Positions 1 to 64,000 of a stretch of 64,000 nucleotides of DNA are shown here, piece after piece. Source of the DNA: Chryseobacterium indologenes. Its GTDB lineage: Bacteria > Bacteroidota > Bacteroidia > Flavobacteriales > Weeksellaceae. Every line of letters starts with the position of its first letter. Positions within the stretch are counted from its first letter, which is position 1. The stretch spans positions 1,612,001 through 1,676,000 of the forward strand of contig CP065590.1 of NCBI GenBank assembly GCA_016025055.1. Reading direction: 5' to 3'. Both the position numbers and the translations under genes were made by a program. Under the pieces are notes generated by a model that was not told where the DNA came from, ran no database searches, and saw only the letters and a program-made list of their open reading frames with translations.

Positions 1-371
1 AGACTTTCATACAATCCGGATGTTCTTGCCAGACTTTCTTCCTGTGCTTCCGCACCATTGATAAAGCCACCTCCGGGATTTTTTGCCGAAGCGAAGTTCA
101 GACACATGAGTTTTTCCTGGTTTTCTTCTTCAGCCAATTCTAAGATTGCTTTTAAAGAACTGCAGTTCCTTGTTTCAAAACGTGTTTCAAAAGCAGTTTC
201 CGGCAATGAGGATTCTGCTATTTCCGAAAGCTGTTCCGGAGTGAAAAGAGTGGTTTCTTTTTTACTGATTTCCAGCTCGTTTTCTATATTTATTTTCTCG
301 TTATATTCGTTGATATAATATTTCTTGGCAAGGATATCTAAAGTATCTTTTGCCATTCCTTTATTTGTCAT
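1..371 (-). CDS. Microbial-type PARG (TIGR02452 family), N-terminal part
   Basis: Runs off the left edge, so only about the first 123 residues are visible. The frame is open from the ATG at 371; a second in-frame ATG at 356 is possible. The segment ends in a stretch with PGGGFINGAEAQEESLAR, which contains the poly(ADP-ribose) glycohydrolase signature GGG-x(7)-QEE, where the glutamates catalyse cleavage of the ribose-ribose bond. In the family this is a macrodomain-fold hydrolase (TIGR02452/DUF2263) that removes ADP-ribose chains or terminal ADP-ribose. It starts 2 nt after the stop of the preceding gene, so it is the sixth gene of the ADP-ribose operon. The role in removing ADP-ribose is inferred from family and neighbours. 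Confidence 0.85.
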   Translation of the reverse strand, partial: MTNKGMAKDTLDILAKKYYINEYNEKINIENELEISKKETTLFTPEQLSEIAESSLPETAFETRFETRNCSSLKAILELAEEENQEKLMCLNFASAKNPGGGFINGAEAQEESLARTSGLYES

Positions 372-373
372 TA

Positions 374-787
374 TTAGTTTTTTATGTTTAATATAAGGTT
401 TTCCAATCCAGTATTCCCGGCTTTCTTACAATCATTTCCTATAAATACTTTGGTTACCTTGATATCGCCTACAATCGCCTCATTAAAACTGTTCAGCTCT
501 TCGGAAGGAACCCATAATTCATTGTGATTTCTGGCCCCGACATTCTGTACAGGATATTGATTCGCTACATCTTCCAACACCTCAAACCGGGTAACAAAAC
601 CAAGATAATTTCCGGCTTCGTCTCTTGTATTCCATTTTTCAGCAATCTCTGAAGCATATTCTTCGTTAAGAACAGGATAAAAAATGGGCTGCCATTCCAG
701 TCTTGGAGGAAATTTTTTAAATCCACTTTCCATAATCAATATCATTTCTTTTTCTCCTACCGGTCTGTATAGTGTTGTTGTTTTCAT
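374..787 (-). CDS. ADP-ribosylation/crystallin J1-like small protein
   Basis: A 137-residue soluble protein with no signal peptide. It begins with an LYRPVGEKE segment, then FPPRL and QPIFYPVLN, a combination I recognise from short bacterial proteins commonly labelled 'ADP-ribosylation/crystallin J1'. That label is historical; the protein is much shorter than true ADP-ribosylglycohydrolases. The N-terminus (LYRPVG..E...I.ESGF) resembles the opening strand-helix of ADP-ribosyltransferase folds such as DarT, but this is my inference and no catalytic residue is assigned. It lies 20 nt downstream of the DUF4291 gene and 2 nt before the PARG gene, which supports a function in ADP-ribose or NAD metabolism. 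Confidence 0.6.
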   Translation of the reverse strand: MKTTTLYRPVGEKEMILIMESGFKKFPPRLEWQPIFYPVLNEEYASEIAEKWNTRDEAGNYLGFVTRFEVLEDVANQYPVQNVGARNHNELWVPSEELNSFNEAIVGDIKVTKVFIGNDCKKAGNTGLENLILNIKN

Positions 788-807
788 GATGTTTTTCTTT
801 TTTTGTA

Positions 808-1401
808 TTACACTGAGGCTCCAATTCTGAGAGCCAGTTCTTTTGACAGAGGATAGTTTTTTTCTACAGGCAGCAGTTTCTTTGCCCTGTCAAATTCTCC
901 CGATTTAATAAGATTCAGGATTTTCTTAACCAAAGGAGTATAATCCTCTATTTTTACAATCCATTCTTCATTAAATTCCTCAATCAGCGATCGGCTAATC
1001 CCGACCTGAATGGAACGGTAATTCAGTTTTGTTCCTTTAATATTCCTTTCTGGATCCCACTGCACATAAATCTCTGCATTTTCAAAATCTTTTTCCCAAT
1101 TTCGAGGGTCGGGATAGACTCTTTTTTCCGGTGAAGTAAGAATCGCTTTGCTTAAAGCCTTCTCCCAGGCTTCTCTTTTAATATGTATTGCCAGAATACA
1201 TTCCTGATTGGATTTCTGTCCATAGTTACTGCGTTCCATCATCCAAAGAAAAGAAGGCTTTATCCAGGTCATCCTGTTGAATGAAAACGGAGCTGAAAAT
1301 TTCTGATTCTCAACGGCTGATTGTGCAATGGCTTTATTGTAAGCCTGGTAAACGATGAGAGTCTCATTTTTATAATCTGCTCTTATTTCAAATTCTTTCA
1401 T
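808..1401 (-). CDS. DUF4291 family protein
   Basis: A 197-residue protein matching the DUF4291 pattern: IVYQAYN near residue 17, then an FSFNRMTWIKPSFLWMMERS segment around residues 40-60, IHIKREAWE, VQWDPER, and YRSIQVGIS near residue 130. No signal peptide or membrane segment is visible. The biochemical role of DUF4291 is not settled. The conserved R/Y/W/E-rich core and its place between a macrodomain and another ADP-ribose-associated gene (11 and 20 nt gaps) make NAD or ADP-ribose chemistry a reasonable inference. Family membership is firmer than function. Confidence 0.75.
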   Translation of the reverse strand: MKEFEIRADYKNETLIVYQAYNKAIAQSAVENQKFSAPFSFNRMTWIKPSFLWMMERSNYGQKSNQECILAIHIKREAWEKALSKAILTSPEKRVYPDPRNWEKDFENAEIYVQWDPERNIKGTKLNYRSIQVGISRSLIEEFNEEWIVKIEDYTPLVKKILNLIKSGEFDRAKKLLPVEKNYPLSKELALRIGASV

Positions 1402-1412
1402 TTCTTGTAAAT

Positions 1413-1889
1413 TTATTCAAAGTCATATACATACACCTCCACATTCTTTGCAAGCAGTGTTCTTTCAATAATAGGTTCTATCTCTTCCCATTTTCCTCCT
1501 GCCAATCCACATCCGATTCTCGGCATATGAATACTTGCATTGATCTGCAAAGCTTCATGAGAAAGTTTTTCCAAAGCTTTTTCAATAGCATCATATCGAA
1601 CAGGGACTGCGTTACTTCCGGTTTTTATTCCTTTTTGCCCGATTATATTGGCTACATAAATGTATTTTTCAACCTGTACCATCTGGATTTCCCCTAAGGC
1701 AAAATTATTTTCACTTCTGAACCGGTGCCAGTTTCTGTATTCTTTTTCCGGACTGTCCCATCTTTTGGAAACAGCCAGTACAAAACCTTTTCCCCAGCCT
1801 CCCAGATCATTACAGATATGGGCAATTATTTTCATTCCTTTTGCCTGTGGAACAGTAGCATCTCCTTTTATATATTGTATCGTTTTCAT
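1413..1889 (-). CDS. Macrodomain protein (ALC1/TARG1-like)
   Basis: A 158-residue stand-alone macrodomain, predicted to bind or hydrolyse ADP-ribose. It opens with the ADP-ribose-binding GDAT and AHICNDLGGWGKGF motifs and closes with MPRIGCGLAGGKWEEI and a VYVYDF strand, the pattern of the ALC1/TARG1 class. In human TARG1 the equivalent loop reads GCGLD, with a catalytic aspartate; here that position is alanine, so TARG1-type lysine/aspartate catalysis may be absent. It could act as a reader or use another mechanism. It lies 61 nt after the adenylosuccinate-synthetase-like gene and 11 nt before DUF4291 in the same operon. Confidence 0.9.
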   Translation of the reverse strand: MKTIQYIKGDATVPQAKGMKIIAHICNDLGGWGKGFVLAVSKRWDSPEKEYRNWHRFRSENNFALGEIQMVQVEKYIYVANIIGQKGIKTGSNAVPVRYDAIEKALEKLSHEALQINASIHMPRIGCGLAGGKWEEIEPIIERTLLAKNVEVYVYDFE

Positions 1890-1950
1890 CGTTATCTATC
1901 TAATTCATTATGTTCCTCATCACTATTCTGTTCCTTACAAAATTTCAGTA

Positions 1951-3048
1951 TTACACCAGCCTTTTAAAATCTTTTGAATAAGGTGACCAGGATCCAAAAA
2001 TGGTATCGAATTTTATTTTTAGTTTCTCCCATTTGAATTCTTCATCCATCTGATCAAGACAGGTTACCACCAGGTTCTTCTTTGTCCCTTTTACATAAGC
2101 TCCGTCTAACGTCAACGCATAATTCAATAGTTTATAATCTATATCACCGAACCTCAAACCTTTCTGATATTCATTAAAGGTACAGGTTTCTTCCTGATTG
2201 TTTTTTAAAATTATCTCTTTTTCATTGCTCATCCAGCCGTTTCCATGACGCGTGGCATAACTTCTGGTTACATAATACATTTCGATATCCTCAATTTCCA
2301 GATATTGACAAACTTGAAAAGCATTTTTTGAAGTGGTATTGGCATAGGTCACGTTGGGAAAAACCCCATGATCCATATCCAGTAAAATTCCCTGGCTTCC
2401 TTCAAAAATCAAGTGATCGAATAATTGCAGATAGGAGTAATCTTGTATTTTCCACTCTAAAGCGTCAACCGCTTCTAAAAATGGATGCAGCATGTCTTCA
2501 ATTTCACTTTCATCCATAAATCCGTAATAGTAGGCGATTCCTTTCAGCTTCTCTATGAGCATTGGTCTTGGCGCTATTAGATCTATGGCAAATAATTTAT
2601 AGGGAGTTTCCTGTCTTTTCATGGTTGCTCCTATCCCCTTTCCACAGGTTCCGTGCTCCAGATTTTTAATGTTTGTTCTGTTTTGCCAGACATCAAAGGG
2701 AGTAGTGAGCTTTGCCAACGGGTGAATATGCAGTTCTGTATTCCCTCCTTTTTCGATCAGCTCCTGAGTTTCATTGAACAAAAACACAGGATAAACAGTA
2801 CAATGTTCTGTGAAATAGGAAGGCAAACCGCGCAGTGCGCCGCTGGCGTAGCTTGAGTGTACATGCTTCCTGTCATCGATCATCACCGTATGGGCGGCCT
2901 GCTGACCTCCTGAAAATCTGACTATTACTGCTTCAGGATTTTGTTGAGCAAGAAAGTCAGTTGTGATTCCTTTTCCTTCGTCACCGAATCCTAATCCTAT
3001 TACTATTTGTGCGTTTTTCATTGTACAGTTATTTAATTTTAAATCCAA
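1951..3048 (-). CDS. Adenylosuccinate synthetase-like protein (divergent PurA paralogue)
   Basis: A P-loop ligase of the adenylosuccinate synthetase fold: GLGFGDEGKG near residues 18-27, a GGQQAAHT loop (PurA: GGNNAGHT), HGTCGKGIG (PurA: IGTTGRGIG), EGSQGILLDMDHG and NTTS, then RSYATRHGNGW (PurA: KAYTTRVGEG). At 365 residues it is shorter than the usual ~430, and the IMP-binding TTGRPRR stretch is not recognisable, with QKGLRFGD in its place. The substrate is therefore probably not the normal IMP/aspartate pair. Some role in GTP-dependent modification of an ADP-ribose or inosine-like compound is possible but unproven. The start may be the ATG at 3021 (MKNAQIVIG) rather than 3048. It follows the VWA gene by 30-57 nt. 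Confidence 0.82.
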   Translation of the reverse strand: MDLKLNNCTMKNAQIVIGLGFGDEGKGITTDFLAQQNPEAVIVRFSGGQQAAHTVMIDDRKHVHSSYASGALRGLPSYFTEHCTVYPVFLFNETQELIEKGGNTELHIHPLAKLTTPFDVWQNRTNIKNLEHGTCGKGIGATMKRQETPYKLFAIDLIAPRPMLIEKLKGIAYYYGFMDESEIEDMLHPFLEAVDALEWKIQDYSYLQLFDHLIFEGSQGILLDMDHGVFPNVTYANTTSKNAFQVCQYLEIEDIEMYYVTRSYATRHGNGWMSNEKEIILKNNQEETCTFNEYQKGLRFGDIDYKLLNYALTLDGAYVKGTKKNLVVTCLDQMDEEFKWEKLKIKFDTIFGSWSPYSKDFKRLV

Positions 3049-3078
3049 TATAAACTTCAGATGCTTTTACCCGATTAC

Positions 3079-4269
3079 TTAAAGCATTTGAATTGCGCCA
3101 AATCCATCAGGACCGGTCATTCCGGAATTTTGATTTTTATATATATCGCAGATAATTCCTTTGATAACATTTGGGATTTCTCTGTGATCTTCTATTGATA
3201 TACAGTTTTCTCCCAACAACTCCTTCCATCCTCTGTCTGCTCTTACTGCCTGGTCCGAATGTAAAACACTGATGTGATAAACTTCATATTTCTTTTTAAC
3301 TTCTTGCAGCAATTCGAAATGGGTGTAGGTTTGCTGTCCGGATCCCATAATTTCCCTGATCGCAGAAGCCGGTAATACCTGTAAGCAGGGTTCGTCTCCA
3401 ACGGTAAACAGAATTCCTTTTTGGTTTCTTTTCTCAAAGGCATCTGTTCTGGTATGAAAAGCTGCAAAATACCAGGCTAAAAGATAGCTTTCTCCTCCAT
3501 TTCCTCCTCCTCCGGATTCAATATAGGTTCTGGTAAGCCACATATCCAGTTCTTCATCACCGGACTCAAATTGTCCAACCTGTAGTGGATAATTGTCACA
3601 TTCGTGATCCCCGATTCCAAGGAAAAGCAAAGCCGGATCCGGAACGCCTCCCTGAATGATACCTCCCATTAGTTTTGGTAATCCTTCTCTGATCAGTTCG
3701 TAAGGAATATGTCCCATACTTCCCGTTACGTCCAACCCCAGAATAATAGGGACGGAATGTGGATGTACTTCTGAATCTCTGGATTCTCTGAAAGCAACAC
3801 CATGAGGAATCATCGACGGATGGGCTTGCCTTTTGGCATTCTGGGTAAAAATTTCTCCTGCGGATTTTGTTCCGTAACCTGCTTTTCTTGCCCGGTCATA
3901 GCGAGCGTCTATATCATATCTTGTACTTCCCATAACTATATTTTTTTCCAAATAAATATTCAAATCTTTTCTGGTCACTTCTAATTGTATATTCAGATTT
4001 CTGAGCTTTAATGACAGTTCGATATCTTTCTGAACAAATGTTTCGGAGTTGAAATCTGCGAAAGTCAAACTATTTCTGTCCAAAGGGCTTATGTCGATCA
4101 GCCCTTCCTGTTCCCGTTCAAACCTTTTAATCATAAGTTCGATATCTTCTACCCTTCGTCTGTAGATGAGCTCTGAATCTTCTCCGATCGTGCGGGCACG
4201 GTCTTCTCTTATCTGGTCATTATTTCTTTTCAATGATTCGATGAATCTTGGTCTTGGTTCAGTTTCCAT
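3079..4269 (-). CDS. VWA (von Willebrand A) domain protein, first gene of the ADP-ribose operon
   Basis: A 396-residue soluble protein. Residues 1-130 are charged and helical (RERAR-type heptads). From about residue 170 a VWA domain follows, with the MIDAS signature DVTGSMG (the DxSxS serine is threonine), then a GGGGNGGES loop and FTVGDEPC. VWA domains bind Mg2+ and mediate protein contacts, often with a partner ATPase; none is visible here. It is the promoter-proximal gene of a six-gene operon: a 21-bp operator-like palindrome (4285-4305) lies 15 nt upstream of its ATG. Its partner in this island is unknown; a scaffolding role is inference. Confidence 0.85.
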   Translation of the reverse strand: METEPRPRFIESLKRNNDQIREDRARTIGEDSELIYRRRVEDIELMIKRFEREQEGLIDISPLDRNSLTFADFNSETFVQKDIELSLKLRNLNIQLEVTRKDLNIYLEKNIVMGSTRYDIDARYDRARKAGYGTKSAGEIFTQNAKRQAHPSMIPHGVAFRESRDSEVHPHSVPIILGLDVTGSMGHIPYELIREGLPKLMGGIIQGGVPDPALLFLGIGDHECDNYPLQVGQFESGDEELDMWLTRTYIESGGGGNGGESYLLAWYFAAFHTRTDAFEKRNQKGILFTVGDEPCLQVLPASAIREIMGSGQQTYTHFELLQEVKKKYEVYHISVLHSDQAVRADRGWKELLGENCISIEDHREIPNVIKGIICDIYKNQNSGMTGPDGFGAIQML

Positions 4270-4284
4270 ACTCTTGCGAATTTA

Positions 4285-4305
4285 TTTGTGTTAATATTAC
4301 GCTAA
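4285..4305 (-). promoter_or_regulatory. Predicted NrtR-type operator 1 (upstream of VWA operon)
   Basis: A 21-bp imperfect palindrome. On the minus strand it reads TTAGCGTAA...TTAACACAAA, matching the copies at 4887, 4942 and 5880 (shared core GCGTnA-n5-ACACnAn). It lies 15 nt upstream of the VWA start codon, a position suited to repression. Assignment to the Nudix regulator at 5177-5872 is inferred from location and recurrence. Confidence 0.6.
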
Positions 4306-4342
4306 TTTAAAATAGCATGATTTATCCTGTCCTTTTTGTGTT

Positions 4343-4885
4343 TTATTTTCTCAATTCATCCCTGACTTCCATTAAAGCAAAGCCTAAAAGATTCTCTCCG
4401 TTCCAAAGCAAAGGGTTTTCTGCTCTTGTATCGGTTTCCAGCATTCCGATTCCCCAGATCCTGTCGTACGGGCTTGCTTCTACAAGGATTTTATCTCCTG
4501 TTGATAAAAGGAAATCTTTACATTTTGTATTCTGAGAAAACTTTAAAAAATTTCCTTTCTTTACCAGATCATACTTATGCTCATCCCAGATTTTCGGATC
4601 AAAGTTTTTAACTTTCCTTCCCAGGCTTTTCGCCTGACTGGGTGAGACTGATTGTCGTATTTTTTCCAGGCTTTCCTGATCATTAAATAACCTGGCTTTC
4701 CCAACCATCATATAATGTTCAGCTGTGTGATATACAACTCCTTCTTCCTGAAACCTCATCGGAAACCATTGGCTGAAACATGATTTATTGATCTCATTTT
4801 TTACAGTATGCCCCCAGAAAAAAAGAAATTTAAGTTTTTCTTTCTTCTGAAAACGTTCTGTAATATTTTGTATAGTGTATTTCAT
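4343..4885 (-). CDS. NADAR family protein (YbiA-like N-glycosidase fold)
   Basis: About 180 residues from the ATG at 4885 (MKYTIQN); an upstream in-frame ATG at 4906 lies inside an operator copy and is less likely. NADAR hallmarks: FLFFWGH near the N-terminus, CFSQWFPMRF, YHTAEHYMMVGKARLF, FDPKIWDEHKYDLVKKGN and SPYDRIWGIG, with LGFALMEVRDEL at the C-terminus. Family members act on ADP-ribose N-glycosidic linkages: YbiA-type on riboflavin intermediates, others on guanine-linked ADP-ribose. The gene is monocistronic or read through into the VWA operon 73 nt downstream. Two operator copies (4887-4907 and 4942-4962) sit upstream, suggesting control by the adjacent Nudix regulator. Confidence 0.88.
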   Translation of the reverse strand: MKYTIQNITERFQKKEKLKFLFFWGHTVKNEINKSCFSQWFPMRFQEEGVVYHTAEHYMMVGKARLFNDQESLEKIRQSVSPSQAKSLGRKVKNFDPKIWDEHKYDLVKKGNFLKFSQNTKCKDFLLSTGDKILVEASPYDRIWGIGMLETDTRAENPLLWNGENLLGFALMEVRDELRK

Positions 4886-4886
4886 G

Positions 4887-4907
4887 ATTGCGTTATTTTG
4901 ACACAAA
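4887..4907 (-). promoter_or_regulatory. Predicted NrtR-type operator 2 (immediately before NADAR start)
   Basis: The 21-bp motif reads ATTGCGTTA...GACACAAA on the plus strand and ends one base before the NADAR ATG. Binding here would block initiation or elongation directly. It is the closest in sequence to operator 4 at 5880. Confidence 0.6.
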
Positions 4908-4941
4908 TTTAAAGGAATATCATTTTATTAACCAAATTATA

Positions 4942-4962
4942 TTTGCGTTAATTTTACACTAT
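4942..4962 (-). promoter_or_regulatory. Predicted NrtR-type operator 3 (57 nt upstream of NADAR)
   Basis: The motif reads TTTGCGTTA...TACACTAT on the plus strand. The left half is identical to operator 4; the right half has diverged at the end. Its centre is 55 bp from the centre of operator 2, about five helical turns, so cooperative binding is conceivable. Confidence 0.55.
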
Positions 4963-5050
4963 AAACATAAGTGACTGATATTCAGCTTATAAAAATACAT
5001 TAATATTTTATTACCATATGATTACCTATAAATGATTGTCTTTATGTTTT

Positions 5051-5097
5051 GGCTAAAGCCAATGGAAGGTAATGGTATAAAAAAACGGGCTAAAGTC
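5051..5097. repeat. Short intergenic repeat, GGCTAAAGCC-type
   Basis: Two near-identical decamers, GGCTAAAGCC (5051-5060) and GGCTAAAGTC (5088-5097), spaced 37 bp apart in the NADAR/regulator gap; each is itself almost palindromic. I recall similar 'gggctaaagccc' elements scattered between genes in Chryseobacterium-like genomes, but this cannot be checked here. It may be a REP-like element. Confidence 0.35.
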
Positions 5098-5176
5098 TGT
5101 TTCTATTGATATTTAATTTTCACAATGATTATGTGTGGTTCTTTGATAAAGATTCCCTACAGCTTATACAGAAGAA

Positions 5177-5872
5177 CTATTTGATTTCAAAATAGAATCC
5201 TTCTTCTTCTAGTTCTTTATATTTTTCCTGGTTGAAAGTAAATAATTTCCCCGGTCGTCCACTTCCTTCTTTTTTGACATTTTTCGTATCATTAAGAAGT
5301 CCGTAGCTCATAATTTTTTTCCGGAAATTCCTGCGGTCGATTTCTTGTCCCACAATAGTTTTATATAGATTTTCGAGGTCTGAAAATGGAAATTCTTCAT
5401 TAAGAAGGTTAAAGCCGATCGGTTGATACTGGATTTTTGTTCGTAGTCTTTTAAGTGCAAGATCAATGATGTTTTTATGATCAAAAGCCAGTGAAGGCAG
5501 GTTGTTGATTCCGAACCATTGGGCATCCTCTGCATCAGAGTCTGCAAAGAGCTCATGATAAGAAGGGTTGACAAGCCCCAGATAAGCCACGGAAACCACT
5601 CTGTTTCGAGGGTCGCGACCTACGTTACCAAATGTATAGAGTTGTTCTAAAAAATCGGGCTTTATACCGGCCTCTTCATATAATTCTCTTTTAACTGCAT
5701 CATCCAGGTTTTCATCATCCAAAACAAGACCTCCGGGAAGTGCCCAACCTCCTTTAAAAGGTTCTATATTCCTCTTGATTAAAAGAATCTGAAGATCTTT
5801 TTTATCAAAATATCCGAAGATAACGGCATCTACTGCCACTTTTATGTCTTGTAATTTTTTGGAAGACTCCAT
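5177..5872 (-). CDS. NrtR-type Nudix transcriptional regulator
   Basis: A 231-residue two-domain protein. The N-terminal Nudix domain (about 10-145) carries a complete Nudix box, beginning at GGLVLDDE and ending REL-YEEAGI, so hydrolase activity may be retained. The C-terminal part (about 150-231) is a winged helix with RRNFRKKI and SGRPGKLFTF. This is the layout of NrtR/AraR-type regulators, which sense ADP-ribose or sugar derivatives and usually repress NAD or sugar genes. With NADAR, macrodomain and PARG genes downstream, ADP-ribose is the likely effector. An operator copy ends 8 nt upstream of its ATG, suggesting autoregulation. Confidence 0.85.
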   Translation of the reverse strand: MESSKKLQDIKVAVDAVIFGYFDKKDLQILLIKRNIEPFKGGWALPGGLVLDDENLDDAVKRELYEEAGIKPDFLEQLYTFGNVGRDPRNRVVSVAYLGLVNPSYHELFADSDAEDAQWFGINNLPSLAFDHKNIIDLALKRLRTKIQYQPIGFNLLNEEFPFSDLENLYKTIVGQEIDRRNFRKKIMSYGLLNDTKNVKKEGSGRPGKLFTFNQEKYKELEEEGFYFEIK

Positions 5873-5879
5873 ATACTAT

Positions 5880-5900
5880 TTTGCGTTATGAATACACAAA
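5880..5900 (-). promoter_or_regulatory. Predicted NrtR-type operator 4 (upstream of regulator gene)
   Basis: The best palindrome of the four: TTTGCGTTAT / ATACACAAA arms, differing at two positions per arm. It lies 7 nt upstream of the regulator's start codon, consistent with negative autoregulation. Confidence 0.62.
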
Positions 5901-5997
5901 ATTACAATTTCTCGCAACAATAAAAAATAATTTATAAATAATAAAAAATTTATATTTTCGGGCTCGTATAATAAACCAGTATTAAAACTACACAATT

Positions 5998-6630
5998 ATG
6001 AAAAATTTACTCGCTGTTTTTTCTTTGCTTTGTGTTTTCACAGCATGTGAAAAGGCTACAAATAAGACAGCAGACAGCCATGAAAAGGCAGCACTGGAAC
6101 CTGTATGGAATGCTGTAGATTCAGCTACAGCAGCCAAGACCTGGATGGAGTTCAGAAGCCCGGGAGAAATGCATAAGGTATTGGAAAAATTTAAGGGCAA
6201 CTGGACAGCCAACGTCAGCACCTGGGTAGTGGACAACGGGCAACCTGTTATCAGCAAAGCAGAATGTACCAACACCATGATTTTAGGGGGACGCTACCTG
6301 GTTACAGATTATAAGGGAAGCGTTATGGGAATGCCGTTTGATGCAGTGAAAACAATGGGCTATGACAAGGCAAAAAAGAAGTTTGTCAGCAGTCTGATCG
6401 ACAATATGGGTACAGGGTTTATGCAGACAGAAGGTGAATGGGATGAGAATACAAAATCAATCAATTTTAAAGGTAAAATACCGGATCCTACCCAACCCGG
6501 AAAGGAATGGGAAGCAAGAGAAACCTATACATTTCTTGATGATAACAACCACATTGTAGAAATATACGGTCCGGATCCTAAAACAGGAAAAGTAATCAGA
6601 ACAATGGAGGTAAAATTTACCCGTAAGTAA
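5998..6630 (+). CDS. DUF1579 domain lipoprotein
   Basis: A 210-residue protein with an N-terminal signal ending in the lipobox FTAC (Cys about residue 17), so it is probably lipid-anchored in the periplasm or outer membrane. The mature part matches DUF1579: GNWTANVSTW, then LGGRYLVTDYKGSVMGMPFDA, and a beta-rich C-terminus ending in TMEVKFTRK. DUF1579 proteins are predicted lipocalin-like beta-barrels of unknown function. The gene is alone on the plus strand, convergent with the repeat-protein gene, with which it shares the terminator hairpin at 6636-6657. Confidence 0.85.
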   Translation: MKNLLAVFSLLCVFTACEKATNKTADSHEKAALEPVWNAVDSATAAKTWMEFRSPGEMHKVLEKFKGNWTANVSTWVVDNGQPVISKAECTNTMILGGRYLVTDYKGSVMGMPFDAVKTMGYDKAKKKFVSSLIDNMGTGFMQTEGEWDENTKSINFKGKIPDPTQPGKEWEARETYTFLDDNNHIVEIYGPDPKTGKVIRTMEVKFTRK

Positions 6631-6635
6631 AGAAA

Positions 6636-6657
6636 AACGCTTCGAATGAAGCGTTTT
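6636..6657. terminator. Bidirectional rho-independent terminator
   Basis: A 9-bp stem AAACGCTTC/GAAGCGTTT with a GAAT loop, followed by T-run on the plus side and A-run before it, between the convergent genes ending at 6630 and 6662. Confidence 0.85.
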
Positions 6658-6661
6658 TTAT

Positions 6662-7804
6662 TTAGTTTGTTTCCGTTCCCAAAAGAGTTGGAGCACTGTA
6701 GTTATTATTAAAATACCCTATGTTGTATTCCTGAGAGGTCCAGTTTCCTGTTTTTGAACTGAAAACGTATATCTTATGATCATATCTGTCTGTAAAAATA
6801 AAGTTCCCGTTAGATCTGGTAATCTCAGGAGTACTTAAATTATTATTATAATAAGTGATATGATACGACTGTGACTTCCATTCCATTGTTTTAGTATTAT
6901 ACACTACAACCTTACGATCATATTTGTCAACAAATGCAAAGTTACTTCCTGAGGCAAGAGCAGTAGGTTCTGTATTGTTATTGGTATAGCCTACATTAAA
7001 ATCCTGTGACGACCAGGTTCCGCTGATATAATTAAAAACGTACATTCTGTGATCATATCTGTCGACAAACAATGTGCTCCCATTAGATAAATAAAATAAG
7101 TAAGGAATACTATTATTATTAGTATATGTAGCACTATATGTTTGGGAAGTCCAGCTCCCCGTTCTCGAGCTATACATATAAACCTTACTGTCATATGAGT
7201 CTATAAACATTATATTTCCATTCTTTGCAGTCACTTCAGGAGTAGTATTATTATTGGTGTATCCTGCATTATAAGTCTGTGAAGTCCACAATCCTGTTTT
7301 AGAATTTAACACGTAGATTTTGCCTTCATATTTATCATTATAGAAATAATTACTGCTTTTACTTTCAATAATATCATCTCCGATGGAGGAGCTGGCTGAG
7401 GAAACATCAATTTTAGATGCCGTCATTGCATAAGGAACACTCATGAGCTGATTGGTTCCCACGCTGGTATAATTGGTTCCCCCTGCCGGGTCTATTTCCA
7501 CTTTAATAAATTTAGAATTTACGGCCCAGTTGATTCCGGAGAATGTTCCTGAAACCGGTGTTCCCTGCCCTATATTCAAATTGATCAATCCTTTTGAATT
7601 TGTTGTCTTGGAGTGTGTTTCCGTGTAAAGGTTTGTTCCTGAAGCGGCATTATTCAAAATACTGATTCGTACAGAAACATTCCCGTTAGTTACAGGACTT
7701 CCCGCTGCATTAAAAGCAATTGCCTGATAGGTAAATCCCTGGGGAATCTGTGCAAAGACTACAGCTGTTGTCAATGCCAGTAGAAAAGTGTATAATTTTT
7801 TCAT
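6662..7804 (-). CDS. Secreted protein with five ~45-residue propeller-like repeats
   Basis: A 380-residue protein with a signal peptide (cleavage probably after VVFAQ). Residues 20-130 form a domain common at the N-terminus of Bacteroidota surface proteins (FTYQAIAFNAAGSPV, LINLNIGQGTPVSG, LMSVPYAMTAS). Residues 154-375 hold five tandem repeats of 45-46 residues, of the form YDxKxYVY-S-TGxWxSQ-Y...YTNNN-P...NGN-F-D; the YD/YE anchors fall at 159, 204, 250, 295 and 341. Such repeats could form a small beta-propeller. No T9SS sorting domain is present, but the gene 9 nt upstream has one. Function unknown; surface binding is inference. Confidence 0.75.
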   Translation of the reverse strand: MKKLYTFLLALTTAVVFAQIPQGFTYQAIAFNAAGSPVTNGNVSVRISILNNAASGTNLYTETHSKTTNSKGLINLNIGQGTPVSGTFSGINWAVNSKFIKVEIDPAGGTNYTSVGTNQLMSVPYAMTASKIDVSSASSSIGDDIIESKSSNYFYNDKYEGKIYVLNSKTGLWTSQTYNAGYTNNNTTPEVTAKNGNIMFIDSYDSKVYMYSSRTGSWTSQTYSATYTNNNSIPYLFYLSNGSTLFVDRYDHRMYVFNYISGTWSSQDFNVGYTNNNTEPTALASGSNFAFVDKYDRKVVVYNTKTMEWKSQSYHITYYNNNLSTPEITRSNGNFIFTDRYDHKIYVFSSKTGNWTSQEYNIGYFNNNYSAPTLLGTETN

Positions 7805-7813
7805 GATGATTGT

Positions 7814-8268
7814 TTATTTTTTAATGATTTTGACAGATTTTAAATCCGAGTTTTTAAAGGTAAGCAGATACACTCCTTTCAGCAGAGAAGAAAGATCTAT
7901 ACGGTTATTATTAATCTCTTTTTGCATAATCAGCTTTCCGGACAGATCATACACGGAGACTTCCCGTGGTTTTTCTTTTAAAGAAATCTGAAGGGTAACA
8001 TAATCTGCTGTAGGATTGGGATAAACAATTACTTTATCTTGTTTTACAACCACTTCAGTAACTCCTAAAACATCAAGAACAGTTTGATAAAGCATTCCGA
8101 GTGTTCCCGAATTCTGCTGATCCGGATCATCAGGAACCACATAGATTTCCCCTACCGTATGCATCAGGTTATTATTAGATATTCCCCCGAATTGATATTT
8201 CCTATCAGACTTTGAGAGTAAAAAGTGACAGATAGGAGAAAACCTGTCAGAACGTAAAGTTTTTTCAT
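7814..8268 (-). CDS. Small T9SS type A sorting-domain protein (frameshifted)
   Basis: A signal peptide (MKKLYVLTGFLLSVTFYSQ) starts at the ATG at 8268 but is in a different frame from the rest. A one-base loss in the C5 tract at 8184-8188 explains this: restoring it gives ...NINSGGISNNNLMHTVGEIYVV. The full product would be about 151 residues. The C-terminal ~70 residues (VYPNPTADYVTLQIS, VSVYDLSGKLIMQ, LLKGVYLLTF) are a type A T9SS sorting domain, so the protein is exported across the outer membrane and attached or released. It is cotranscribed with the repeat protein downstream. Either a sequencing error or a phase-variable tract could cause the break. Confidence 0.75.
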
Positions 8269-8357
8269 GGAAATTAATTTTGAGCAAATATATAATAAAG
8301 ACAGTTATCTTTTAAAAGTTGTTTTTACTTCCACAACATCCTTTTAATCTTAAAGAA

Positions 8358-8382
8358 AAAGACCGGTATGGAACCGGTCTTT
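8358..8382 (-). terminator. Rho-independent terminator of lepA
   Basis: Stem AAAGACCGGT/ACCGGTCTTT with a 5-nt loop, followed on the minus strand by a T-rich tail; it lies 22 nt after the lepA stop. Confidence 0.85.
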
Positions 8383-8404
8383 TCATATATAAAATACTTG
8401 ATTT

Positions 8405-10201
8405 TTAATCATTAAGCTTTAAAACAGCCATAAATGCAGATTGTGGTACTTCTACTCTTCCGATCTGCTTCATTTTTTTCTTCCCTTCTTTCTGTTTCTC
8501 CAATAATTTACGTTTTCTGGAAATATCTCCACCGTAACATTTTGCGGTAACATCTTTTCTTAGAGCCTTGATCGTTTCTCTTGCGATAACTTTCGTTCCC
8601 AATGCTGCCTGAACAGCGATATCAAACTGCTGTCTCGGGATCAGTTCACGAAGTTTCTCACACATTCTCTTACCGATATAGTAAGCATTACTGTCATGGA
8701 TCAGCGATGAAAGGGCATCTACCATGTCACCATTAATCAGAATATCCATTTTTACAAGCTTGGAAGCTCTGAATCCAATCGGATGGTAATCGAATGACGC
8801 ATATCCTTTAGAGATTGATTTTAACCTGTCATAGAAATCAAATACAACTTCTGCCAACGGCATGTTGAAAATCAATTCTACTCTTTCAGAAGTTAAATAA
8901 CTTTGGTTAACGATCTCCCCTCTTTTTTCAATACATAAGGTCATTACTGCTCCCACGAAATCGGACTTTGTAATGATAGAAGCTTTAATGAAAGGTTCTT
9001 CTACCCTGTCCATTGTTGAAGGGTCCATCATTTCTGACGGGTTATTGATCAGAATCGGAACTTCAGGTTCTTTTTTGGTATATCCGAAGTAAGAAACGTT
9101 GGGTACCGTTGTAATAACGTTCATATTGAATTCTCTATCCAAACGTTCCTGAACAATTTCCATGTGAAGCATTCCCAGAAATCCGCAACGGAACCCGAAA
9201 CCAAGGGCAGCGGAACTTTCCGGTTCAAAAACCAGGGAAGCATCATTCAATCTTAATTTCTCCAGAGAGAATCTTAATTCTTCAAAATCCTCAGAATCAA
9301 TTGGGTAGATACCGGCAAATACCATCGGTTTTACTTCTTCAAAACCATCAATTGGTCCATCTGCAGGTTTTTCAAAAGAGGTAATGGTATCTCCTACTTT
9401 TACTTCACGGGCATCTTTAATTCCGGAAACCAGATATCCTACATCTCCACACTGAATGGTTTTCTTAGGAACCTGTTTCAGCTTCAATGTACCCACCTCA
9501 TCAGCGCCATATTCCTTACCTGTGGCAAAAAATTTGATTTTTTCATTTTTTGTAATACTTCCGTTTACTACTTTGAAATATGCTTCAATTCCTCTGAACG
9601 GGTTATAAACCGAGTCAAAGATCAAAGCCTGAAGTGGTCCGTCAGGATTTCCAACAGGAGCCGGAATCCTTTCAACAATTTGTTCTAAAAGATGGTGAAC
9701 TCCTTCTCCTGTTTTTCCTGAAACTCTTAATACATCTTCATATTCGCAACCGATTAAATTCATAATTTCGTCGGTTACTTCTTCAGGGTTTGCAGAAGGA
9801 AGGTCAATTTTATTCAAAATTGGAATGATCGTAAGGTCATTTTCTAATGCTAAATAAAGATTACTGATGGTCTGTGCCTGGATACTTTGCGCAGCATCCA
9901 CAATAAGAAGGGCACCTTCACAAGCAGCAATAGAACGGGAAACTTCATAAGAAAAGTCTACGTGTCCCGGGGTATCGATAAGGTTTAAAATAAATTTTTC
10001 ACCTTTATACTCATAATCCATCTGGATCGCGTGTGACTTAATGGTAATCCCACGTTCTTTCTCCAAATCCATATCATCCAGCGTCTGAGACTGTAATTCT
10101 CTTTGGGTAACAGTGTTTGTATACTCCAAAAGACGGTCTGCCAAAGTACTTTTACCATGGTCGATATGAGCGATTATGCAAAAATTTCGTATGTTTTTCA
10201 T
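8405..10201 (-). CDS. lepA: Elongation factor 4 (LepA), back-translocating GTPase
   Basis: 598 residues, the normal LepA length. The GTPase motifs are all present: G1 AHIDHGKS near residue 10, the RGIT switch I, DTPGHVDF, and NKIDLP. The C-terminal LepA-specific region is seen in [20 protein letters not shown], a lysine-rich tail that contacts tRNA. LepA binds the ribosome and remodels stalled or mis-translocated complexes. It is a single gene with its own terminator at 8358-8382. A TATCTTTG -7-like box lies at 10221-10228 (minus strand), 20 nt upstream of the start. Confidence 0.98.
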
Positions 10202-10220
10202 TTAAGAATCTTGTAATTTG

Positions 10221-10228
10221 CAAAGATA
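10221..10228 (-). promoter_or_regulatory. -7 promoter box of lepA
   Basis: TATCTTTG on the minus strand fits the Bacteroidota TAnnTTTG consensus, 20 nt from the lepA ATG. No well-placed TTG -33 element was found. Confidence 0.45.
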
Positions 10229-10326
10229 AGAAAATGCAAGAGAATTTTTCATGCTTAATTTTTACTTTTAACTGAAACACAGATAACAATACTGATGAAA
10301 GTGAATTTTTCCTCTTTTTTCAATAT

Positions 10327-11346
10327 CTATTTAGTTTTACCAAAGTCTTCCGGTACAATATAATTTCCTGTAAAAGGATCAATATAAACCGGAACTCCTG
10401 AAGAAATATTCTTTTTGTTTGATACACTGGCATCGATAACGGCACCAATAATACCACCGACCAGACCACCCGCGGCTGCGCCAATTGTAACACCGGTTAC
10501 AGCTGTTTCAGGAAATAGTTCAGCTTTCGTCACCTCAATAAAAACTCCTTGATCATTTTTGAAAATCTCGGTATAACCTACCGGAATATTTTTATAGGCT
10601 CTGCCATCATATACAAAAGCGTAAAAATGTCTTATTGCCGTTTTTTCTTCTCCTTTTACTGCTTTTGTAATAATTCCTTTATTATTGGTTTGAAAAGTAA
10701 ATCCGGGTTCAGGATTATGGGTAAAAAAACTATAATAATCCCGGTAAACTCCTTCTTTTAATTCGTCTGTTTTTAAAATACTAAGCTTTTCTTTTAATAC
10801 CGAAGTATAGTCGGGAAGTTCGCTTTCTGAAAGAACATATTCCCACGGCGTGGCATTGTAGGATTTTTTTAACAGGTCTGTAAAAATTAATGTTACTTTT
10901 CTTGCTAAATTTTGCCCGAGATAAGGAGTCGTACGGGATGAAACGGTAGCAACCGTATCTTTTCTGTACACAAAATGATATCCATCTTCTTTTTTCATAA
11001 AAGTACTTGCTCTCAGTTCCAGTTTTCCGATGGAATATTTTTCCTTCTTGTCTTCCGAAATGTTCAGATTTTCCAGCACAAGAACCATATCATTCTGACC
11101 TCTCACCGGATTGTATTTGTAAAACCAATCTTTAAGATCTTTATCTGCTCCATTTTCAAAAACAACTTTCACTTCGTCTTTATGATGCATTACGCTTCCT
11201 ATTTCAGGATTTGTCCTTTGATCTATCACCGTAAAGTTTTTGATAGATTTTTTGTCATCTTTAATAGATTTTGAAAGATCAATAGTTTCTATTTTCTGAC
11301 CCAATAATAAGATTGAAAACAGTAAAAAGAAAAGTGATTTTTGCAT
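10327..11346 (-). CDS. Secreted hypothetical protein with glycine zipper
   Basis: A 339-residue protein with an N-terminal hydrophobic signal (LFFLLFSILLLGQ). The body is a mixed alpha/beta region with no family I recognise. Near residues 285-305 there is a glycine-zipper membrane-inserting segment (GVTIGAAAGGLVGGIIGAVI), followed by a short tail with VPVYIDPFTGNYIVPEDFG. The zipper suggests contact with the outer membrane. It is a single gene, about 100 nt from the terminator of the sigma-factor operon. Function unknown. Confidence 0.6.
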   Translation of the reverse strand: MQKSLFFLLFSILLLGQKIETIDLSKSIKDDKKSIKNFTVIDQRTNPEIGSVMHHKDEVKVVFENGADKDLKDWFYKYNPVRGQNDMVLVLENLNISEDKKEKYSIGKLELRASTFMKKEDGYHFVYRKDTVATVSSRTTPYLGQNLARKVTLIFTDLLKKSYNATPWEYVLSESELPDYTSVLKEKLSILKTDELKEGVYRDYYSFFTHNPEPGFTFQTNNKGIITKAVKGEEKTAIRHFYAFVYDGRAYKNIPVGYTEIFKNDQGVFIEVTKAELFPETAVTGVTIGAAAGGLVGGIIGAVIDASVSNKKNISSGVPVYIDPFTGNYIVPEDFGKTK

Positions 11347-11391
11347 ACATATACTTTTTCACAAAAGTAATTTTTTTGTTTTATAAATTAA

Positions 11392-11422
11392 ACGGCTCTC
11401 ACAAAAAGATCTGTGAGAGCCG
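11392..11422 (-). terminator. Terminator of the sigma-factor operon
   Basis: Strong 12-bp stem ACGGCTCTCACA/TGTGAGAGCCGT with a 7-nt loop, 23 nt downstream of the last gene of the sigma operon. Confidence 0.85.
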
Positions 11423-11445
11423 TCCAACATTAAAAAAATAAACTA

Positions 11446-11955
11446 TTATGGGTTTTGTCTAGATCCCTGACTATTATGATTTACGTGATTCTTTTTTTCA
11501 TTCATTTTATCCCTCATCATCCCTTCTGACTGGAACAATTTAAGAACTTTCTGACACGGTATCACTTCCTGCATTTTATCTGCATATCTTTTCCTGTTAT
11601 CCAATAGCTTCTGCCCTATTTCAAAGCTTTGCTGCAACTTAGCCTTTGCCTCATCATCTGATAAAGTCTCAGGATTAAAGCCCGGATCAAATTGACTTTT
11701 TATTTGTTTCTGACTTTCGAGATACTCGTTATAAAGCTGGGTAAATTCTGCTTTGTCCCCGGGATCGATATTCAGATTATCCATGATCATGTTGTTTCGG
11801 AACTTCTTAAGGAGTTCTTTTCTTTCTTCCGGCGAAAGATTGTTGATGACCTCTTTTCTTTGCTTAGGATCCATCTTTTTCCAGTCGTAATCCGATCTTT
11901 GGGCATTCAGGCCAAAACCATAAATAATAAAAAACGTCAATACTATCTTTTTCAT
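11446..11955 (-). CDS. Periplasmic Spy/CpxP-like helical protein, third gene of sigma operon
   Basis: A 169-residue exported protein: signal peptide ending FGLNAQ, then a helical, highly charged body containing SPEERKELLKKFRNN and a C-terminal helix with a tail rich in Asn, His and Gln. The LTxEQ-like helical region is reminiscent of Spy/CpxP periplasmic chaperones, but sequence evidence is weak. It lies 9 nt after the anti-sigma gene, so it is probably a target or modulator of that signalling pathway. Its role as an envelope-stress accessory is inference. Confidence 0.6.
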   Translation of the reverse strand: MKKIVLTFFIIYGFGLNAQRSDYDWKKMDPKQRKEVINNLSPEERKELLKKFRNNMIMDNLNIDPGDKAEFTQLYNEYLESQKQIKSQFDPGFNPETLSDDEAKAKLQQSFEIGQKLLDNRKRYADKMQEVIPCQKVLKLFQSEGMMRDKMNEKKNHVNHNSQGSRQNP

Positions 11956-11964
11956 CTTTCTTTA

Positions 11965-12507
11965 TTAATTATATAAATCCAAATAAACATCTTGTGTTGA
12001 GTTGCTTGCTAATTCTGCAATTTCAGTATTAGAAAACGAATCCAGATAATCATTCATTCGGGTTTCTTCTTTTCCGGTAACAGTTTTCACCGATGATGAT
12101 CCTGTCATTTTTTCATTTGCATTTTCGCCTTTAACCACGTATGTAGAATTATTTTTCTGATTTTCAAATGTTTGATTATTATTTTCAACAGAAGTTAAAT
12201 CAGCTTTTAAAGTTTCATAGGCGACTTCACTTTCGGTTTTTGGCTCTCCTTTGTTAACGGCGTATGCAGTCTTAGAATTCAGACTTTCTTCCACCGGATT
12301 GCTGTTATCCGAATTGAAAACATAAGTTGCACCAAAGATCAAGGCTAGTGACGCAGCGGCAGCATACATCCAGTTCAGTTTAAAGACAGGTGCTTTTTTG
12401 CTTGTCTTTATATCGTTCATAACGTTCTCCTGAATATTCTCAAACAGATTATCAGGGACTGTGTAAATGTTTTTACGCTCTAGTTTTTCTATGTTGAACT
12501 CTTTCAT
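11965..12507 (-). CDS. Anti-sigma factor-like single-pass membrane protein
   Basis: 180 residues: a short cytoplasmic N-terminal segment (1-40, EKLERKNIYTVPDNLFENIQE), one transmembrane helix (about 46-64, MYAAAASLALIFGATYVF), and a Ser/Asn/Thr-rich periplasmic region. This layout, 17 nt downstream of an ECF sigma gene, is that of an anti-sigma factor that sequesters the sigma factor at the membrane. No HxxxCxxC zinc motif is visible, so it belongs to a non-ZAS type. Confidence is high for pairing, moderate for activity. Confidence 0.7.
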   Translation of the reverse strand: MKEFNIEKLERKNIYTVPDNLFENIQENVMNDIKTSKKAPVFKLNWMYAAAASLALIFGATYVFNSDNSNPVEESLNSKTAYAVNKGEPKTESEVAYETLKADLTSVENNNQTFENQKNNSTYVVKGENANEKMTGSSSVKTVTGKEETRMNDYLDSFSNTEIAELASNSTQDVYLDLYN

Positions 12508-12524
12508 CTTTGTTTTGTCAAAAA

Positions 12525-13076
12525 TTATCTTTCGTAATTTTCCTTAATATAATCTTCAATTTTTTGCTTGGCATAATGATAATTGGTCTTTAAAGTCCCT
12601 ACTGACATATCTACAATTTTGGATATCTCTTCATAGGGCAAATCATCATAATACCGCATCATAAATACAAGCTTCTGCTTTTCCGGCAGGCTCTGGATGG
12701 CACTTTGCAGTAAAACCTGTATTTCTTCGGCATCTCCTTCGGTATTATCGGCTACAAGATTCTGCATATGATACTCTGCATCCTCATCGGTTTTTTTCAT
12801 TTTATTCATTTTGTTGACCTGCTGCAGCGCTTCGTTGGTTGCGATTCTGTACAGCCAGGTATACAGCTGGCTATCATTTTTAAACTGATGAAAATTCTGA
12901 TAAGCTTTTATAAAAGTCTCCTGCAAGGTATCCTGGGCAAGATCTCCGTCTACGATAATTCTTCTTATATGCCAGTACAATCTGCTTTGATAGGCATCCA
13001 TCAAGGCACGGACACCTTTATCCTGGGTCCGTGGATTCTGCATCAACGAAATTATTTCCGTGTCCTTAATCTTCAT
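12525..13076 (-). CDS. ECF-type RNA polymerase sigma factor
   Basis: 183 residues with sigma region 2 (AYQSRLYWHIRRII, then DLAQDTLQETFIKAYQNF and the -10 recognition helix FKNDSQLYTWLYRIATNEAL) and region 4 (LPEKQKLVFMMRYYDDLPYEEISKIV, and a helix-turn-helix SVGTLKTNYHYAKQKI). It directs RNA polymerase to a stress or envelope regulon. It leads a three-gene operon with the membrane anti-sigma and an exported helical protein. A TACTTTTG -7-like box (13102-13109, minus strand) lies 25 nt upstream; autoregulation is likely but no dedicated site is obvious. Confidence 0.95.
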   Translation of the reverse strand: MKIKDTEIISLMQNPRTQDKGVRALMDAYQSRLYWHIRRIIVDGDLAQDTLQETFIKAYQNFHQFKNDSQLYTWLYRIATNEALQQVNKMNKMKKTDEDAEYHMQNLVADNTEGDAEEIQVLLQSAIQSLPEKQKLVFMMRYYDDLPYEEISKIVDMSVGTLKTNYHYAKQKIEDYIKENYER

Positions 13077-13254
13077 AGGTGCCTATCACTTTTTTAGATT
13101 ACAAAAGTAATTGAAAGTTAAATTATTTAATCACTTTTTAGCTTAAATATCAAAATAATATGAGACTCTTACGCAATAAACGTGCCTACGCAAAAGTTCC
13201 TGACCTTTGCTGAGTGTCTTTTTAAAAGTCGACTTAAAATCTTATCTTTGTTAG

Positions 13255-14003
13255 ATGCAAACTGTAATAATCGGTTCCGGAAATGTAGCCTATCACATGG
13301 CTAAGGCTTTTACACGTAAAGGTATTCCTCTAGCCCAGATTTTTGGCAGGAACGAAAAAGAATTAAAAAATATTTCTGAAGAATTAAACATTCCTCATTC
13401 TATAGAATCACTGAAAGATGCAGATCTGTATATCATCTGTGTAAGTGATAATTCTGTTGAGGAGGTTTCCAAAATTATTCAGAAAAAAACTGTCTGGTTG
13501 CCCACACTTCAGGTTCTCTTCCTAAAGAAATACTGGCAGGAGAGTACAGGAAGTCAAGTTTTTATCCGCTACAGACGTTTTCAAAATCAAAAGAACTGGA
13601 GTATGAAAAGATTCCATTCTTTATTGAAGCTGAAAATGAGGAAGATAAACAATTATTATTTGAGCTTGCCTCCAGAATTTCTGAACATGTGATGGAGAGT
13701 AATCATGAGAAAAGAAAATATATTCACCTCACTGCAGTTTTTGCCTGTAACTTTGTGAATCACATGTTTTCAAGAGCTAAAGAAATTTCGGATTCACAGA
13801 ATATTCCTTTTACGTATTTTTTACCCCTGATCGACGAAACCGTTCAGAAAATACATGAAATTGAGCCAAAACAGGCGCAAACGGGTCCGGCAGTAAGAAA
13901 TGATGTAAGGGTCTTACAATTACATGAGCAGCTTTTACAAGGCGAAAGTCTTGATATTTATAAGATAATGAATCATTCTATTCAGAAAATGTATGAGCTA
14001 TAA
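13255..14003 (+). CDS. DUF2520/Rossmann-fold dehydrogenase-like protein (frameshifted)
   Basis: An N-terminal NAD(P)-binding domain starts VIIGSGNVAYHMAKAF (GxGxxA). The frame breaks at the A7 tract 13483-13489: one extra A would give KKNCLVAHTSGSLPKEIL and continue through FYPLQTFSKSKELEYEKIPFFIEA to the C-terminal DUF2520 helical domain (HLTAVFACNFVNHM, PFTYFLPLIDETVQK, TGPAVRNDV), for about 249 residues in all. The family resembles pyrroline-5-carboxylate reductase and 6-phosphogluconate dehydrogenase; the substrate is unknown. It overlaps the next gene (kdsC) by 11 nt. Very probably one intact gene with a sequence error. Confidence 0.85.
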
Positions 14004-14511
14004 AGAGAAATTAAAAGATATCAAAGCCTTTGTATTTGATGTTGACGGAGTTTTCACAGACGGAAGCGTGTACCTTATGCCCGGTGGAAACATGTGCAGA
14101 GTGATGAATGTATTGGATGGCTATGCGGTTGTTAAAGCTTTAAAAAACAATTATATAATAGGCGTAATTACCGGTGGAAATGACGAAATGGTAAAGCACA
14201 GAATCAATTACCTTGGAATCCAGGATTATTATCCGAAGTCTCATAATAAAATGGCTGATTTTGAAGATTTTAAAAAGAAATATAATCTTACGAATGAAGA
14301 GATTCTGACCATGGGTGATGATCTTCCGGATATCCATATCATGGAAAATTCGGCTATTGCTGCATGCCCGGAAAATGCTGTACCGGAAGTTAAAGGTATT
14401 TCTCATTATATTTCTCCTAAAAAAGGCGGAACCGGAGCGGTACGCGATGTCATTGAGCAGGTAATGAAAGTTCAGGGAAACTGGCATGACGATAATACCC
14501 AATCTATTTAA
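13993..14511 (+). CDS. kdsC: KdsC-like HAD phosphatase (KDO 8-phosphate phosphatase)
   Basis: 172 residues of the HAD class IIIA fold, typical for KdsC. Motif I is FVFDVDGVFTDG, where the two aspartates are nucleophile and acid; motif II is GVITGG; motif IV is MGDDLPDIHIM. It hydrolyses 3-deoxy-D-manno-octulosonate 8-phosphate to KDO for lipopolysaccharide; related sugars such as 9-carbon acids are alternatives. It starts within the end of the DUF2520 gene and is followed 8 nt later by maf, which indicates coupled expression. Confidence 0.9.
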   Translation: MSYKEKLKDIKAFVFDVDGVFTDGSVYLMPGGNMCRVMNVLDGYAVVKALKNNYIIGVITGGNDEMVKHRINYLGIQDYYPKSHNKMADFEDFKKKYNLTNEEILTMGDDLPDIHIMENSAIAACPENAVPEVKGISHYISPKKGGTGAVRDVIEQVMKVQGNWHDDNTQSI

Positions 14512-14519
14512 TAATTACC

Positions 14520-15083
14520 ATGAAATTACTTTTAGCATCACAATCCCCAAGGAGAAAGGAACTTCTTTCCAGCCTTGGTTTCGACTTCGAAGTGGTAAAA
14601 ATCGACTGTGAAGAAATTCTTCCGCAACACATTAAAATAGAGGAAGCGGCAGCCTATTTATCCGAATTAAAAGCAGATACCTTCAGATCCTTAACAGACG
14701 GTGAAGTTTTACTTACTGCGGACACGGTAGTGGCTATTGATAATCAGATCCTCGGAAAGCCTACAGATGCTGATAATGCGTTTGCAATGCTCCGAAATCT
14801 TTCAGGAAAAACCCATCAGGTATATACGGGAATTTCGATCAAGACTGTGGATAAAATATATACGCAGACCGATGTTGCAGAGGTGACTTTTGATGAAATC
14901 ACCGATGATGAAGCCGCCTTTTATATTCAAAATTATAAGCCTTTCGATAAAGCAGGAAGCTATGGTATTCAGGAATGGTTGGGAATGGCAAAAATCACAA
15001 AAATGAACGGAAGTTTTTATACCATTATGGGGCTTCCGACACATCTGGTCTACAAAACTCTCAAAGAAATCTCCGAGGTTTAA
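14520..15083 (+). CDS. maf: Maf-like nucleoside triphosphate pyrophosphatase
   Basis: 187 residues, the length of the Maf/HAM1-like family. The N-terminal signature LLLASQSPRRKELLSSLG is diagnostic, and DTVVAIDNQILGKP plus YTGISI and DKAGSYGIQEW complete the active-site motifs. Maf enzymes remove pyrophosphate from dTTP, UTP and modified bases, cleaning the nucleotide pool and arresting septation. It is the last gene of the DUF2520-kdsC-maf cluster; the C-terminal residues (LPTHLVYKTLKEI) match the family end. Confidence 0.93.
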   Translation: MKLLLASQSPRRKELLSSLGFDFEVVKIDCEEILPQHIKIEEAAAYLSELKADTFRSLTDGEVLLTADTVVAIDNQILGKPTDADNAFAMLRNLSGKTHQVYTGISIKTVDKIYTQTDVAEVTFDEITDDEAAFYIQNYKPFDKAGSYGIQEWLGMAKITKMNGSFYTIMGLPTHLVYKTLKEISEV

Positions 15084-15232
15084 TCATCACTGAGGTTTCT
15101 TCTGAAAAATTAAGAAAAAATATAAATGTATCCGGAAGAAATATAAATATTATTCATTATAAAATTTTATTATTTTTACAAAATTATCAAACTGCTGATA
15201 ATAAAAAGCAGATTAGCTAGTTATATTGAATA

Positions 15233-17824
15233 ATGAAAAAGAATATTTTGTTCCTTCTGGTCATATGCATTGTTGCTTCTTGTGCTACTAAGACAAAGAA
15301 GCCGGAGCAGCGATCCAAGTTACTGAAAGGATTTTCCACATATTACAACACGCTTTTTAATGCTAAAGATGCATTAAATAACGAGTTTACGAACCGTGAT
15401 AAAGAACATAAAGATAATTTTTATGCTCCATATATCTCTATTCTTACCTTTGAAGAGCAACCTTTGGGAAGTGACCTCGGACAATCTGCTGCTTTTGCGG
15501 AGAATTCGATGAAGATGGCTGAAGTTGCCAATAAACCTACGGGGAGAGGAAATTCCGGAGTACCTAATATTCCGGGAGTGCCAGGTCTAAACAATAATGG
15601 ACAGGGCACACAGGACGGAGATCAGGGCGCAACGAAAGGCGCAACCACACTGGAAATTGCAGAAGCGAAAGCTATGAAAGCCATCAACAAATACTCGGTG
15701 ACCAGAAACGGAGAGGAGAAAAACAAACAGATCTTTGATGCCTACATTATTCTTGCGCAGTCAAGAATTTACCAGAATAAACCTTTGCAGGCCCTTGATG
15801 CCCTCAATTATGTCTTTACACACATGAAAGATGACAAAAGGGTTCCGTTAGCAAGAATATATCAGGGAGTTGCTTACGACAAAATTAAAGATTACCATAG
15901 GGCTCACGAAACTTTTGCCAAACTAAAAGGAGAAAATATAAATAAAAGCTACGCAAAACTGCTAAGTATTTATTATTCCGAATCTCTATTGGACGCGGGG
16001 AAAAAAGAAGAGGCTGCCAAAGAACTGGATGCTGCCTTTGAATTGAACTCCGACAGAAAACTGAAAAGCAGGATCGCTTATTTAAGAGGACAGGTAGCAG
16101 AAAACCTTGGCCAGAATGATAAGGCGAGAGAAAGTTATACTGCCGCTTACAAGTACGCCAATGACTTTGAATTTGAAGTAAAGTCTCAAATCGCTATTGC
16201 CAAAACCTTCAACGGGAAAGGAGACTACAACGGGGCAAAAAACTATCTGGAAGGAATCAGTAAAAAAGGAACGTATGCTTCCAGAAAAAACGAATTTTAC
16301 TATGCGCTGGGACTCATGGCTAATAAAGCCGGGAAAAAGGACGAGGCGCAGGATTTTTTCAGAAAATCTTTATTTGAAAAAGTATCTGACCCACAAATTC
16401 GCGGATTAGCTTATTATGAAATCGGGAAAAGCTACCTTGATAAAAATGATTACATCGGTGCCGGCACCTACTATGACTCTGCACTTGCTGTAATGACCTA
16501 TGAGCCTTCTAAAATCCTGTTAAAAGATCAGTCTGAATACATCAAAAAGATTTCTAAAAATTATTACCTGATCAAGAAGAATGACAGTATTCTTTCTCTG
16601 GCAAAAATGAACGACAGTCAAAGAACCGATTTCTTTGCAAAATACATTACAAAGCTTAAAGCGAAGGAAGAAAAAGAAGAGCTGGAAAGAAGGCGTGCGG
16701 AAAGAAGTAAAGGTTTTGATACCGGAGATTATAATGCCAATTCACTTTTTGCAAAAAGCGGTAATGCATTTGAAGATTTTGGGATCACCACCAAAGGCTT
16801 TTATTTCGGCAATACGGGAACTGTAAGTAAGGGAACCTCTACCTTTAAACAGGTATGGGGAGAACGGGCTCTTTCCGATAACTGGCGTTATTCCAAAAAA
16901 ATGGCTACCATTGAGGATATGAAAAATGAAGCTTTGGGAGTCACTTCCGCACCGAATCCGAGACGTTTCGAACCCGCTTACTATATTGAGCAGATTCCTA
17001 CCGATCAGGGAAAATTAAGCCAGCTAAAAAAGGACAGAGACACCGCTTCTCTTGGCTTGGGTATTATGTATCAAAATTATTTTACCAATACTCCCCTTGC
17101 GACTAAAACTTTATATGATCTTGTAGATGTGCGACCGGAAGAAAAGGTAATGCTTCAGGCTTTATATGAAATTTTTGCGATGAATTATGAGAAAAATCCA
17201 CAAGCCTCGGATCGCGCGAAGCAAATCCTTCTGGCAGATTATCCGTATACTTCCTATGCTGAATTTGCAAGAAATCCTAAAAATAAATCTTTTGTAAAAT
17301 CTACTGTAGAAGTCGAAAATGAATATAAAAGAGCCTACGCTCTCTATGAGTCGGAAAAATTCGGGGAAAGTAAGCAGGTAATAGACGAAACCCTCCAGAA
17401 ATATCCAAAAGATGCTCTGGTGCCTAAGCTAAATTTATTGAATGCATTTAATGTTGGTAAATCGAGCGGAAAGGAAGTGATGATATTACAACTGGAACAA
17501 ATTGCCCTCAATTATTCTAAAACTCCTGAAGGAGCAAGGGCCAAGGAAATGCTCAATTACCTCAAAAGTGATCTGAGTTTCCAGGCAACAGATAATAAGG
17601 GGAATGCCATCCCGCAGCAGCCTGGAATGCCTGCGCAGCCAAACCAATATCAGCAGGGGAATAATAATGGTTCTCAAATGAACAACAACGTACCACAACA
17701 ACCGGGGCCACAAACAAATATGCAGGTCGCAGAGCTTGATCCTCAACAGACGCAAAATAACAATCAGCAAAAGCAGAAGCCGAAAAAACCTAACAACTCA
17801 AATGCTCCTGCCAAGCCTCAATAA
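15233..17824 (+). CDS. porW: T9SS periplasmic lipoprotein SprE/PorW
   Basis: 863 residues, starting with a lipoprotein signal (ICIVASCATK, lipobox Cys about residue 17). The next segment (LLKGFSTYYNTLFNAKDALNN) is the family signature. Residues ~170-480 are tetratricopeptide-like helical repeats (DAYIILAQSRIYQNKPLQAL and similar). The tail from about 775 is low-complexity Gln/Asn/Pro. SprE/PorW is a core periplasmic lipoprotein of the type IX secretion system that links the PorK/N rings to the translocon and is needed for gliding and secretion. Single gene with a strong terminator at 17828-17856. Confidence 0.9.
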   Translation: MKKNILFLLVICIVASCATKTKKPEQRSKLLKGFSTYYNTLFNAKDALNNEFTNRDKEHKDNFYAPYISILTFEEQPLGSDLGQSAAFAENSMKMAEVANKPTGRGNSGVPNIPGVPGLNNNGQGTQDGDQGATKGATTLEIAEAKAMKAINKYSVTRNGEEKNKQIFDAYIILAQSRIYQNKPLQALDALNYVFTHMKDDKRVPLARIYQGVAYDKIKDYHRAHETFAKLKGENINKSYAKLLSIYYSESLLDAGKKEEAAKELDAAFELNSDRKLKSRIAYLRGQVAENLGQNDKARESYTAAYKYANDFEFEVKSQIAIAKTFNGKGDYNGAKNYLEGISKKGTYASRKNEFYYALGLMANKAGKKDEAQDFFRKSLFEKVSDPQIRGLAYYEIGKSYLDKNDYIGAGTYYDSALAVMTYEPSKILLKDQSEYIKKISKNYYLIKKNDSILSLAKMNDSQRTDFFAKYITKLKAKEEKEELERRRAERSKGFDTGDYNANSLFAKSGNAFEDFGITTKGFYFGNTGTVSKGTSTFKQVWGERALSDNWRYSKKMATIEDMKNEALGVTSAPNPRRFEPAYYIEQIPTDQGKLSQLKKDRDTASLGLGIMYQNYFTNTPLATKTLYDLVDVRPEEKVMLQALYEIFAMNYEKNPQASDRAKQILLADYPYTSYAEFARNPKNKSFVKSTVEVENEYKRAYALYESEKFGESKQVIDETLQKYPKDALVPKLNLLNAFNVGKSSGKEVMILQLEQIALNYSKTPEGARAKEMLNYLKSDLSFQATDNKGNAIPQQPGMPAQPNQYQQGNNNGSQMNNNVPQQPGPQTNMQVAELDPQQTQNNNQQKQKPKKPNNSNAPAKPQ

Positions 17825-17827
17825 AGC

Positions 17828-17856
17828 AAAAAGCGAAGATATACTCTTCGCTTTTT
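17828..17856. terminator. Bidirectional terminator between porW and tsaB
   Basis: Perfect 12-bp stem AAAAAGCGAAGA/TCTTCGCTTTTT with a 5-nt loop between convergent genes ending at 17824 and 17879. Confidence 0.9.
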
Positions 17857-17878
17857 TATTTGTATCGGTTACAATATC

Positions 17879-18550
17879 CTATGGCTTTTTCTTCACCCCA
17901 TGAAAATCTTTTAAATAAAAAGGTTCAAAATAGGCCATATCCTCCACTTCCCCACTCCGGATTTTTTCAAGGGTCTTCTTGATTAAATATTGTGCAGAAG
18001 GAAAAACATCCTCTTTAAAATCAGCGTCAGGAAGCTGCAGAATTTCTCTTGCTTTCTTCGCTCCATCTCCAACAAAGATTACTTTTTTATCTTTGAATTC
18101 TTCAAAAGACCTTTCATCAAGAATTTTCGCTTCTGTTGCTGAAAGCTCACTCCCTGTCTGACCGTCATAAACGGCCGTATAAACCTCCATTCTTCTGGCA
18201 TCGATCAATGGAACAATAAAATCATAGTTATTGCCTAAAAAAGGCTCTATCATGCTCTCCAGAGAATTCACCGCCACCAATGGAACTTTCAATCCATAGC
18301 AGAATCCTTTGGCAGACGCTGCACCAATTCTTAACCCTGTATAGGAACCCGGTCCTTTACCTAATGAAACGGCTTCAATTTCCTTAAGTGAAATTCCTGC
18401 TCCTTCAAGAGCCCATTCCACATAGGTATGAAGACTTTCTGACTGTTTATAGTTTTCAGAAACTTCTTCACAAAGGCACAATAACGTTTCATTATCTGAT
18501 ACTGCTACTGAACAGTTTTTTGAAGAGGTTTCGAGATATAGAATTTTCAT
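17879..18550 (-). CDS. tsaB: tRNA t6A synthesis protein TsaB
   Basis: 223 residues of the ASKHA/HSP70-like fold. The N-terminal motif ILYLETSSKNCSVAV and the GKGPGSYTGLRIGAASAKG signature are typical of TsaB, the non-catalytic partner of the TsaD threonylcarbamoyl transferase that makes t6A37 on ANN-decoding tRNAs. PLVAVNSLESM and PLIDARRMEVYTAVY follow. Length matches other TsaB proteins. Single gene convergent with porW. Confidence 0.95.
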   Translation of the reverse strand: MKILYLETSSKNCSVAVSDNETLLCLCEEVSENYKQSESLHTYVEWALEGAGISLKEIEAVSLGKGPGSYTGLRIGAASAKGFCYGLKVPLVAVNSLESMIEPFLGNNYDFIVPLIDARRMEVYTAVYDGQTGSELSATEAKILDERSFEEFKDKKVIFVGDGAKKAREILQLPDADFKEDVFPSAQYLIKKTLEKIRSGEVEDMAYFEPFYLKDFHGVKKKP

Positions 18551-18623
18551 TTTTTTATTTTAAGCTAAATTGCAAAAAGCAAAATCACATTAATACCCTG
18601 CAAATTTAATCCATTATTTCGGA

Positions 18624-19373
18624 CTATTTTCTATAAATCGTTCTCGGCTCCGCCTGAGCACTCGGATAGATTGTCATATCTGAAATGGTGACATGCTTCG
18701 GAGCGTTGATACAATACGCAATTGCATCTGCAATATCTTCTGCTTTTAAGGGTTCGTATCCTGCGTACACATTGGCTGCCTTTTCACTGTCGCCCTTGAA
18801 CCTTACCATAGAGAAATCTGTCTCCACCGCACCAGGCTGAATATTGGTCACTTTGATTCCAAATTCTGTGAGCTCCAGACGCATTCCTTCAGAAATAACG
18901 TCAACTGCCTTTTTGGTAGCACAGTATACTACTCCATTCGCATAGGTTTGTCTTGCAGCTACAGAACTGATGTTTATAACATGACCTAAGTTTTTAGTTT
19001 TCATACCAGGGATAATCATTTTGGAAACATACAAAAGTCCTTTTACATTGCCGTCGATCATAGAATCCCAATCATCGGTCTTGCCAGCTGACAACGGATC
19101 TAATCCATGAGCATTCCCAGCATTATTTATCAGAACGTCAATATCTTTCCAGTTTTCAGGTAGTGAATTTACAGCTGCTTCAACCTCTTCAAGGTTTCTA
19201 ACATCAAAAGATAAACTAAATATTTCGGTATAATGAGATAGCTCTGTTTTCAAGGATTCCAATACCTCAATTCTTCTTCCACAAAGGATGATCCTGTTTC
19301 CTTGTCTGGCTAATAATTCTGCGGTGGATTTTCCTATTCCGGAAGTCGCTCCGGTGATTAATATTGTTTTCAT
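18624..19373 (-). CDS. SDR family NADP-dependent oxidoreductase (YdfG-like)
   Basis: 249 residues, a classical short-chain dehydrogenase. NADP-binding TGATSGIGK (residues 7-15) is followed by CGRR, where basic residues favour NADP. NNAGNAHG, the catalytic Ser in ISSVAAR and YCATK (YxxxK) are all present. The sequence most resembles YdfG-type enzymes that oxidise L-allo-threonine, serine and 3-hydroxy acids, with the substrate unproven. Upstream lies a 12-bp inverted repeat (19398-19465) that may affect readthrough from yraN. Confidence 0.9.
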   Translation of the reverse strand: MKTILITGATSGIGKSTAELLARQGNRIILCGRRIEVLESLKTELSHYTEIFSLSFDVRNLEEVEAAVNSLPENWKDIDVLINNAGNAHGLDPLSAGKTDDWDSMIDGNVKGLLYVSKMIIPGMKTKNLGHVINISSVAARQTYANGVVYCATKKAVDVISEGMRLELTEFGIKVTNIQPGAVETDFSMVRFKGDSEKAANVYAGYEPLKAEDIADAIAYCINAPKHVTISDMTIYPSAQAEPRTIYRK

Positions 19374-19397
19374 AAAATCAATTATTTACTATAACAA

Positions 19398-19465
19398 TGT
19401 ATCAGTTTAAGGATTTATCAATGTTGATATTTTTTGTTACACTAATACTCTGCTAAACTGATACA
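19398..19465. repeat. 12-bp perfect inverted repeat between yraN and SDR genes
   Basis: TGTATCAGTTTA (19398-19409) and TAAACTGATACA (19454-19465), separated by 44 bp. Could form a long-looped hairpin (terminator or attenuator) or be a dyad operator; no T-run adjoins it, so a standard terminator is unlikely. Confidence 0.45.
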
Positions 19466-19486
19466 ACAATTATTTTGTTTTTAGAG

Positions 19487-19858
19487 TCAATTGGCATCCA
19501 ATGCCTGAAAAGCATCAGATATATGATTGATGATTAAGTTTCTGTTTTCATCAGGAAGAACGGAAATGATATCAAATCTTACTTCGTTATCCCTGTTAAA
19601 TTCTTCCATATAGTGGTTAGCAGCCAAAACAACAGATCTGATTTTCGTTTTGGTAACGGCTTCCTGGGGTAAAATAAAAGCATCTGTGGATCTCGCCTTT
19701 ACTTCCGTAATGATAATGAGATCATCTTTTTCAGCAATAATATCGATCTCTGCCTTCTGAAAACGAAAGTTTCTGGCCACGATGGTATAACCGTTTTTCT
19801 GAAGATAATCGGCAGCCATATCTTCTGCCATTTTCCCAAAGTCATTATGATCAGCCAT
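19487..19858 (-). CDS. YraN family (UPF0102) endonuclease-like protein
   Basis: 123 residues, the usual length for YraN. GKMAEDMAADYLQKNGYTIVARNFR at the N-terminus, then AEIDIIAEKDDLIIITEVKAR, which contains the D...ExK metal-binding signature of PD-(D/E)xK nucleases. The family is predicted to act in DNA processing, but the true function is not established. It lies 35 nt from the LD-carboxypeptidase gene in the same direction. Confidence 0.93.
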   Translation of the reverse strand: MADHNDFGKMAEDMAADYLQKNGYTIVARNFRFQKAEIDIIAEKDDLIIITEVKARSTDAFILPQEAVTKTKIRSVVLAANHYMEEFNRDNEVRFDIISVLPDENRNLIINHISDAFQALDAN

Positions 19859-19893
19859 ACTTTTGAGTGTGAGATTGTGAAAGTAGGAGAGTG

Positions 19894-20823
19894 CTAGAAC
19901 TCGATCTTTACCTTAGGACCAACTTGAATTTTCGCTGTTCCACCAATAATGAGAGGTCGGTTGTCTTTAATATGTCCGTTTGGAAAACCAAACAATGCCG
20001 GGAATTTATATTTTGAAATTCTCTCAGAGATCAGTTTATAGGCAAATTCATCAAAGCTTGCCTCGTAATCCTTGTTGTCTTTCTCATCGCCCATGTTCGT
20101 CATTCCTCCAACGATAAGTCCTTTTATCTTTTTGAAAACACCGGCCAGCTCAAGACTCATAATCATACGGTCCAACGCATAAAAGTTTTCACCGATATCT
20201 TCAATAAATAAGATTTTATCTTTACACTCAAAAGAGTAGGAGGTACCCAGCAGCGCATAAATAAGCGCTAAATTCCCTCCAACAACTTCGCCCTCAATTC
20301 TACCTTTTTTATTAAATTGGTGAGATTGTAAGCTGTATTCGGGGGCTTTACCTTGTAAGATATCAAAGATAAGATTGTAGCTATCGTCAGTAACCCCGAA
20401 GCTTGAGGTTTTTATGGTTTGCCCATGAATGGAAGCAAAACCTTTTTTCAACAGATAGCTCTGGATAACGGTATTATCAGAATATCCGATATACCATTTC
20501 GGATTTTCAGTAAAGTTTTTCAATTTCAGGTGCTGAACAAGATGCTGACAACCATAACCTCCTCTGGAAGCCCAGACCGCACTGATCTCTTTATCATTTA
20601 AAGCCCAATTGATATCTTTTATTCTTTCCTGTTCTGTTCCGGCATAATTATATCCATTTGAAAATTTACTGTAAAGGTGCTCTCCTAAGACAGGCTCAAA
20701 TCCTCTACTTTTTATCATATTAATGCCTTTTTCCAGCTGAGAAGGATCAACAGCTCCTGCAGGCGAAATAACGGCAATTTTAGCCCCCTTTTTAATGGGT
20801 TTCGGAAAGATTATTTTTTTCAT
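19894..20823 (-). CDS. LD-carboxypeptidase (peptidase family S66)
   Basis: 309 residues with the S66 pattern: AVISPAGAVDPSQLEKGI near the N-terminus, then AVWASRGGYGCQHL and YIGYSDNTV, with a nucleophile Ser in SRGGYG. The C-terminal half has the E and H catalytic dyad around GEVVGGNLALIYALLGT and GHIKDNRP. The enzyme cuts the L-D bond of muropeptide tetrapeptides during murein recycling. It overlaps the upstream lysE gene by 32 nt. No signal peptide, so it is cytoplasmic. Confidence 0.92.
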   Translation of the reverse strand: MKKIIFPKPIKKGAKIAVISPAGAVDPSQLEKGINMIKSRGFEPVLGEHLYSKFSNGYNYAGTEQERIKDINWALNDKEISAVWASRGGYGCQHLVQHLKLKNFTENPKWYIGYSDNTVIQSYLLKKGFASIHGQTIKTSSFGVTDDSYNLIFDILQGKAPEYSLQSHQFNKKGRIEGEVVGGNLALIYALLGTSYSFECKDKILFIEDIGENFYALDRMIMSLELAGVFKKIKGLIVGGMTNMGDEKDNKDYEASFDEFAYKLISERISKYKFPALFGFPNGHIKDNRPLIIGGTAKIQVGPKVKIEF

Positions 20824-21505
20824 TTTGTTTTTGGTATTTTACTTCTTTTTTCTCGGCTTCTTCCAGTCGTCTGTCAAACTGATTGAATTTTTTGAAACTC
20901 TGTAAGAAAATAAAGAAACTGAAAATAATAAGAATGACACCAACAACTCTTCTGATCTGGTTGGCCAGTTTCTGGGTAAGTTTATCATGGAATTGTTTGG
21001 CAAGAAATATTTTCGCGAGGTCAATACAAAGGTAGGTTCCGATCACAATTCCTATGTATAAAATAAAACTGCTGGTGTCCGGATATTGATTCCTTACGGA
21101 AATTACCGTTACCAGCCAGAAAAGGATGACTCCAACATTTAAAAGATTAAAGAAAAACCCGTTGAAAAAAGTTTTAATATAATTCTGGCTTATGATCTTA
21201 TCTTCACCGGGCATATGCATTTTCGTTTTGGTGACCAGCATTACAATTCCGTACACAAAAATAAGGATAGAGGTGATCCTGTAAAAGCCCGGGTGTTTAT
21301 CTATTAAGGTGACAATATCTGCACTGGCATAATAGGCTGCAACAATGCACAGTAAGTCTGCAGTGATAACTCCCAGATCCAGTGACAAGGCATGTTTCGG
21401 GCCTCGGGAAAAGCTGGTTTCAATCAGAAGGAAAAAAATAGGTCCTATAAAAACCAGACTCAGCATGAATCCTAATATGACGGCAGAAAGTACAAGTTCA
21501 AGCAT
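20792..21505 (-). CDS. LysE family translocator
   Basis: 237 residues with six predicted membrane helices. The N-terminal GFMLSLVFIGPIFFLLIETSFSRG segment (split by shorter motifs) is the LysE family signature; members export amino acids or other small metabolites. The C-terminal ~40 residues are charged and cytoplasmic (FDRRLEEAEKKE). It overlaps the LD-carboxypeptidase gene by 32 nt, so the two are translationally coupled. Export of peptidoglycan-derived amino acids would fit but is speculation. Confidence 0.85.
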   Translation of the reverse strand: MLELVLSAVILGFMLSLVFIGPIFFLLIETSFSRGPKHALSLDLGVITADLLCIVAAYYASADIVTLIDKHPGFYRITSILIFVYGIVMLVTKTKMHMPGEDKIISQNYIKTFFNGFFFNLLNVGVILFWLVTVISVRNQYPDTSSFILYIGIVIGTYLCIDLAKIFLAKQFHDKLTQKLANQIRRVVGVILIIFSFFIFLQSFKKFNQFDRRLEEAEKKEVKYQKQNEKNNLSETH

Positions 21506-21663
21506 TTATTATATTTTAAAATGAAGAAAACTTCATTTCGGTTAATACAAAGTTATACTTTATGATTTAATTATTCAATAAAGATGTGATATATCAACTT
21601 TATTTCACTTGAGTTTTGGGTAAGATAATATAAGGAAAAAAGAATTCAGGCTGATATAAAAGC

Positions 21664-21696
21664 AAAGAGATTATTTCATTACGAAATAACCTCTTT
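21664..21696 (-). terminator. Terminator of rnr
   Basis: A 14-bp stem (one mismatch) AAAGAG-TTATTTC pairing with GAAATAA-CTCTTT, 5-nt loop, 26 nt past the rnr stop. Confidence 0.7.
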
Positions 21697-21721
21697 CTAT
21701 TTTATTTTAGTCTCTGACTTA

Positions 21722-23871
21722 TTAAACAATTTTAAAATCAAGCTGCTTTTGAATCAAATTGGCTTTTACCACCTTGATCTGAACCTGATCGCCCAACTGG
21801 TATTTATTTCCATGTCTTACTCCATATACCGCATGGGTTTTGGCATCATACATATAAGAATCGTCTACCAGATCTCTTAATTTAATAAGACCTTCTGCGC
21901 CATTTTCAGGGATCTCTACCCAGAAACCGAATTCTGCGACTCCGGAAATCACTCCCGTAAAAGTCTCACCCAAATGTTTTTCCATGAATTTCACCTGCAT
22001 AAACTTGATAGAATCCCTTTCTGCATCCGCAGCCAGCCTTTCCATAGCACTGCAATGTTTTGCTTTTTCTTCAAGTTCCTGTTTCGCCGGAGATTTTCCT
22101 CCATCCAGATAATGCTGAAGAAGACGGTGTGCAATCAAATCCGGATAACGACGGATAGGAGAGGTGAAGTGACTGTAATACTCAAAACCAAGACCATAGT
22201 GTCCGATTGGTTCTGTAGAATACACTGCCTTACTCATACTTCTCATCGCGAGTGTTTCAATCATATTCTCTTCGCCTTTACCTTTTACATCATGAAGTAG
22301 TTTATTCAAAGATTCTGCAACCTTTTTGGTATTCGCCAGGTCCATTTTATATCCGAAAGTAGACACAAAGTCTCTTAATGCCTCCAGTTTTGCCGGATCC
22401 GGATCATCGTGAACCCTGTAGATAAAGGTGTTATTGGTGATCTCACCTTTTTGCTGAGCGAGACAAATTCAGAAACTTTTTTATTAGCTAGAAGCATGAA
22501 CTCCTCAATCAGGTGGTTAGAATCTTTACTTATTTTAAAGTACACTCCAATCGGTTCACTATTTTCATCAAGATTGAATCTTACTTCACTTCTGTCAAAT
22601 GTAATAGCGCCTTTTCTGATACGTTCATTACGCATAATTTTGGCCAGCCTGTCAAGTGTATTGATCTCGTCAACCAAATCTCCCTGGCCTGTTTCAATAC
22701 GTTCCTGTGCTTCTTCATAAGTAAACCTTCTGTCAGAGTGAATTACCGTTCTTCCAAACCATTGTTTCTGGATTTCCGCCTGATCATTCAGTTCAAAAAC
22801 GGCTGAAAAAGTATATTTATCTTCATTGGGACGAAGAGAGCAAACATCATTACTCAGCACCTCCGGCAACATAGGTACAACCCTGTCCACCAAATATACT
22901 GATGTAGCCCTCTGATACGCTTCATCATCCAGAATTGTTCCCGGAACCACATAATGTGATACATCGGCAATGTGAACTCCGATCTCCCAGTTTCCGTTTT
23001 CCAGTTTTCTTATTGATAAGGCGTCATCAAAGTCTTTCGCATCTTTCGGGTCGATGGTAAATGTACAGATATCACGCATATCCCAACGTTTTGCGACTTC
23101 TTCATCCGTGATACTTCTGTCGATTTTATCTGCATCCAATTCAACTTCCTGAGGAAACTCGTACGGAAGTCCATATTCAGCAAGAATAGAGTGGATTTCC
23201 GTTTCGTGTTCTCCCGGAGCACCCAGTACCTGGGTGATTTCACCTTCAGGATTCTTATCACCGGGCTTCCATTCGGTCATTTTTACAATAACCTTATCAC
23301 CATCTTCAGCATTATTAAATTTTGTTTTTGGAATAAAAATATCTGTATTGATCGATTTTTTATCACAAACAACAAAGCCGAAATCTTTATGAGCAACCTT
23401 CTGGAAAGTTCCTACAAACTCCGTTCTTGTTCTTTCCAACACTTCCAAAACAGAGCCTTCCAGTTTCTTTCCTTTATAATGATAAGTTATAATAAGAACC
23501 TTGTCACCCTGAAGAGCATCTTTTACATTTTTAGCATGAATGAAGATGTCATCCTCCACGCCTTCCACGCTGACATAAGCATTACCACTTTGATTGAAAT
23601 CGATAATTCCGGTTAATGTTCCCGCAATTTTCAAATTCACAATATATTTACCTTTTTCTACTTCTTTGATTTTTTCCGAACCCTGAAGTTTATGCAGTGC
23701 CTGGATCACAAGTTCCCTTTGTCTTGGGTTCTTATAATCGATCCCGTCAGCGATCTGTTTATAGTTATAAATTTTAGATGAATTTGCATTCATAAATCGG
23801 AGAATCAATCTTCCGATTTCCATTAGTTTCAAATCATTTTTATGACTTATATATTTTTTTTTTTTTGGCAT
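21722..23871 (-). CDS. rnr: Ribonuclease R (frameshifted at T5 tract 22448-22452)
   Basis: Two open frames, joined by one missing base in the T5 (minus A5) tract at 22448-22452, rebuild a ~716-residue RNase R: KKGEITNNTFIYRVHDDPDP spans the repaired join. Domains: winged helix and two cold-shock domains (1-220), RNB catalytic domain with TIDPKDAKDFDDALSI (four Asp), and S1 domain at the C-terminus (GVISGVAEFGFWVEI). It degrades structured RNA 3'->5'. Codons 2-6 are an A13 run encoding PKKKKK. A 3' hairpin ends the gene at 21664. The break in a conserved gene points to sequencing error. Confidence 0.95.
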
Positions 23872-24171
23872 TTTTAATTTTTTTACATTGTTTCGGGGTA
23901 ATCAAAATAACCCCACTTTACATTTTTTCCCAATATAATAATATAAAGGTAATTTAATTTTTTTATTTAAATTGTTATCGTAAATCATCAGCAATATTCT
24001 TGCTATCTACTTATAACGGGAGCTTTAGTTTTGTATAAATTTACTACAAATCCGGAGAAGAAAAGAGAAAAACCTTCTATTAAAATATCTTTACATTTAA
24101 AGAAGGACTTAAGAGAATAATAGACTGTACTTTCTATTTGGACAATGCAAATGTACGAATAAAAAATAAAT
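23872..24171. other. Non-coding AT-rich leader region of rnr
   Basis: About 300 bp with no credible ORF. It contains an imperfect GGGGT...ACCCC hairpin (23895-23914) in the probable 5' untranslated region of rnr, which could be a cold-responsive leader; otherwise AT-rich sequence with no clear signal. Confidence 0.4.
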
Positions 24172-24199
24172 AAGGCTTGTAATACGATTTACAAGCCTT
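24172..24199 (-). terminator. Terminator of rpiB
   Basis: Perfect 11-bp stem AAGGCTTGTAA/TTACAAGCCTT with a 6-nt loop, 15 nt past the rpiB stop. Confidence 0.88.
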
Positions 24200-24213
24200 A
24201 GTATATTCAATAT

Positions 24214-24648
24214 TTAGCAAACTGCAATTTTATCAACCCTGTTCTGATGTCTGCCACCCTCGAAATTGGTTGAAAGAAATTTGTCTACAATTTCGATGGC
24301 CAGTTCTTTTGATATAAACCTGGCCGGCATTGATATCATATTGGCATCATTATGCTGTCTTGCCAATGTTGCAATCTCAGGCATCCAGCAAAGAGCACAT
24401 CTTATTTTCTGATGTTTGTTCGCTGTGATCTGAACGCCGTTTCCGCTTCCACAGATCAAAATGCCGAGTTCATTTTCTCCGTTTTCCACAGATGTTGCAG
24501 CAGGGTGTACAAAGTCCGGATAATCCACAGAGTTTGTGGAAAACGTTCCAAAATCCTGAACTTCAAAACGTTCTGAAAGGTAGTTTTTAACAATCTCCTT
24601 ATATTCATAGCCTGCATGGTCTGCCGCGATAGCAATTTTTCTTTTCAT
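24214..24648 (-). CDS. rpiB: Ribose-5-phosphate isomerase B
   Basis: 144 residues. IAAADHAGYEYKE at the N-terminus and GILICGSGNGVQITANK with the catalytic Cys, then IRCALCWMPEIATLARQHNDAN, are diagnostic of RpiB/LacAB. It interconverts ribose 5-phosphate and ribulose 5-phosphate in the pentose phosphate pathway. Single gene with a clean terminator. Confidence 0.96.
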   Translation of the reverse strand: MKRKIAIAADHAGYEYKEIVKNYLSERFEVQDFGTFSTNSVDYPDFVHPAATSVENGENELGILICGSGNGVQITANKHQKIRCALCWMPEIATLARQHNDANMISMPARFISKELAIEIVDKFLSTNFEGGRHQNRVDKIAVC

Positions 24649-25150
24649 AATACTTGTATTAAGCCTTTTTAGATTTTATTTCCTTACAAAGGTAAGAATA
24701 ATAACAATTGGTGTTAGTAAACCGGGGATTAATTGTGAAAAGCAGTGTTAGTAAGTGTGGAAAACTTTTCTCAACTTTCTATTTTTAAACTTCAAATTAT
24801 TTTGTAATAGAAAACCTTTCCGGAATTTTTAACCACAACTTTCAAGATCTTTTCTTCAGCTATCCCCAGGCTTTTCCATAATAAAATAACTAATAATGCT
24901 AATCCGGCAAACTTATCAACAATTGTTAATAAGTACGTGAATAAGCAGGTTTACAATGATTTATAATGTGAGTTAATTATGAATTGAGTAAGAGTTGAGT
25001 ATTATAAACTTTAAGAGCAAAACTTATCCCCGAAACTAACAATACATAACAACAACAGCATTATTCTTTTTTTAAAGAGATCAATTTTGTTGATTATTGA
25101 GTGATTGGGTTCGGGGAAAGTTTTTGAAAACTTTTATTTTAATCAATCTG
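24649..25150. other. AT-rich intergenic region with DnaA-box-like sites, candidate origin
   Basis: About 500 bp with no gene, between rpiB and the pgk promoter. Near-consensus DnaA boxes (TTATNCACA, one mismatch): TGTGGAAAA 24756-24764, TTATCAACA 24913-24921, TGTTAATAA 24924-24932, CGTGAATAA 24936-24944; weaker ones at 24860-24868 and 25024-25032. Three lie within 32 bp. parS sites lie 3.5-5.5 kb away. This fits an oriC-like region, but dnaA is not visible and chance matches in AT-rich DNA are possible. Confidence 0.35.
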
Positions 25151-25177
25151 TTGAAAAAGTTTAAAACCTTACATTTG
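25151..25177 (+). promoter_or_regulatory. Promoter of pgk
   Basis: TTG (25151-25153), 16-nt spacer, then TACATTTG (25170-25177), close to the Bacteroidota TTG-N17-23-TAnnTTTG consensus. It leaves a ~110-nt leader before the pgk ATG at 25292, containing an unusual GC-rich 14-mer at 25249-25263. Confidence 0.65.
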
Positions 25178-25291
25178 TGAAACGAAAATTCAAAGAAATG
25201 TATGGAAATCGCTGATGCTGAAAAATCCTGAAAAGGAATAAAATGTTTGGGGCCGCGGTGCCATATGATTTTGAAAAAAATAAATCTACAT

Positions 25292-26482
25292 ATGAAAACA
25301 ATCAATGATTTTAATTTTAGAGACAAGAAAGCTCTGGTAAGAGTGGACTTTAATGTTCCGCAGGATGATCAATTCAAAGTAACCGATAATACAAGAATCG
25401 TAGCCGTGAAACCTACGGTTGAGAAAATTCTTAAAGATGGTGGTTCCGTTATCTTGATGACGCATCTTGGAAGACCGAAAGGTGAGGTGAAGGATGAGTT
25501 TTCTCTTAAGCATATTGCAGGTGAAGTTTCTGCTGTTCTTGGCCAGGAAGTTAAATTTGTTGATGAATGTGTAGGTGAGAAAGCTGAACAAGCTGCTTCT
25601 GATTTGAAACCGGGTGAAATCCTGTTGTTGGAAAATGTACGTTTCCACAATGAAGAAGAAAAAGGTGATGAAGGCTTTGCTGAGCAATTGTCAAAATTGG
25701 GAGATGCTTATGTAAATGATGCTTTCGGAACTGCTCACAGGGCACATGCTTCAACTGCTGTAATTGCTAAGTTCTTTCCTTCAACTAAATTTTTCGGTTT
25801 ACTAATGGAAAAAGAGTTGAAAGCAATCGATAAAGTGTTAAAAAGCGGAGAAAGGCCGGTTACAGCTATTCTGGGTGGGTCTAAAGTATCAACTAAAATT
25901 ACCATTATAGAAAATATACTTCCTGCTGTTGACAATCTGATTATCGGAGGAGGCATGGCTTTTACCTTTATTAAGGCGTTAGGTGGAAAAATCGGGAACT
26001 CTTTAGTAGAAGAGGATAAGCTTCCGTTGGCTTTGGAAATTTTAGGAAAGGCAAAAGAACATAAAGTAAAGGTATATCTTCCTTCAGATGCGATCATCGC
26101 TGAAAGTTTTAGTAATGACGGTGAAAGAAAAGAAGCTGATATTTATGCTATCCCTGAAGGATGGATGGGATTGGATGCTGGCCACAAATCAAGAGATCAG
26201 TTCAATGACGTGCTATTAAACTCAAGAACAATACTTTGGAATGGTCCGATCGGTGTTTTTGAAATGTCAAATTTTGCAGGTGGTACTGTGGCATTAGGTG
26301 AAAGTATTGCTGAAGCAACCAGATTAGGCGCTTTCTCTTTAGTAGGAGGAGGAGATAGTGTTGCTTTTGTTAAACAATTCGGGTATGCAGATCAGGTAAG
26401 TTATGTTTCTACCGGTGGTGGAGCAATGCTTGAAAGTCTTGAAGGACTTGAACTTCCCGGAGTAGCAGCCATTAATAATTAA
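25292..26482 (+). CDS. pgk: Phosphoglycerate kinase
   Basis: 396 residues from the ATG at 25292 ([21 protein letters not shown]); upstream in-frame starts give no conserved residues. The N-lobe has [10 protein letters not shown] and [10 protein letters not shown]; the hinge has [13 protein letters not shown]; the C-lobe has [17 protein letters not shown] and the nucleotide-binding loop GGGDSVAF. It transfers phosphate between 1,3-bisphosphoglycerate and ADP in glycolysis. It has its own promoter and a strong terminator at 26499. Confidence 0.98.
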
Positions 26483-26498
26483 TACAGTTATTTCTATA

Positions 26499-26532
26499 AA
26501 AAAACCTGCTAATTTTATTAGCAGGTTTTTTT
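26499..26532. terminator. Terminator of pgk
   Basis: A 14-bp stem AAAAAACCTGCTAA/TTAGCAGGTTTTTT with a 5-nt loop, 17 nt after the pgk stop. Confidence 0.9.
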
Positions 26533-27619
26533 AATTTTCTAACCTTTTTTCCAAGATTTGAAACAGCTGATTTCTGTTTTTTTTATCTAATCATCCTTCT
26601 CATACGCAGAAATCTTATATGGATTTTCGGTACAATTGTTTAAATTTCACGTTTAGTAAAATTATTGATTTTTTACTATTTTGGGCTATAATTTATGATT
26701 TACTAAATTGGCGATAGTTTGTTTACAAAACCGATTATTTAGTATTTTACTATATTTGTCACGAATAACGTAATATGCATGTTTTCAATAGATGAATTTT
26801 TGCATCGTATTATCATACGAGCTTCATACATTTTCTGTAATATTTGGGTTTTACTTACCATGAAATTTACATCGTTTTCATCTTGTTATAATAAAAAGTT
26901 ATAACATTTGTTAGTCAATGCTTTATAAAATTTTTTTAAAAACTTAGATTACACCTGATAAATTCTGGCTTTTTCAAGTGGATTCCGGTTATAGTCGGTA
27001 TGCTTTTTCTTATTATTTTTTAACTTCTCCTGGCAGGCGAGCCTCACGATCTTCGGTTTTTTATATATTATTTAGCAAGGGTTACTTATCTGAAAATTCT
27101 ATTTTAGAACAATATAATTTTTGCGGTGAGGGTAGGAGTGGCAAAAAATTTTCCTTTCTCATTTTTTATAATTCAATTTTTTCAAGCGGAACTTTAAGAC
27201 TATGATCTTAACGGATAAATTATTTTTGAACTTTTCGAAAGTTTGTTTAATAGAGTAGCCTTCGCTTGTCTGTTGTAAAAATTTCTTAGTCTTATATTTT
27301 TTAGCGTTGGTAAAAAGCGAGTGAACGATAATTTAAAGTTCAATGTTCTTGCCCCGGAAAACGACTGGAAGAAATGGTTGTTTTTTAAACAAGTTATTTT
27401 TAGTTTGAAATCTGTTTGATCTCTTCAAGGTTGTCTGGATGTAGTTTTGAACAATTTGTTTTTTTACAAATTTATTTTCTGAACGAGTGTATCAATTTTG
27501 TCAATAGTATTTTTCAAAAAAAGTAGGGTAGGGGAGTTCTTTATAAATTATTCTATCATTTTAAAATTTTTTGTCCAGGATTAAAAATATTTTTAAATAT
27601 TCTATTCATATGAAATAAA
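26533..27619. other. 1.1-kb non-coding AT-rich region
   Basis: No credible ORF; the 75-codon frame at 26978 has no start context or homology features. It holds several TTTACTA/TAGTAAA motifs around 26650-26760, a perfect -7 box TATATTTG near 26752-26759 that would drive rightward transcription, and local GC-richer segments near 27018 and 27127. A structured RNA or origin-associated DNA is possible; I could not match it to RNase P, tmRNA, SRP or 6S RNA. Confidence 0.4.
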
Positions 27620-27646
27620 AAAACTCAGGAGATTTTCCTGAGTTTT
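27620..27646. terminator. Bidirectional terminator before the methyltransferase gene
   Basis: Perfect 11-bp stem AAAACTCAGGA/TCCTGAGTTTT with a 5-nt loop; lies 61 nt past the methyltransferase stop and could also end a rightward non-coding transcript. Confidence 0.8.
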
Positions 27647-27707
27647 TACAATTTTTCTTTAAAAATGCTGAAATCCGACCTTCATAAATGCCTCAAAAAT
27701 CGATTTT

Positions 27708-28529
27708 CTATCTTTTTTCGATAATATATATCAAACTCGAAAATTCCGACGAAAAAACAGCTTTTATGTTCGAAATCGTTCCGTAGATGGTTGCTTTAAG
27801 CCAAAACAGCGGTGATTTTTTATATTTTTCGCTCAGCATAGAGATGTAATACGAATCAAGTACCAATGGTTTAATTTTTCTCATTTTCCAATCCGGATTC
27901 TTTGAAATTAAATTTTCCATTCCCTTTTTTGAAAAATGATAGACATGTCTTGGAACATCATAGGCAGCCCAATATTCTTTATAATGTTTGGCATCATAAG
28001 AAGTAGGGTTGGGAACTGCTATCACGAGAAGTCCTTTTTCTTTTAATTTCTCATGAAATTTCATTAACATTTCATCCTGGTTCTCTATATGTTCAAATAC
28101 GTGCCATAAAGTGATTGCATCTAAACTTTCATTTTCTATTTTTTGAATATCATTCAGAATTTTTGCTTTTCTGATTTTGCCTTCTGCTGCTTTTCTAGCA
28201 TCGGCATCAGGTTCAAAGCCGAAAGTTTCAAAATCATTTTCTATATATTTTACAAACTCTCCGGCACCACATCCATAATCCAATACTCTGGATCCGTTTT
28301 TGATCCTGTCGACCAATATATTTTTCTTGTATTGCAGATTGAAAGATTGTAGAAACTTATATAGTTTTTCTTTAAAGCTTCCTGAATCCTGATGGTGAGA
28401 AATGTAATCTTCGCTTTCGTAATATTTGGAAATATCAGATGGGATAGGGGTGGTTTTGTAGACACCTTTTGTTTCTGTTTCTTTAATTTCAAATATTTCC
28501 TGTGAAAGAAAATGATCTTTTATTTTCAT
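27708..28529 (-). CDS. Class I SAM-dependent methyltransferase
   Basis: 273 residues with the SAM-binding motif VLDYGCGAGEFV (around 89-100), then FGFEPD, LDAITLWHVFEHI, and GLLVIAVPNP, a Rossmann-fold methyltransferase of the MetW/UbiG type. Ends with a hydrophobic helix (YGTISNIKAVFSSEFSSL). The substrate is unknown; similar proteins sit in polysaccharide or lipid clusters, but none is seen here. A parS site lies between it and mnmG. Confidence 0.85.
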   Translation of the reverse strand: MKIKDHFLSQEIFEIKETETKGVYKTTPIPSDISKYYESEDYISHHQDSGSFKEKLYKFLQSFNLQYKKNILVDRIKNGSRVLDYGCGAGEFVKYIENDFETFGFEPDADARKAAEGKIRKAKILNDIQKIENESLDAITLWHVFEHIENQDEMLMKFHEKLKEKGLLVIAVPNPTSYDAKHYKEYWAAYDVPRHVYHFSKKGMENLISKNPDWKMRKIKPLVLDSYYISMLSEKYKKSPLFWLKATIYGTISNIKAVFSSEFSSLIYIIEKR

Positions 28530-28621
28530 TGATGTCGAAATCTATTATATTTAAAAATTAAGATATTTACAGGTTTGTATTAAGCTCGTAAATACCTTAA
28601 TTTTCGTTTTATTTTTTGTGA

Positions 28622-28637
28622 TGTTTCACGTGAAACA
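28622..28637. other. parS centromere-like site 1
   Basis: TGTTTCACGTGAAACA, an exact match to the Bacillus-type ParB-binding consensus; with flanks it extends to an 18-bp perfect palindrome. It sits 9 bp past the mnmG stop. Confidence 0.92.
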
Positions 28638-28645
28638 TTTTCTTT

Positions 28646-30508
28646 TTAACGTCCTAAAAACACCAGTAAAACGTTAATATCAGCCGGCGAAACTCCGCTT
28701 ATTCTCCCTGCTTGTGCTATAGTCTTTGGACGTACGTTCGACATCTTCTGTTTTGCTTCTGCAGAAAGGCTTGAAAGCTTTGTATAATCAAAGTCCTCGG
28801 GAATTTTAATATTCTCTAAACGGTTTAATTTGGCTACATTTTCTTTTTCCTTTTCAATATAACCTCTGTATTTGATATTGATTTCGGCCTGTTCCCGTAC
28901 TTCGTCACTATATTTAGAAGAATTTTCTTTTATAAAGTCTATCTCATCCAGCTTTCCTAACGTCATATTCGGTCTTGTAAGAATCTGAGCTGCTCTGTAA
29001 GCCTGGTCTACAGGACTACTTTCAATAGATTCAAGAATAGGATTGATGATTCCCGGTTTTAAAGAGGTTTCTCGAAGAAATTCTTCAAGTGATTGGCTTT
29101 CAGATAGTTTTGATTCTACTTTTCTTAATCGTTCTTCTTTTGCAAGTCCTAATTGGAATGCTTTTTCGGTTAGTCGGATATCGGCATTGTCTTGTCTTAA
29201 AAGAAGTCTGTATTCGGCACGCGAAGTAAACATTCTGTAAGGCTCTTCAGTTCCTTTTGTAATCAAATCATCAATAAGTACTCCGATATACGCTTCATCT
29301 CTGTTGAGGATAAATTCGTCTTTTTCATGTACTTTATTATGTGCATTGATTCCTGCGATTAATCCCTGGCCCGCTGCTTCTTCATATCCGGTTGTTCCGT
29401 TGATCTGACCTGCAAAATATAAATTATCAATTAATTTTGTTTCCAGGGTATGTTTCAATTGGGTAGGAGGGAAGTAGTCGTACTCGATCGCATAACCTGG
29501 TCTGAAAACTTTTACATTTTCGAATCCTGGAATATGTTTCATTGCTTTGATCTGTACATCTTCAGGAAGAGAAGAACTGAACCCGTTCACATAAATTTCT
29601 ACAGTTTTCCATCCTTCCGGTTCCACGAAAAGCTGATGTCTGTTTCTTTCTGCAAAACGGTTAATCTTATCTTCGATACTAGGACAATATCTTGGACCTA
29701 AACTTTGAATGGTTCCATTGAACATTGGGCTTCGGTCAAAACCTTCTCTTAAAATATCATGTACGGTTTCATTAGTATACACGATATGACAGCTTAATTG
29801 TTTTGTTAATTTAGGAGTATCAAGATAGCTGAACTTCTGAGGATTTTCATCACCTTTCTGTTCTTCCATTTTAGAATAATCTAAGCTTCTTCCGTCAACT
29901 CTTGGTGGAGTACCGGTTTTCATTCTTCCGGCTTCGAATCCTAAAGAGACCAATTGTTCTGTAATTCCAAAAGCTCTTGGTTCACCCATTCTTCCTCCGC
30001 CGAGTTGTTTATCGCCAACATGAATTAATCCGTTAAGGAAAGTTCCGTTCGTTAATACTACAGATTTTGCTTTGATCTCAATTCCTAAAGAAGTAACAAC
30101 TCCGGTTACTTTATTATTTTCAACAATCAGTTGTTTTACCATATCCTGAAAGAAATCAAGATTGGGAGTATTCTCTAATGCCAATCGCCATTCTTCGGCA
30201 AAAAGCATTCTGTCATTTTGGGTTCTCGGGGACCACATTGCAGGACCTTTTGAAAGATTAAGCATCTTGAATTGTATCGCAGATTTGTCTGCTACAATTC
30301 CGGAATATCCTCCCATGGCATCAATCTCTCTTACGATCTGTCCTTTTGCGATTCCACCCATTGCGGGGTTGCAACTCATCTGTCCGATGGTCTGCATATT
30401 CATTGTAATGAGCAGTGTTTTGGAACCAAGATTGGCCGCAGCTGCAGCTGCTTCACAACCGGCATGTCCGGCACCTACTACAATGACGTCGTATATTTCT
30501 GAAATCAT
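28646..30508 (-). CDS. mnmG: tRNA uridine-5-carboxymethylaminomethyl modification enzyme MnmG (GidA)
   Basis: 620 residues, the normal MnmG length. The FAD motif GAGHAGCEAAAA at the N-terminus, CNPAMGGIAKGQIVREIDAMGG, and TGTPPRVDGRS are characteristic; the C-terminal helical domain ends ISGVSPADINVLLVFLG. With MnmE it makes cmnm5U34 on tRNAs. In many bacteria mnmG is origin-linked; here it lies between two parS sites 1.9 kb apart, which fits an origin-proximal location. Confidence 0.98.
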   Translation of the reverse strand: MISEIYDVIVVGAGHAGCEAAAAAANLGSKTLLITMNMQTIGQMSCNPAMGGIAKGQIVREIDAMGGYSGIVADKSAIQFKMLNLSKGPAMWSPRTQNDRMLFAEEWRLALENTPNLDFFQDMVKQLIVENNKVTGVVTSLGIEIKAKSVVLTNGTFLNGLIHVGDKQLGGGRMGEPRAFGITEQLVSLGFEAGRMKTGTPPRVDGRSLDYSKMEEQKGDENPQKFSYLDTPKLTKQLSCHIVYTNETVHDILREGFDRSPMFNGTIQSLGPRYCPSIEDKINRFAERNRHQLFVEPEGWKTVEIYVNGFSSSLPEDVQIKAMKHIPGFENVKVFRPGYAIEYDYFPPTQLKHTLETKLIDNLYFAGQINGTTGYEEAAGQGLIAGINAHNKVHEKDEFILNRDEAYIGVLIDDLITKGTEEPYRMFTSRAEYRLLLRQDNADIRLTEKAFQLGLAKEERLRKVESKLSESQSLEEFLRETSLKPGIINPILESIESSPVDQAYRAAQILTRPNMTLGKLDEIDFIKENSSKYSDEVREQAEINIKYRGYIEKEKENVAKLNRLENIKIPEDFDYTKLSSLSAEAKQKMSNVRPKTIAQAGRISGVSPADINVLLVFLGR

Positions 30509-30553
30509 TTTTATCTCGCTTGTTAAGCTTTAAACTTTATCTTTTTTAACCAA

Positions 30554-30569
30554 TGTTTCACGTGAAACA
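30554..30569. other. parS centromere-like site 2
   Basis: An identical TGTTTCACGTGAAACA, 1932 bp from site 1 and upstream of mnmG. Confidence 0.92.
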
Positions 30570-30654
30570 TTTTTGGAGAATGCACTCTAAGTAAACTTGT
30601 ATTGTTGCTATATCAGAGTACTTTACAATCCGGACCTTAAGTGATTATTCAATT

Positions 30655-31074
30655 TTAAATCGCTGAATCCCGGTATTTGGCTAAGTACAGATCCTCCATT
30701 CTTCGCATCTGTTTTTCTTCTTCTTCCGTTTTATCTTTATAGCCTGCAAGGTGTAAAATACCATGGGCTAAGACCCTTCTTACTTCTTCTTCATAATCTC
30801 GCGAGAGGGTAGAAGCGTTATCAGAAATGCGCTGCAAAGATACGAAAATCTCAGCGCTTATTGTTTTACCTTTTACATAATCAAAAGTGATAATATCGGT
30901 ATAATAATCATGCTGTAAATAATCCTGATTGATCTTAAGGAGATATTCATCATCACAGAAAATATAATTGATTTCTCCTAGTTTTTTTCCTTCTGAAAGA
31001 ATAAGATCTTCCAGCCATTTTTTGTAATCTGTATTTACCGACTCTGGTAAATTTTCGTAAAAGAACTGTATCAT
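30655..31074 (-). CDS. ybeY: rRNA maturation endonuclease YbeY
   Basis: 139 residues, UPF0054. The zinc site is seen in VLAHGILHLAGYKDKT (HxxxH), close to the C-terminus; NQDYLQHDYYTDIITFDY precedes it. YbeY processes 16S rRNA 3' ends and clears defective 70S ribosomes. It starts 3 nt after the patatin gene's stop, in the murF-patatin-ybeY operon. Confidence 0.95.
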   Translation of the reverse strand: MIQFFYENLPESVNTDYKKWLEDLILSEGKKLGEINYIFCDDEYLLKINQDYLQHDYYTDIITFDYVKGKTISAEIFVSLQRISDNASTLSRDYEEEVRRVLAHGILHLAGYKDKTEEEEKQMRRMEDLYLAKYRDSAI

Positions 31075-31077
31075 TTT

Positions 31078-33234
31078 TTAAAACCAGTGTCCTAATATAA
31101 CACTGAATATACCTTTTTGGTTGTTTTTAAGTGAGTGGCTAAAGTTAACTTTAATCTGCCCGAAAGGGGATTTGTAACCTGCTGTAATTCCTAGTGAGCT
31201 AAAATTTACTTTAACTGCATCTTCGAATTTTATGTCGTTGGAAAGATTGGCAAAGCTAAAGTTTCCGCTGATAAAATAGTTTTTATTAAACCTGAATTGG
31301 AGATCATTTGAGGCGATTATCACATTATTAGTATGAAGCTGGGCAAAATAAAAACCACCAAAACTTCTGAAATTAATAATATTCTGTTCAAATATTCCTC
31401 CAAGCCTGTACTGGTAAAATTGGGGAAGGTTTTCTCCGATTGTTATTCCGCCAAATAAATTAAGCCGGTAAGTAAATTGCTTCCACAATGGAATGTTTAT
31501 TCTAAGGTCTGCTTTTATCTGAACGATCCTTTTATCTACTTCCGATTTCAAAAGATCTATAACTTTTCCTTCAGCGGAAAAATAGACTCCTTTTGTAGGG
31601 AATTCTTTATCATCCTGCGTGTCGCTCTTCAAGAATATGTAAGGATTCAGAAAACGCCCATAACGCCTGTTATCGCCGTTATTTTCGGCTTTAAAGTAAT
31701 CATGGCTTATTCCACCTCCTATGGCATACTTATCCTTCCAAATAGACTGTATATAAGCTTCATTTCTTATCCAGGTCCACTTATCGGTAACATTATTGTC
31801 TACATTTTTTAGATCAAAGCTCATTCCGGATGAATAAATACCAAATCCGGGAATATATCCGTTATCAATAAAATAGTTGAGATAATATCTGAGTTTATCT
31901 CCTACGATTATATCTGCGGAAAGATTAGAGTTTTTGAATAAAAGTCTTTTTGCTGAATAATTCAAAAGGAGGCCTGTTTTGAAAACTTCATCGTAATGTA
32001 ATCCGAATTTTAAAAAATGGCGTGCATCATCTTCGGTGACATAAAGCTTTAAGTAATTGGCATCATTCTCCTGAACGATATCATAGTTAATGAACTTATA
32101 GTTGTTGGTAGCAACCAGCTTATCTACCATTTTATTGACATTGCCGTAGGTCTGAAGAGAAGGAAGACGTAGCCCCATTTTCCCTAAAACATAGTTTTTA
32201 CCGTATATTTTGCTTCCTTCTATGAAAATACTGTCTATTTTATAAACATTGGAATAAATCGGGTTTACACGTTGTCTCAGGCGGTCGAAAGGACGTTTCG
32301 GCAGCTCATCCAGTATTTTGGAATATTTTAAACCTTCTGCATACCCGCTGTCGAGGATTTTTTTCTTATCATCATAGCTTGTCGCAGACATTCCTTTTAA
32401 ATTCGGTTTGATATTGATATCCGTATATCTGTACTGCTTTCTGGTGTCTCTTTTTATTCCGAAATCAATGACCTGATTAAGGATTGATATAATATTGTTT
32501 AAATCTTCTCTTTTTGAAAGATCCTGATTAAGATCAACACCGATAACGATATCAATTCCTTTATCCTTTAATGGCTTTGAAGGATAATTTACCGTCATTG
32601 CTCCGTCGATATAAATGCTGTCACCAATTTTAACGGGATCCATCAACGATGGAAATGCAGAACTCGCCATGATAGACTGTACAAGATCACCTTTTTCAAA
32701 GATCTGCATATTTCCACTTTCAAGGTTGGTAGCAACGCATAGAAAGGGGATAGGCATTTTTGAAAAATCGTCAATACTGGCTACATTTTTGAAAAGTTCT
32801 TTTAAGAGATAGACGTTTCTCTGTCCGGTACTGATAGAAGAGGGAAGTGATATTTTTCCATTCTTTAATGGAATGGATAGAAGATATTTGTCTACGGATT
32901 TATTGAAAAAGCTGGCTTCCTGTCTGGATTTCGGATCCATAATCAATGAATAGAAATCGGTATCCATGACGATTTTTTCAATTTCTTTTCCCGAATATCC
33001 TGAGGCATAAAGCCCGCCGACGATAGCTCCCATACTTGTTCCGGCGATGTAATCCACTTTTACTCCTAATGAATCTAAGACTTTGAGTACTCCTACATGC
33101 GAAAAACCTTTAGCACCACCACCGGCAAGCGATAGTCCTATTTTGGGGTTTTTCGGAATCACTAAATTCTTTTTTACCTGGGATTGGATCAAAAGCAGCT
33201 GGAATACGAAAAGTAGAATCAGGAGTTTTCTCAT
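31078..33234 (-). CDS. Patatin-like phospholipase with C-terminal BamA-like barrel
   Basis: 718 residues. The N-terminal signal is followed by the patatin domain: oxyanion GGGAKGFSHVG, catalytic Ser in GTSMG, and the Asp of DGA (IYIDGAMT). A POTRA-like linker (330-410) and a beta-barrel (420-718, ending IKVNFSHSL...VILGHWF) complete the Omp85-type architecture of PlpD/VipD-like outer-membrane lipases, implying surface display or secretion of the lipase domain. It lies in a row of tightly spaced genes with murF-alr (2-nt gap) and ybeY (3-nt gap). Confidence 0.9.
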   Translation of the reverse strand: MRKLLILLFVFQLLLIQSQVKKNLVIPKNPKIGLSLAGGGAKGFSHVGVLKVLDSLGVKVDYIAGTSMGAIVGGLYASGYSGKEIEKIVMDTDFYSLIMDPKSRQEASFFNKSVDKYLLSIPLKNGKISLPSSISTGQRNVYLLKELFKNVASIDDFSKMPIPFLCVATNLESGNMQIFEKGDLVQSIMASSAFPSLMDPVKIGDSIYIDGAMTVNYPSKPLKDKGIDIVIGVDLNQDLSKREDLNNIISILNQVIDFGIKRDTRKQYRYTDINIKPNLKGMSATSYDDKKKILDSGYAEGLKYSKILDELPKRPFDRLRQRVNPIYSNVYKIDSIFIEGSKIYGKNYVLGKMGLRLPSLQTYGNVNKMVDKLVATNNYKFINYDIVQENDANYLKLYVTEDDARHFLKFGLHYDEVFKTGLLLNYSAKRLLFKNSNLSADIIVGDKLRYYLNYFIDNGYIPGFGIYSSGMSFDLKNVDNNVTDKWTWIRNEAYIQSIWKDKYAIGGGISHDYFKAENNGDNRRYGRFLNPYIFLKSDTQDDKEFPTKGVYFSAEGKVIDLLKSEVDKRIVQIKADLRINIPLWKQFTYRLNLFGGITIGENLPQFYQYRLGGIFEQNIINFRSFGGFYFAQLHTNNVIIASNDLQFRFNKNYFISGNFSFANLSNDIKFEDAVKVNFSSLGITAGYKSPFGQIKVNFSHSLKNNQKGIFSVILGHWF

Positions 33235-33236
33235 AG

Positions 33237-35684
33237 TTAATCTTTTATATAAATCCGTTTCACCCGGGGTGAAATGGAGGTTAGCACTTCATAGGTTATC
33301 GTTTTGCAGTAGTCTGCGAATTCTTTTAAACTTGGCCGGGCATTGAAAACCGTCACCGTATCACCTTCTTTTACATTAGGAATATTCTCTACATTAAGCA
33401 TCATCATATCCATGCAGATATTGCCAACAATGGGAGCCAATGTTTTATTGACTCCGAAGCTTCCCACCTGGTTTCCTATTAATCTTGGAATACCATCTGC
33501 ATAACCTACAGGGACGGTAGCGATTTTCGTACGATGATCTGCTTTATATTTTCTGCTGTATCCTACAGATTCTCCGCTCTCAACCATTGATATCTGTGAA
33601 ATTACGGTTTTAAAACTTACCACAGACTGTAATTGTTTCTGAATTTCAGAATTCGGAGATTCTCCAAGCATTCCTATACCTATTCTTACCATGTCATACT
33701 GGTGATCGGTATAGCTTGTAATTCCTGAAGAATTCAAAATATGCCGGATAGGAGCGTAACCAAGTTTCTCAATAAGATGGCTTGAATTTTTTTCAAATAC
33801 TTCAAACTGTTGTAACGTAAAATCTCTTTCTTCAGGCATGTCGGAAGAAGATAAATGACTGAACAGACTCTGTACTTTCAGGTTTTTATCACTTAAAGTT
33901 TCGCTGAGCTGATCCAGTTCAAAATCTTTGAAACCAAGGCGGTGCATTCCCGTTTCAAGTTTAATGTGGATCGGATATTTCTTATCATATCCCGATCTCT
34001 GCACTGCTTCGTAGAACAATTCCAGGACTCTGAAACTGTAAATCTCCGGTTCCAGATTGTATTCAATAATCGTTTGATAGCTATGTTGCTCAGGATTCAT
34101 GACAATAATAGGAGTAGTGATCCCTTTTTTACGAAGTTCTACACCTTCGTCAGCATACGCCACACCAAGGTAATCGATATGATGATGTTGAAGAAATTCT
34201 GAAACCTCATAACTTCCCAGACCGTAAGCATTGGCTTTCACCATTGCCATCATTTTGGTTCCCGGTTTTAATAATGATTTGTGATAATTTATATTATGAA
34301 GGATTGCATTGAGATTTACTTCCAGTACCGTATCGTGTTTTCTGAGCTCAAGAATATCTTTGAGCTTTTCAATTTCAAATTTACGGGCTCCTTTTAGCAG
34401 GATAATCTGGTTTTCCAGTTCGGTTAAACGTTTACTTTCTATGAGTTCTTTAGTGTCAATAAAAGTATAGGTTTCAGCTTTAAATAATTCACTGAATTTT
34501 GATATTTCGTCACCGATCAGGAATACAGAATCAAAACGCTGCTCATTGACCAGTTCGGAAACTTCTTCATACAATTCCTTAGAATTGGCATTCACTCCTA
34601 AGATATCTGTCAGCACCAATGATCTTTTAGGTTTTTTGTATTCATTTAAAAACTGCAGGGCAGTCTTCAAAGAGTCAAGATCGAGATTAAAAGAATCGTT
34701 GATGATAATATTGCCTTTAATTCCTTCGATGGATTCAAGCCTCATTTCAACGGCCTTTAAAAGGTTGATTTTTTCAACGATCTTTTTATTTTCGATATTC
34801 AATACCTTAAGGACCGTGATAAGCGCCATAGCATTGGTTAATGTCGCTTCGTCTCTTTGGTGAGCCGGAAAACTGATTTCTTCACCAAAATATTCAACGA
34901 TGATGTTTTCATCTTTAGAAATATTGTTTTTGATAAAGACGTTATTGTCTTTTTGTAACCCGTAAGAAATTAATTTTCTGTCTGCGTATACATTTTTTAT
35001 TTTTTGATCTACTACCGGATGGTCTCCGTTATAGATGATGACTTTTGAATCTTTGAAAAGTTTTATTTTTTCATCAATCAATTCTTCTTCGGAAGAAAAG
35101 TTGGCAGCATGGGCGTTTCCTATATGGGTCAACAATCCGATTTCAGGATGGAAAAGATTTTCAAGTTTTTCCATTTCATGCGGATGAGAAATTCCTACTT
35201 CAAAAATTCCGAGTTGGTGGGAAGTGTTAATCTGAAGAAGGGAGAGAGGCAAGCCAATCTGGGAATTAAAGCTTTTTGGGCTTTTTACCGTGGGAAATTC
35301 GTTCCATAAACATTGATACAACCATTCTTTTAAAATAGTCTTTCCGTTGCTTCCCGTAATACCGATAGATGGTAAATGAGAATTTTCGAAATGATACTTT
35401 GCTAATTTCTGAAGGAAGTCTATCGAATTTTCAACAATGATCCAGGTTACATTTTCAAACTGGGGATACTGGTGTTCTGAAATGATGACCTCTATTCCCC
35501 TGTCAATTGCAGCCTCAATAAATTTTTCTCCGGAATTTTTATGCGTATTGATGGCAATAAAAGCGGTATTTTTTATTGAATAAATAATCCTGCTGTCGTA
35601 AGCAATATTTTTGACTACTGCATCTTTATCCCCGATAATTCTGCTATGGGTAATCTCTGCAATTTGTTGTACTGTATAGTTCAT
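33237..35684 (-). CDS. Bifunctional MurF ligase-alanine racemase
   Basis: 815 residues, a fusion typical of Bacteroidota. The N-half is MurF: GITGSNGKT P-loop near residue 108 and DSFNLDLDSL later; it adds D-Ala-D-Ala to UDP-MurNAc-tripeptide. The C-half (from about 450) is alanine racemase: KANAYGLG with the PLP lysine, HLSSSDMPEE, and VGYSRKY/GYADGIPR with the second catalytic Tyr region. One polypeptide makes and uses D-alanine precursors. It precedes the patatin gene by 2 nt. Confidence 0.97.
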   Translation of the reverse strand: MNYTVQQIAEITHSRIIGDKDAVVKNIAYDSRIIYSIKNTAFIAINTHKNSGEKFIEAAIDRGIEVIISEHQYPQFENVTWIIVENSIDFLQKLAKYHFENSHLPSIGITGSNGKTILKEWLYQCLWNEFPTVKSPKSFNSQIGLPLSLLQINTSHQLGIFEVGISHPHEMEKLENLFHPEIGLLTHIGNAHAANFSSEEELIDEKIKLFKDSKVIIYNGDHPVVDQKIKNVYADRKLISYGLQKDNNVFIKNNISKDENIIVEYFGEEISFPAHQRDEATLTNAMALITVLKVLNIENKKIVEKINLLKAVEMRLESIEGIKGNIIINDSFNLDLDSLKTALQFLNEYKKPKRSLVLTDILGVNANSKELYEEVSELVNEQRFDSVFLIGDEISKFSELFKAETYTFIDTKELIESKRLTELENQIILLKGARKFEIEKLKDILELRKHDTVLEVNLNAILHNINYHKSLLKPGTKMMAMVKANAYGLGSYEVSEFLQHHHIDYLGVAYADEGVELRKKGITTPIIVMNPEQHSYQTIIEYNLEPEIYSFRVLELFYEAVQRSGYDKKYPIHIKLETGMHRLGFKDFELDQLSETLSDKNLKVQSLFSHLSSSDMPEERDFTLQQFEVFEKNSSHLIEKLGYAPIRHILNSSGITSYTDHQYDMVRIGIGMLGESPNSEIQKQLQSVVSFKTVISQISMVESGESVGYSRKYKADHRTKIATVPVGYADGIPRLIGNQVGSFGVNKTLAPIVGNICMDMMMLNVENIPNVKEGDTVTVFNARPSLKEFADYCKTITYEVLTSISPRVKRIYIKD

Positions 35685-35838
35685 TGGTGCCTTTCTGCTT
35701 TAGTTTTTATACGAAATTGCAAAAAGATAAAATTGCAAATAGGGTGTAACAGTTTATGGTTCTATTTTCCTTTTTGAAATTTTATAATCTTGCTTTTTCG
35801 TTTTTCATTTATTTAATAATTGTAATTAATATTGTTTA

Positions 35839-36426
35839 TTATCTTCTTTTTGAAAGTACTTCATCAATAAAAACACGGCGGCTTACTGCCTCATAACTTT
35901 CGGTTTCCCCAAGTTCTACAAGGTTATCTCCCTGCGAAGTTCTCATAGAATAATTGGCAAGATTCCCTGTTCTCTTACAAATAGCATGCACTTTTGTAAC
36001 ATACTCTGCAGTGGCCATTAAATTGGGCATTGGCCCGAAAGGACGGCCTAGAAAATCCATATCCAATCCGGCTATTACCACTCTTATCCCGCTATTGGCA
36101 AGTTGGTTGGCAACATCAACGATGCTTTCGTCAAAAAACTGTGCCTCATCAATAGCAACTACATCACAATTGGAAGCCAACAGAAGAATTTCGTTAGGAT
36201 TTTCCACTGCCGTACTGCGTATTTTGTTCTGGTTATGAGATACCACATCCTCTTCAGAATACCGGATATCCAGTTTCGGTTTAAAAATCTCTACATTCTG
36301 TCCCGCCATTTCTGCCCTCCGCAACCTTCTGATCAACTCTTCGGTTTTACCCGAAAACATAGAGCCACAGATCACTTCCATCCAACCGCTCTGTTTGGAA
36401 TGATTAATTGTATTTTCTAAAAACAT
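35839..36426 (-). CDS. tdk: Thymidine kinase
   Basis: 195 residues. The P-loop GSMFSGKTEELIRRL and the Walker B region AIDEAQFF, plus the lid AEYVTKVHAICKRTGN, identify class II thymidine kinase. Two of the usual four zinc cysteines are replaced or absent (only one Cys is seen in HAICKRT), a common variation in this phylum. It phosphorylates thymidine in salvage. Divergent from the acidic repeat gene on the plus strand. Confidence 0.95.
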   Translation of the reverse strand: MFLENTINHSKQSGWMEVICGSMFSGKTEELIRRLRRAEMAGQNVEIFKPKLDIRYSEEDVVSHNQNKIRSTAVENPNEILLLASNCDVVAIDEAQFFDESIVDVANQLANSGIRVVIAGLDMDFLGRPFGPMPNLMATAEYVTKVHAICKRTGNLANYSMRTSQGDNLVELGETESYEAVSRRVFIDEVLSKRR

Positions 36427-36487
36427 TTGTTAAATTAGCCGTATATTTTTAACATCAAAAGTAAGCAATTTTAATAAGAATCTTATT

Positions 36488-37966
36488 ATGCAAAATATCC
36501 AAGATTTAAAGGAAAAGATTTTTTTTGAATCCATGAATATCATTGATAATCTGGACAAAATAAATAACGTAGACGAATTACTTTCCAAGCAAGATCTTGT
36601 GGATGAGCTTGCTAACAGGATTTCTTTTTTGAAACTCCTGGAAAAAAATATTGAGTATTTCATAACAGATGATCATCTGCATACCCATGAAAATAATCCT
36701 GTCTCATCTGTTTCCGGGGATCCGGAGCATCACCATGACCATCATCACGAAGTGACAGAGGAGGAAGCTATATTTAATAATGAACTTAATGAAATTGATG
36801 AACATGAAAATGATCATTTTGTCAATGAAACGGATGAAGAAGAGGCGGTATTTAATAACCAGCTGAATGAGATTGTTGAAAATGAATTCCATGAAAATAT
36901 TGTAAGTTTTGTGGAAGAAAACTCCACAGAAAATGTACAGAAACAGTCATCTCCGAATGAAATAACGGAAGAAGAAGCTGTTTTTAATAACCAGCTCAAT
37001 GAAATTGAAAACGAGCCTGTGGAAACCAATGAGGTGGTCTTTAGTTTTGTGGAAGAAGAGAAAATTCTTGCTGAGGCTCAACCCGATTCGGATGAAGACA
37101 TCAACGAAGATATGTTTAATGATGAAGTAACCGAAGAAGAAGTGATATTCAATAATCAGCTGAATGAAATAGATGATGATGAAATTTCTGATCACGAAAT
37201 AAAGCAGGACGGAAATGATCCAACAGTGCACAATGGTAAAGAAAATGGAGTTACAGAAAGGATTCCAAGTATTTTTGATACCGAAATGCTGGAAGATGAA
37301 ATATTGATAGAAGAAGACGAAGATCAGTTTATGGTCTCAAATTCTTCCATGGAGCAGGGGGAATTGGGCACTGAAACATCCAATGTAGAAAATGTTTTGA
37401 ATGAGATCAAAAATGATCATTCTACAGAAGATCAGAAGGAAGAAAGCATCCTGGCAGAAGTCTACGACAGAAGAAAAATTGTTGAAATAGACAAACCTGT
37501 TCCTGAAGAAACAGAAAAACATCCTTCTGATGAAAGCTTCGAAAATCTGGAAGCATATCAGCAGGAAAAGAAAATAAAATTATCCAATATCAAAGGATTG
37601 AAAGCTGTTCAGTCACTTTTCGATGATGATCCTTTAGAAAGAGAAATACCAAAAGAAACTCAGGAACCGGTGGCGAAAGAAGAAACCGGAAGCATCCTGA
37701 AATCGAATATTCCAACCCATCTGATGGAAGCTGACAAGCAGAAACCGGAGTTTAAACTGGATCTGAATGACAGAATTGCTTTCTCCAAAATGCTGTTTGA
37801 GGGAAGCCAGACTGATCTGAATGATACAGTGGCTCAGTTGAACCATTTTAAAACCCTGGAAGAAGCTAAAGAATACTTAAGCGATCTTTATTATGAAAGA
37901 AAATGGAGTAAAGTGGATGAATATGCTCAGAGACTTTGGATATTGGTGGAAAATAAATTCTTATAA
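36488..37966 (+). CDS. Acidic repeat protein with four FNNQLNEI motifs and conserved C-terminal domain
   Basis: 492 residues with three parts. The N-terminus (1-60) is helical. A long acidic region (60-450) is disordered, with a His cluster at 81-87 and four near-identical 14-mers of the form TEEEAVFNNQLNEI at about 90-103, 116-129, 160-173 and 215-228. The C-terminal 70 residues (KLDLNDRIAFSKMLFEGSQ, LNHFKTLEEAKEYL, YYERKWSKVDEYA) match a domain seen in many Bacteroidota proteins of unknown role. Nothing catalytic is visible; a scaffold or docking role is plausible. It is 2 nt upstream of rsmI, whose TTG start may be coupled to it. Confidence 0.7.
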   Translation: MQNIQDLKEKIFFESMNIIDNLDKINNVDELLSKQDLVDELANRISFLKLLEKNIEYFITDDHLHTHENNPVSSVSGDPEHHHDHHHEVTEEEAIFNNELNEIDEHENDHFVNETDEEEAVFNNQLNEIVENEFHENIVSFVEENSTENVQKQSSPNEITEEEAVFNNQLNEIENEPVETNEVVFSFVEEEKILAEAQPDSDEDINEDMFNDEVTEEEVIFNNQLNEIDDDEISDHEIKQDGNDPTVHNGKENGVTERIPSIFDTEMLEDEILIEEDEDQFMVSNSSMEQGELGTETSNVENVLNEIKNDHSTEDQKEESILAEVYDRRKIVEIDKPVPEETEKHPSDESFENLEAYQQEKKIKLSNIKGLKAVQSLFDDDPLEREIPKETQEPVAKEETGSILKSNIPTHLMEADKQKPEFKLDLNDRIAFSKMLFEGSQTDLNDTVAQLNHFKTLEEAKEYLSDLYYERKWSKVDEYAQRLWILVENKFL

Positions 37967-37968
37967 TT

Positions 37969-38643
37969 TTGAGCGGAATCCTATATTTTGTTCCCACACC
38001 TGTCGGGAACCTTGAAGATATGACCTTCAGGGCGGTAAATGTCCTTAAGGAAGTTGATTATATTTTATGTGAAGACACGAGAACTTCGGGAATACTGTTA
38101 AAGCATTTCGAGATTTCCAAGCCTTTAAAATCCTATCATTTACACAATGAGCATCAGGCCACTGAAAGAGTGATTACTGACCTTAAAAACGGGCAGAATA
38201 TCGCCATTATTACGGATGCAGGTACACCTGGGATCTCAGATCCTGGTTATCTTTTGGCCAAAGCAGGTGCCGATAACCATATTGAAATGATATGCCTTCC
38301 GGGAGCAACTGCTTTGATCCCTGCACTAGTTGTTTCAGGATTACCGAATAATGAATTTTTATTCGCAGGATTTTTGCCCCAGAAAAAAGGCAGACAAACC
38401 AAACTGAAGCAGCTTGCCGAGGAAAAGAAAACAATCGTCCTTTACGAAAGCCCTCATAAAATCAATACGACCTTAGAGCAGATTAAAGAATTTTTCGGTG
38501 AAGAGACCAAAGCGAGTTTAAGCCGTGAAATTTCCAAAAAATTTGAGGAGACTAAACGAGGAACAATCAATGAATTGATTGAATTTTCCAAAAGCAAAAC
38601 TTTAAAAGGAGAGATCGTTCTTATTGTCAACAATTCTATTTGA
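37969..38643 (+). CDS. rsmI: 16S rRNA (cytidine-2'-O)-methyltransferase RsmI
   Basis: 224 residues. The start is a TTG codon at 37969 (ILYFVPTPVGNLEDMTFRA); this N-terminus is conserved, so the first ATG (Met 17) would cut into the catalytic motif. Other signatures: LCEDTRTSGILLKH, IITDAGTPGISDPGY, GFLPQKKGRQ, and TVLYESPH-like IVLYESPHKI. It methylates C1402 of 16S rRNA. It follows the acidic repeat gene by 2 nt and precedes the WG-repeat gene by 6 nt. Confidence 0.95.
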   Translation: MSGILYFVPTPVGNLEDMTFRAVNVLKEVDYILCEDTRTSGILLKHFEISKPLKSYHLHNEHQATERVITDLKNGQNIAIITDAGTPGISDPGYLLAKAGADNHIEMICLPGATALIPALVVSGLPNNEFLFAGFLPQKKGRQTKLKQLAEEKKTIVLYESPHKINTTLEQIKEFFGEETKASLSREISKKFEETKRGTINELIEFSKSKTLKGEIVLIVNNSI

Positions 38644-38649
38644 TTTTCA

Positions 38650-40158
38650 TTGAAAAAAATAATTCTGGTTTTGTGCTCTGCAGTTTGTACAGCACAAACG
38701 AATCAGTATATGAAGGTGATCTTATCCAAAAAAACCGGAAAAGAGATTACCTCCTATGCAGAGGGATACGGAACCCTATATGATGCTGCTACTAAAAAGC
38801 AGGGTATTGTAGATTCATCCGGTGTTGTTACTTTTGAATCCCCGCATAAAGGAAATATTTTACATGTTTTCAAAAACAGATTTATTCTGTATTCTGAGGA
38901 TTCAGGGGCAAAAAGAAAATCTGCTGTTATAGATGAAAAAGGGAATGAAATTATTCCTCTCAGCGATCAGGATTTTAACACTCCCTGGTGGCACAAAGAT
39001 CGCATTATTTCTTCAAGACAGGGAAAAGATGCGGTGTATGATTTCAGTGGAAAGGAGATCGTCCCATATTCAGACCGGATTCGCTTTTCAGGAAAGACCG
39101 GATTTTTTGTTTTAAAAGATAAAAAATGGTATTTGTATGATCTTAACGGAAGTCCGGTCAGTGACAGAGGCTTTAAAAGCGATTACAACTTTGAAAACGG
39201 GAGAGCCCTCATTGTCAATGAGGATAACCAGAGCGAGATTATTGATAGGAACGGAAAAACATTGCATACCTTTTCACGACAGATTTCAGATATCAGTGCC
39301 TATCCTTACGTAGTTACCAGAAATAAAGCTTCAGGAAAGTATGGTTTGATAGATGCAGAAGGAAATACCATTGCTGATGAAGTTTTCACGGAGATTAATC
39401 CGGAATATTTTGGAAAGAAAGAATTCATTTACCTCAGAAAAGGTAATAAAACGACTGTTTTTACTAAAAAAGATCAGAAACTTTATCCGGTTAATTTTAA
39501 ATATCTTAATCCTTTATTTGGAAATCTTTTCAGCGTTTACAGCGATAAAACTGAAAAAGCAGGTATTATTGATTTGAATGGAAATATCCTGGTGCCGCAG
39601 GAATATGATTTTATTAAAAGCTTTATAGTCTCCGGAAAGGATATTATTTACCTTAAAAAAGGGACTGAGGAAAAAGTATTGGATAAAGATCTTAACAATA
39701 TACTGGGTGAGGATGTTCAGGTTTTGGGATTCTATCCTCAGAATTTGATTATCAGAAAAGGAGAACATTATTATACATTCTCAGTAGCCGACCATTCGAT
39801 CACAGAGCTGAAGGGCATTGATCTGATCAAAGGACAGAGTACCGATTACTTTAACCCTCTTAATCAGTTTTCCAAACCCATTGTATGTAAAAATACGGAC
39901 AATCTCTACGGAATTCTGGACGGAAAGGGATCAGAAATTGTCCCCTTCCAATACGAGGATATCGTCGCATTCGAAAATACTGAAAACGAAGTTATTGTAA
40001 AAAAGGAAGGAAAATACGGAGTGATTAACTTTCAGAATGAGCTGTTGAGGGAAACCATTTATGATACTTATTTTTGGCAGAAAGAAGTCCTTATATTAGA
40101 AAAAGACAGGAGATCTGACCTTATTTATTTCACAAAATTTAGAAATAAAATACGGTAA
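38650..40158 (+). CDS. WG repeat-containing secreted protein
   Basis: 502 residues beginning at a TTG codon (38650) with signal peptide ILVLCSAVCTAQ. It has multiple WG/KWG-type repeats, e.g. KYGLIDAEGNTIADEVF, KAGIIDLNGNILVPQEY, LYGILDGKGSEIVPFQY and KYGVINFQNELL, each ~35 residues, and presumably forms a solenoid or propeller in the periplasm or at the cell surface. The use of TTG starts in two consecutive genes (rsmI and this one) is notable. Function unknown. Confidence 0.85.
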   Translation: MKKIILVLCSAVCTAQTNQYMKVILSKKTGKEITSYAEGYGTLYDAATKKQGIVDSSGVVTFESPHKGNILHVFKNRFILYSEDSGAKRKSAVIDEKGNEIIPLSDQDFNTPWWHKDRIISSRQGKDAVYDFSGKEIVPYSDRIRFSGKTGFFVLKDKKWYLYDLNGSPVSDRGFKSDYNFENGRALIVNEDNQSEIIDRNGKTLHTFSRQISDISAYPYVVTRNKASGKYGLIDAEGNTIADEVFTEINPEYFGKKEFIYLRKGNKTTVFTKKDQKLYPVNFKYLNPLFGNLFSVYSDKTEKAGIIDLNGNILVPQEYDFIKSFIVSGKDIIYLKKGTEEKVLDKDLNNILGEDVQVLGFYPQNLIIRKGEHYYTFSVADHSITELKGIDLIKGQSTDYFNPLNQFSKPIVCKNTDNLYGILDGKGSEIVPFQYEDIVAFENTENEVIVKKEGKYGVINFQNELLRETIYDTYFWQKEVLILEKDRRSDLIYFTKFRNKIR

Positions 40159-40218
40159 AATAAAAAGAAATCATAAAAAAGTCTTAAAAAATGCAGGTAT
40201 TTTGATCATTTAAATGTA

Positions 40219-40244
40219 TTGAATAACAATTTATAATATCTTTG
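40219..40244 (+). promoter_or_regulatory. Promoter of fabG
   Basis: TTG at 40219-40221 and TATCTTTG at 40237-40244 (spacer 15 nt, slightly short). It gives a ~90-nt leader before the ATG at 40337. Confidence 0.55.
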
Positions 40245-40336
40245 CACACCGTTTAATTCTGGTGAAGAGTTATAAATACCAGATAAGTCAGCTGTCACAA
40301 GCTGAATGAGTTATAAGAAAATAATTGTTAAGACAT

Positions 40337-41080
40337 ATGAAATTATTAGAAGGAAAAGTAGCACTAATTACCGGCGCTACAAGAGGAATTGGGAAAGGTA
40401 TCGCAGAAATGTTTGCTCAGCAGGGAGCAAAGGTGGCATTTACCTACGCAGGCTCTGTAGACAAAGCAAAAGAATTAGAAGCAGCTTTAAGTTCTGTAAC
40501 CCAAATTAAAGGATATCAGTCTGACGCATCAGATTATGATGCTGCTCAGCAGCTTGTGGATGAAGTAATGACGGAATTCGGAAAGATTGATATTTTGGTA
40601 AACAATGCAGGGATTACAAAAGATAACCTGTTATTGAGAATGTCCAAAGAAGATTGGGATAAAGTGATCAAAGTAAACTTAGATTCTGTTTTCAACCTTA
40701 CTAAAGCGGTAATTAAGCCAATGATGAAGGCAAGATCAGGATCTATCATCAATATGACTTCAGTAGTTGGAGTAAAAGGCAATGCAGGACAGGCCAACTA
40801 TGCTGCATCTAAAGCGGGGGTGATCGGGTTTACAAAATCTGTTGCTTTGGAGTTAGGATCAAGAAATATAAGATGTAATGCGATTGCTCCGGGATTCATT
40901 GAAACAGAAATGACAGCCGTTTTGGACGAAAAGACAGTTCAGGGATGGAGAGAAGGTGTTCCGATGAAAAGAGGAGGACAGCCCGAAGATATCGCCAATG
41001 CATGTCTGTTTCTGGGTAGCGAAATGTCATCTTACATTACAGGGCAGACCCTAAATGTAGATGGGGGAATGCTTACTTAA
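40337..41080 (+). CDS. fabG: 3-oxoacyl-[acyl-carrier-protein] reductase
   Basis: 247 residues from the ATG at 40337 (MKLLEGKVALITGATRGIGKGI); the upstream TTG adds no conserved sequence. NADP-binding GATRGIG, NNAGITKD, the Ser of SVVGVKGNAG and YAASK catalytic motif are all present. It reduces beta-ketoacyl-ACP in fatty acid elongation. The C-terminus ends NVDGGMLT as expected. Followed by a 439-residue membrane protein gene 3 nt later. Confidence 0.93.
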   Translation: MKLLEGKVALITGATRGIGKGIAEMFAQQGAKVAFTYAGSVDKAKELEAALSSVTQIKGYQSDASDYDAAQQLVDEVMTEFGKIDILVNNAGITKDNLLLRMSKEDWDKVIKVNLDSVFNLTKAVIKPMMKARSGSIINMTSVVGVKGNAGQANYAASKAGVIGFTKSVALELGSRNIRCNAIAPGFIETEMTAVLDEKTVQGWREGVPMKRGGQPEDIANACLFLGSEMSSYITGQTLNVDGGMLT

Positions 41081-41083
41081 AAA

Positions 41084-42403
41084 ATGAAAACAGTACAGAA
41101 TATAGTATTATTCTTGTCGATTATAGTATGCATCGGTCTGATTTATATTAATTTGTTTAATGTATATCAGACCGATGACTATATATGGGCTTACCATACA
41201 AGGAAACTGGGACTTACCGGGAATTTTAAGCAGACGTACATGCATTGGGGCGGAAGATATTTCGGATACTCCATTAATATGTTTAACCCGGTTTTTTATG
41301 ATAATAACGGTCTACTTCCGAAGATTTATCCTGTTTTTTTAATGCTTTCCTTTATCGGAGTTATTGCACTCAACTGTAAAGAATATTTCAAATACTCTTT
41401 TGGGGAGTCTTTACAAAAAGCAATAATGTTCTTTTTCTTTTATACAGTTCTATTGATCAGCATTCCCGAGCATTATTTTTGGATTACCGGCTCTAATATC
41501 TATTTTGTTCCCACTATTTTAGCTGGTCTTCTGCTTTATTTTGCCAGGAAAAATGAAGAAACAGGACAGAGAATATGGGCATATCTTTCCTTATTGCTGA
41601 TTATAGTTCTGATGGGATCTAACGAGATCATGGCATTACTCCTCGAAGGCCTTCTGCTGCTGTTTTATTTTCAGAAACGGACTAAGCAGAATCTGGCTTT
41701 TCTGATAGTTGGTACTCTCTTTTTATTGTTGAGTTTTCTTGCACCCGGAAATTTCAGCAGAATGGGAGATACACAGGAAGGAATACTAAAATGGATCAAG
41801 AGAATCGGCGCTTTTGGTGCCAATACCATCTATATAGCTTTTAAAGTCTTTTTAATGGTTCCGTTATTTATTAAAGTTTTCGAAAAAGAGCTTACAGTAA
41901 TCAGAAATAAAATACCTTTCAGAAAAGCTCTATTAATTGGGGCCGTTTCATTATTTCCATTGCTTTTTACAGGATATATCGTCAATACAATTGCAAGACA
42001 GTTTGAAAGCATTGCCTTTTATTCATTAGTCACTCTATCTTTGATTCTGGCATTTAGATTTGAAAGAATTAAAAGCCTTTGGTGGGTTTCCCTTATCGTA
42101 ATTTTTACTCCTGAATTGAAAATTTTCCCTGAAAAATATTCAAATTTTGATATTGATTATAATCTTGCCAATATTACAGCAGAGGTTTTCACGACAGACC
42201 TTAAAGGATATGAAAAAGAAATAAATACACGAGTAAAAATTCTCAAGAATACTCCCGGAGACTCTGTTGTTGTAGACAAAATAAAACATGTACCAAGAGT
42301 TTTGTATTTTGATGAAATGGCTTCTGTGAAAGAGGAAGAAACCTACGTCAACGATCAGCTTCAAAAGTATTTTAATAAGAAATATATAAGAACCAAAGAA
42401 TAA
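41084..42403 (+). CDS. DUF6056-type polytopic membrane protein
   Basis: 439 residues, about nine to eleven predicted transmembrane helices. The segment after the first helix (YQTDDYIWAYHTRKLGL, then MHWGGRYFGYSINM) resembles DUF6056/GT-C-like proteins: acidic-residue loop DDY after TM1 followed by an aromatic GRYF motif. The family is predicted to include lipid-linked sugar transferases, but no donor site is certain. It is 3 nt downstream of fabG and has a strong terminator at 42411-42444. Function of this copy unknown. Confidence 0.7.
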   Translation: MKTVQNIVLFLSIIVCIGLIYINLFNVYQTDDYIWAYHTRKLGLTGNFKQTYMHWGGRYFGYSINMFNPVFYDNNGLLPKIYPVFLMLSFIGVIALNCKEYFKYSFGESLQKAIMFFFFYTVLLISIPEHYFWITGSNIYFVPTILAGLLLYFARKNEETGQRIWAYLSLLLIIVLMGSNEIMALLLEGLLLLFYFQKRTKQNLAFLIVGTLFLLLSFLAPGNFSRMGDTQEGILKWIKRIGAFGANTIYIAFKVFLMVPLFIKVFEKELTVIRNKIPFRKALLIGAVSLFPLLFTGYIVNTIARQFESIAFYSLVTLSLILAFRFERIKSLWWVSLIVIFTPELKIFPEKYSNFDIDYNLANITAEVFTTDLKGYEKEINTRVKILKNTPGDSVVVDKIKHVPRVLYFDEMASVKEEETYVNDQLQKYFNKKYIRTKE

Positions 42404-42410
42404 AGCATAA

Positions 42411-42444
42411 AAAAAGCCTGCAGATGCACACCTGCAGGCTTTTT
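42411..42444. terminator. Bidirectional terminator
   Basis: Perfect 13-bp stem AAAAAGCCTGCAG/CTGCAGGCTTTTT with an 8-nt loop, between convergent genes. Confidence 0.92.
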
Positions 42445-42448
42445 ATTT

Positions 42449-43489
42449 TTAATCCTTAAAAATCTGGTTTTCCTGTTCCTGAACCCTGATAAAAGTAGTC
42501 CTTTTAGAAAGCTCTTTAAGCTTGGAGGCTCCTACATAAGTACATGTAGACCGTACACCTCCTAAAATATCTTTCACGGTCTCTGAAACAGGACCTTTAT
42601 ATGATACTTTTACAGTTTTTCCTTCTGAAGCACGGTATTCCGCAACACCCCCCGAATGCTTATCCATGGCTGTTTTAGAACTCATGCCGTAAAACAGGCG
42701 GTATTTTTTACCATTTTCTTCAATCATTTCCCCGCCACTTTCGTCATGGCCTGCAAACATTCCTCCCAGCATCACGAAATCTGCTCCCCCACCGAAGGCT
42801 TTGGCAACATCTCCCGGAACCTTACAACCTCCATCTGCAATAATATGCCCTCCCAGTCCGTGAGCGGCATCAGAACATTCGATAATTGCTGATAACTGCG
42901 GGTAGCCCACTCCGGTTTTTACCCTGGTTGTACATACCGAACCAGGTCCGATACCTACTTTGATGATGTCTGCTCCTACCAAAAGAAGCTCTTCTACCAT
43001 TTCTCCGGTTACAACATTTCCTGCAATAATAATTTTATCAGGAAAATGAGCCCTTGCTTTCTTCACAAATCCAACAAAATGTTCAGAATACCCATTGGCT
43101 ACGTCAATACAAAGAAACTCGATTTTTGGGTGTTTTTCGATGATCTGCCTGATCTTTTCTTCATCAGCTTTTCCTGTTCCGGTACTTAAAGCAATATACT
43201 GATAGATGCTTTCAGGCTGGCTTTCCAGAAATGCACTCCATTCCTCGACAGTGTAGTGCTTATGTACCGCAGTGATGATTTTATCTTTGGCCAGTTCCAC
43301 AGCCATCTCAAAGGTGCCGACCGTATCCATATTGGCTGCGATCACGGGTACACCCTTCCATTTCTTTTTAGTATGCTTAAAGGTAAACTCTCTGTCAAGA
43401 TCTACTTCCGAACGGGATTTTAAAGTGGAACGTTTCGGGCGGAACATTACATCCTTAAAGCCCAGTTTTATGTCATTTTCTATGCGCAT
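42449..43489 (-). CDS. guaC: GMP reductase
   Basis: 346 residues (E. coli GuaC is 347). The catalytic Cys loop is [18 protein letters not shown], and MVLGG-like [14 protein letters not shown] follows; the short N-terminal domain without CBS repeats separates GuaC from IMP dehydrogenase. It deaminates GMP to IMP with NADPH. Divergent from the Lgt-like gene. Confidence 0.94.
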
Positions 43490-43537
43490 TTTGTAATTAT
43501 TTGTCAGAATAAAGGTAGTAAATTATATGAAATAGAG

Positions 43538-43545
43538 TATTTTTG
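43538..43545 (+). promoter_or_regulatory. -7 box of the Lgt-like operon
   Basis: TATTTTTG, a perfect TAnnTTTG match, ends 5 nt before the ATG at 43551, so the transcript would be nearly leaderless. No clear -33 TTG at the usual distance. Confidence 0.4.
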
Positions 43546-43550
43546 AAACA

Positions 43551-44306
43551 ATGGATTTTCCTGTAACTTTTCACATTTTCGGTAAAACGATTCTTGCTCA
43601 TCCTCTTTTTGAGGCTGTTGGAATGTTTTTGGGAATGAGGTATTACTTTTATCTGAAAAGGAAATCCAAAGAAAAACTATCATTTAATACTTCTGCAGCA
43701 GTTTTGATCGGTGCTACAGCCGGTGCTCTGATCGGCTCGAAGCTGATCGGAAATCTTGAAAACCCTTACACATTCTGTGAGAATTTTAGTTTTACCAAGT
43801 TCTGGTCAAATAATACCATTGTCGGAGGGCTGGCGTTGGGTTTACTGGGCGTGGAGTTGGCCAAAAAGATCGTACATCACAAAGAAAGTACCGGTGACCT
43901 CATTGTTTTTCCTTTAATGTTTGCCATGATTATTGGGCGGATCGGATGTTTCCTTACCGGCATTTATGAAGAAACCTATGGCATTCCCACTGATTCTTTC
44001 TTTGGAATGCATTTAGGGGATCGGTACCTCAGGCATCCTGTAGCTTTGTACGAAATAGTTTTTCTCATTGTTCTCTGGATAGGATTAAAATACATTCAGA
44101 GTCTTAAAAAATATCCGTCAGGGTTTATTTTTCAGCTTTTTATGCTGGGCTATTTTACGTTCAGGTTCTTTTTGGACTTTATCAAACCAAGGGTAGAAAT
44201 CGTTGTAAATCTTGGTACAATTCAAATCGTGTGTATCTCTGTAATTATTTATTACATTTATACTATTAAAAACACCAGGACTTTATATTTAAAATATTCA
44301 AGATGA
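43551..44306 (+). CDS. Prolipoprotein diacylglyceryl transferase-like protein (Lgt paralogue)
   Basis: 251 residues, about seven transmembrane helices. It keeps Lgt landmarks: GRIGCFLTGIYEETYG (Lgt has GRIGNFINGE), HPVALYE, and LGYFTFRFFLDFIKPR near the C-terminus. The Lgt His-Gly-Gly (catalytic His103 of E. coli) reads IVGG here, so the His is missing; shorter than typical Bacteroidota Lgt. It may handle a lipid other than phosphatidylglycerol-to-protein transfer, perhaps in cooperation with the radical-SAM enzyme two genes downstream. It overlaps the next gene by 4 nt (ATGA). Confidence 0.75.
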   Translation: MDFPVTFHIFGKTILAHPLFEAVGMFLGMRYYFYLKRKSKEKLSFNTSAAVLIGATAGALIGSKLIGNLENPYTFCENFSFTKFWSNNTIVGGLALGLLGVELAKKIVHHKESTGDLIVFPLMFAMIIGRIGCFLTGIYEETYGIPTDSFFGMHLGDRYLRHPVALYEIVFLIVLWIGLKYIQSLKKYPSGFIFQLFMLGYFTFRFFLDFIKPRVEIVVNLGTIQIVCISVIIYYIYTIKNTRTLYLKYSR

Positions 44307-44540
44307 AAACAATAACCATTTTAGAAGCTGGCAATCTGGGCGGTGTAGTGGTAATGATCATTGGGATTATTATTTTGGGCGCCCTGTTTTTTTCCCTTGT
44401 CGTCACTGTTGTGGCAAAAATCATCTATGAATGGAAGGGAGACAGAAAATTTACTAAAAAAACAATTTATCCAGACCATGCTTATATGCCTTCTGATCTG
44501 TGGACTGATCAGCGGTTATATTTGCGGTGGAGGATTTTAA
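44303..44540 (+). CDS. Two-TM small membrane protein (frameshifted at A7 tract)
   Basis: A 4-nt overlap with the Lgt-like gene. Read directly, the frame runs on past 44540 with a non-membrane tail. If the A7 tract at 44456-44462 carries one extra A, the product is a 78-residue protein with two helices: GVVVMIIGIIILGALFFSLV and QTMLICLLICGLISGYICGG, joined by a basic loop (EWKGDRKFTKKQ), ending in GGGF. The stop at 44540 then leaves 10 nt before the radical-SAM ATG. The rebuilt form makes far better sense as a real gene. Function unknown. Confidence 0.6.
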
Positions 44541-44550
44541 AATTTTGCCT

Positions 44551-45954
44551 ATGCCAGTAAGAAATTATACCTATTACGATTATACAATAAGCCTTTGCCC
44601 GGAATGCCTTAAAAGAGTCGGCGCTAAGATTATTATCGAGGATGAAGCGGTTTTTATGACCAAAAGATGTCCTGATCATGGGTTCTTTAAAACAAAAATA
44701 GCTTCTGATGTACATTATTATAAAAACATAAGAAACTACAATAAAGCCTCAGAAATGCCCCTTCATTTCGGAACCGATGTAGAATATGGCTGTCCTTATG
44801 ACTGTGGACTTTGCGTTGATCATGAACAACACAGCTGCCTTTCTATTGTGGAAGTGACAGATCGTTGCAATCTGACCTGTCCCACCTGTTACGCAATGTC
44901 TTCCCCACATTATGGAAGCCATAGAAGCCTGGAAGAAATTGAAGCCATGTTTGATGTTATTGTGAAAAATGAAGGTGAGCCCGATGTAGTCCAGATCAGT
45001 GGAGGAGAGCCTACCATTCATCCGGAGTTTTTTAAAATTATGGATATCGCCAAGTCGAAACCGATAAAACATCTGATGCTGAATACCAACGGCATCAGAA
45101 TTGCCAACGACCCGGGATTTGCAGAAAAACTGGCCACTTATGCTCCTGAATTTGAAGTCTACCTTCAGTTTGATTCATTTAAACCGGAAGTATTGGAAGA
45201 TTTCAGGGGAAAGGACCTGACAGCAGTACGGATGAAAGCGTTGGAAAAACTTAACGAGCTAAATCTTTCCACCACACTCGTTATTGTCCTTCAAAAAGAT
45301 AAGAATATCGATGAAATCGGAAAAATTATAGAATTTGCTTTGAAGCAGAAGTGTGTTAGGGGAATAACCTTCCAGCCTGTTGAGATTGCAGGAAGAAACA
45401 GGGAAGATTCTGCTCATGAAAAGATCACGTTAACTGAGGTCAGGCAGGAAATTATCAGGCAGTTTCCCTTATTGAATTCTGATGATATTATTCCCGTTCC
45501 ATGTAATCCGGACGCTTTAGCAATGGGATATATCTTAAAACTTCAGGGAGAAACCATTCCTTTAACCAGGTATATCAACCCTGCAGATCTTTTGAATAAT
45601 GAATCAAGAAATACCATTGTTTATGAGCAGGATAAAGGGCTCCATATGCAGTTGCTGGATATATTCAGCACCGGAATTTCTGTCGATAAAGTGCAGCCCA
45701 AGGTCAATCAGTTGCTATGCTGTCTGCCGGAAGTTTCTGCTCCGGATCTTGACTATGATAACCTGTTTAGAATTATCATCATGAACTTTATGGATGCACA
45801 TGATTTTGATGTAAGGGCTGTCAAAAAATCCTGTGTTCACATTGTTAATAAAGATCTTAAGCTAATCCCTTTTGAAACTATGAATCTTTTCTACAGAGAC
45901 GACAAAAAAGCTTTTCTCGAAGAACTGAGAAAAGAAGATAAAGTACTATTTTAA
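44551..45954 (+). CDS. Radical SAM protein resembling archaeal tetraether lipid synthase (Tes/MJ0619-like)
   Basis: About 467 residues from the ATG at 44551 (MPVRNYTYYDY). N-terminal zinc-ribbon-like SLCPECLKRV and KRCPDHGFF, then GCPYDCGLCVDHEQHSC, followed by the radical SAM cluster motif TDRCNLTCPTC (CxxxCxxC) and GGEPT for SAM. The C-terminal region (LLCCLPEV, IIIMNFMDAHDFDVRAVKKSC) matches the extra FeS-cluster part of Tes-type enzymes, which join two lipid tails by C-C bonds between unactivated carbons. Activity on Bacteroidota lipids is inference. It is the third gene of a three-gene operon. Confidence 0.75.
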   Translation: MPVRNYTYYDYTISLCPECLKRVGAKIIIEDEAVFMTKRCPDHGFFKTKIASDVHYYKNIRNYNKASEMPLHFGTDVEYGCPYDCGLCVDHEQHSCLSIVEVTDRCNLTCPTCYAMSSPHYGSHRSLEEIEAMFDVIVKNEGEPDVVQISGGEPTIHPEFFKIMDIAKSKPIKHLMLNTNGIRIANDPGFAEKLATYAPEFEVYLQFDSFKPEVLEDFRGKDLTAVRMKALEKLNELNLSTTLVIVLQKDKNIDEIGKIIEFALKQKCVRGITFQPVEIAGRNREDSAHEKITLTEVRQEIIRQFPLLNSDDIIPVPCNPDALAMGYILKLQGETIPLTRYINPADLLNNESRNTIVYEQDKGLHMQLLDIFSTGISVDKVQPKVNQLLCCLPEVSAPDLDYDNLFRIIIMNFMDAHDFDVRAVKKSCVHIVNKDLKLIPFETMNLFYRDDKKAFLEELRKEDKVLF

Positions 45955-46022
45955 AACAGCAATAGTATTCACAAGCAGAATCATCTGTCAAAATCGATGT
46001 GATCTTCGGGAAATAAAAAATA

Positions 46023-46051
46023 AAAAGCGTGAAATCAAACTTCACGCTTTT
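46023..46051. terminator. Bidirectional terminator between the radical SAM gene and surE
   Basis: Perfect 11-bp stem AAAAGCGTGAA/TTCACGCTTTT with a 7-nt loop; T-runs on both sides. Confidence 0.85.
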
Positions 46052-46072
46052 GCTATTTGTAATACACGGGGT

Positions 46073-46861
46073 TTATTTTACCTCTGTAACGTTGTCAAAA
46101 ACCATTGTTTCTTCCAATGTTTTCATGTATTCGTATGCGGTAAGATCAAACTTAACAGGGACTATAGAGATATATCCGTTAGCCAAAGCTGTTTCATCAG
46201 CATCATCAGAGTCATCCATATTGTTGAAATATCCTGTCAGCCAATAGTATTTTTTACCATGCGGATTTACACGTTCGTCAAAGCTTTCCTCCCATTTTGC
46301 ATGAGCCTGTTTACAAACTTTTACCCCTTTAATTTCCTCAGCAGGAAGTTTCGGAATATTTACATTCAGAACGATTCCTCTCGGCATCGGATTTTCAAGT
46401 GTTCTTCTGACAATATTTTGAATATATTTTTTAGCCTGGGTAAAATCTGCTTCCCAGCTGAAATCCAGTAAAGAGAATCCAATGGCAGGAATTCCTTCCA
46501 CACCGGCTTCTACAGCAGCAGACATTGTTCCCGAATAGATAACGTTGATAGAAGAATTCGCTCCGTGATTGATTCCGGATACAACAATATCAGGTCTTCT
46601 TTTCAGAATTTTATCGAGAGCAATTTTCACGCAGTCTACAGGAGTTCCGCTACAGGAAAAGTCGGTTTGAGGACCTTCCAGGCTTACCTCTTCATAGCTT
46701 AGGGTAGAATTAATGGTAATAGCGTGGCCTTTTCCGCTTTGCGGAGAGTCGGGTGCTACAACAACTACTTCTCCGATTTCATTCATAAAATTGATAAGGT
46801 TTCTGATACCAGGAGCCGTAATTCCGTCATCATTCGTCACCAGAATAAGTGGTCTTTCCAT
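46073..46861 (-). CDS. surE: 5'/3'-nucleotidase SurE
   Basis: 262 residues. ILVTNDDGITAPGIRNL at the N-terminus carries the metal-binding Asp pair; VVAPDSPQSGKGHAIT, SGTPVDCVKIAL and VSGINHGANSSINVIYSGTM complete the family pattern. It dephosphorylates nucleoside monophosphates and polyphosphate and aids survival in stationary phase. Convergent with the radical SAM gene. Confidence 0.95.
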   Translation of the reverse strand: MERPLILVTNDDGITAPGIRNLINFMNEIGEVVVVAPDSPQSGKGHAITINSTLSYEEVSLEGPQTDFSCSGTPVDCVKIALDKILKRRPDIVVSGINHGANSSINVIYSGTMSAAVEAGVEGIPAIGFSLLDFSWEADFTQAKKYIQNIVRRTLENPMPRGIVLNVNIPKLPAEEIKGVKVCKQAHAKWEESFDERVNPHGKKYYWLTGYFNNMDDSDDADETALANGYISIVPVKFDLTAYEYMKTLEETMVFDNVTEVK

Positions 46862-47205
46862 AAATTGATTTAATTTTTTATAAAGTACAGTACAATTTGT
46901 TCATTTGCCAAAACAGAACAAAAAGAATTTTCAACACATCAAATGTAGTTAAAAATAAGATGTTATAAAACAATTGATTGATAACTCCACGATGTGAAAA
47001 CAACTGTAATTTACTTCAAAATGCACACCAGAACCATAAAATTCATATATTCCGGTTTTACATATTTATGAAAACGAAATGTGAATAATTGATAATGCAA
47101 TCTTTATTCTTCTTCCCAAATAAGCACATACTACTTATTCACCGTGCTATATCAGGTGACAAAATACTCTATTTCAGATTGCCTTGCCGATTATTGCTGA
47201 TTAAC
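46862..47205. other. Intergenic region without recognised features
   Basis: 344 bp between surE and the small membrane protein; AT-rich, no ORF over 40 codons with plausible context, no hairpin of note. Confidence 0.5.
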
Positions 47206-47723
<518 letters not shown>

Positions 47724-49852
47724 ATGTGGAAAAATTTCAAACTGAATAAATTTTTACTTCTAATTCCATTAACCAGTCTAATGTTTTGTTTCAACTCGCC
47801 AAAGAATGACGATGAAAAGATGCAAACAATAATGGTGAGCGTAAAAAACACTCTTTCTTATCTTCATTATAGCCCGAAACCTATCAATGATGCTTACTCA
47901 AAAGACGTTTATAAGCATTATTTTGAATTGGTAGATCCGGCCAAAAGATATTTCCTGCAATCTGATATGGATGAATTCAGCAAACATGAAACAAAGCTGG
48001 ATGATTATATCAACCTTGGAGATCTATCTTTTTATAAGCTTACCATCGACAGGCTTTACCAGAGAGTAGATGAGATCGATAAAATCACTCAGGACATTTT
48101 CAGCAAGCCTATCAACCTGCAGGAAGATGAAACCCTAACTTTGGAACCTAAGCTTAAAAAAGTACCTGCCAACAAGCAGGAACAATATAATGAGTGGAAA
48201 AAATTCATCAAGTACAATATCCTTCAGGAAATTGAATCGATGAACAGCAAAGAAGAAGCCCAGAAAGAGAAAAAAGATTCTGTTCAGAAATATAAATTAA
48301 AAGATACCATCAAGTTTAAACCTCTTACTCAGGATGAGAAGATCAAAAAAGCTACGGATGAGGTAAAAGATCTTGTAAAAGATACCTTCACAAGATTCAA
48401 AAAGAGAAAGAAAATGGATTGGTTTACGGTATATATGAATGCATATACCGAAGTATTTGATCCTCATACCAACTATTATTCGCCAAAAGATAAAGAAGAT
48501 TTTGATACCCAGTTTACCGGAAAAGTAATCGGTATCGGAGCTATTATCCAGGAGAAAAAAGGAAACCTTTATTTAGGAGCCCTTACGATTGGTGCTCCGG
48601 CGTGGAAATCCAAACAGCTTTCGGAGGGAGACAAAATATTGAAAGTAAAGTCTAAGCCGAAGGATGACGCCGTGAATGTAGTAGGAATGCTTTCTGATGA
48701 GGCAGTAAGGCTGATCAGAGGTGAGAAAGGGACTCCGGTAACCTTAACGGTTCAGAAAAAGACGGATCTATTAAAGACGTAACGATGATTCGTGAGGAAG
48801 TCGCTATTGAAGATACATTTGCAAGAAGTATCACGGTAAATGCTCCGAACGGAAAGAAATACGGTTTCATCAACCTGCCAAGTTTTAATGCAGATTTTGA
48901 AAATGCAAAAGGAAGAAATGCTTCCGATGATATTAAAAATGAGATTATAAAACTTAAATCTCAGAACATCGAAGGGATAGTTCTTGACCTTAGGAATAAT
49001 GGTGGAGGCTCACTGACGGAAGTAGGGGATATTATGGGACTTTTCATGGAAGCTGGACCTTATGTTCAGGTGAAAGACGGAAACGGAAAAATCCAGACTT
49101 TAAAGAATAAAAATGAGACACCAATATGGACAGGTCCGTTAGTCATCATGCAAAACGAGCTTTCCGCTTCAGCTTCAGAGATTCTGGCGGGAGTAATGCA
49201 GGATAACGGAAGAGCAATGATTATCGGGTCGCCGCAGTCTTTCGGGAAAGGTACGGTTCAGACATTCGTAGACCTGAACAGGTTTTTAAATACTGAAGAT
49301 GATTTCGGTTCTTTAAAACTGACCATTCAGAAGTTCTACAGAATCACCGGTGAATCTACCCAGAGAAAAGGGATTGTTTCTGATATTCAGATGAAAGATT
49401 TCTTTACCTACGCAGAAGTAGGAGAGCGTTACGATGATTTTGCATTGGCCTGGGATAAAATTCCGCCAACAAAATTCCAGAAACTGAACTATTTCAATAT
49501 TCAGGCTCTTGAAAAAGCAAGTGCAGAAAGAATGGCAAAAAACAGCAATTATCAGCTGTTATTGGAGTCTGCCCAATGGAGAGAAAAACTGGATAAAGAA
49601 GAAAACATCACGCTGAACATCAATAAATTCAATGAGCTGATGAAGCACAGAAAAGCGCAGATTGAAAAATTCAAAGTATTGACAAAATTTGAGAACGGAC
49701 TTCAGTTTATCATGTATCCGGCTGAGGTTGAAAGAGAGAAAAAAGATGAAGCTTTCAAGAAAAAATCTGAAATGTGGATCAAGAATCTGAAAAAAGATCT
49801 GTATCTGCAGGAAGCAATGAATATTGTTTCAGAGATGGGAAGCAAATCATAA
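47724..49852 (+). CDS. prc: Tail-specific (C-terminal processing) protease, S41A family (frameshifted)
   Basis: About 709 residues once one A is restored in the A5 tract at 48756-48760 (the join then reads TVQKKDGSIKDVTMIREEV). N-terminal signal and Prc N-domain (1-230), PDZ (about 250-350: GIGAIIQEKKGNLY, GAPAWKSKQLSEGDKI), and S41 core with GIVLDLRNNGGG, catalytic Ser in ELSASASEI, and Lys in SFGKGTVQ. It degrades or trims periplasmic proteins with unstructured C-termini. A strong terminator follows at 49858. Confidence 0.93.
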
Positions 49853-49857
49853 CATAA

Positions 49858-49891
49858 AAAAAATCCGCTAATGAAAATTAGCGGATTTTTT
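49858..49891. terminator. Bidirectional terminator
   Basis: Perfect 15-bp stem AAAAAATCCGCTAAT/ATTAGCGGATTTTTT with a 4-nt GAAA loop, between convergent prc and sodC. Confidence 0.95.
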
Positions 49892-49907
49892 TATTGTGAA
49901 AAGAAAA

Positions 49908-50411
49908 TTACTTAATTTCTACACATCCTACTCTTCCGCCAGCATTTCCTGTAGGCTGAGTATGGAAATCGTCTGCCGCAGCATGTACGATAAGACCTTT
50001 TCCGATGATGTTTTTAGATTCATCTGTACAGCCAAGACACCATTTTTCTGTCTTGAAGGTAAGGGTTGCGTTACCACTCTGGTCAGCAACTAAATTTCCG
50101 ATATCTCCCATATGGAAATGCTCTGCACCCCATTTTCCGTGATCATCTTTACCAGGATTCCAGTGGCCGCCTGTAGAGGTTCCGTCTGCTGCAGAACAGT
50201 CTCCTTTTTCATGAATATGTACTGCATGGATTCCGGGAGTAAGGTTTGTTACATCAAGCTTCATTATTACATCATTTCCCTGCTGGGTAAATTTGGCCGT
50301 TCCTCCGGTTTGTGTTCCGCTCTTGGCGTTGACAGCGTACGTTTTTGTTGTTCCACACGAAGCGGCTAAAAATGCACATCCCGCCAGTAATGCTATTGTT
50401 TGTACTTTCAT
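49908..50411 (-). CDS. sodC: Cu-Zn superoxide dismutase (lipoprotein)
   Basis: 167 residues with lipobox FLAASCGTT (Cys about residue 19). Copper/zinc ligands: HAVHIHEKGDC, GGHWNPGKDDHG, HAAADDF-type loop VHAAADDFHTQ, and the signature GNAGGRVGCVEI. It dismutates superoxide in the periplasm. Promoter not clear; divergent from the PPTase gene. Confidence 0.97.
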   Translation of the reverse strand: MKVQTIALLAGCAFLAASCGTTKTYAVNAKSGTQTGGTAKFTQQGNDVIMKLDVTNLTPGIHAVHIHEKGDCSAADGTSTGGHWNPGKDDHGKWGAEHFHMGDIGNLVADQSGNATLTFKTEKWCLGCTDESKNIIGKGLIVHAAADDFHTQPTGNAGGRVGCVEIK

Positions 50412-50645
50412 CTTTTTAAATGATTTAAAGTGATTTTATGATAAATTTAAAAAGATTTTTCAAAGAGCTTTATGATTTCAGTCTTTTTTACCAATCAATA
50501 AGAGAGAAGAACTGGAAATCATAGGATTCCGATTGTTTTTTTTAAATCCATATAAATAGTTCGATAGAATGCAAAAAAGCTGTAATTTTAGACTTCATGA
50601 TAAATCCTGATATTTCTATTTTTAATCCAAAAAACGTCATAAAAC

Positions 50646-51287
50646 ATGACTATTCTGTATACATTTATTGATGAAGAGAGGCATCAGGAAATTTTAGATC
50701 AGCATTTGAATCTGTTTTCTGAAGATTTTAAATCCAAGATCCTGAAATACAGAAGGTGGGAGGATGCCCAGCTTTCATTGCTGGGAAGAATCCTGTTGCT
50801 GCATGGACTTAAAACCTATTATGATATCACCACCGTTCCGGAAATTTACATTCTATCCAATAAAAAGCCCTACTTAAAGGGAAATCCGGTTCATTTTAAT
50901 ATATCGCATTCCCGGAATATGGTTGTTTGTGCTATTGCCGGATTTCCATTAGGAATAGACGTTGAATTTTTGGACCATACAATCAATTATTTTGATTTTC
51001 AGTTTCAGATGACAACAGGCGAATTTGAAGAAATTCATCATTCCGAAGATAAAACGAAGAGTTTTTTCAGATATTGGACAAGAAAGGAAGCCGTTATCAA
51101 AGCACATGGGGATGGAATGATGATTCCTCTGGATTCTTTTGAGGTTTTACAAAATACATGTACGCTTGAAGGGAAAAAATTCTTTACAAAAGAGATTCCG
51201 GTGGATGAAAATTATCAAGCCTGCGTAGCTTCTGATGATGAAAAGATCAACACGACATCTCCTTTGCTGGTTCATCTGAAAATGTAA
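50646..51287 (+). CDS. 4'-phosphopantetheinyl transferase
   Basis: 213 residues of the Sfp superfamily: NISHSRNMVVCAI, the metal-binding GIDVEFLD, and FRYWTRKEAVIKAHGDGM with the second acidic/Lys motif. It transfers phosphopantetheine from CoA to carrier proteins. No biosynthetic cluster is nearby, so it may serve housekeeping ACP. Single gene; TATA-like leader with no clear TAnnTTTG box seen. Confidence 0.9.
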   Translation: MTILYTFIDEERHQEILDQHLNLFSEDFKSKILKYRRWEDAQLSLLGRILLLHGLKTYYDITTVPEIYILSNKKPYLKGNPVHFNISHSRNMVVCAIAGFPLGIDVEFLDHTINYFDFQFQMTTGEFEEIHHSEDKTKSFFRYWTRKEAVIKAHGDGMMIPLDSFEVLQNTCTLEGKKFFTKEIPVDENYQACVASDDEKINTTSPLLVHLKM

Positions 51288-51413
51288 GCAGATACGCATT
51301 TCTGTTCGTTATCAGTCCCTGGTTGTATTGGTATATGACCTGTAAATCATAAAACAGCAATAAATGACAAAAAGAATAGGAAAGGGATTGATACCTTTGT
51401 CGGTCAACAACCT

Positions 51414-52321
51414 TTGCAATTGGAAGAATATAAAAAAGAATAGTAAAGGCAATCCAATATATTGATGCCCACCTGGATACTGATCTCTCTCTTGAAAAAG
51501 TAGCGGAGATAAGTGTCTACTCACCTTTTCATTTTCACAGGATTTTTAAGCTGGTGACAGGAGAGACCCTGCAGAATTATATTATCAGGAAAAAGACTGA
51601 AAAAAGTGCTTTTTATCTGGCCTTACGTAAAGACTTGCAGATCAAGGATATCTATTTTGATCTTGGCTTTTCAAATCATTCCGTATTCAGTAAAACATTT
51701 AAAAGATATTACGGAATACCTCCTTCAGAGTTCAGAAAAGCAGCTCCCGAAACATTTCACAAGATTTTACAAATACAAAGCAAGAACGGACAAATTGATA
51801 CGGTTTTCAGCCAATACATTTGCCATATAGAAAACCTGTTAAACTGGACTAAAATGAATTTAAAGATCGAAGTAAAAGAAATGCCGGAAATGAATCTGGC
51901 TGCAGTGATGAGCCTGGGAATTACGAATGTAGAGCCCTCTTTCAATGTATTGGTAGACTGGGCGAAAAAGAAAAAACTGTTCCCAGGAGAAAATATCAAA
52001 ATGCTCTCTGTGTATCACGACAGCTTTAAAGTTACTCCCGCGGATAAAGTCAGAATCCATGCGTGTATGCTTCTGGATGAAAAACTTGAAGGGACAGATG
52101 GAGAAGTTTTTCCGGAAACTGTTGATCCCGGACGGTTTATTGTCGGAAGTGGGGAAGTAACCCTCAGCGATTTTGAACAGTGTTGGGTATCCTTATTTTT
52201 GTGGATGAACGAGCACAACCATTCGATGAGAAAAGCCTTTCCGTTTGAAATCTATCATTCCAACTTTAAAGAGCATCCGGAAGGAAAAATGATCGTGGAT
52301 TTCTGTATTCCGATTCGCTGA
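51414..52321 (+). CDS. AraC-family regulator with GyrI-like domain (frameshifted)
   Basis: Repairing one missing A in the A6 tract at 51432-51437 gives LEEYKKRIVKAIQYIDAHL, the first helix of an AraC DNA-binding domain, then LSLEKVAEISVYSPFHFHRIFK and DLGFSNHSVFSKTFKRYYG (two helix-turn-helices). From about residue 120 comes the GyrI-like effector domain (EVKEMPEMNLAAVMSLGITN, MEHNHSMRKAFPFEIYHSNF-type end). About 302 residues if it starts at the TTG at 51414; the exact start is uncertain. Such proteins respond to small cationic or aromatic ligands. Confidence 0.85.
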
Positions 52322-52523
52322 TTAAATTCCGGCTAAAAAGTACGAAGCCAACAATAAGGATAACGAAATAAATGGGATTCATTGAAACTAAATTGGGTTT
52401 TTATGAGTAATCAAAGTAAATTTCGTGCTTTTTACCATTCGGTAACAAAAGAATGCCTTTCAGTAATTATTTTTTTACAGAAGGGCATTTTCCATCTTAC
52501 TTTTGATCCAGATATTAAAAACT

Positions 52524-54770
52524 ATGAAAACTCAGGGACAAAAAATAGTAATTCTGATTTCCTTTTTTGCATTTATACTGGGATATTCTCAGGTAAAAGT
52601 TTCAGGAAAAGTAACCTACAGGAATAAAGGGGTAGGCGAAGTGAACGTCACTCTGAAAAACACCTATGACGGAGCAACAACTGATGCTGAAGGAAATTTT
52701 TCTTTTGAAACAAATGAAAAGGGAAGCCATATCCTGACTTTTACCCATCCTAAATATGAAACAGTGGAAAAAAGCATTATGGTTGATGATCAGGAGGTTA
52801 TTGTAAGCGTTCTGCTGAAGGAACAAATCAGTGAAATCGATGCAGTGGTAGTTTCTGCAGGATCTATTGAAGCCAGTGATAAGAAAAGGGCTACAGCATT
52901 ACTTTCGCCGATTGATATTTATACAACCGCCGGTGCTGACGGGCAAATCACTTCAGCCTTAACATATCTTCCCGGTGTACAGAAAGTGGGTGGCACAGAA
53001 GGACTGTTTATTAGGGGAGGTACCGGTACGGAGACCAAAATCTTTATGGATGGCAGCCTTATCAACAACTATTTTTCAAATTCAATTCCTGGAATTGCAG
53101 GGAGGGATCAGTTTAATACTTCTCTTTTTAAAGGAAATATATTCTCAAGTGGCGGATATTCTGCATTATACGGTCAGGCTCTTTCCGGTGCATTATTGTT
53201 GGAAAGTGTTGATCTACCGGACCAGAGTTCTTATGATTTCGGAGTTTCTCCTATCTTTTTAAGCGCAGGTTTTCAGAGGCTCGGTAACAATAAAAATCAT
53301 TCTTATGGAGCAACATTAGGCTATTCAATGTTGAATTTTATGCAAAAAAGTCTTTGATTTCAATACCAATTTTATTGATGCACCGAAAGGACTGAACAGT
53401 GATTTTAACTTTAGAATTAAAACAAAATCAGGGGGATTTCTAAAATATTACGGAATGTATAACTCCAACAAAATGGGGGTGAAAACAGAAAGCCTGGAAC
53501 CTGGATATGATTTTGCACTGGTAAGACTGAATGGAAAAAACACCTATCATAATCTGTCATTCAGGCAAAAATTCGGGAAATATCTGCTCAATGTGGGAGG
53601 TTCTTACTCCTATAACCGGTCTGACCTTAATTTTTCCCATGAAACCAATGATGTGGAATCAGGAAATACCAGATTACTGACCGGTGGAAATTATCTGAAC
53701 TTCAAAGGTGTTTTGGAAAGAAAAATAAACAGGATCAGCGCAATAAGAGGTGGCTTTGAAATGAATAATACCGATGAAAAACTGAACTTTGAACAAGTAG
53801 ATAAACATTATAAAGACTTACTTTCAGCTGCTTTTCTGGAAACAGATTTAGGTTTCAGCAATGCCTTATCAGCCAAAATCGGAATAAGAGCAGAGCATTC
53901 ATCTTATCTGAATAAAAATAATATTGCTCCCCGCTTCGCATTGGCTTACCGCTTTGCAAAAGACTGGACCTCTTCTTTTGCATACGGCCTTTTTACCAGA
54001 ATCCGGAAAGCAAATATGTTAACGGGCCTGCCAATCTTGATTTTCAGAAATCACAACATTATATCTTCCAGATTCAAAGGGCCTCAGAAGGAAGAACTTT
54101 ACGTCTTGAAGCATTTTACAAAAAATATGACCGGCTGATCAAAACATTTAATGTCACCCCGGACAAAGAACAGAATCAACAGGTTCTGACAGCGATAGAT
54201 AACAATGGATACGGATATGCCAAAGGACTCGAGTTTTTCTGGAGAGACAACAAAAAAACATTTAAAAACATAGATTACTGGATTACCTATTCCTTTCTGG
54301 ATTCAAAAAGAGATTTTCTTAATTATCCGGTGAGTTTAAAACCAAGTTTTGCGGCAGAACACACTTTTTCCGCAGTGGTAAAAAGATTTATCCCTGAATG
54401 GAAACTTGGTGCTAATCTGTCTTATACCTATGCCAAAGGTCGTCCTTATTATGATATCGTGTCTGAATTTGATAATGGGAAACCTGTTAATTACACAAGA
54501 AATGAAGGAAGATTAAAAGATTACAATGCCCTTAATTTCAGTATCAACTATCTTCCGAATCTTGGAAAAAAAGATGCAAAGGCATTTACTGTATTTGTAC
54601 TGAGCATTACCAATGTGTTGGGATCAAAAAATGTATATGGGTATAATTTCTCAATGGACGGAGCACGAAGCTCTGCCATCGTTCCCCCTGTAAACACCTT
54701 TGTATTTGTAGGAGCCTTTATCAGCTTTGGTGCAGATAAAACACAGGATGCAATCAATAATAATCTATAA
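52524..54770 (+). CDS. TonB-dependent receptor with carboxypeptidase-like N-domain (two frameshifts)
   Basis: About 748 residues when two homopolymer errors are corrected: one extra A in the A6 at 53344-53349 and one missing T in the T5 at 53990-53994. Start at ATG 52524 with signal MKTQGQKIVILISFFAFILGYSQ-type (split here). Then a CarboxypepD_reg domain (KVTYRNKGVGEVNVTLKNTY), a plug (TALLSPIDIYTTAG, GGTEGLFIRGGTGTET) and a 22-strand barrel ending FVGAFISFGADKT. It probably imports a substrate with the small protein encoded next. Substrate unknown. Confidence 0.9.
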
Positions 54771-54818
54771 AAAACCTAACTTCGGACAACCTTATTACTA
54801 ACTTTTAAAATTAATATA

Positions 54819-55478
54819 ATGAAAAAATTTATTTTAAGCTTTGCTTTATCTTGTATAAGTTTAACAGCTTTTGCTCAGGCAGATTACGAAAAGATAATGA
54901 CCGATAAAATAGCAAAAATTGAAACCTGCAAAACTCCGGAAGATTTCCAGACACTTGCCAATGATTTTCAAAGAATCGGAAGTAAAGAAAGCTCACAGTG
55001 GCTTCCGCAATACTATGCAGCATTCGCCTTGATTCAGAAAGGGAGAGTTATGATGAGAACAGGAAAGATGATGGAGCTTGACGCAATAGCATCACAGGCT
55101 GAAAAATATCTGGGAATGGCACAAAACCTTGCCGGAGCAGACAATGCTGAGGTGCATCTACTGAGAAAAATGACATATTCTCTGCGAATGATGGTGAATC
55201 CGCAACAACGCTACATGACTGACGGTGCCAGAGCAGGGGAAGAGATCAATATTGCAGAAAAGCTGGAGCCGGGTAATCCCAGAGTAGCCCTGATTAAAGC
55301 AGAAGATACTTATTTTACCCCTGAACAATACGGAGGAAGTAAAACCAAAGGGATAGAGCAGTTTAAAGCAGCATTGGTAAAATTTAATGCCTATAAGCCT
55401 AAAACCGCTTTTGATCCGAACTGGGGAAAAGCAGAAGCTGAGTATTTCATCAGTCTACCTGCAGAAACAACAAAATAA
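54819..55478 (+). CDS. Secreted helical partner protein of the TonB receptor
   Basis: 219 residues with a signal peptide (cleavage near FAQA), then helical TPR-like content (LANDFQRIGSKESSQWLPQYYAAFALIQKG, split). It lies 48 nt after the TonB receptor and ends at a clear terminator. Similar small proteins follow TonB receptors in many Bacteroidota; role unknown. Confidence 0.7.
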   Translation: MKKFILSFALSCISLTAFAQADYEKIMTDKIAKIETCKTPEDFQTLANDFQRIGSKESSQWLPQYYAAFALIQKGRVMMRTGKMMELDAIASQAEKYLGMAQNLAGADNAEVHLLRKMTYSLRMMVNPQQRYMTDGARAGEEINIAEKLEPGNPRVALIKAEDTYFTPEQYGGSKTKGIEQFKAALVKFNAYKPKTAFDPNWGKAEAEYFISLPAETTK

Positions 55479-55523
55479 AACAACACCGGAGAAGACAGTC
55501 GAACTTTCCGGAAATCAATCAGG

Positions 55524-55549
55524 AACCTTCATTCAGTGAAGGTTTTTTT
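55524..55549 (+). terminator. Terminator after the TonB-receptor operon
   Basis: Stem AACCTTCA/TGAAGGTT with a 5-nt loop and a T7 run to 55549. Confidence 0.85.
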
Positions 55550-55552
55550 ATG

Positions 55553-55582
55553 GCCATTCAGGAATAAAAAACCACCGTTCGG
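55553..55582 (+). promoter_or_regulatory. Predicted LytTR direct-repeat site upstream of lytS
   Basis: Two 9-mers 21 bp apart: GCCATTCAG (55553-55561) and ACCGTTCGG (55574-55582). The second fits the LytTR consensus [TA][AC][CA]GTTN[AG][TG] exactly; both repeats are on the same face of the helix. It ends 34 bp before the lytS -7 box, matching the arrangement at 57973. Confidence 0.6.
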
Positions 55583-55595
55583 TAAGAAATAATTT

Positions 55596-55623
55596 TTGAT
55601 ACCTTTAATAAAAGCTAATTTTG
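55596..55623 (+). promoter_or_regulatory. Promoter of lytS
   Basis: TTG (55596-55598), 17-nt spacer, TAATTTTG (55616-55623); a full match to the Bacteroidota consensus. Leader to the ATG at 55641 is 17 nt. Confidence 0.75.
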
Positions 55624-55640
55624 AGCTAAGAAAACGAATC

Positions 55641-56959
55641 ATGAAGCGTAAATACACAATAATACTTCTCTGGACCTCATTAGGAACAACACTGTTCTTC
55701 TTTTTGTTCTTTAACGAACGAAAAGACCTGTATACCTTTATGATCACTTTGCTGCTTTCCACAATGTATTCTTTTGTGCTGGGTTTTGGAAACGGGTTTA
55801 TTAATGAGTATCTCAACAAAAAATTTCCATGGTCTGAAGCCACCAGAACAAGAGCTGTCCTGAGTATTATTTCTATTATTATCGGCAACTTTATCCTCGT
55901 GTATTTCTGCAATTTTATGAATTATGTGGTGATTCAGAAAACGGCAACGGTTGAAGATTTTTTTTCAAGAAAATATGGGCTTACCAATTGGTTTATGATC
56001 AATATTGCCCTGTTGATTACCACCTTTCTTCATGCCAAAGGATTTATGGAAGAACTCAAGAAGACTTCCAGAAAAGAAGTGGTGGAACAGAAACTTATTG
56101 CCAAGTCAGCAAATGCGCAATTTGAGAGTTTAAAAAACCAGCTTGACCCGCACTTTCTTTTTAACTCTCTGAATGTTTTAAGTTCGTTGATTGATGAAAA
56201 CCCGCAGCAGGCCCAGAAGTTTACCGCTTCAATGTCAAAGATTTACCGATATGTACTTGAACAAAAGGATAAGGAGCTCGTAACGGTAGAAGATGAGATA
56301 GAATTTGCAAAAATCTATTGCGATCTTCTCAAGACAAGATTTGAGGATAGTGTAGATTTTAGCTTTGAAGTCAACAAAGAAGATTATCCCGAATATGTGG
56401 TGCCTCTTTCATTGCAGTTGTTATTGGAAAACTGCATCAAGCATAATTTTGCCACTTCATCAAGACCTTTGGTGATAAGGATCTTTTCAGATGGTGATAC
56501 CCTTTGTATTGAGAATAACCTGCAGGTAAGAGAGCAGATCAAGGAAAGCTCAGGTATAGGATTGGCCAATATTGTTCAACGATATTCTTTACTGACAAAA
56601 AGGAATGTTTTCATTGAAAAATCCGATGAATATTTTAAAGTAAAACTTCCGATGCTTCCTGCTAAACCCAATGCAGTCAGTACAGAAGTGGATAATGAAA
56701 CAGAAGCCTATCAGAAAGCACAAAAAAGAGTGAAAGAAATGAAAAGGTTCTATTCCAATCTTATTTCGTATTGCATTGTCATTCCTTTCCTGGTTTTTAT
56801 TAATCTGATGACAGAAAATGATAATCACTGGTTTTGGTACCCGGCTATAGGATGGGGAATCGGACTGGCATTCCGTGCATTGAGAATCTTCGGACTTGGG
56901 GATTCATGGCAGGAAAAAAGATCAAAGAAATAATGGAACAGCAAAAGCAACAGAAATAA
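55641..56959 (+). CDS. LytS-type histidine kinase with C-terminal 2TM domain (frameshifted near 3' end)
   Basis: About 439 residues. Start at ATG 55641 (MKRKYTIILLWTS). Four to six TM helices (1-135), then the His_kinase domain with QLDPHFLFNSLNVLSSLI (phospho-His), HATPase motifs LLLENCIKHNF and GIGLANIVQRY. From ~350 a 2TM domain (AQKRVKEMKRFYSNL, FWYPAIGWGIGLAFRALRIFG). One missing A in the A6 at 56914-56919 gives an ending KIKEIMEQQKQQK and a stop at 56959, overlapping the next ATG. A kinase whose 2TM module is repeated as stand-alone proteins downstream. Confidence 0.88.
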
Positions 56960-57258
56960 TGAAAACAAATGACGAAAATGAAAACCTGTATCAGCAGGCC
57001 AAAAAACAGGTAGAACGGTTGAGAGCGTTTTATATGCATCTGTTTGCCTATGCAGTGGTCAATATTCTGATCGTCTTTTATAACTATTCACAGCTTGCCC
57101 CGGGAGAAAGCTATTTTCAGTTTAAAAACTTTTTTACGGCAACATTGTGGGGAATAGGATTGGTAGCCCATGCTGTAACCGTTTTTTTGCCAAAAGCAAA
57201 TTTTGTAAAGAAATGGGAAGATCAGGAAATCAAAAAAATGATGGATAAAAAGGAATAG
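56959..57258 (+). CDS. 2TM domain protein 1
   Basis: 99 residues, ATG at 56959 overlapping the lytS stop by one base. Contains the same 2TM module (QQAKKQVERLRAFYMHLFAYAVVNIL, TLWGIGLVAHAVTVF, KWEDQEIKKMM). Two predicted helices. Likely translationally coupled to lytS. Confidence 0.85.
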   Translation: MKTNDENENLYQQAKKQVERLRAFYMHLFAYAVVNILIVFYNYSQLAPGESYFQFKNFFTATLWGIGLVAHAVTVFLPKANFVKKWEDQEIKKMMDKKE

Positions 57259-57325
57259 TATGTAAGCGCTTTTTAAATCAATTGGTTGATAACTAATCAT
57301 TTTTTAATCACAAAATCATACAGAA

Positions 57326-57895
57326 ATGAATACTCTTGAAACAGTCTTTGCCATTTCAATGGGAGCATGGTTTGTCACCGAATTTTTGTATAAAAACATG
57401 CTCAAATCTGCTGAGGAAGACAAAAAAAATAAAGATAAGTCTACCCTCAAAATCTTGTGGCTTGCTATTCCGTTTTCCATAATGGCGGCGGTGATCACCG
57501 CGGATCATACCAAATTACCTGTCGTTTCAGGATCCTGGATATCTTATGCCGGGGAAGCATTGATTCTGGTTGGAATTATTTTCAGATTTATAATCATCAG
57601 ATCTTTGGGCAAATATTTTACGGTTGATGTGACGATAAGACAGGATCATCAAATTAAGAAAGAAGGTTTTTACAGATACGTAAGACATCCTTCATATGCA
57701 TTTTCTCTGCTGACATCACTCGGATTAGGTTTGTACTTAAATAACTGGCTTTCATTGGTTTTGGCCTTTATGCCGCCGTTTCTTGCCTTTGCTTACAGAA
57801 TTAAAGTAGAAGAAGCTGCTTTGATAGAGCAGTTTGGAGAAGAGTATCTGGAATACAGAAGAAAGACAAAGAAATTGGTCCCGTTTATCTATTGA
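57326..57895 (+). CDS. Isoprenylcysteine carboxyl methyltransferase-like membrane protein
   Basis: 189 residues, about five TM helices. The catalytic region (FTVDVTIRQDHQIKKEGFYRYVRHPSYAFSLL, split) has the RHP-Y motif, and EEYLEYRRKTKKLVPFIY ends it, as in ICMT/PEMT-type methyltransferases. Substrate unknown. Sits between 2TM genes in the LytS/LytTR cluster, 67 nt after 2TM protein 1. Confidence 0.85.
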   Translation: MNTLETVFAISMGAWFVTEFLYKNMLKSAEEDKKNKDKSTLKILWLAIPFSIMAAVITADHTKLPVVSGSWISYAGEALILVGIIFRFIIIRSLGKYFTVDVTIRQDHQIKKEGFYRYVRHPSYAFSLLTSLGLGLYLNNWLSLVLAFMPPFLAFAYRIKVEEAALIEQFGEEYLEYRRKTKKLVPFIY

Positions 57896-57972
57896 AACAA
57901 AAATCTTTGTAAGGTTAATGCCTGTACGGAAGCATATAGGATCGTTGAAATAGCCGTTAGTTTGGAATTTTT

Positions 57973-58002
57973 ACAGTTCAGTATACATATTCTACCACTC
58001 GG
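57973..58002 (+). promoter_or_regulatory. Predicted LytTR direct-repeat site upstream of the 2TM-lytR genes
   Basis: ACAGTTCAG (57973-57981, exact LytTR consensus) and ACCACTCGG (57994-58002), 21 bp apart, like the site at 55553. Its end is 35 bp from the -7 box, compared with 34 bp in the lytS copy. Confidence 0.6.
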
Positions 58003-58012
58003 TAATATAAAA

Positions 58013-58044
58013 TTGATTTGAGGCCCTTTCCCGGCCTACATTTG
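58013..58044 (+). promoter_or_regulatory. Promoter of 2TM protein 2 - 2TM protein 3 - lytR
   Basis: TACATTTG -7 box at 58037-58044; TTG at 58013-58015 (21-nt spacer) or 58018-58020 (16-nt). ATG follows at 58086. Confidence 0.65.
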
Positions 58045-58085
58045 TCTCAACAAAAACAAACAACTTATCATTAAAAATTAAAAAA

Positions 58086-58379
58086 ATGGAAACGATCATC
58101 AACAAAGACGAATTAGCCTACAGAAAAGCTTCAAGAAGAGTAAAAGAATTAAAAGGATTCTACGGAAATCTTACCTCATACTGTTTAGTCATTCCTTTTT
58201 TAGCTGTTTTGAATCTTTTGACAGCACCGCAGTACTTATGGTTCTTATGGCCCATGATGGGATGGGGAATGGGACTTGCTGCCCACGGAATCACAACTTT
58301 CGGAATCGGAAAGGAATGGGAAGAAAAAAAGATCAGACAACTGATGAATGAAGACAGAAAAGGCACAAAAACACTTTAA
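58086..58379 (+). CDS. 2TM domain protein 2
   Basis: 97 residues with the 2TM pattern: YRKASRRVKELKGFYGNLTSYCLVIPF (split), WFLWPMMGWGMGLAAHGITTFG, KEWEEKKIRQLM. Closely similar to the C-terminal module of LytS. First gene after the second LytTR-like site. Confidence 0.88.
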   Translation: METIINKDELAYRKASRRVKELKGFYGNLTSYCLVIPFLAVLNLLTAPQYLWFLWPMMGWGMGLAAHGITTFGIGKEWEEKKIRQLMNEDRKGTKTL

Positions 58380-58410
58380 AAACCCATAATAACTTTAAAA
58401 ACTTACTACA

Positions 58411-58686
58411 ATGGACTACAATCAGGCACAACAACGGGTACATGATTTAAAGAAATTCTACAAACATGTTTTATGGTTCGGAATTCTCGCATTTATCATT
58501 TTCTTTGATGATATTTTCGAAAAGGGAATCTTTAATTTTTCTTTATGGGACGGTTCCGTGATCCTCGTCATCTGGGGGATTTTTCTTACCGTAAGAGCTG
58601 TAAAATTATTCCTTTTTGATGCTGACTGGGAAAAAGAAATTATAGAAAAAGAAATGAGAAAATCTAAACAATCCCAAAAGTTTTAA
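58411..58686 (+). CDS. 2TM domain protein 3
   Basis: 91 residues: AQQRVHDLKKFYKHVLWFG, then DGSVILVIWGIFLTVRAVKLF and DADWEKEIIEKEM. Two TM helices. Lies 31 nt after protein 2 and 58 nt before the response regulator. Confidence 0.88.
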   Translation: MDYNQAQQRVHDLKKFYKHVLWFGILAFIIFFDDIFEKGIFNFSLWDGSVILVIWGIFLTVRAVKLFLFDADWEKEIIEKEMRKSKQSQKF

Positions 58687-58744
58687 CAAACAGTTTTTTT
58701 GACTACTTTTATTTCAGAATTTTAAAACTAAAATCAGGAACTCA

Positions 58745-59488
58745 ATGATCAAAACTGTCATTATAGAAGACGAAAAACCAGCTTCAAGGAAATTAGAGAG
58801 AATGTTGAATAACTTCCCTGAAATTGAACTCGTTGCCAAAATAGAATCCGTAGAAGAAGGCGTTGAATGGTTCACCGAAAATGAGCACCCTCAATTGATT
58901 TTTTCAGACATCGTTTTGGGAGACGGGCTTTCTTTTGACATATTTGAGAAAGTTCCCACCAAAGGTTTTATCATCTATACCACAGCTTTTGATCAGTATA
59001 CCCTGAAAGCATTTAAATTGAACAGCATAGATTATCTCCTGAAACCCATTATGGACGAAGACCTTTCAGGTGCCGTAGAGAAATTTAAATCATTTATTCC
59101 TTCAGAAAATACAGGAGGCTCTCAGGACGTGAAGCAACTGATCAAAAAGGAGAAATCTACCCTTTCCAGAGTGTTGGTTAAGATAGGATATAATCTTAAA
59201 ATTGTACAGACAGAAGAAATAAGCTGTTTTTTCAGTGAAAATAAAATCGTCTATCTCCAGACAGAAGAGCGCACTTATCCGTCTGATTTTACCCTTGATG
59301 AGCTGGAAGATGTGTTGGATGTAAAAAAGTTTTTCCGGGTCAACAGGCAGTTTATCATCAATTCAGACTATATAAAAAATATTCACACTTCGCCCTACTA
59401 CAAGGTAGACCTGGAATTTCAGCCGCAGGAAGAAATTACCGTTAGCCGTGACCGTGTGAAAGACTTTAAAGACTGGCTGGTAAGCTAG
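58745..59488 (+). CDS. LytTR-type response regulator
   Basis: 247 residues. Receiver domain: IIEDEKPASRKLERML, phospho-acceptor Asp in LIFSDIVLGDG, IIYTTAFDQYTLKAF and YLLKP. C-terminal LytTR DNA-binding domain: SRVLVKIGYNLKIVQTEEI, CFFSENKIVYLQT, RVNRQFIINSDYI. It pairs with the LytS kinase and probably binds the direct repeats at 55553 and 57973, regulating both operons. Confidence 0.93.
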   Translation: MIKTVIIEDEKPASRKLERMLNNFPEIELVAKIESVEEGVEWFTENEHPQLIFSDIVLGDGLSFDIFEKVPTKGFIIYTTAFDQYTLKAFKLNSIDYLLKPIMDEDLSGAVEKFKSFIPSENTGGSQDVKQLIKKEKSTLSRVLVKIGYNLKIVQTEEISCFFSENKIVYLQTEERTYPSDFTLDELEDVLDVKKFFRVNRQFIINSDYIKNIHTSPYYKVDLEFQPQEEITVSRDRVKDFKDWLVS

Positions 59489-59586
59489 ATCATATATCCA
59501 ATCATTGTAACCCAAATCATATTGCCATGGATCTCATACTTTTATTCTTTAAACTATTCCTTTCCCTATTTACCTGATAAAGGAGA

Positions 59587-60812
59587 TTATTGATGGTAGA
59601 ACTTGGCGGCAGAATCAGTAAAATGATGAAAAGCTTCAGTAATTTCTTTCTGGTGTTTGTACGTCAAAGGAAAAGGAACCATATGTGAATATTCATACGG
59701 AAAATCTTTGATCTCAACATCCACATCAATATTCCGGTAACCACCTCGTAAGGTATTTAAAGCTTCGATTGGAGGGGCAACATTATCTTTTTCCAATACA
59801 TATGCTTTAATTTGAGACTGAATTTCACCTATTCGTTCCTCCCTCTCTTTTTGAAAATAATTGTAACGCAGCATCTTTTTGAACCAACTTTCCTGTGGAT
59901 GCAGCTCTTCATTCTGATAATGTTTCAGTCTACAGTCAAATTTAAAATCTGAGCTTAATAATTCAGTAAATACGGCGAGCATTGTAACGGTTGCCTGCGC
60001 ATCCATAATGTATTTTGAAATAGGAAACATGCGATCGATGGTCATTCCCCCGCAAAAACAAAATACTTTGGATCGGGTGAAAAAATTTTCAGGGTCAGCC
60101 ATTTTGATAATCAGAGAGAGAAAAGAGCCGATAGAATAGCCGAATAAATCCAGACTGGCATCAGAAGAAATACCCTTTATTTTGCCCTTTTTAATGTCTT
60201 TTACCACTTCAATGACATCGGAATAGGTCTGCAGTCCCGACCAGAAAACTCTTTGGGGATGAGCCCCCAGTCTTGAACTTATGGCTGCATTTACATACGA
60301 GTAGCTGGTATTTTCAGGGTATCTTTTTTCCTGAAATTTACAACCTGAGTCATGAGATGCCGGTCACTCCATATCAATTCTGCTCGATTCATATGGAAAG
60401 CGATGGGGAAGAGAATGACTGCTTTACGTGTTTTTTGAGCAAGCTCGTAAGCCCACGGCAGATATTTATCCCATTTTTTTTCATTCAATCCGTGGAAGAA
60501 AATGATACATCCGTCAGCGATATCTACATCAGCCCTTTTAAGAATATAATACTCGAATTTTTTATTAGATTCTATTTCAAAATCTTTGAGGTCTACAGAA
60601 GGTTGATGATAGTGTAAATAGGCATCCTCGTTAATTTCCAGTGGCAACTGATGCTCCCTGCAATCCTGGCTTGCCGATCCATGCAGAAGATCTGAAGCCA
60701 TAGAAACAAACGGGACGGCTTGAATGGTCAGATTTAAGTCTTTGATCTCCACGCCCTCTTTTCCGGAATCAAAATGACTTTTCAGTAGATCATACAACTC
60801 ATAATATTCCAT
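59587..60812 (-). CDS. DUF6051-like alpha/beta hydrolase (frameshifted)
   Basis: About 408 residues after restoring one base in the T6 tract at 60324-60329 (join: RKKRYPENTSYSYVNAAIS). N-terminal MEYYELYDLLKSHFD, then the hydrolase core IIFFHGLNEKKWDKYLPWA, AVILFPIAFHMNRA, and nucleophile elbow LFGYSIGSFLSL (GxSxG). Other fold features: SHMVPFPLTY near the C-terminal His. DUF6051 is the best family match; substrate unknown. Single gene, no obvious promoter box. Confidence 0.82.
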
Positions 60813-60979
60813 CGTAAAAGTATTGGTGGTTTATAATTAGAACATTTAAATTAGGTAATTATTGTTGCAATGCATTGATTTTAAATCACTAAATGTATTC
60901 AAGGCATAGAAGAAAAATGAAACATCGGTTATAATTTACCAGTGAAGCACATTACCCTCACTTTGACAAAGAGCAATTT

Positions 60980-61011
60980 TCCATTTTCCACTTTCAATTA
61001 TCCATTTTCCA
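60980..61011. repeat. Short direct repeat TCCATTTTCCA
   Basis: Identical 11-mers at 60980-60990 and 61001-61011 (21-bp period) in the intergenic AT-rich tract; low-complexity and probably of no function. Confidence 0.4.
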
Positions 61012-61027
61012 TTTTAAATAATAATAA

Positions 61028-61924
61028 TTATCTGTAATCAATCCTGTTAGAGTCGGTATCTTCAAGTTGTTTTAAGATAGAAGCAGGGATCTCATCACTG
61101 TCAACCGGGAAACTGATTGAGTCTGAAATAAAGCTCTTCCGGTCTGCTTTTTGAAAAATTTCGAACAAGGCGATAGGTTCCTGATTAAAACTGATGCAGG
61201 TACTTATAAAATGAATTTCGTGAAGTTTGTAGTCAGGATTTTTCAGCTTTTCTTTACTGTCTTTTATTCTTGAAATAAAATGCCTTTGCCGGATGAAGGT
61301 ATTGCTGTTCATAATGATGAAAACATAGTCGGAATAAGCCGTAACCTTACCAAAGTATTTATGATGGTCGCCGCCACTTCGTTCTATGAAATATTCCCCG
61401 GTGGTTTCAGACTTATAGATTTCCATGGCAGAACGCCAGATGCGATCTTCTTTTGCAAGAGAAGGGTTTTCCGGAAGATTTCTGTTATACGAATACCAGC
61501 AACCTACCAAACGGTCCAGAAGCACTGTATTTGGATTCACGTTATTCATCTCGATTTTCAGGTCGTTGAAATTAAAAGACTCCGTATTGGAATTAATAAA
61601 ATCTATGTAATTCGTATATCCTAATGCTTTGACAATCAGGCTCAGCTTGGCAAGGTTTGGCCTGCTTAAAACAGCATTTTCATTATGTTTGTGTTTTTTT
61701 AATTTGTTGATAATCAGGTGCTCGTACAGATAGTTTGTTCCCAGAAGGTCAGGTTCTTTTTTGATTCCTTTTTCGTTATGATCGTTGGTTATCAGGTCAT
61801 TGATTTCTGCGCCGATGTAGGACCATTCCGTTTTTGTGACATCTTCCCAATGGTTTTTCTTTAAAAATTGACGCCCCAGGAAATTCATTAACTTCTCAAG
61901 ATGCAGAATATCGTCCTTTTTCAT
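61028..61924 (-). CDS. Uncharacterised helical protein
   Basis: 298 residues, no signal or TM segment. Helical N-terminal half with LIINKLKKHKHNENA and LSLIVKALGYTNYIDFINS, followed by a mixed middle with YSYNRNLPENP and a beta/alpha C-terminus (ISTCISFNQEPIALFEIFQK). No family or motif recognised. Divergent from the GRDP-like gene; promoter unclear. Confidence 0.65.
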   Translation of the reverse strand: MKKDDILHLEKLMNFLGRQFLKKNHWEDVTKTEWSYIGAEINDLITNDHNEKGIKKEPDLLGTNYLYEHLIINKLKKHKHNENAVLSRPNLAKLSLIVKALGYTNYIDFINSNTESFNFNDLKIEMNNVNPNTVLLDRLVGCWYSYNRNLPENPSLAKEDRIWRSAMEIYKSETTGEYFIERSGGDHHKYFGKVTAYSDYVFIIMNSNTFIRQRHFISRIKDSKEKLKNPDYKLHEIHFISTCISFNQEPIALFEIFQKADRKSFISDSISFPVDSDEIPASILKQLEDTDSNRIDYR

Positions 61925-62038
61925 TTTTTTATTTTATACGACTAATTTAAGACTTTTATCAAACCGAAAAATATTCAAACAAGACTTTTATATTTTAAAA
62001 TCAAATGACATTTGAGTAGAAAATTAAAAAGTAAAACA

Positions 62039-62767
62039 ATGGAAACAAAATTGGTAGTAAAAGATGAGTTTCTTTGGAACAGGATATTGGGATTTTCCTT
62101 AGACGCTCCGGATGCAGACTTTCCGTTTTCGAAAAAGCTTGCAAAAGAAGAAAACTGGACTGCTGAATTTACAAAAACAGCAATTGAAGAATATAAAAAA
62201 TTTGTTTATCTCTGCTGTATTCTTCCTCATGGCGCTTCACCGAGTAAAATTGTCGACAAGGTGTGGCATATGCATTTGATCTATACCCAAAATTATTGGG
62301 AAGATTTTTGTCCTAATATTTTGAAAAGACCTCTTCATCATCACCCTTCAAAAGGCGGAAAATCAGAAAAAACAAAACATAGCAGTTGGTTCTCAGATAC
62401 ATTGAAGAACTATCAGACTGTTTTTCAATCTGAAGCTCCACAGGAAATCTGGTTGCAACCGGAAAAATCCGGAACTACAAACAAATGGTGGAGAAAGCTG
62501 GGGATTATTCCTTTATTTTCTGCACTTATGACATTGTCTTCCTGTCTGGGTGAGGTGTTAACGACCTTATTCGGGATTCTGGTTTCGATATTGGGAATCT
62601 TTTTAATTGCAATCGTGATCTCTTTATTTCAGGCGGGTAACAGTGAGCATAATGATGATGAAAGTTCGGGAGGAGGATGCAGTGGAGGCGGAAGCAGCTG
62701 CGGCGGAGGTGGCTGTGGAGGTGGCTGTGGAGGTGGTTGCGGAGGCTGTGGAGGTTGCGGAGGATAG
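62039..62767 (+). CDS. Glycine-rich domain protein (GRDP-like) with Gly/Cys tail
   Basis: 242 residues from ATG 62039. The N-domain (DADFPFSKKLAKEENW, FVYLCCILPHG, VDKVWHMHLIYTQNYWEDFC, RPLHHHPSKGG) fits the GRDP/PF07173 type with HxxH-like histidines. A TM pair (about 165-205) is followed by a C-terminal tail of repeated CGGG/CGG units (14 Cys in 33 residues). The tail may bind metal or form disulphides; it is unusual for this family. Cotranscribed with a small membrane protein 22 nt downstream. Confidence 0.8.
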   Translation: METKLVVKDEFLWNRILGFSLDAPDADFPFSKKLAKEENWTAEFTKTAIEEYKKFVYLCCILPHGASPSKIVDKVWHMHLIYTQNYWEDFCPNILKRPLHHHPSKGGKSEKTKHSSWFSDTLKNYQTVFQSEAPQEIWLQPEKSGTTNKWWRKLGIIPLFSALMTLSSCLGEVLTTLFGILVSILGIFLIAIVISLFQAGNSEHNDDESSGGGCSGGGSSCGGGGCGGGCGGGCGGCGGCGG

Positions 62768-62789
62768 TGGAATATAAAATTTAAAAGCT

Positions 62790-63140
62790 ATGAAAAAGAT
62801 AATCATTCATTCAATTCCGGTAGCGGTAAGCTGGGCATGGCTTTATGCCAACTATGCTACCTTAAATCCGATTGACATCCAAGGGCCGGTATTTTTAAAA
62901 TTTTATATAATCCTGCTCCTGACATCTTATGTATCAGTTTTCATTTTAAAATCAGACAAAGAAACCGTTTCAAAAATAAGCCTTTCCTTTTTGATCCTGA
63001 TTTTTGCTTTGGGGGCTGTAAAGCTGATCAGAGGAATAATTTTAGAAAAGCCAGTCGGTTTTTTATTGATGATTTTATTTGTAGAAGCCATTATAGCTTC
63101 GGTAATTATGTCACATGATGTAAAGGATAAAATTAAGTAA
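62790..63140 (+). CDS. Small four-TM membrane protein
   Basis: 116 residues with about four transmembrane helices (IPVAVSWAWLYANYAT, FYIILLLTSYVSVFIL, ISLSFLILIFALGAV, LLMILFVEAIIASVI). No recognised family. It follows the GRDP-like gene by 22 nt, suggesting a two-gene membrane unit. Confidence 0.7.
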   Translation: MKKIIIHSIPVAVSWAWLYANYATLNPIDIQGPVFLKFYIILLLTSYVSVFILKSDKETVSKISLSFLILIFALGAVKLIRGIILEKPVGFLLMILFVEAIIASVIMSHDVKDKIK

Positions 63141-63158
63141 GATCTCCTATAAAATAAA

Positions 63159-63180
63159 CCCGAAACAAAGTTGTTCCGGG
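63159..63180. terminator. Weak terminator between the small TM gene and mnmA
   Basis: Stem CCCGAAACA/TGTTCCGGG (one mismatch) with a 4-nt loop, flanked by AT runs; between convergent genes. Confidence 0.6.
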
Positions 63181-63240
63181 CTATTTATTTGTATGATGGC
63201 AAAGGTGCAATCACCGATGACTTTACTTTTTGCAATATGT

Positions 63241-64000
63241 TTATGAAATCACTCCGCTTCCTATAAGTTCTTCATCAATATACCATGAAGCAAACTGGCC
63301 TTCAGCAATCGCAGACTGAGGTTCTTCAAACTCTACATAAAAAGCGTCTTCAAACTGGTAAAGCGTTGCCTTCTGTAATGGCTGTCTGTATCTGAATCTT
63401 GCCATTACTTCCATGGAGCCGCCATTTTCCAGTTTCATATCTTCACGTACCCAGTGCAACTCGCTGTTATCAATTTTTAAAGCTTTCTTATAAAGTCCGG
63501 GGAAATGACTTCCTTCTCCTACGAAAATAATATTGTTTTTCATATCCCTGGAGACAATAAAGCAGCTTTCTTTGTGTCCGCCTATTCCTAATCCTTTGCT
63601 TTGTCCGATCGTGAAATATTGGGCTCCCTGATGTTTGCCGATTACTTTTCCGTCTGTTTTTTTATAATCAATTTTTCTTGACAAAAACCTGAGCTCTTCT
63701 TCTTTTGATGAAAATGCAGGTACTTCTGTCGAAAATAGCGGTGAATCTTTAAAAATTTCTACAATTTCTCCCTCATTAGGTTTAAGCTGTTGCTGCAAAA
63801 ATTGGGGAAGACTTACTTTCCCGATAAAACACAATCCCTGAGAATCCTTTTTATCAGCCGTGACAAGCCCGATTTCTTTGGCGATTTCTCTTACCTGTGG
63901 TTTTGTAAGTTCTCCGATAGGAAATAATGCTTTTGACAACTGATCCTGGCTTAGCTGACAAAGGAAATAAGACTGGTCCTTATTGTTATCTTTTCCCGCA
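63241..64000 (-). CDS. mnmA: tRNA 2-thiouridylase MnmA, C-terminal part
   Basis: Open to the right edge; the visible residues are the C-terminal ~250. [33 protein letters not shown] (catalytic Cys), [19 protein letters not shown] and [12 protein letters not shown] are diagnostic. It thiolates U34 of tRNA Lys, Glu and Gln using sulfur passed by a relay. The N-terminal PP-loop (GxGVDSS) and one catalytic Cys lie beyond the window. Confidence 0.97.

Follow-up and report, generated by a model that had tools for sequence, protein, structure and literature searches.

An Lgt paralogue, a Cys-tailed small membrane protein and a Tes-like radical SAM protein form a conserved gene cassette in Bacteroidota

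In a 64,000-nucleotide stretch of the Chryseobacterium indologenes genome (CP065590.1; hereafter the window), we identified three adjacent genes that, with a probability of roughly one half, constitute one functional cassette making a lipid-modified microprotein. Judged from its parts, the cassette appears to be an uncharacterised route by which a lipid-anchored microprotein is made and altered. A preliminary description of this DNA had reported three co-encoded genes; all three were found, and both the ATGA overlap joining the Lgt-like gene to the small gene, which starts at 44303, and the operon linkage were supported. The genes are as follows.

43551..44306, + strand: Lgt-like integral membrane protein of 251 aa, a dedicated paralogue (Pfam LGT, active-site alignment, Foldseek)
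44303..44560, + strand: small membrane-protein gene, a mechanical ORF of 85 aa; frame-broken, with TM1 in frame
44551..45954, + strand: Tes-like radical SAM protein of 467 aa from the ATG (curated models, PDB and fold matches, Cys alignment)

The radical SAM gene has its ATG at 44551 and a longer mechanical start, a GTG, at 44527. As sequenced, the small ORF encodes 85 aa with one TM and ends at 44560, overlapping the radical SAM start by 10 nt. Its frames diverge at a run of A residues (44456-44462); TM1 lies in one frame, and TM2 and the Cys tail lie in another that reaches a stop at 44540, 10 nt before the radical SAM ATG. The two-TM protein and 10-nt gap of the preliminary description are therefore correct for the intact form and incorrect for the window sequence. 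Intact copies are present in close relatives; the intact 78-aa protein (P0242), near-identical to that of the window, occurs on 37 contigs in the database, and the window-type 85-aa protein (P0290) on 3 contigs.

By sequence comparison, the cassette extends beyond a Chryseobacterium operon to some Bacteroidota and a few actinobacteria. The trio, whose conservation had been proposed as a check, was conserved: 31 of 395 phylum genomes carried both the Lgt-like gene and a radical SAM gene of the clade, one carried the Lgt-like gene alone and none the radical SAM gene alone. Among 59 relatives, both genes were present in 30 and either alone in none. The Fisher p values for co-occurrence (2.8e-45 for the 395 genomes and 1.7e-17 for the 59) are both inflated by relatedness. 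The radical SAM search of the 59 relatives gave 39 matches at E 0.001, of which the 30 strong ones were counted; the nine weak ones (E 9e-11 or weaker) were other radical SAM proteins and were excluded. In the 395 phylum genomes the corresponding search gave 34 matches at 1e-40, and three were excluded (G121, G151 and G356; E 1e-42 to 1e-47); G121 and G356 had no Lgt-like match, while G151 carries the actinobacterial type of cassette. The Lgt-like search of the same genomes gave 36 matches at 1e-12, from which G125, G243, G278 and G308 were excluded (E ~1e-14, 28-33% identity); these four matches could be ordinary Lgts or paralogues of another kind, and the tree does not include them. In two genomes (G089 and G326) the Lgt-like gene is on one contig and the radical SAM gene on another, each well inside its contig. 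Two Mycobacterium plasmids, Nonomuraea and one further genome carry the same gene set. In the trees, a branch with 100/100 support has all cassette Lgt proteins to one side, and so does a branch supported at 95/86 for the cassette radical SAM proteins.

Conservation of the small protein was examined in 120 non-identical loci, mostly Weeksellaceae as one search kept the best 80 of 140, with L155-L157 and shorter duplicate loci excluded beforehand. A small membrane protein was identified in 118 of the 120, including the broken copy of the window. Of the two loci that had no adjacent small gene, the contig ends there in L148 and continues in L147. Outside the family of the window, the small protein was present in 23 of 25 genomes. 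Two Cys-tailed copies were observed in 13 of the same 120 loci (the two broken frames of the window uncounted) and on both Mycobacterium plasmids examined, as expected of a substrate.

A Cys within the last 22 residues was found in 125 of 127 candidate small ORFs. Tail statistics were obtained from 122 unique small ORFs, excluding the window copy as well as L106 and L144, which have no late Cys and both look spurious. In these 122 the Cys lies 14 residues or fewer from the end, behind an uncharged run that averages 16.5 residues, and in 113 a net positive segment comes ahead of the uncharged run; in 30 the protein has no other Cys. The families share an architecture of K/R-rich loop, helix of ~16 residues and Cys close to the C-terminus, and from the positive-inside rule the Cys is predicted to face outward. 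Small proteins of relatives of the frame-broken window copy thus have the lipoprotein-type order of positive region, hydrophobic region and Cys. The classical lipobox motif is [LVI][ASTVI][GAS]C. An N-terminal signal with such a lipobox was not found in the small protein; its Cys is C-terminal and, unlike in a normal lipobox, directly preceded by Ile or Val in 102 of the 122. A regular expression for the tail matched 99 times within cassettes, covering 90 of the 95 loci scanned, and 13 times in the flanks of the loci, 1.04 Mb in total, which served as control. By eye, the 13 matches outside cassettes look like chance frames; the match in L147, one of the 90, comes from a chance frame within the radical SAM gene. 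The expression missed L054, L150, L151 and L153, where the gene is present, and L148, where the contig ends, and it matched in five of five further cassettes (L156, L161 and L165-L167). These sequence features point to the small protein as the natural candidate for the substrate of the dedicated Lgt paralogue. The preliminary description had treated it as an accessory; comparison across loci suggests a substrate instead.

The Lgt-like protein scored 79 bits against Pfam LGT (cut-off 24.9) and remained below the curated NCBIfam lgt equivalog cut-offs (44.1 of 334 bits and 37.1 of 118.9 bits). Two other LGT-family loci in the same genome both score higher. The best Foldseek match of its model was E. 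coli Lgt (5azb; E 2.1e-4, TM 0.58/0.52), the AlphaFold models being of medium confidence (mean pLDDT 62 for the Lgt-like protein and 63 for the other model). R143, E202, Y235, R239, G142, G145 and G154 were invariant in all 17 aligned proteins; H103 and E151 were present in none. N146 was replaced by Cys in 17/17, giving GRxGC instead of GRxGN, and Y26 by His in 14/17. Of the residue set H103/R143/E151/R239, only R143 and R239 are kept. That the paralogue lacks the histidine of the HGG motif, as noted earlier, was confirmed, no residue aligning with His103. For E. coli Lgt, Arg143 and Arg239 have been proposed as the catalytic centre, and H103 and E151 were described as indispensable (PMC4728403). 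As these last two residues are absent, transferase activity of the Lgt-like protein is not assured.

The radical SAM protein begins with a zinc ribbon/rubredoxin-like region with a CxxC and a second Cys/His pair (PF23545). The Tes signature motifs were identified, namely the rubredoxin-like C-x2-C...C-x2-H, the N-cluster CxxxCxxC (C81, C85 and C88; GCPYDCGLC) and the radical SAM CxxxCxxC (C106, C110 and C113; CNLTCPTC). Together with the C-terminal region FMDAHDFD...SC, this recovers the motifs reported earlier. The proposed relationship to Tes also held: the best PDB sequence match was 7TOL/7TOM (E 3.7e-61; next match E 3.4e-6), and in comparisons of the predicted model Tes was the best fold match along the whole length. 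On sequence grounds the protein is thus classed as a member of the Tes superfamily. Its scores were 277 bits against the Tes model NF045702 (cut-off 450) and 319.8 bits against the TrsS model NF045646 (cut-off 490). TrsS, although the best-scoring curated model, was rejected as an assignment as its cut-off was not reached. A role in anti-phage defence was also rejected, as PADLOC yielded no more than weak matches of viperin type to the radical SAM core. The protein of L155, from another phylum genome and outside any cassette, passed the Tes cut-off at 493.8 bits.

In 18 Bacteroidota cassette radical SAM proteins, Cys 427 and 442 were lost in 18/18 and Cys 322 in 17/18. Columns 322, 427, 428 and 442 are probably the C-terminal cluster ligands of Tes-type proteins, and of these only 428 is kept (18/18). 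The conserved Cys of the cassette proteins themselves are C318 and C428 (18/18 each) and C390 and C391 (15/18 each). The scores below cut-off and the altered C-terminal Cys set mean that synthesis of bulk membrane-spanning lipids is not implied. The earlier suggestion of Tes-type membrane-spanning lipid chemistry is accordingly unsupported as worded; tetraether-type coupling by the cassette enzyme is plausible from its sequence.

The cassette reading starts from the fixed association of the genes, their three-part anatomy, residue conservation and presence in two phyla, as established by sequence comparison. We infer from these that the Cys faces outward and is lipidated, that the Lgt paralogue is the agent and that alkyl chains are the target of the radical SAM protein. 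The charged loop, last helix and C-terminal Cys at the outer membrane face would mimic a lipoprotein signal, and the Lgt paralogue, which retains Arg143/Arg239 and Glu202 and differs in its donor-side residues, would transfer a diacylglyceryl or similar lipid to the Cys. The Tes-like protein may use 5'-deoxyadenosyl-radical chemistry on alkyl chains for C-C coupling or C-S bond formation, acting on the lipid donor before transfer or on the lipid already attached; the Tes pocket is described as holding a phospholipid (PMC9433317). Points counting against this reading are the loss of H103 and E151, the Ile/Val before the Cys, the three lost Tes-type Cys, the two of 120 loci without an adjacent small gene, the two genomes with split contigs and the broken small gene of the window. 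A further-reaching and doubtful extension is a new class of proteolipids, with a C-terminal lipidation signal, its own Lgt paralogue and tails coupled by the Tes-like enzyme, which would give ordinary bacteria a protein-lipid anchor that spans the membrane or is cross-linked.

It seems rather unlikely that the radical SAM protein couples the tails of ordinary membrane lipids into bulk membrane-spanning or dimeric lipids, with the Lgt-like protein altering head groups and the small protein as accessory subunit. Tes is the nearest structure, the protein retains its zinc ribbon together with the N-cluster and radical SAM Cys, and a part in making branched tetraethers has been proposed for Tes homologues of bacteria (PMC8941075); however, the score below the Tes cut-off and the three Cys lost from the C-terminal part argue against it, and it leaves unexplained why a dedicated Lgt and a Cys-tailed small protein accompany the clade. 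At all five loci scanned of Lgt-less relatives, whether Tes-type (L155 and L157) or methyltransferase-type (L162-L164), neither an Lgt-like gene nor a same-strand ORF matched by the tail expression was found. The adjacency of small, sometimes duplicated, fast-varying genes to a radical SAM gene would also fit a RiPP-like system, in which the radical SAM protein alters the peptide itself, for example by forming a thioether at the Cys or close to it, while the Lgt paralogue serves solely to anchor the peptide. Lipidated RiPPs exist, DAG-RiPPs being reported as shown for the dyb and ned clusters and predicted for chr-like clusters of Bacteroidota (PMC12636315). This appears improbable, as the TrsS and Tes models score far above the RiPP-maturase models listed, the small protein is largely membrane helix and its Cys is predicted to lie on the outer side, at a distance from a cytosolic enzyme.

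The replacement of H103, E151 and N146 could instead indicate that the Lgt-like protein is a lipid-binding or flipping partner, with the small Cys protein as its redox or regulatory subunit; three operons contain an additional DUF4395 gene, one of them also an ICMT/PEMT-like gene. We regard this as distinctly improbable, given that R143, R239, E202 and Y235 are invariant (17/17) and that a C-terminal Cys after a positive loop and helix, the sole Cys in 30 of 122, is no obvious redox design. Methylation of a pterin or other cofactor, the original annotation of MJ0619 ('7,8-dihydro-6-hydroxymethylpterin dimethyltransferase') that still persists in database names of some homologues, is highly improbable and was rejected: it leaves the Lgt-like and small genes unexplained, and Lloyd et al. 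were unable to corroborate the role and judged the pocket unsuited to it (PMC9433317).

The proposed cassette would link one branch of bacterial Tes relatives with a lipid transferase dedicated to it and with a specific substrate candidate, in which one single Cys can be put to the test. If correct, it would to our knowledge be the first instance of a C-terminal signal of the Lgt (diacylglyceryl) type, eukaryotic C-terminal prenylation being a different chemistry, and would place radical lipid chemistry in easily grown bacteria. On the passages concerned, the founding papers both leave open the role of bacterial relatives of the archaeal tetraether synthase (PMC9433317; PMC8941075). Among open-access papers, no title or abstract was found that connects an Lgt paralogue to a Tes-like enzyme or reports on the small protein, which leaves the absence of such work unproven.

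Compared with known systems, the radical SAM protein resembles the tetraether lipid synthase Tes/GDGT-MAS (MJ0619; 7TOL/7TOM; NF045702) in its zinc ribbon/rubredoxin-like N-terminus, N-cluster CxxxCxxC, radical SAM core and C-terminal FMDAxxFD. It differs in lacking Cys 322, 427 and 442, in having its own conserved Cys 390 and 391, in its score (277 vs 450 bits) and in its linkage to an Lgt and a microprotein; C318, which it shares with other bacterial branches, is absent from the two aligned Tes-type proteins. The TrsS radical SAM (seleno)protein model (NF045646) matches nearly the whole length at 320 bits, yet below the cut-off of 490. TrsS is likewise the top-scoring model, below its cut-off, for the methyltransferase-linked homologues of Mycolicibacterium and Haloarcula, which belong to another branch and have no Lgt nearby. 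The Lgt paralogue shares with E. coli Lgt (phosphatidylglycerol:prolipoprotein diacylglyceryl transferase; 5AZB) the Pfam LGT family, the fold, Arg143/Arg239 and Glu202, whereas H103 and E151 are missing, N146 is Cys (17/17) and Y26 is mostly His (14/17). The lipidated, MNIO-made DAG-RiPPs, as outlined by Chen et al. (2025 preprint; PMC12636315), are similar in that a small gene-encoded peptide enters a lipoprotein-type lipidation; they use an N-terminal signal and the ubiquitous lipoprotein pathway, whereas in the cassette a C-terminal Cys is found together with an Lgt paralogue dedicated to the system and with a Tes-like enzyme.

The cassette in the window consists of three same-strand genes, flanked by a divergent gene of the IMP dehydrogenase/GMP reductase family and a convergent surE gene:

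43551-44306, + strand, Lgt-like gene
from 44303, + strand, small membrane-protein gene
44551-45954, + strand, radical SAM gene

Among the best 80 of 140 matches, the named loci nearest to this one belong to Chryseobacterium, whose radical SAM protein is 98% identical. Orthologs of the radical SAM protein were identified in 30 of 59 relatives, counting the window's own genome and leaving out nine in which other radical SAM proteins matched weakly, and exactly those 30 also encode an ortholog of the Lgt-like protein. The radical SAM orthologs are 94-100% identical within the genus; in a single other family, identity is 69%. Co-occurrence across Bacteroidota, a check proposed in the preliminary description, was surveyed in 395 genomes of the phylum. 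With weaker matches to either protein left out, clade radical SAM proteins (E <= 6.2e-99) are present in 31 genomes spanning ten families (tool numbering), and Lgt-like proteins (E <= 1.1e-25) in the same 31 and in G074 (Fisher p 2.8e-45, a value inflated by related genomes). Of the 25 genomes outside the window's family, 20 have the two genes immediately next to each other; other genes intervene in G176, G424, and G211, and in G089 and G326 the pair is found on different contigs. The three genes almost certainly form a functional unit. G074 is the sole genome of the 395 with an Lgt-like gene (L158) and without a clade radical SAM gene; on the Lgt tree, L158 sits on a long branch and groups with a cassette protein of f3 (90/84), a pattern that would fit decay or repurposing. 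Three divergent cassettes (L152, L153, and L154) additionally encode a DUF4395 membrane protein whose tail is rich in Cys; in L154, a gene for an ICMT/PEMT-like membrane methyltransferase also lies between those for the radical SAM and Lgt-like proteins.

The small gene was identified in 118 of 120 non-identical loci, mostly Weeksellaceae (111 by ORF scan, including the broken copy in the window, and seven by frames read by eye), and in 23 of the 25 genomes beyond the window's family. It was not found at L147 or at L148, where the contig ends. Its position varies: between the other two genes in the window's family (named loci: Chryseobacterium, Epilithonimonas, and Elizabethkingia), after the radical SAM gene in tool families f3, f17, f18, f43, and f58, and after the Lgt-like gene in G176, G424, and G211. 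A Cys is found within the last 22 residues of 125 of 127 candidate small ORFs. In the 122 unique ORFs, the window's excluded, the last Cys lies 1-14 residues from the C-terminal end and is preceded by an uncharged run averaging 16.5 residues, with a net positive segment upstream in 113; the tail is neutral in 116. The positive-inside rule would place the Cys outside the membrane. Searching with a regular expression that describes the tail produced 99 matches within the cassettes of 95 loci (in 90 of the 95; one is a chance frame), compared with 13 in 1.04 Mb of flanks on both strands, and it matched all five further cassettes. Near five Lgt-less relatives no same-strand match was found; a single opposite-strand match (L162) appears chance-like. 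Two Cys-tailed copies occur at 13 of the 120 loci. In the window's family and in f3, many of the small proteins have a conserved 'LEVGNLGGL'-like N-terminal motif, perhaps a recognition site, ahead of the first helix (e.g., L140:9845-10042).

In the window itself the small gene is broken. As read, its ORF encodes 85 aa with a single TM and runs 10 nt into the radical SAM gene; the sequence for the second TM and the Cys tail is in a different frame, which stops at 44540. The break falls in a run of seven A (44456-44462). An intact form of 78 aa, sharing the N-terminus and differing little in the tail, was found in 37 database contigs, and the broken version in three. Mutation, slippage, or assembly error could each account for the break. 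Assembly error is a live option, since the window contains a second frame break: the tail-specific protease gene (47724-49852) is interrupted near 48780, so that two neighbouring ORFs, each in its own frame, encode the TSP N-terminal domain and PDZ, and then S41 and DUF3340.

The Lgt-like protein scores 79 bits against Pfam LGT and falls far short of the NCBIfam lgt equivalog cut-offs; two further LGT loci elsewhere in the genome score 185 and 151 bits. The second ordinary-type locus (L002, G000:C1:3011450-3012025) has an open frame covering Lgt profile positions 62-239 only, and is possibly also broken or truncated. The AlphaFold model of the Lgt-like protein (mean pLDDT of this and the radical SAM model, 62-63) matches E. 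coli Lgt (5AZB) with E 2.1e-4 and TM 0.58/0.52. In E. coli Lgt, according to PMC4728403, changes of H103, R143, or E151 abolish activity, and R143 and R239 are the proposed catalytic centre. In E. coli numbering, R143, E202, Y235, R239, G142, G145, G154, R195, H196, and P197 are invariant in 17 aligned Lgt-like proteins; N146 is Cys in all 17, Y26 is His in 14, E151 is kept in none, and H103 has no aligned residue. With R143 and R239 retained and H103, E151, and N146 altered, these proteins have kept the DAG-transfer centre and changed in other parts.

The radical SAM protein contains Pfam Radical_SAM and HMPTM zinc ribbon domains. Its best NCBIfam models are TrsS (320 bits, cut-off 490) and Tes (277 bits, cut-off 450), both below cut-off. 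Among PDB entries it is closest, by a wide margin, to the tetraether synthase MJ0619 (7TOL/7TOM; E 3.7e-61, runner-up 3.4e-6), and the AlphaFold model matches 7TOL over its whole length (E 1.7e-30, TM 0.62/0.59). We aligned 18 Bacteroidota, four actinobacterial-type, three methyltransferase-type, and two Tes-type proteins, the last two being L155, with a score above the Tes cut-off, and L157, assigned to this type from the tree. The zinc-ribbon and radical SAM Cys are present in all, and the N-cluster CxxxCxxC in 18 of 18 Bacteroidota versus none of four actinobacterial-type proteins. At C-terminal columns 322, 427, and 442, both Tes-type and all four actinobacterial-type proteins have Cys; the Bacteroidota proteins have Cys there in one, none, and none of 18, and share C318 and C428 (18/18) and C390 and C391 (15/18 each). 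The C-terminal cluster, proposed in Tes to hold the S-bound alkyl intermediate (PMC9433317), thus appears to be either otherwise ligated or absent in these 18 Bacteroidota proteins. L155:9364-10821, from a genome of the same phylum (G121), scores 493.8 bits against the Tes cut-off of 450 and is a candidate for a true tetraether-type synthase; no Lgt-like ORF was found in the 19.5 kb read around it. Lloyd et al. (PMC9433317) and Zeng et al. (PMC8941075) pointed out bacterial homologues of Tes, their function unproven, and such homologues were subsequently reported from genomes of the Black Sea (PMC11868695).

A tblastn search of PLSDB returned 10 records, of which seven were read. The Persicobacter record carries a Bacteroidota-type cassette. 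The set also extends to a second phylum: two Mycobacterium plasmids each have a row of genes made up of one annotated as Lgt family, two for small proteins that share the tail (e.g., ...SAGYCTGLNP...), and one for a radical SAM protein. In Nonomuraea, Lgt and radical SAM genes lie side by side, with an upstream frame homologous to the small protein. A Mycobacterium-type cassette is present in G151, placed by the tool in the window's phylum. In Mycolicibacterium and two haloarchaeal plasmids (L162, L163, and L164), a related radical SAM gene is paired with a methyltransferase-domain gene and no Lgt was found near it; these genes are another uncharacterised branch. In a 28-protein radical SAM tree, 22 cassette proteins separate from the Tes and methyltransferase types (95/86), and those of Bacteroidota form a branch of their own (94/89). 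A 26-protein Lgt tree splits 23 cassette proteins from three ordinary Lgts (100/100); a single Bacteroidota clade is unsupported (41/39). A single origin of the cassette is likely rather than proven, because the program warns of long branches and the Lgt tree covers, besides the cassette proteins, only the three ordinary Lgts.

A dedicated Lgt paralogue constantly paired with a protein that bears an Lgt-type tail is most simply explained if one of them acts on the other: the paralogue would modify the adjoining small protein, which is probably its substrate, judging from the tail. The Tes-like enzyme would alter the alkyl chains of the lipid donor or of the attached lipid. According to PMC9433317 (section 5), Tes binds two phospholipids and has a tail positioned where the radical forms, and by analogy an alkyl chain is the more probable radical target here too. 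The comparisons demonstrate the linkage of the genes, the anatomy of their products, and the conserved residues; from these we infer, with a probability of about 0.5 for the whole, that the small protein is lipidated by the Lgt paralogue and that alkyl chains of the donor or of the attached lipid are altered by the Tes-like enzyme. A search of open-access PMC found no description of the three-part set. Lipidated RiPPs that use N-terminal signals are already known (PMC12636315), and the parts of the cassette are of known kinds; to our knowledge, their arrangement and the C-terminal signal are new.
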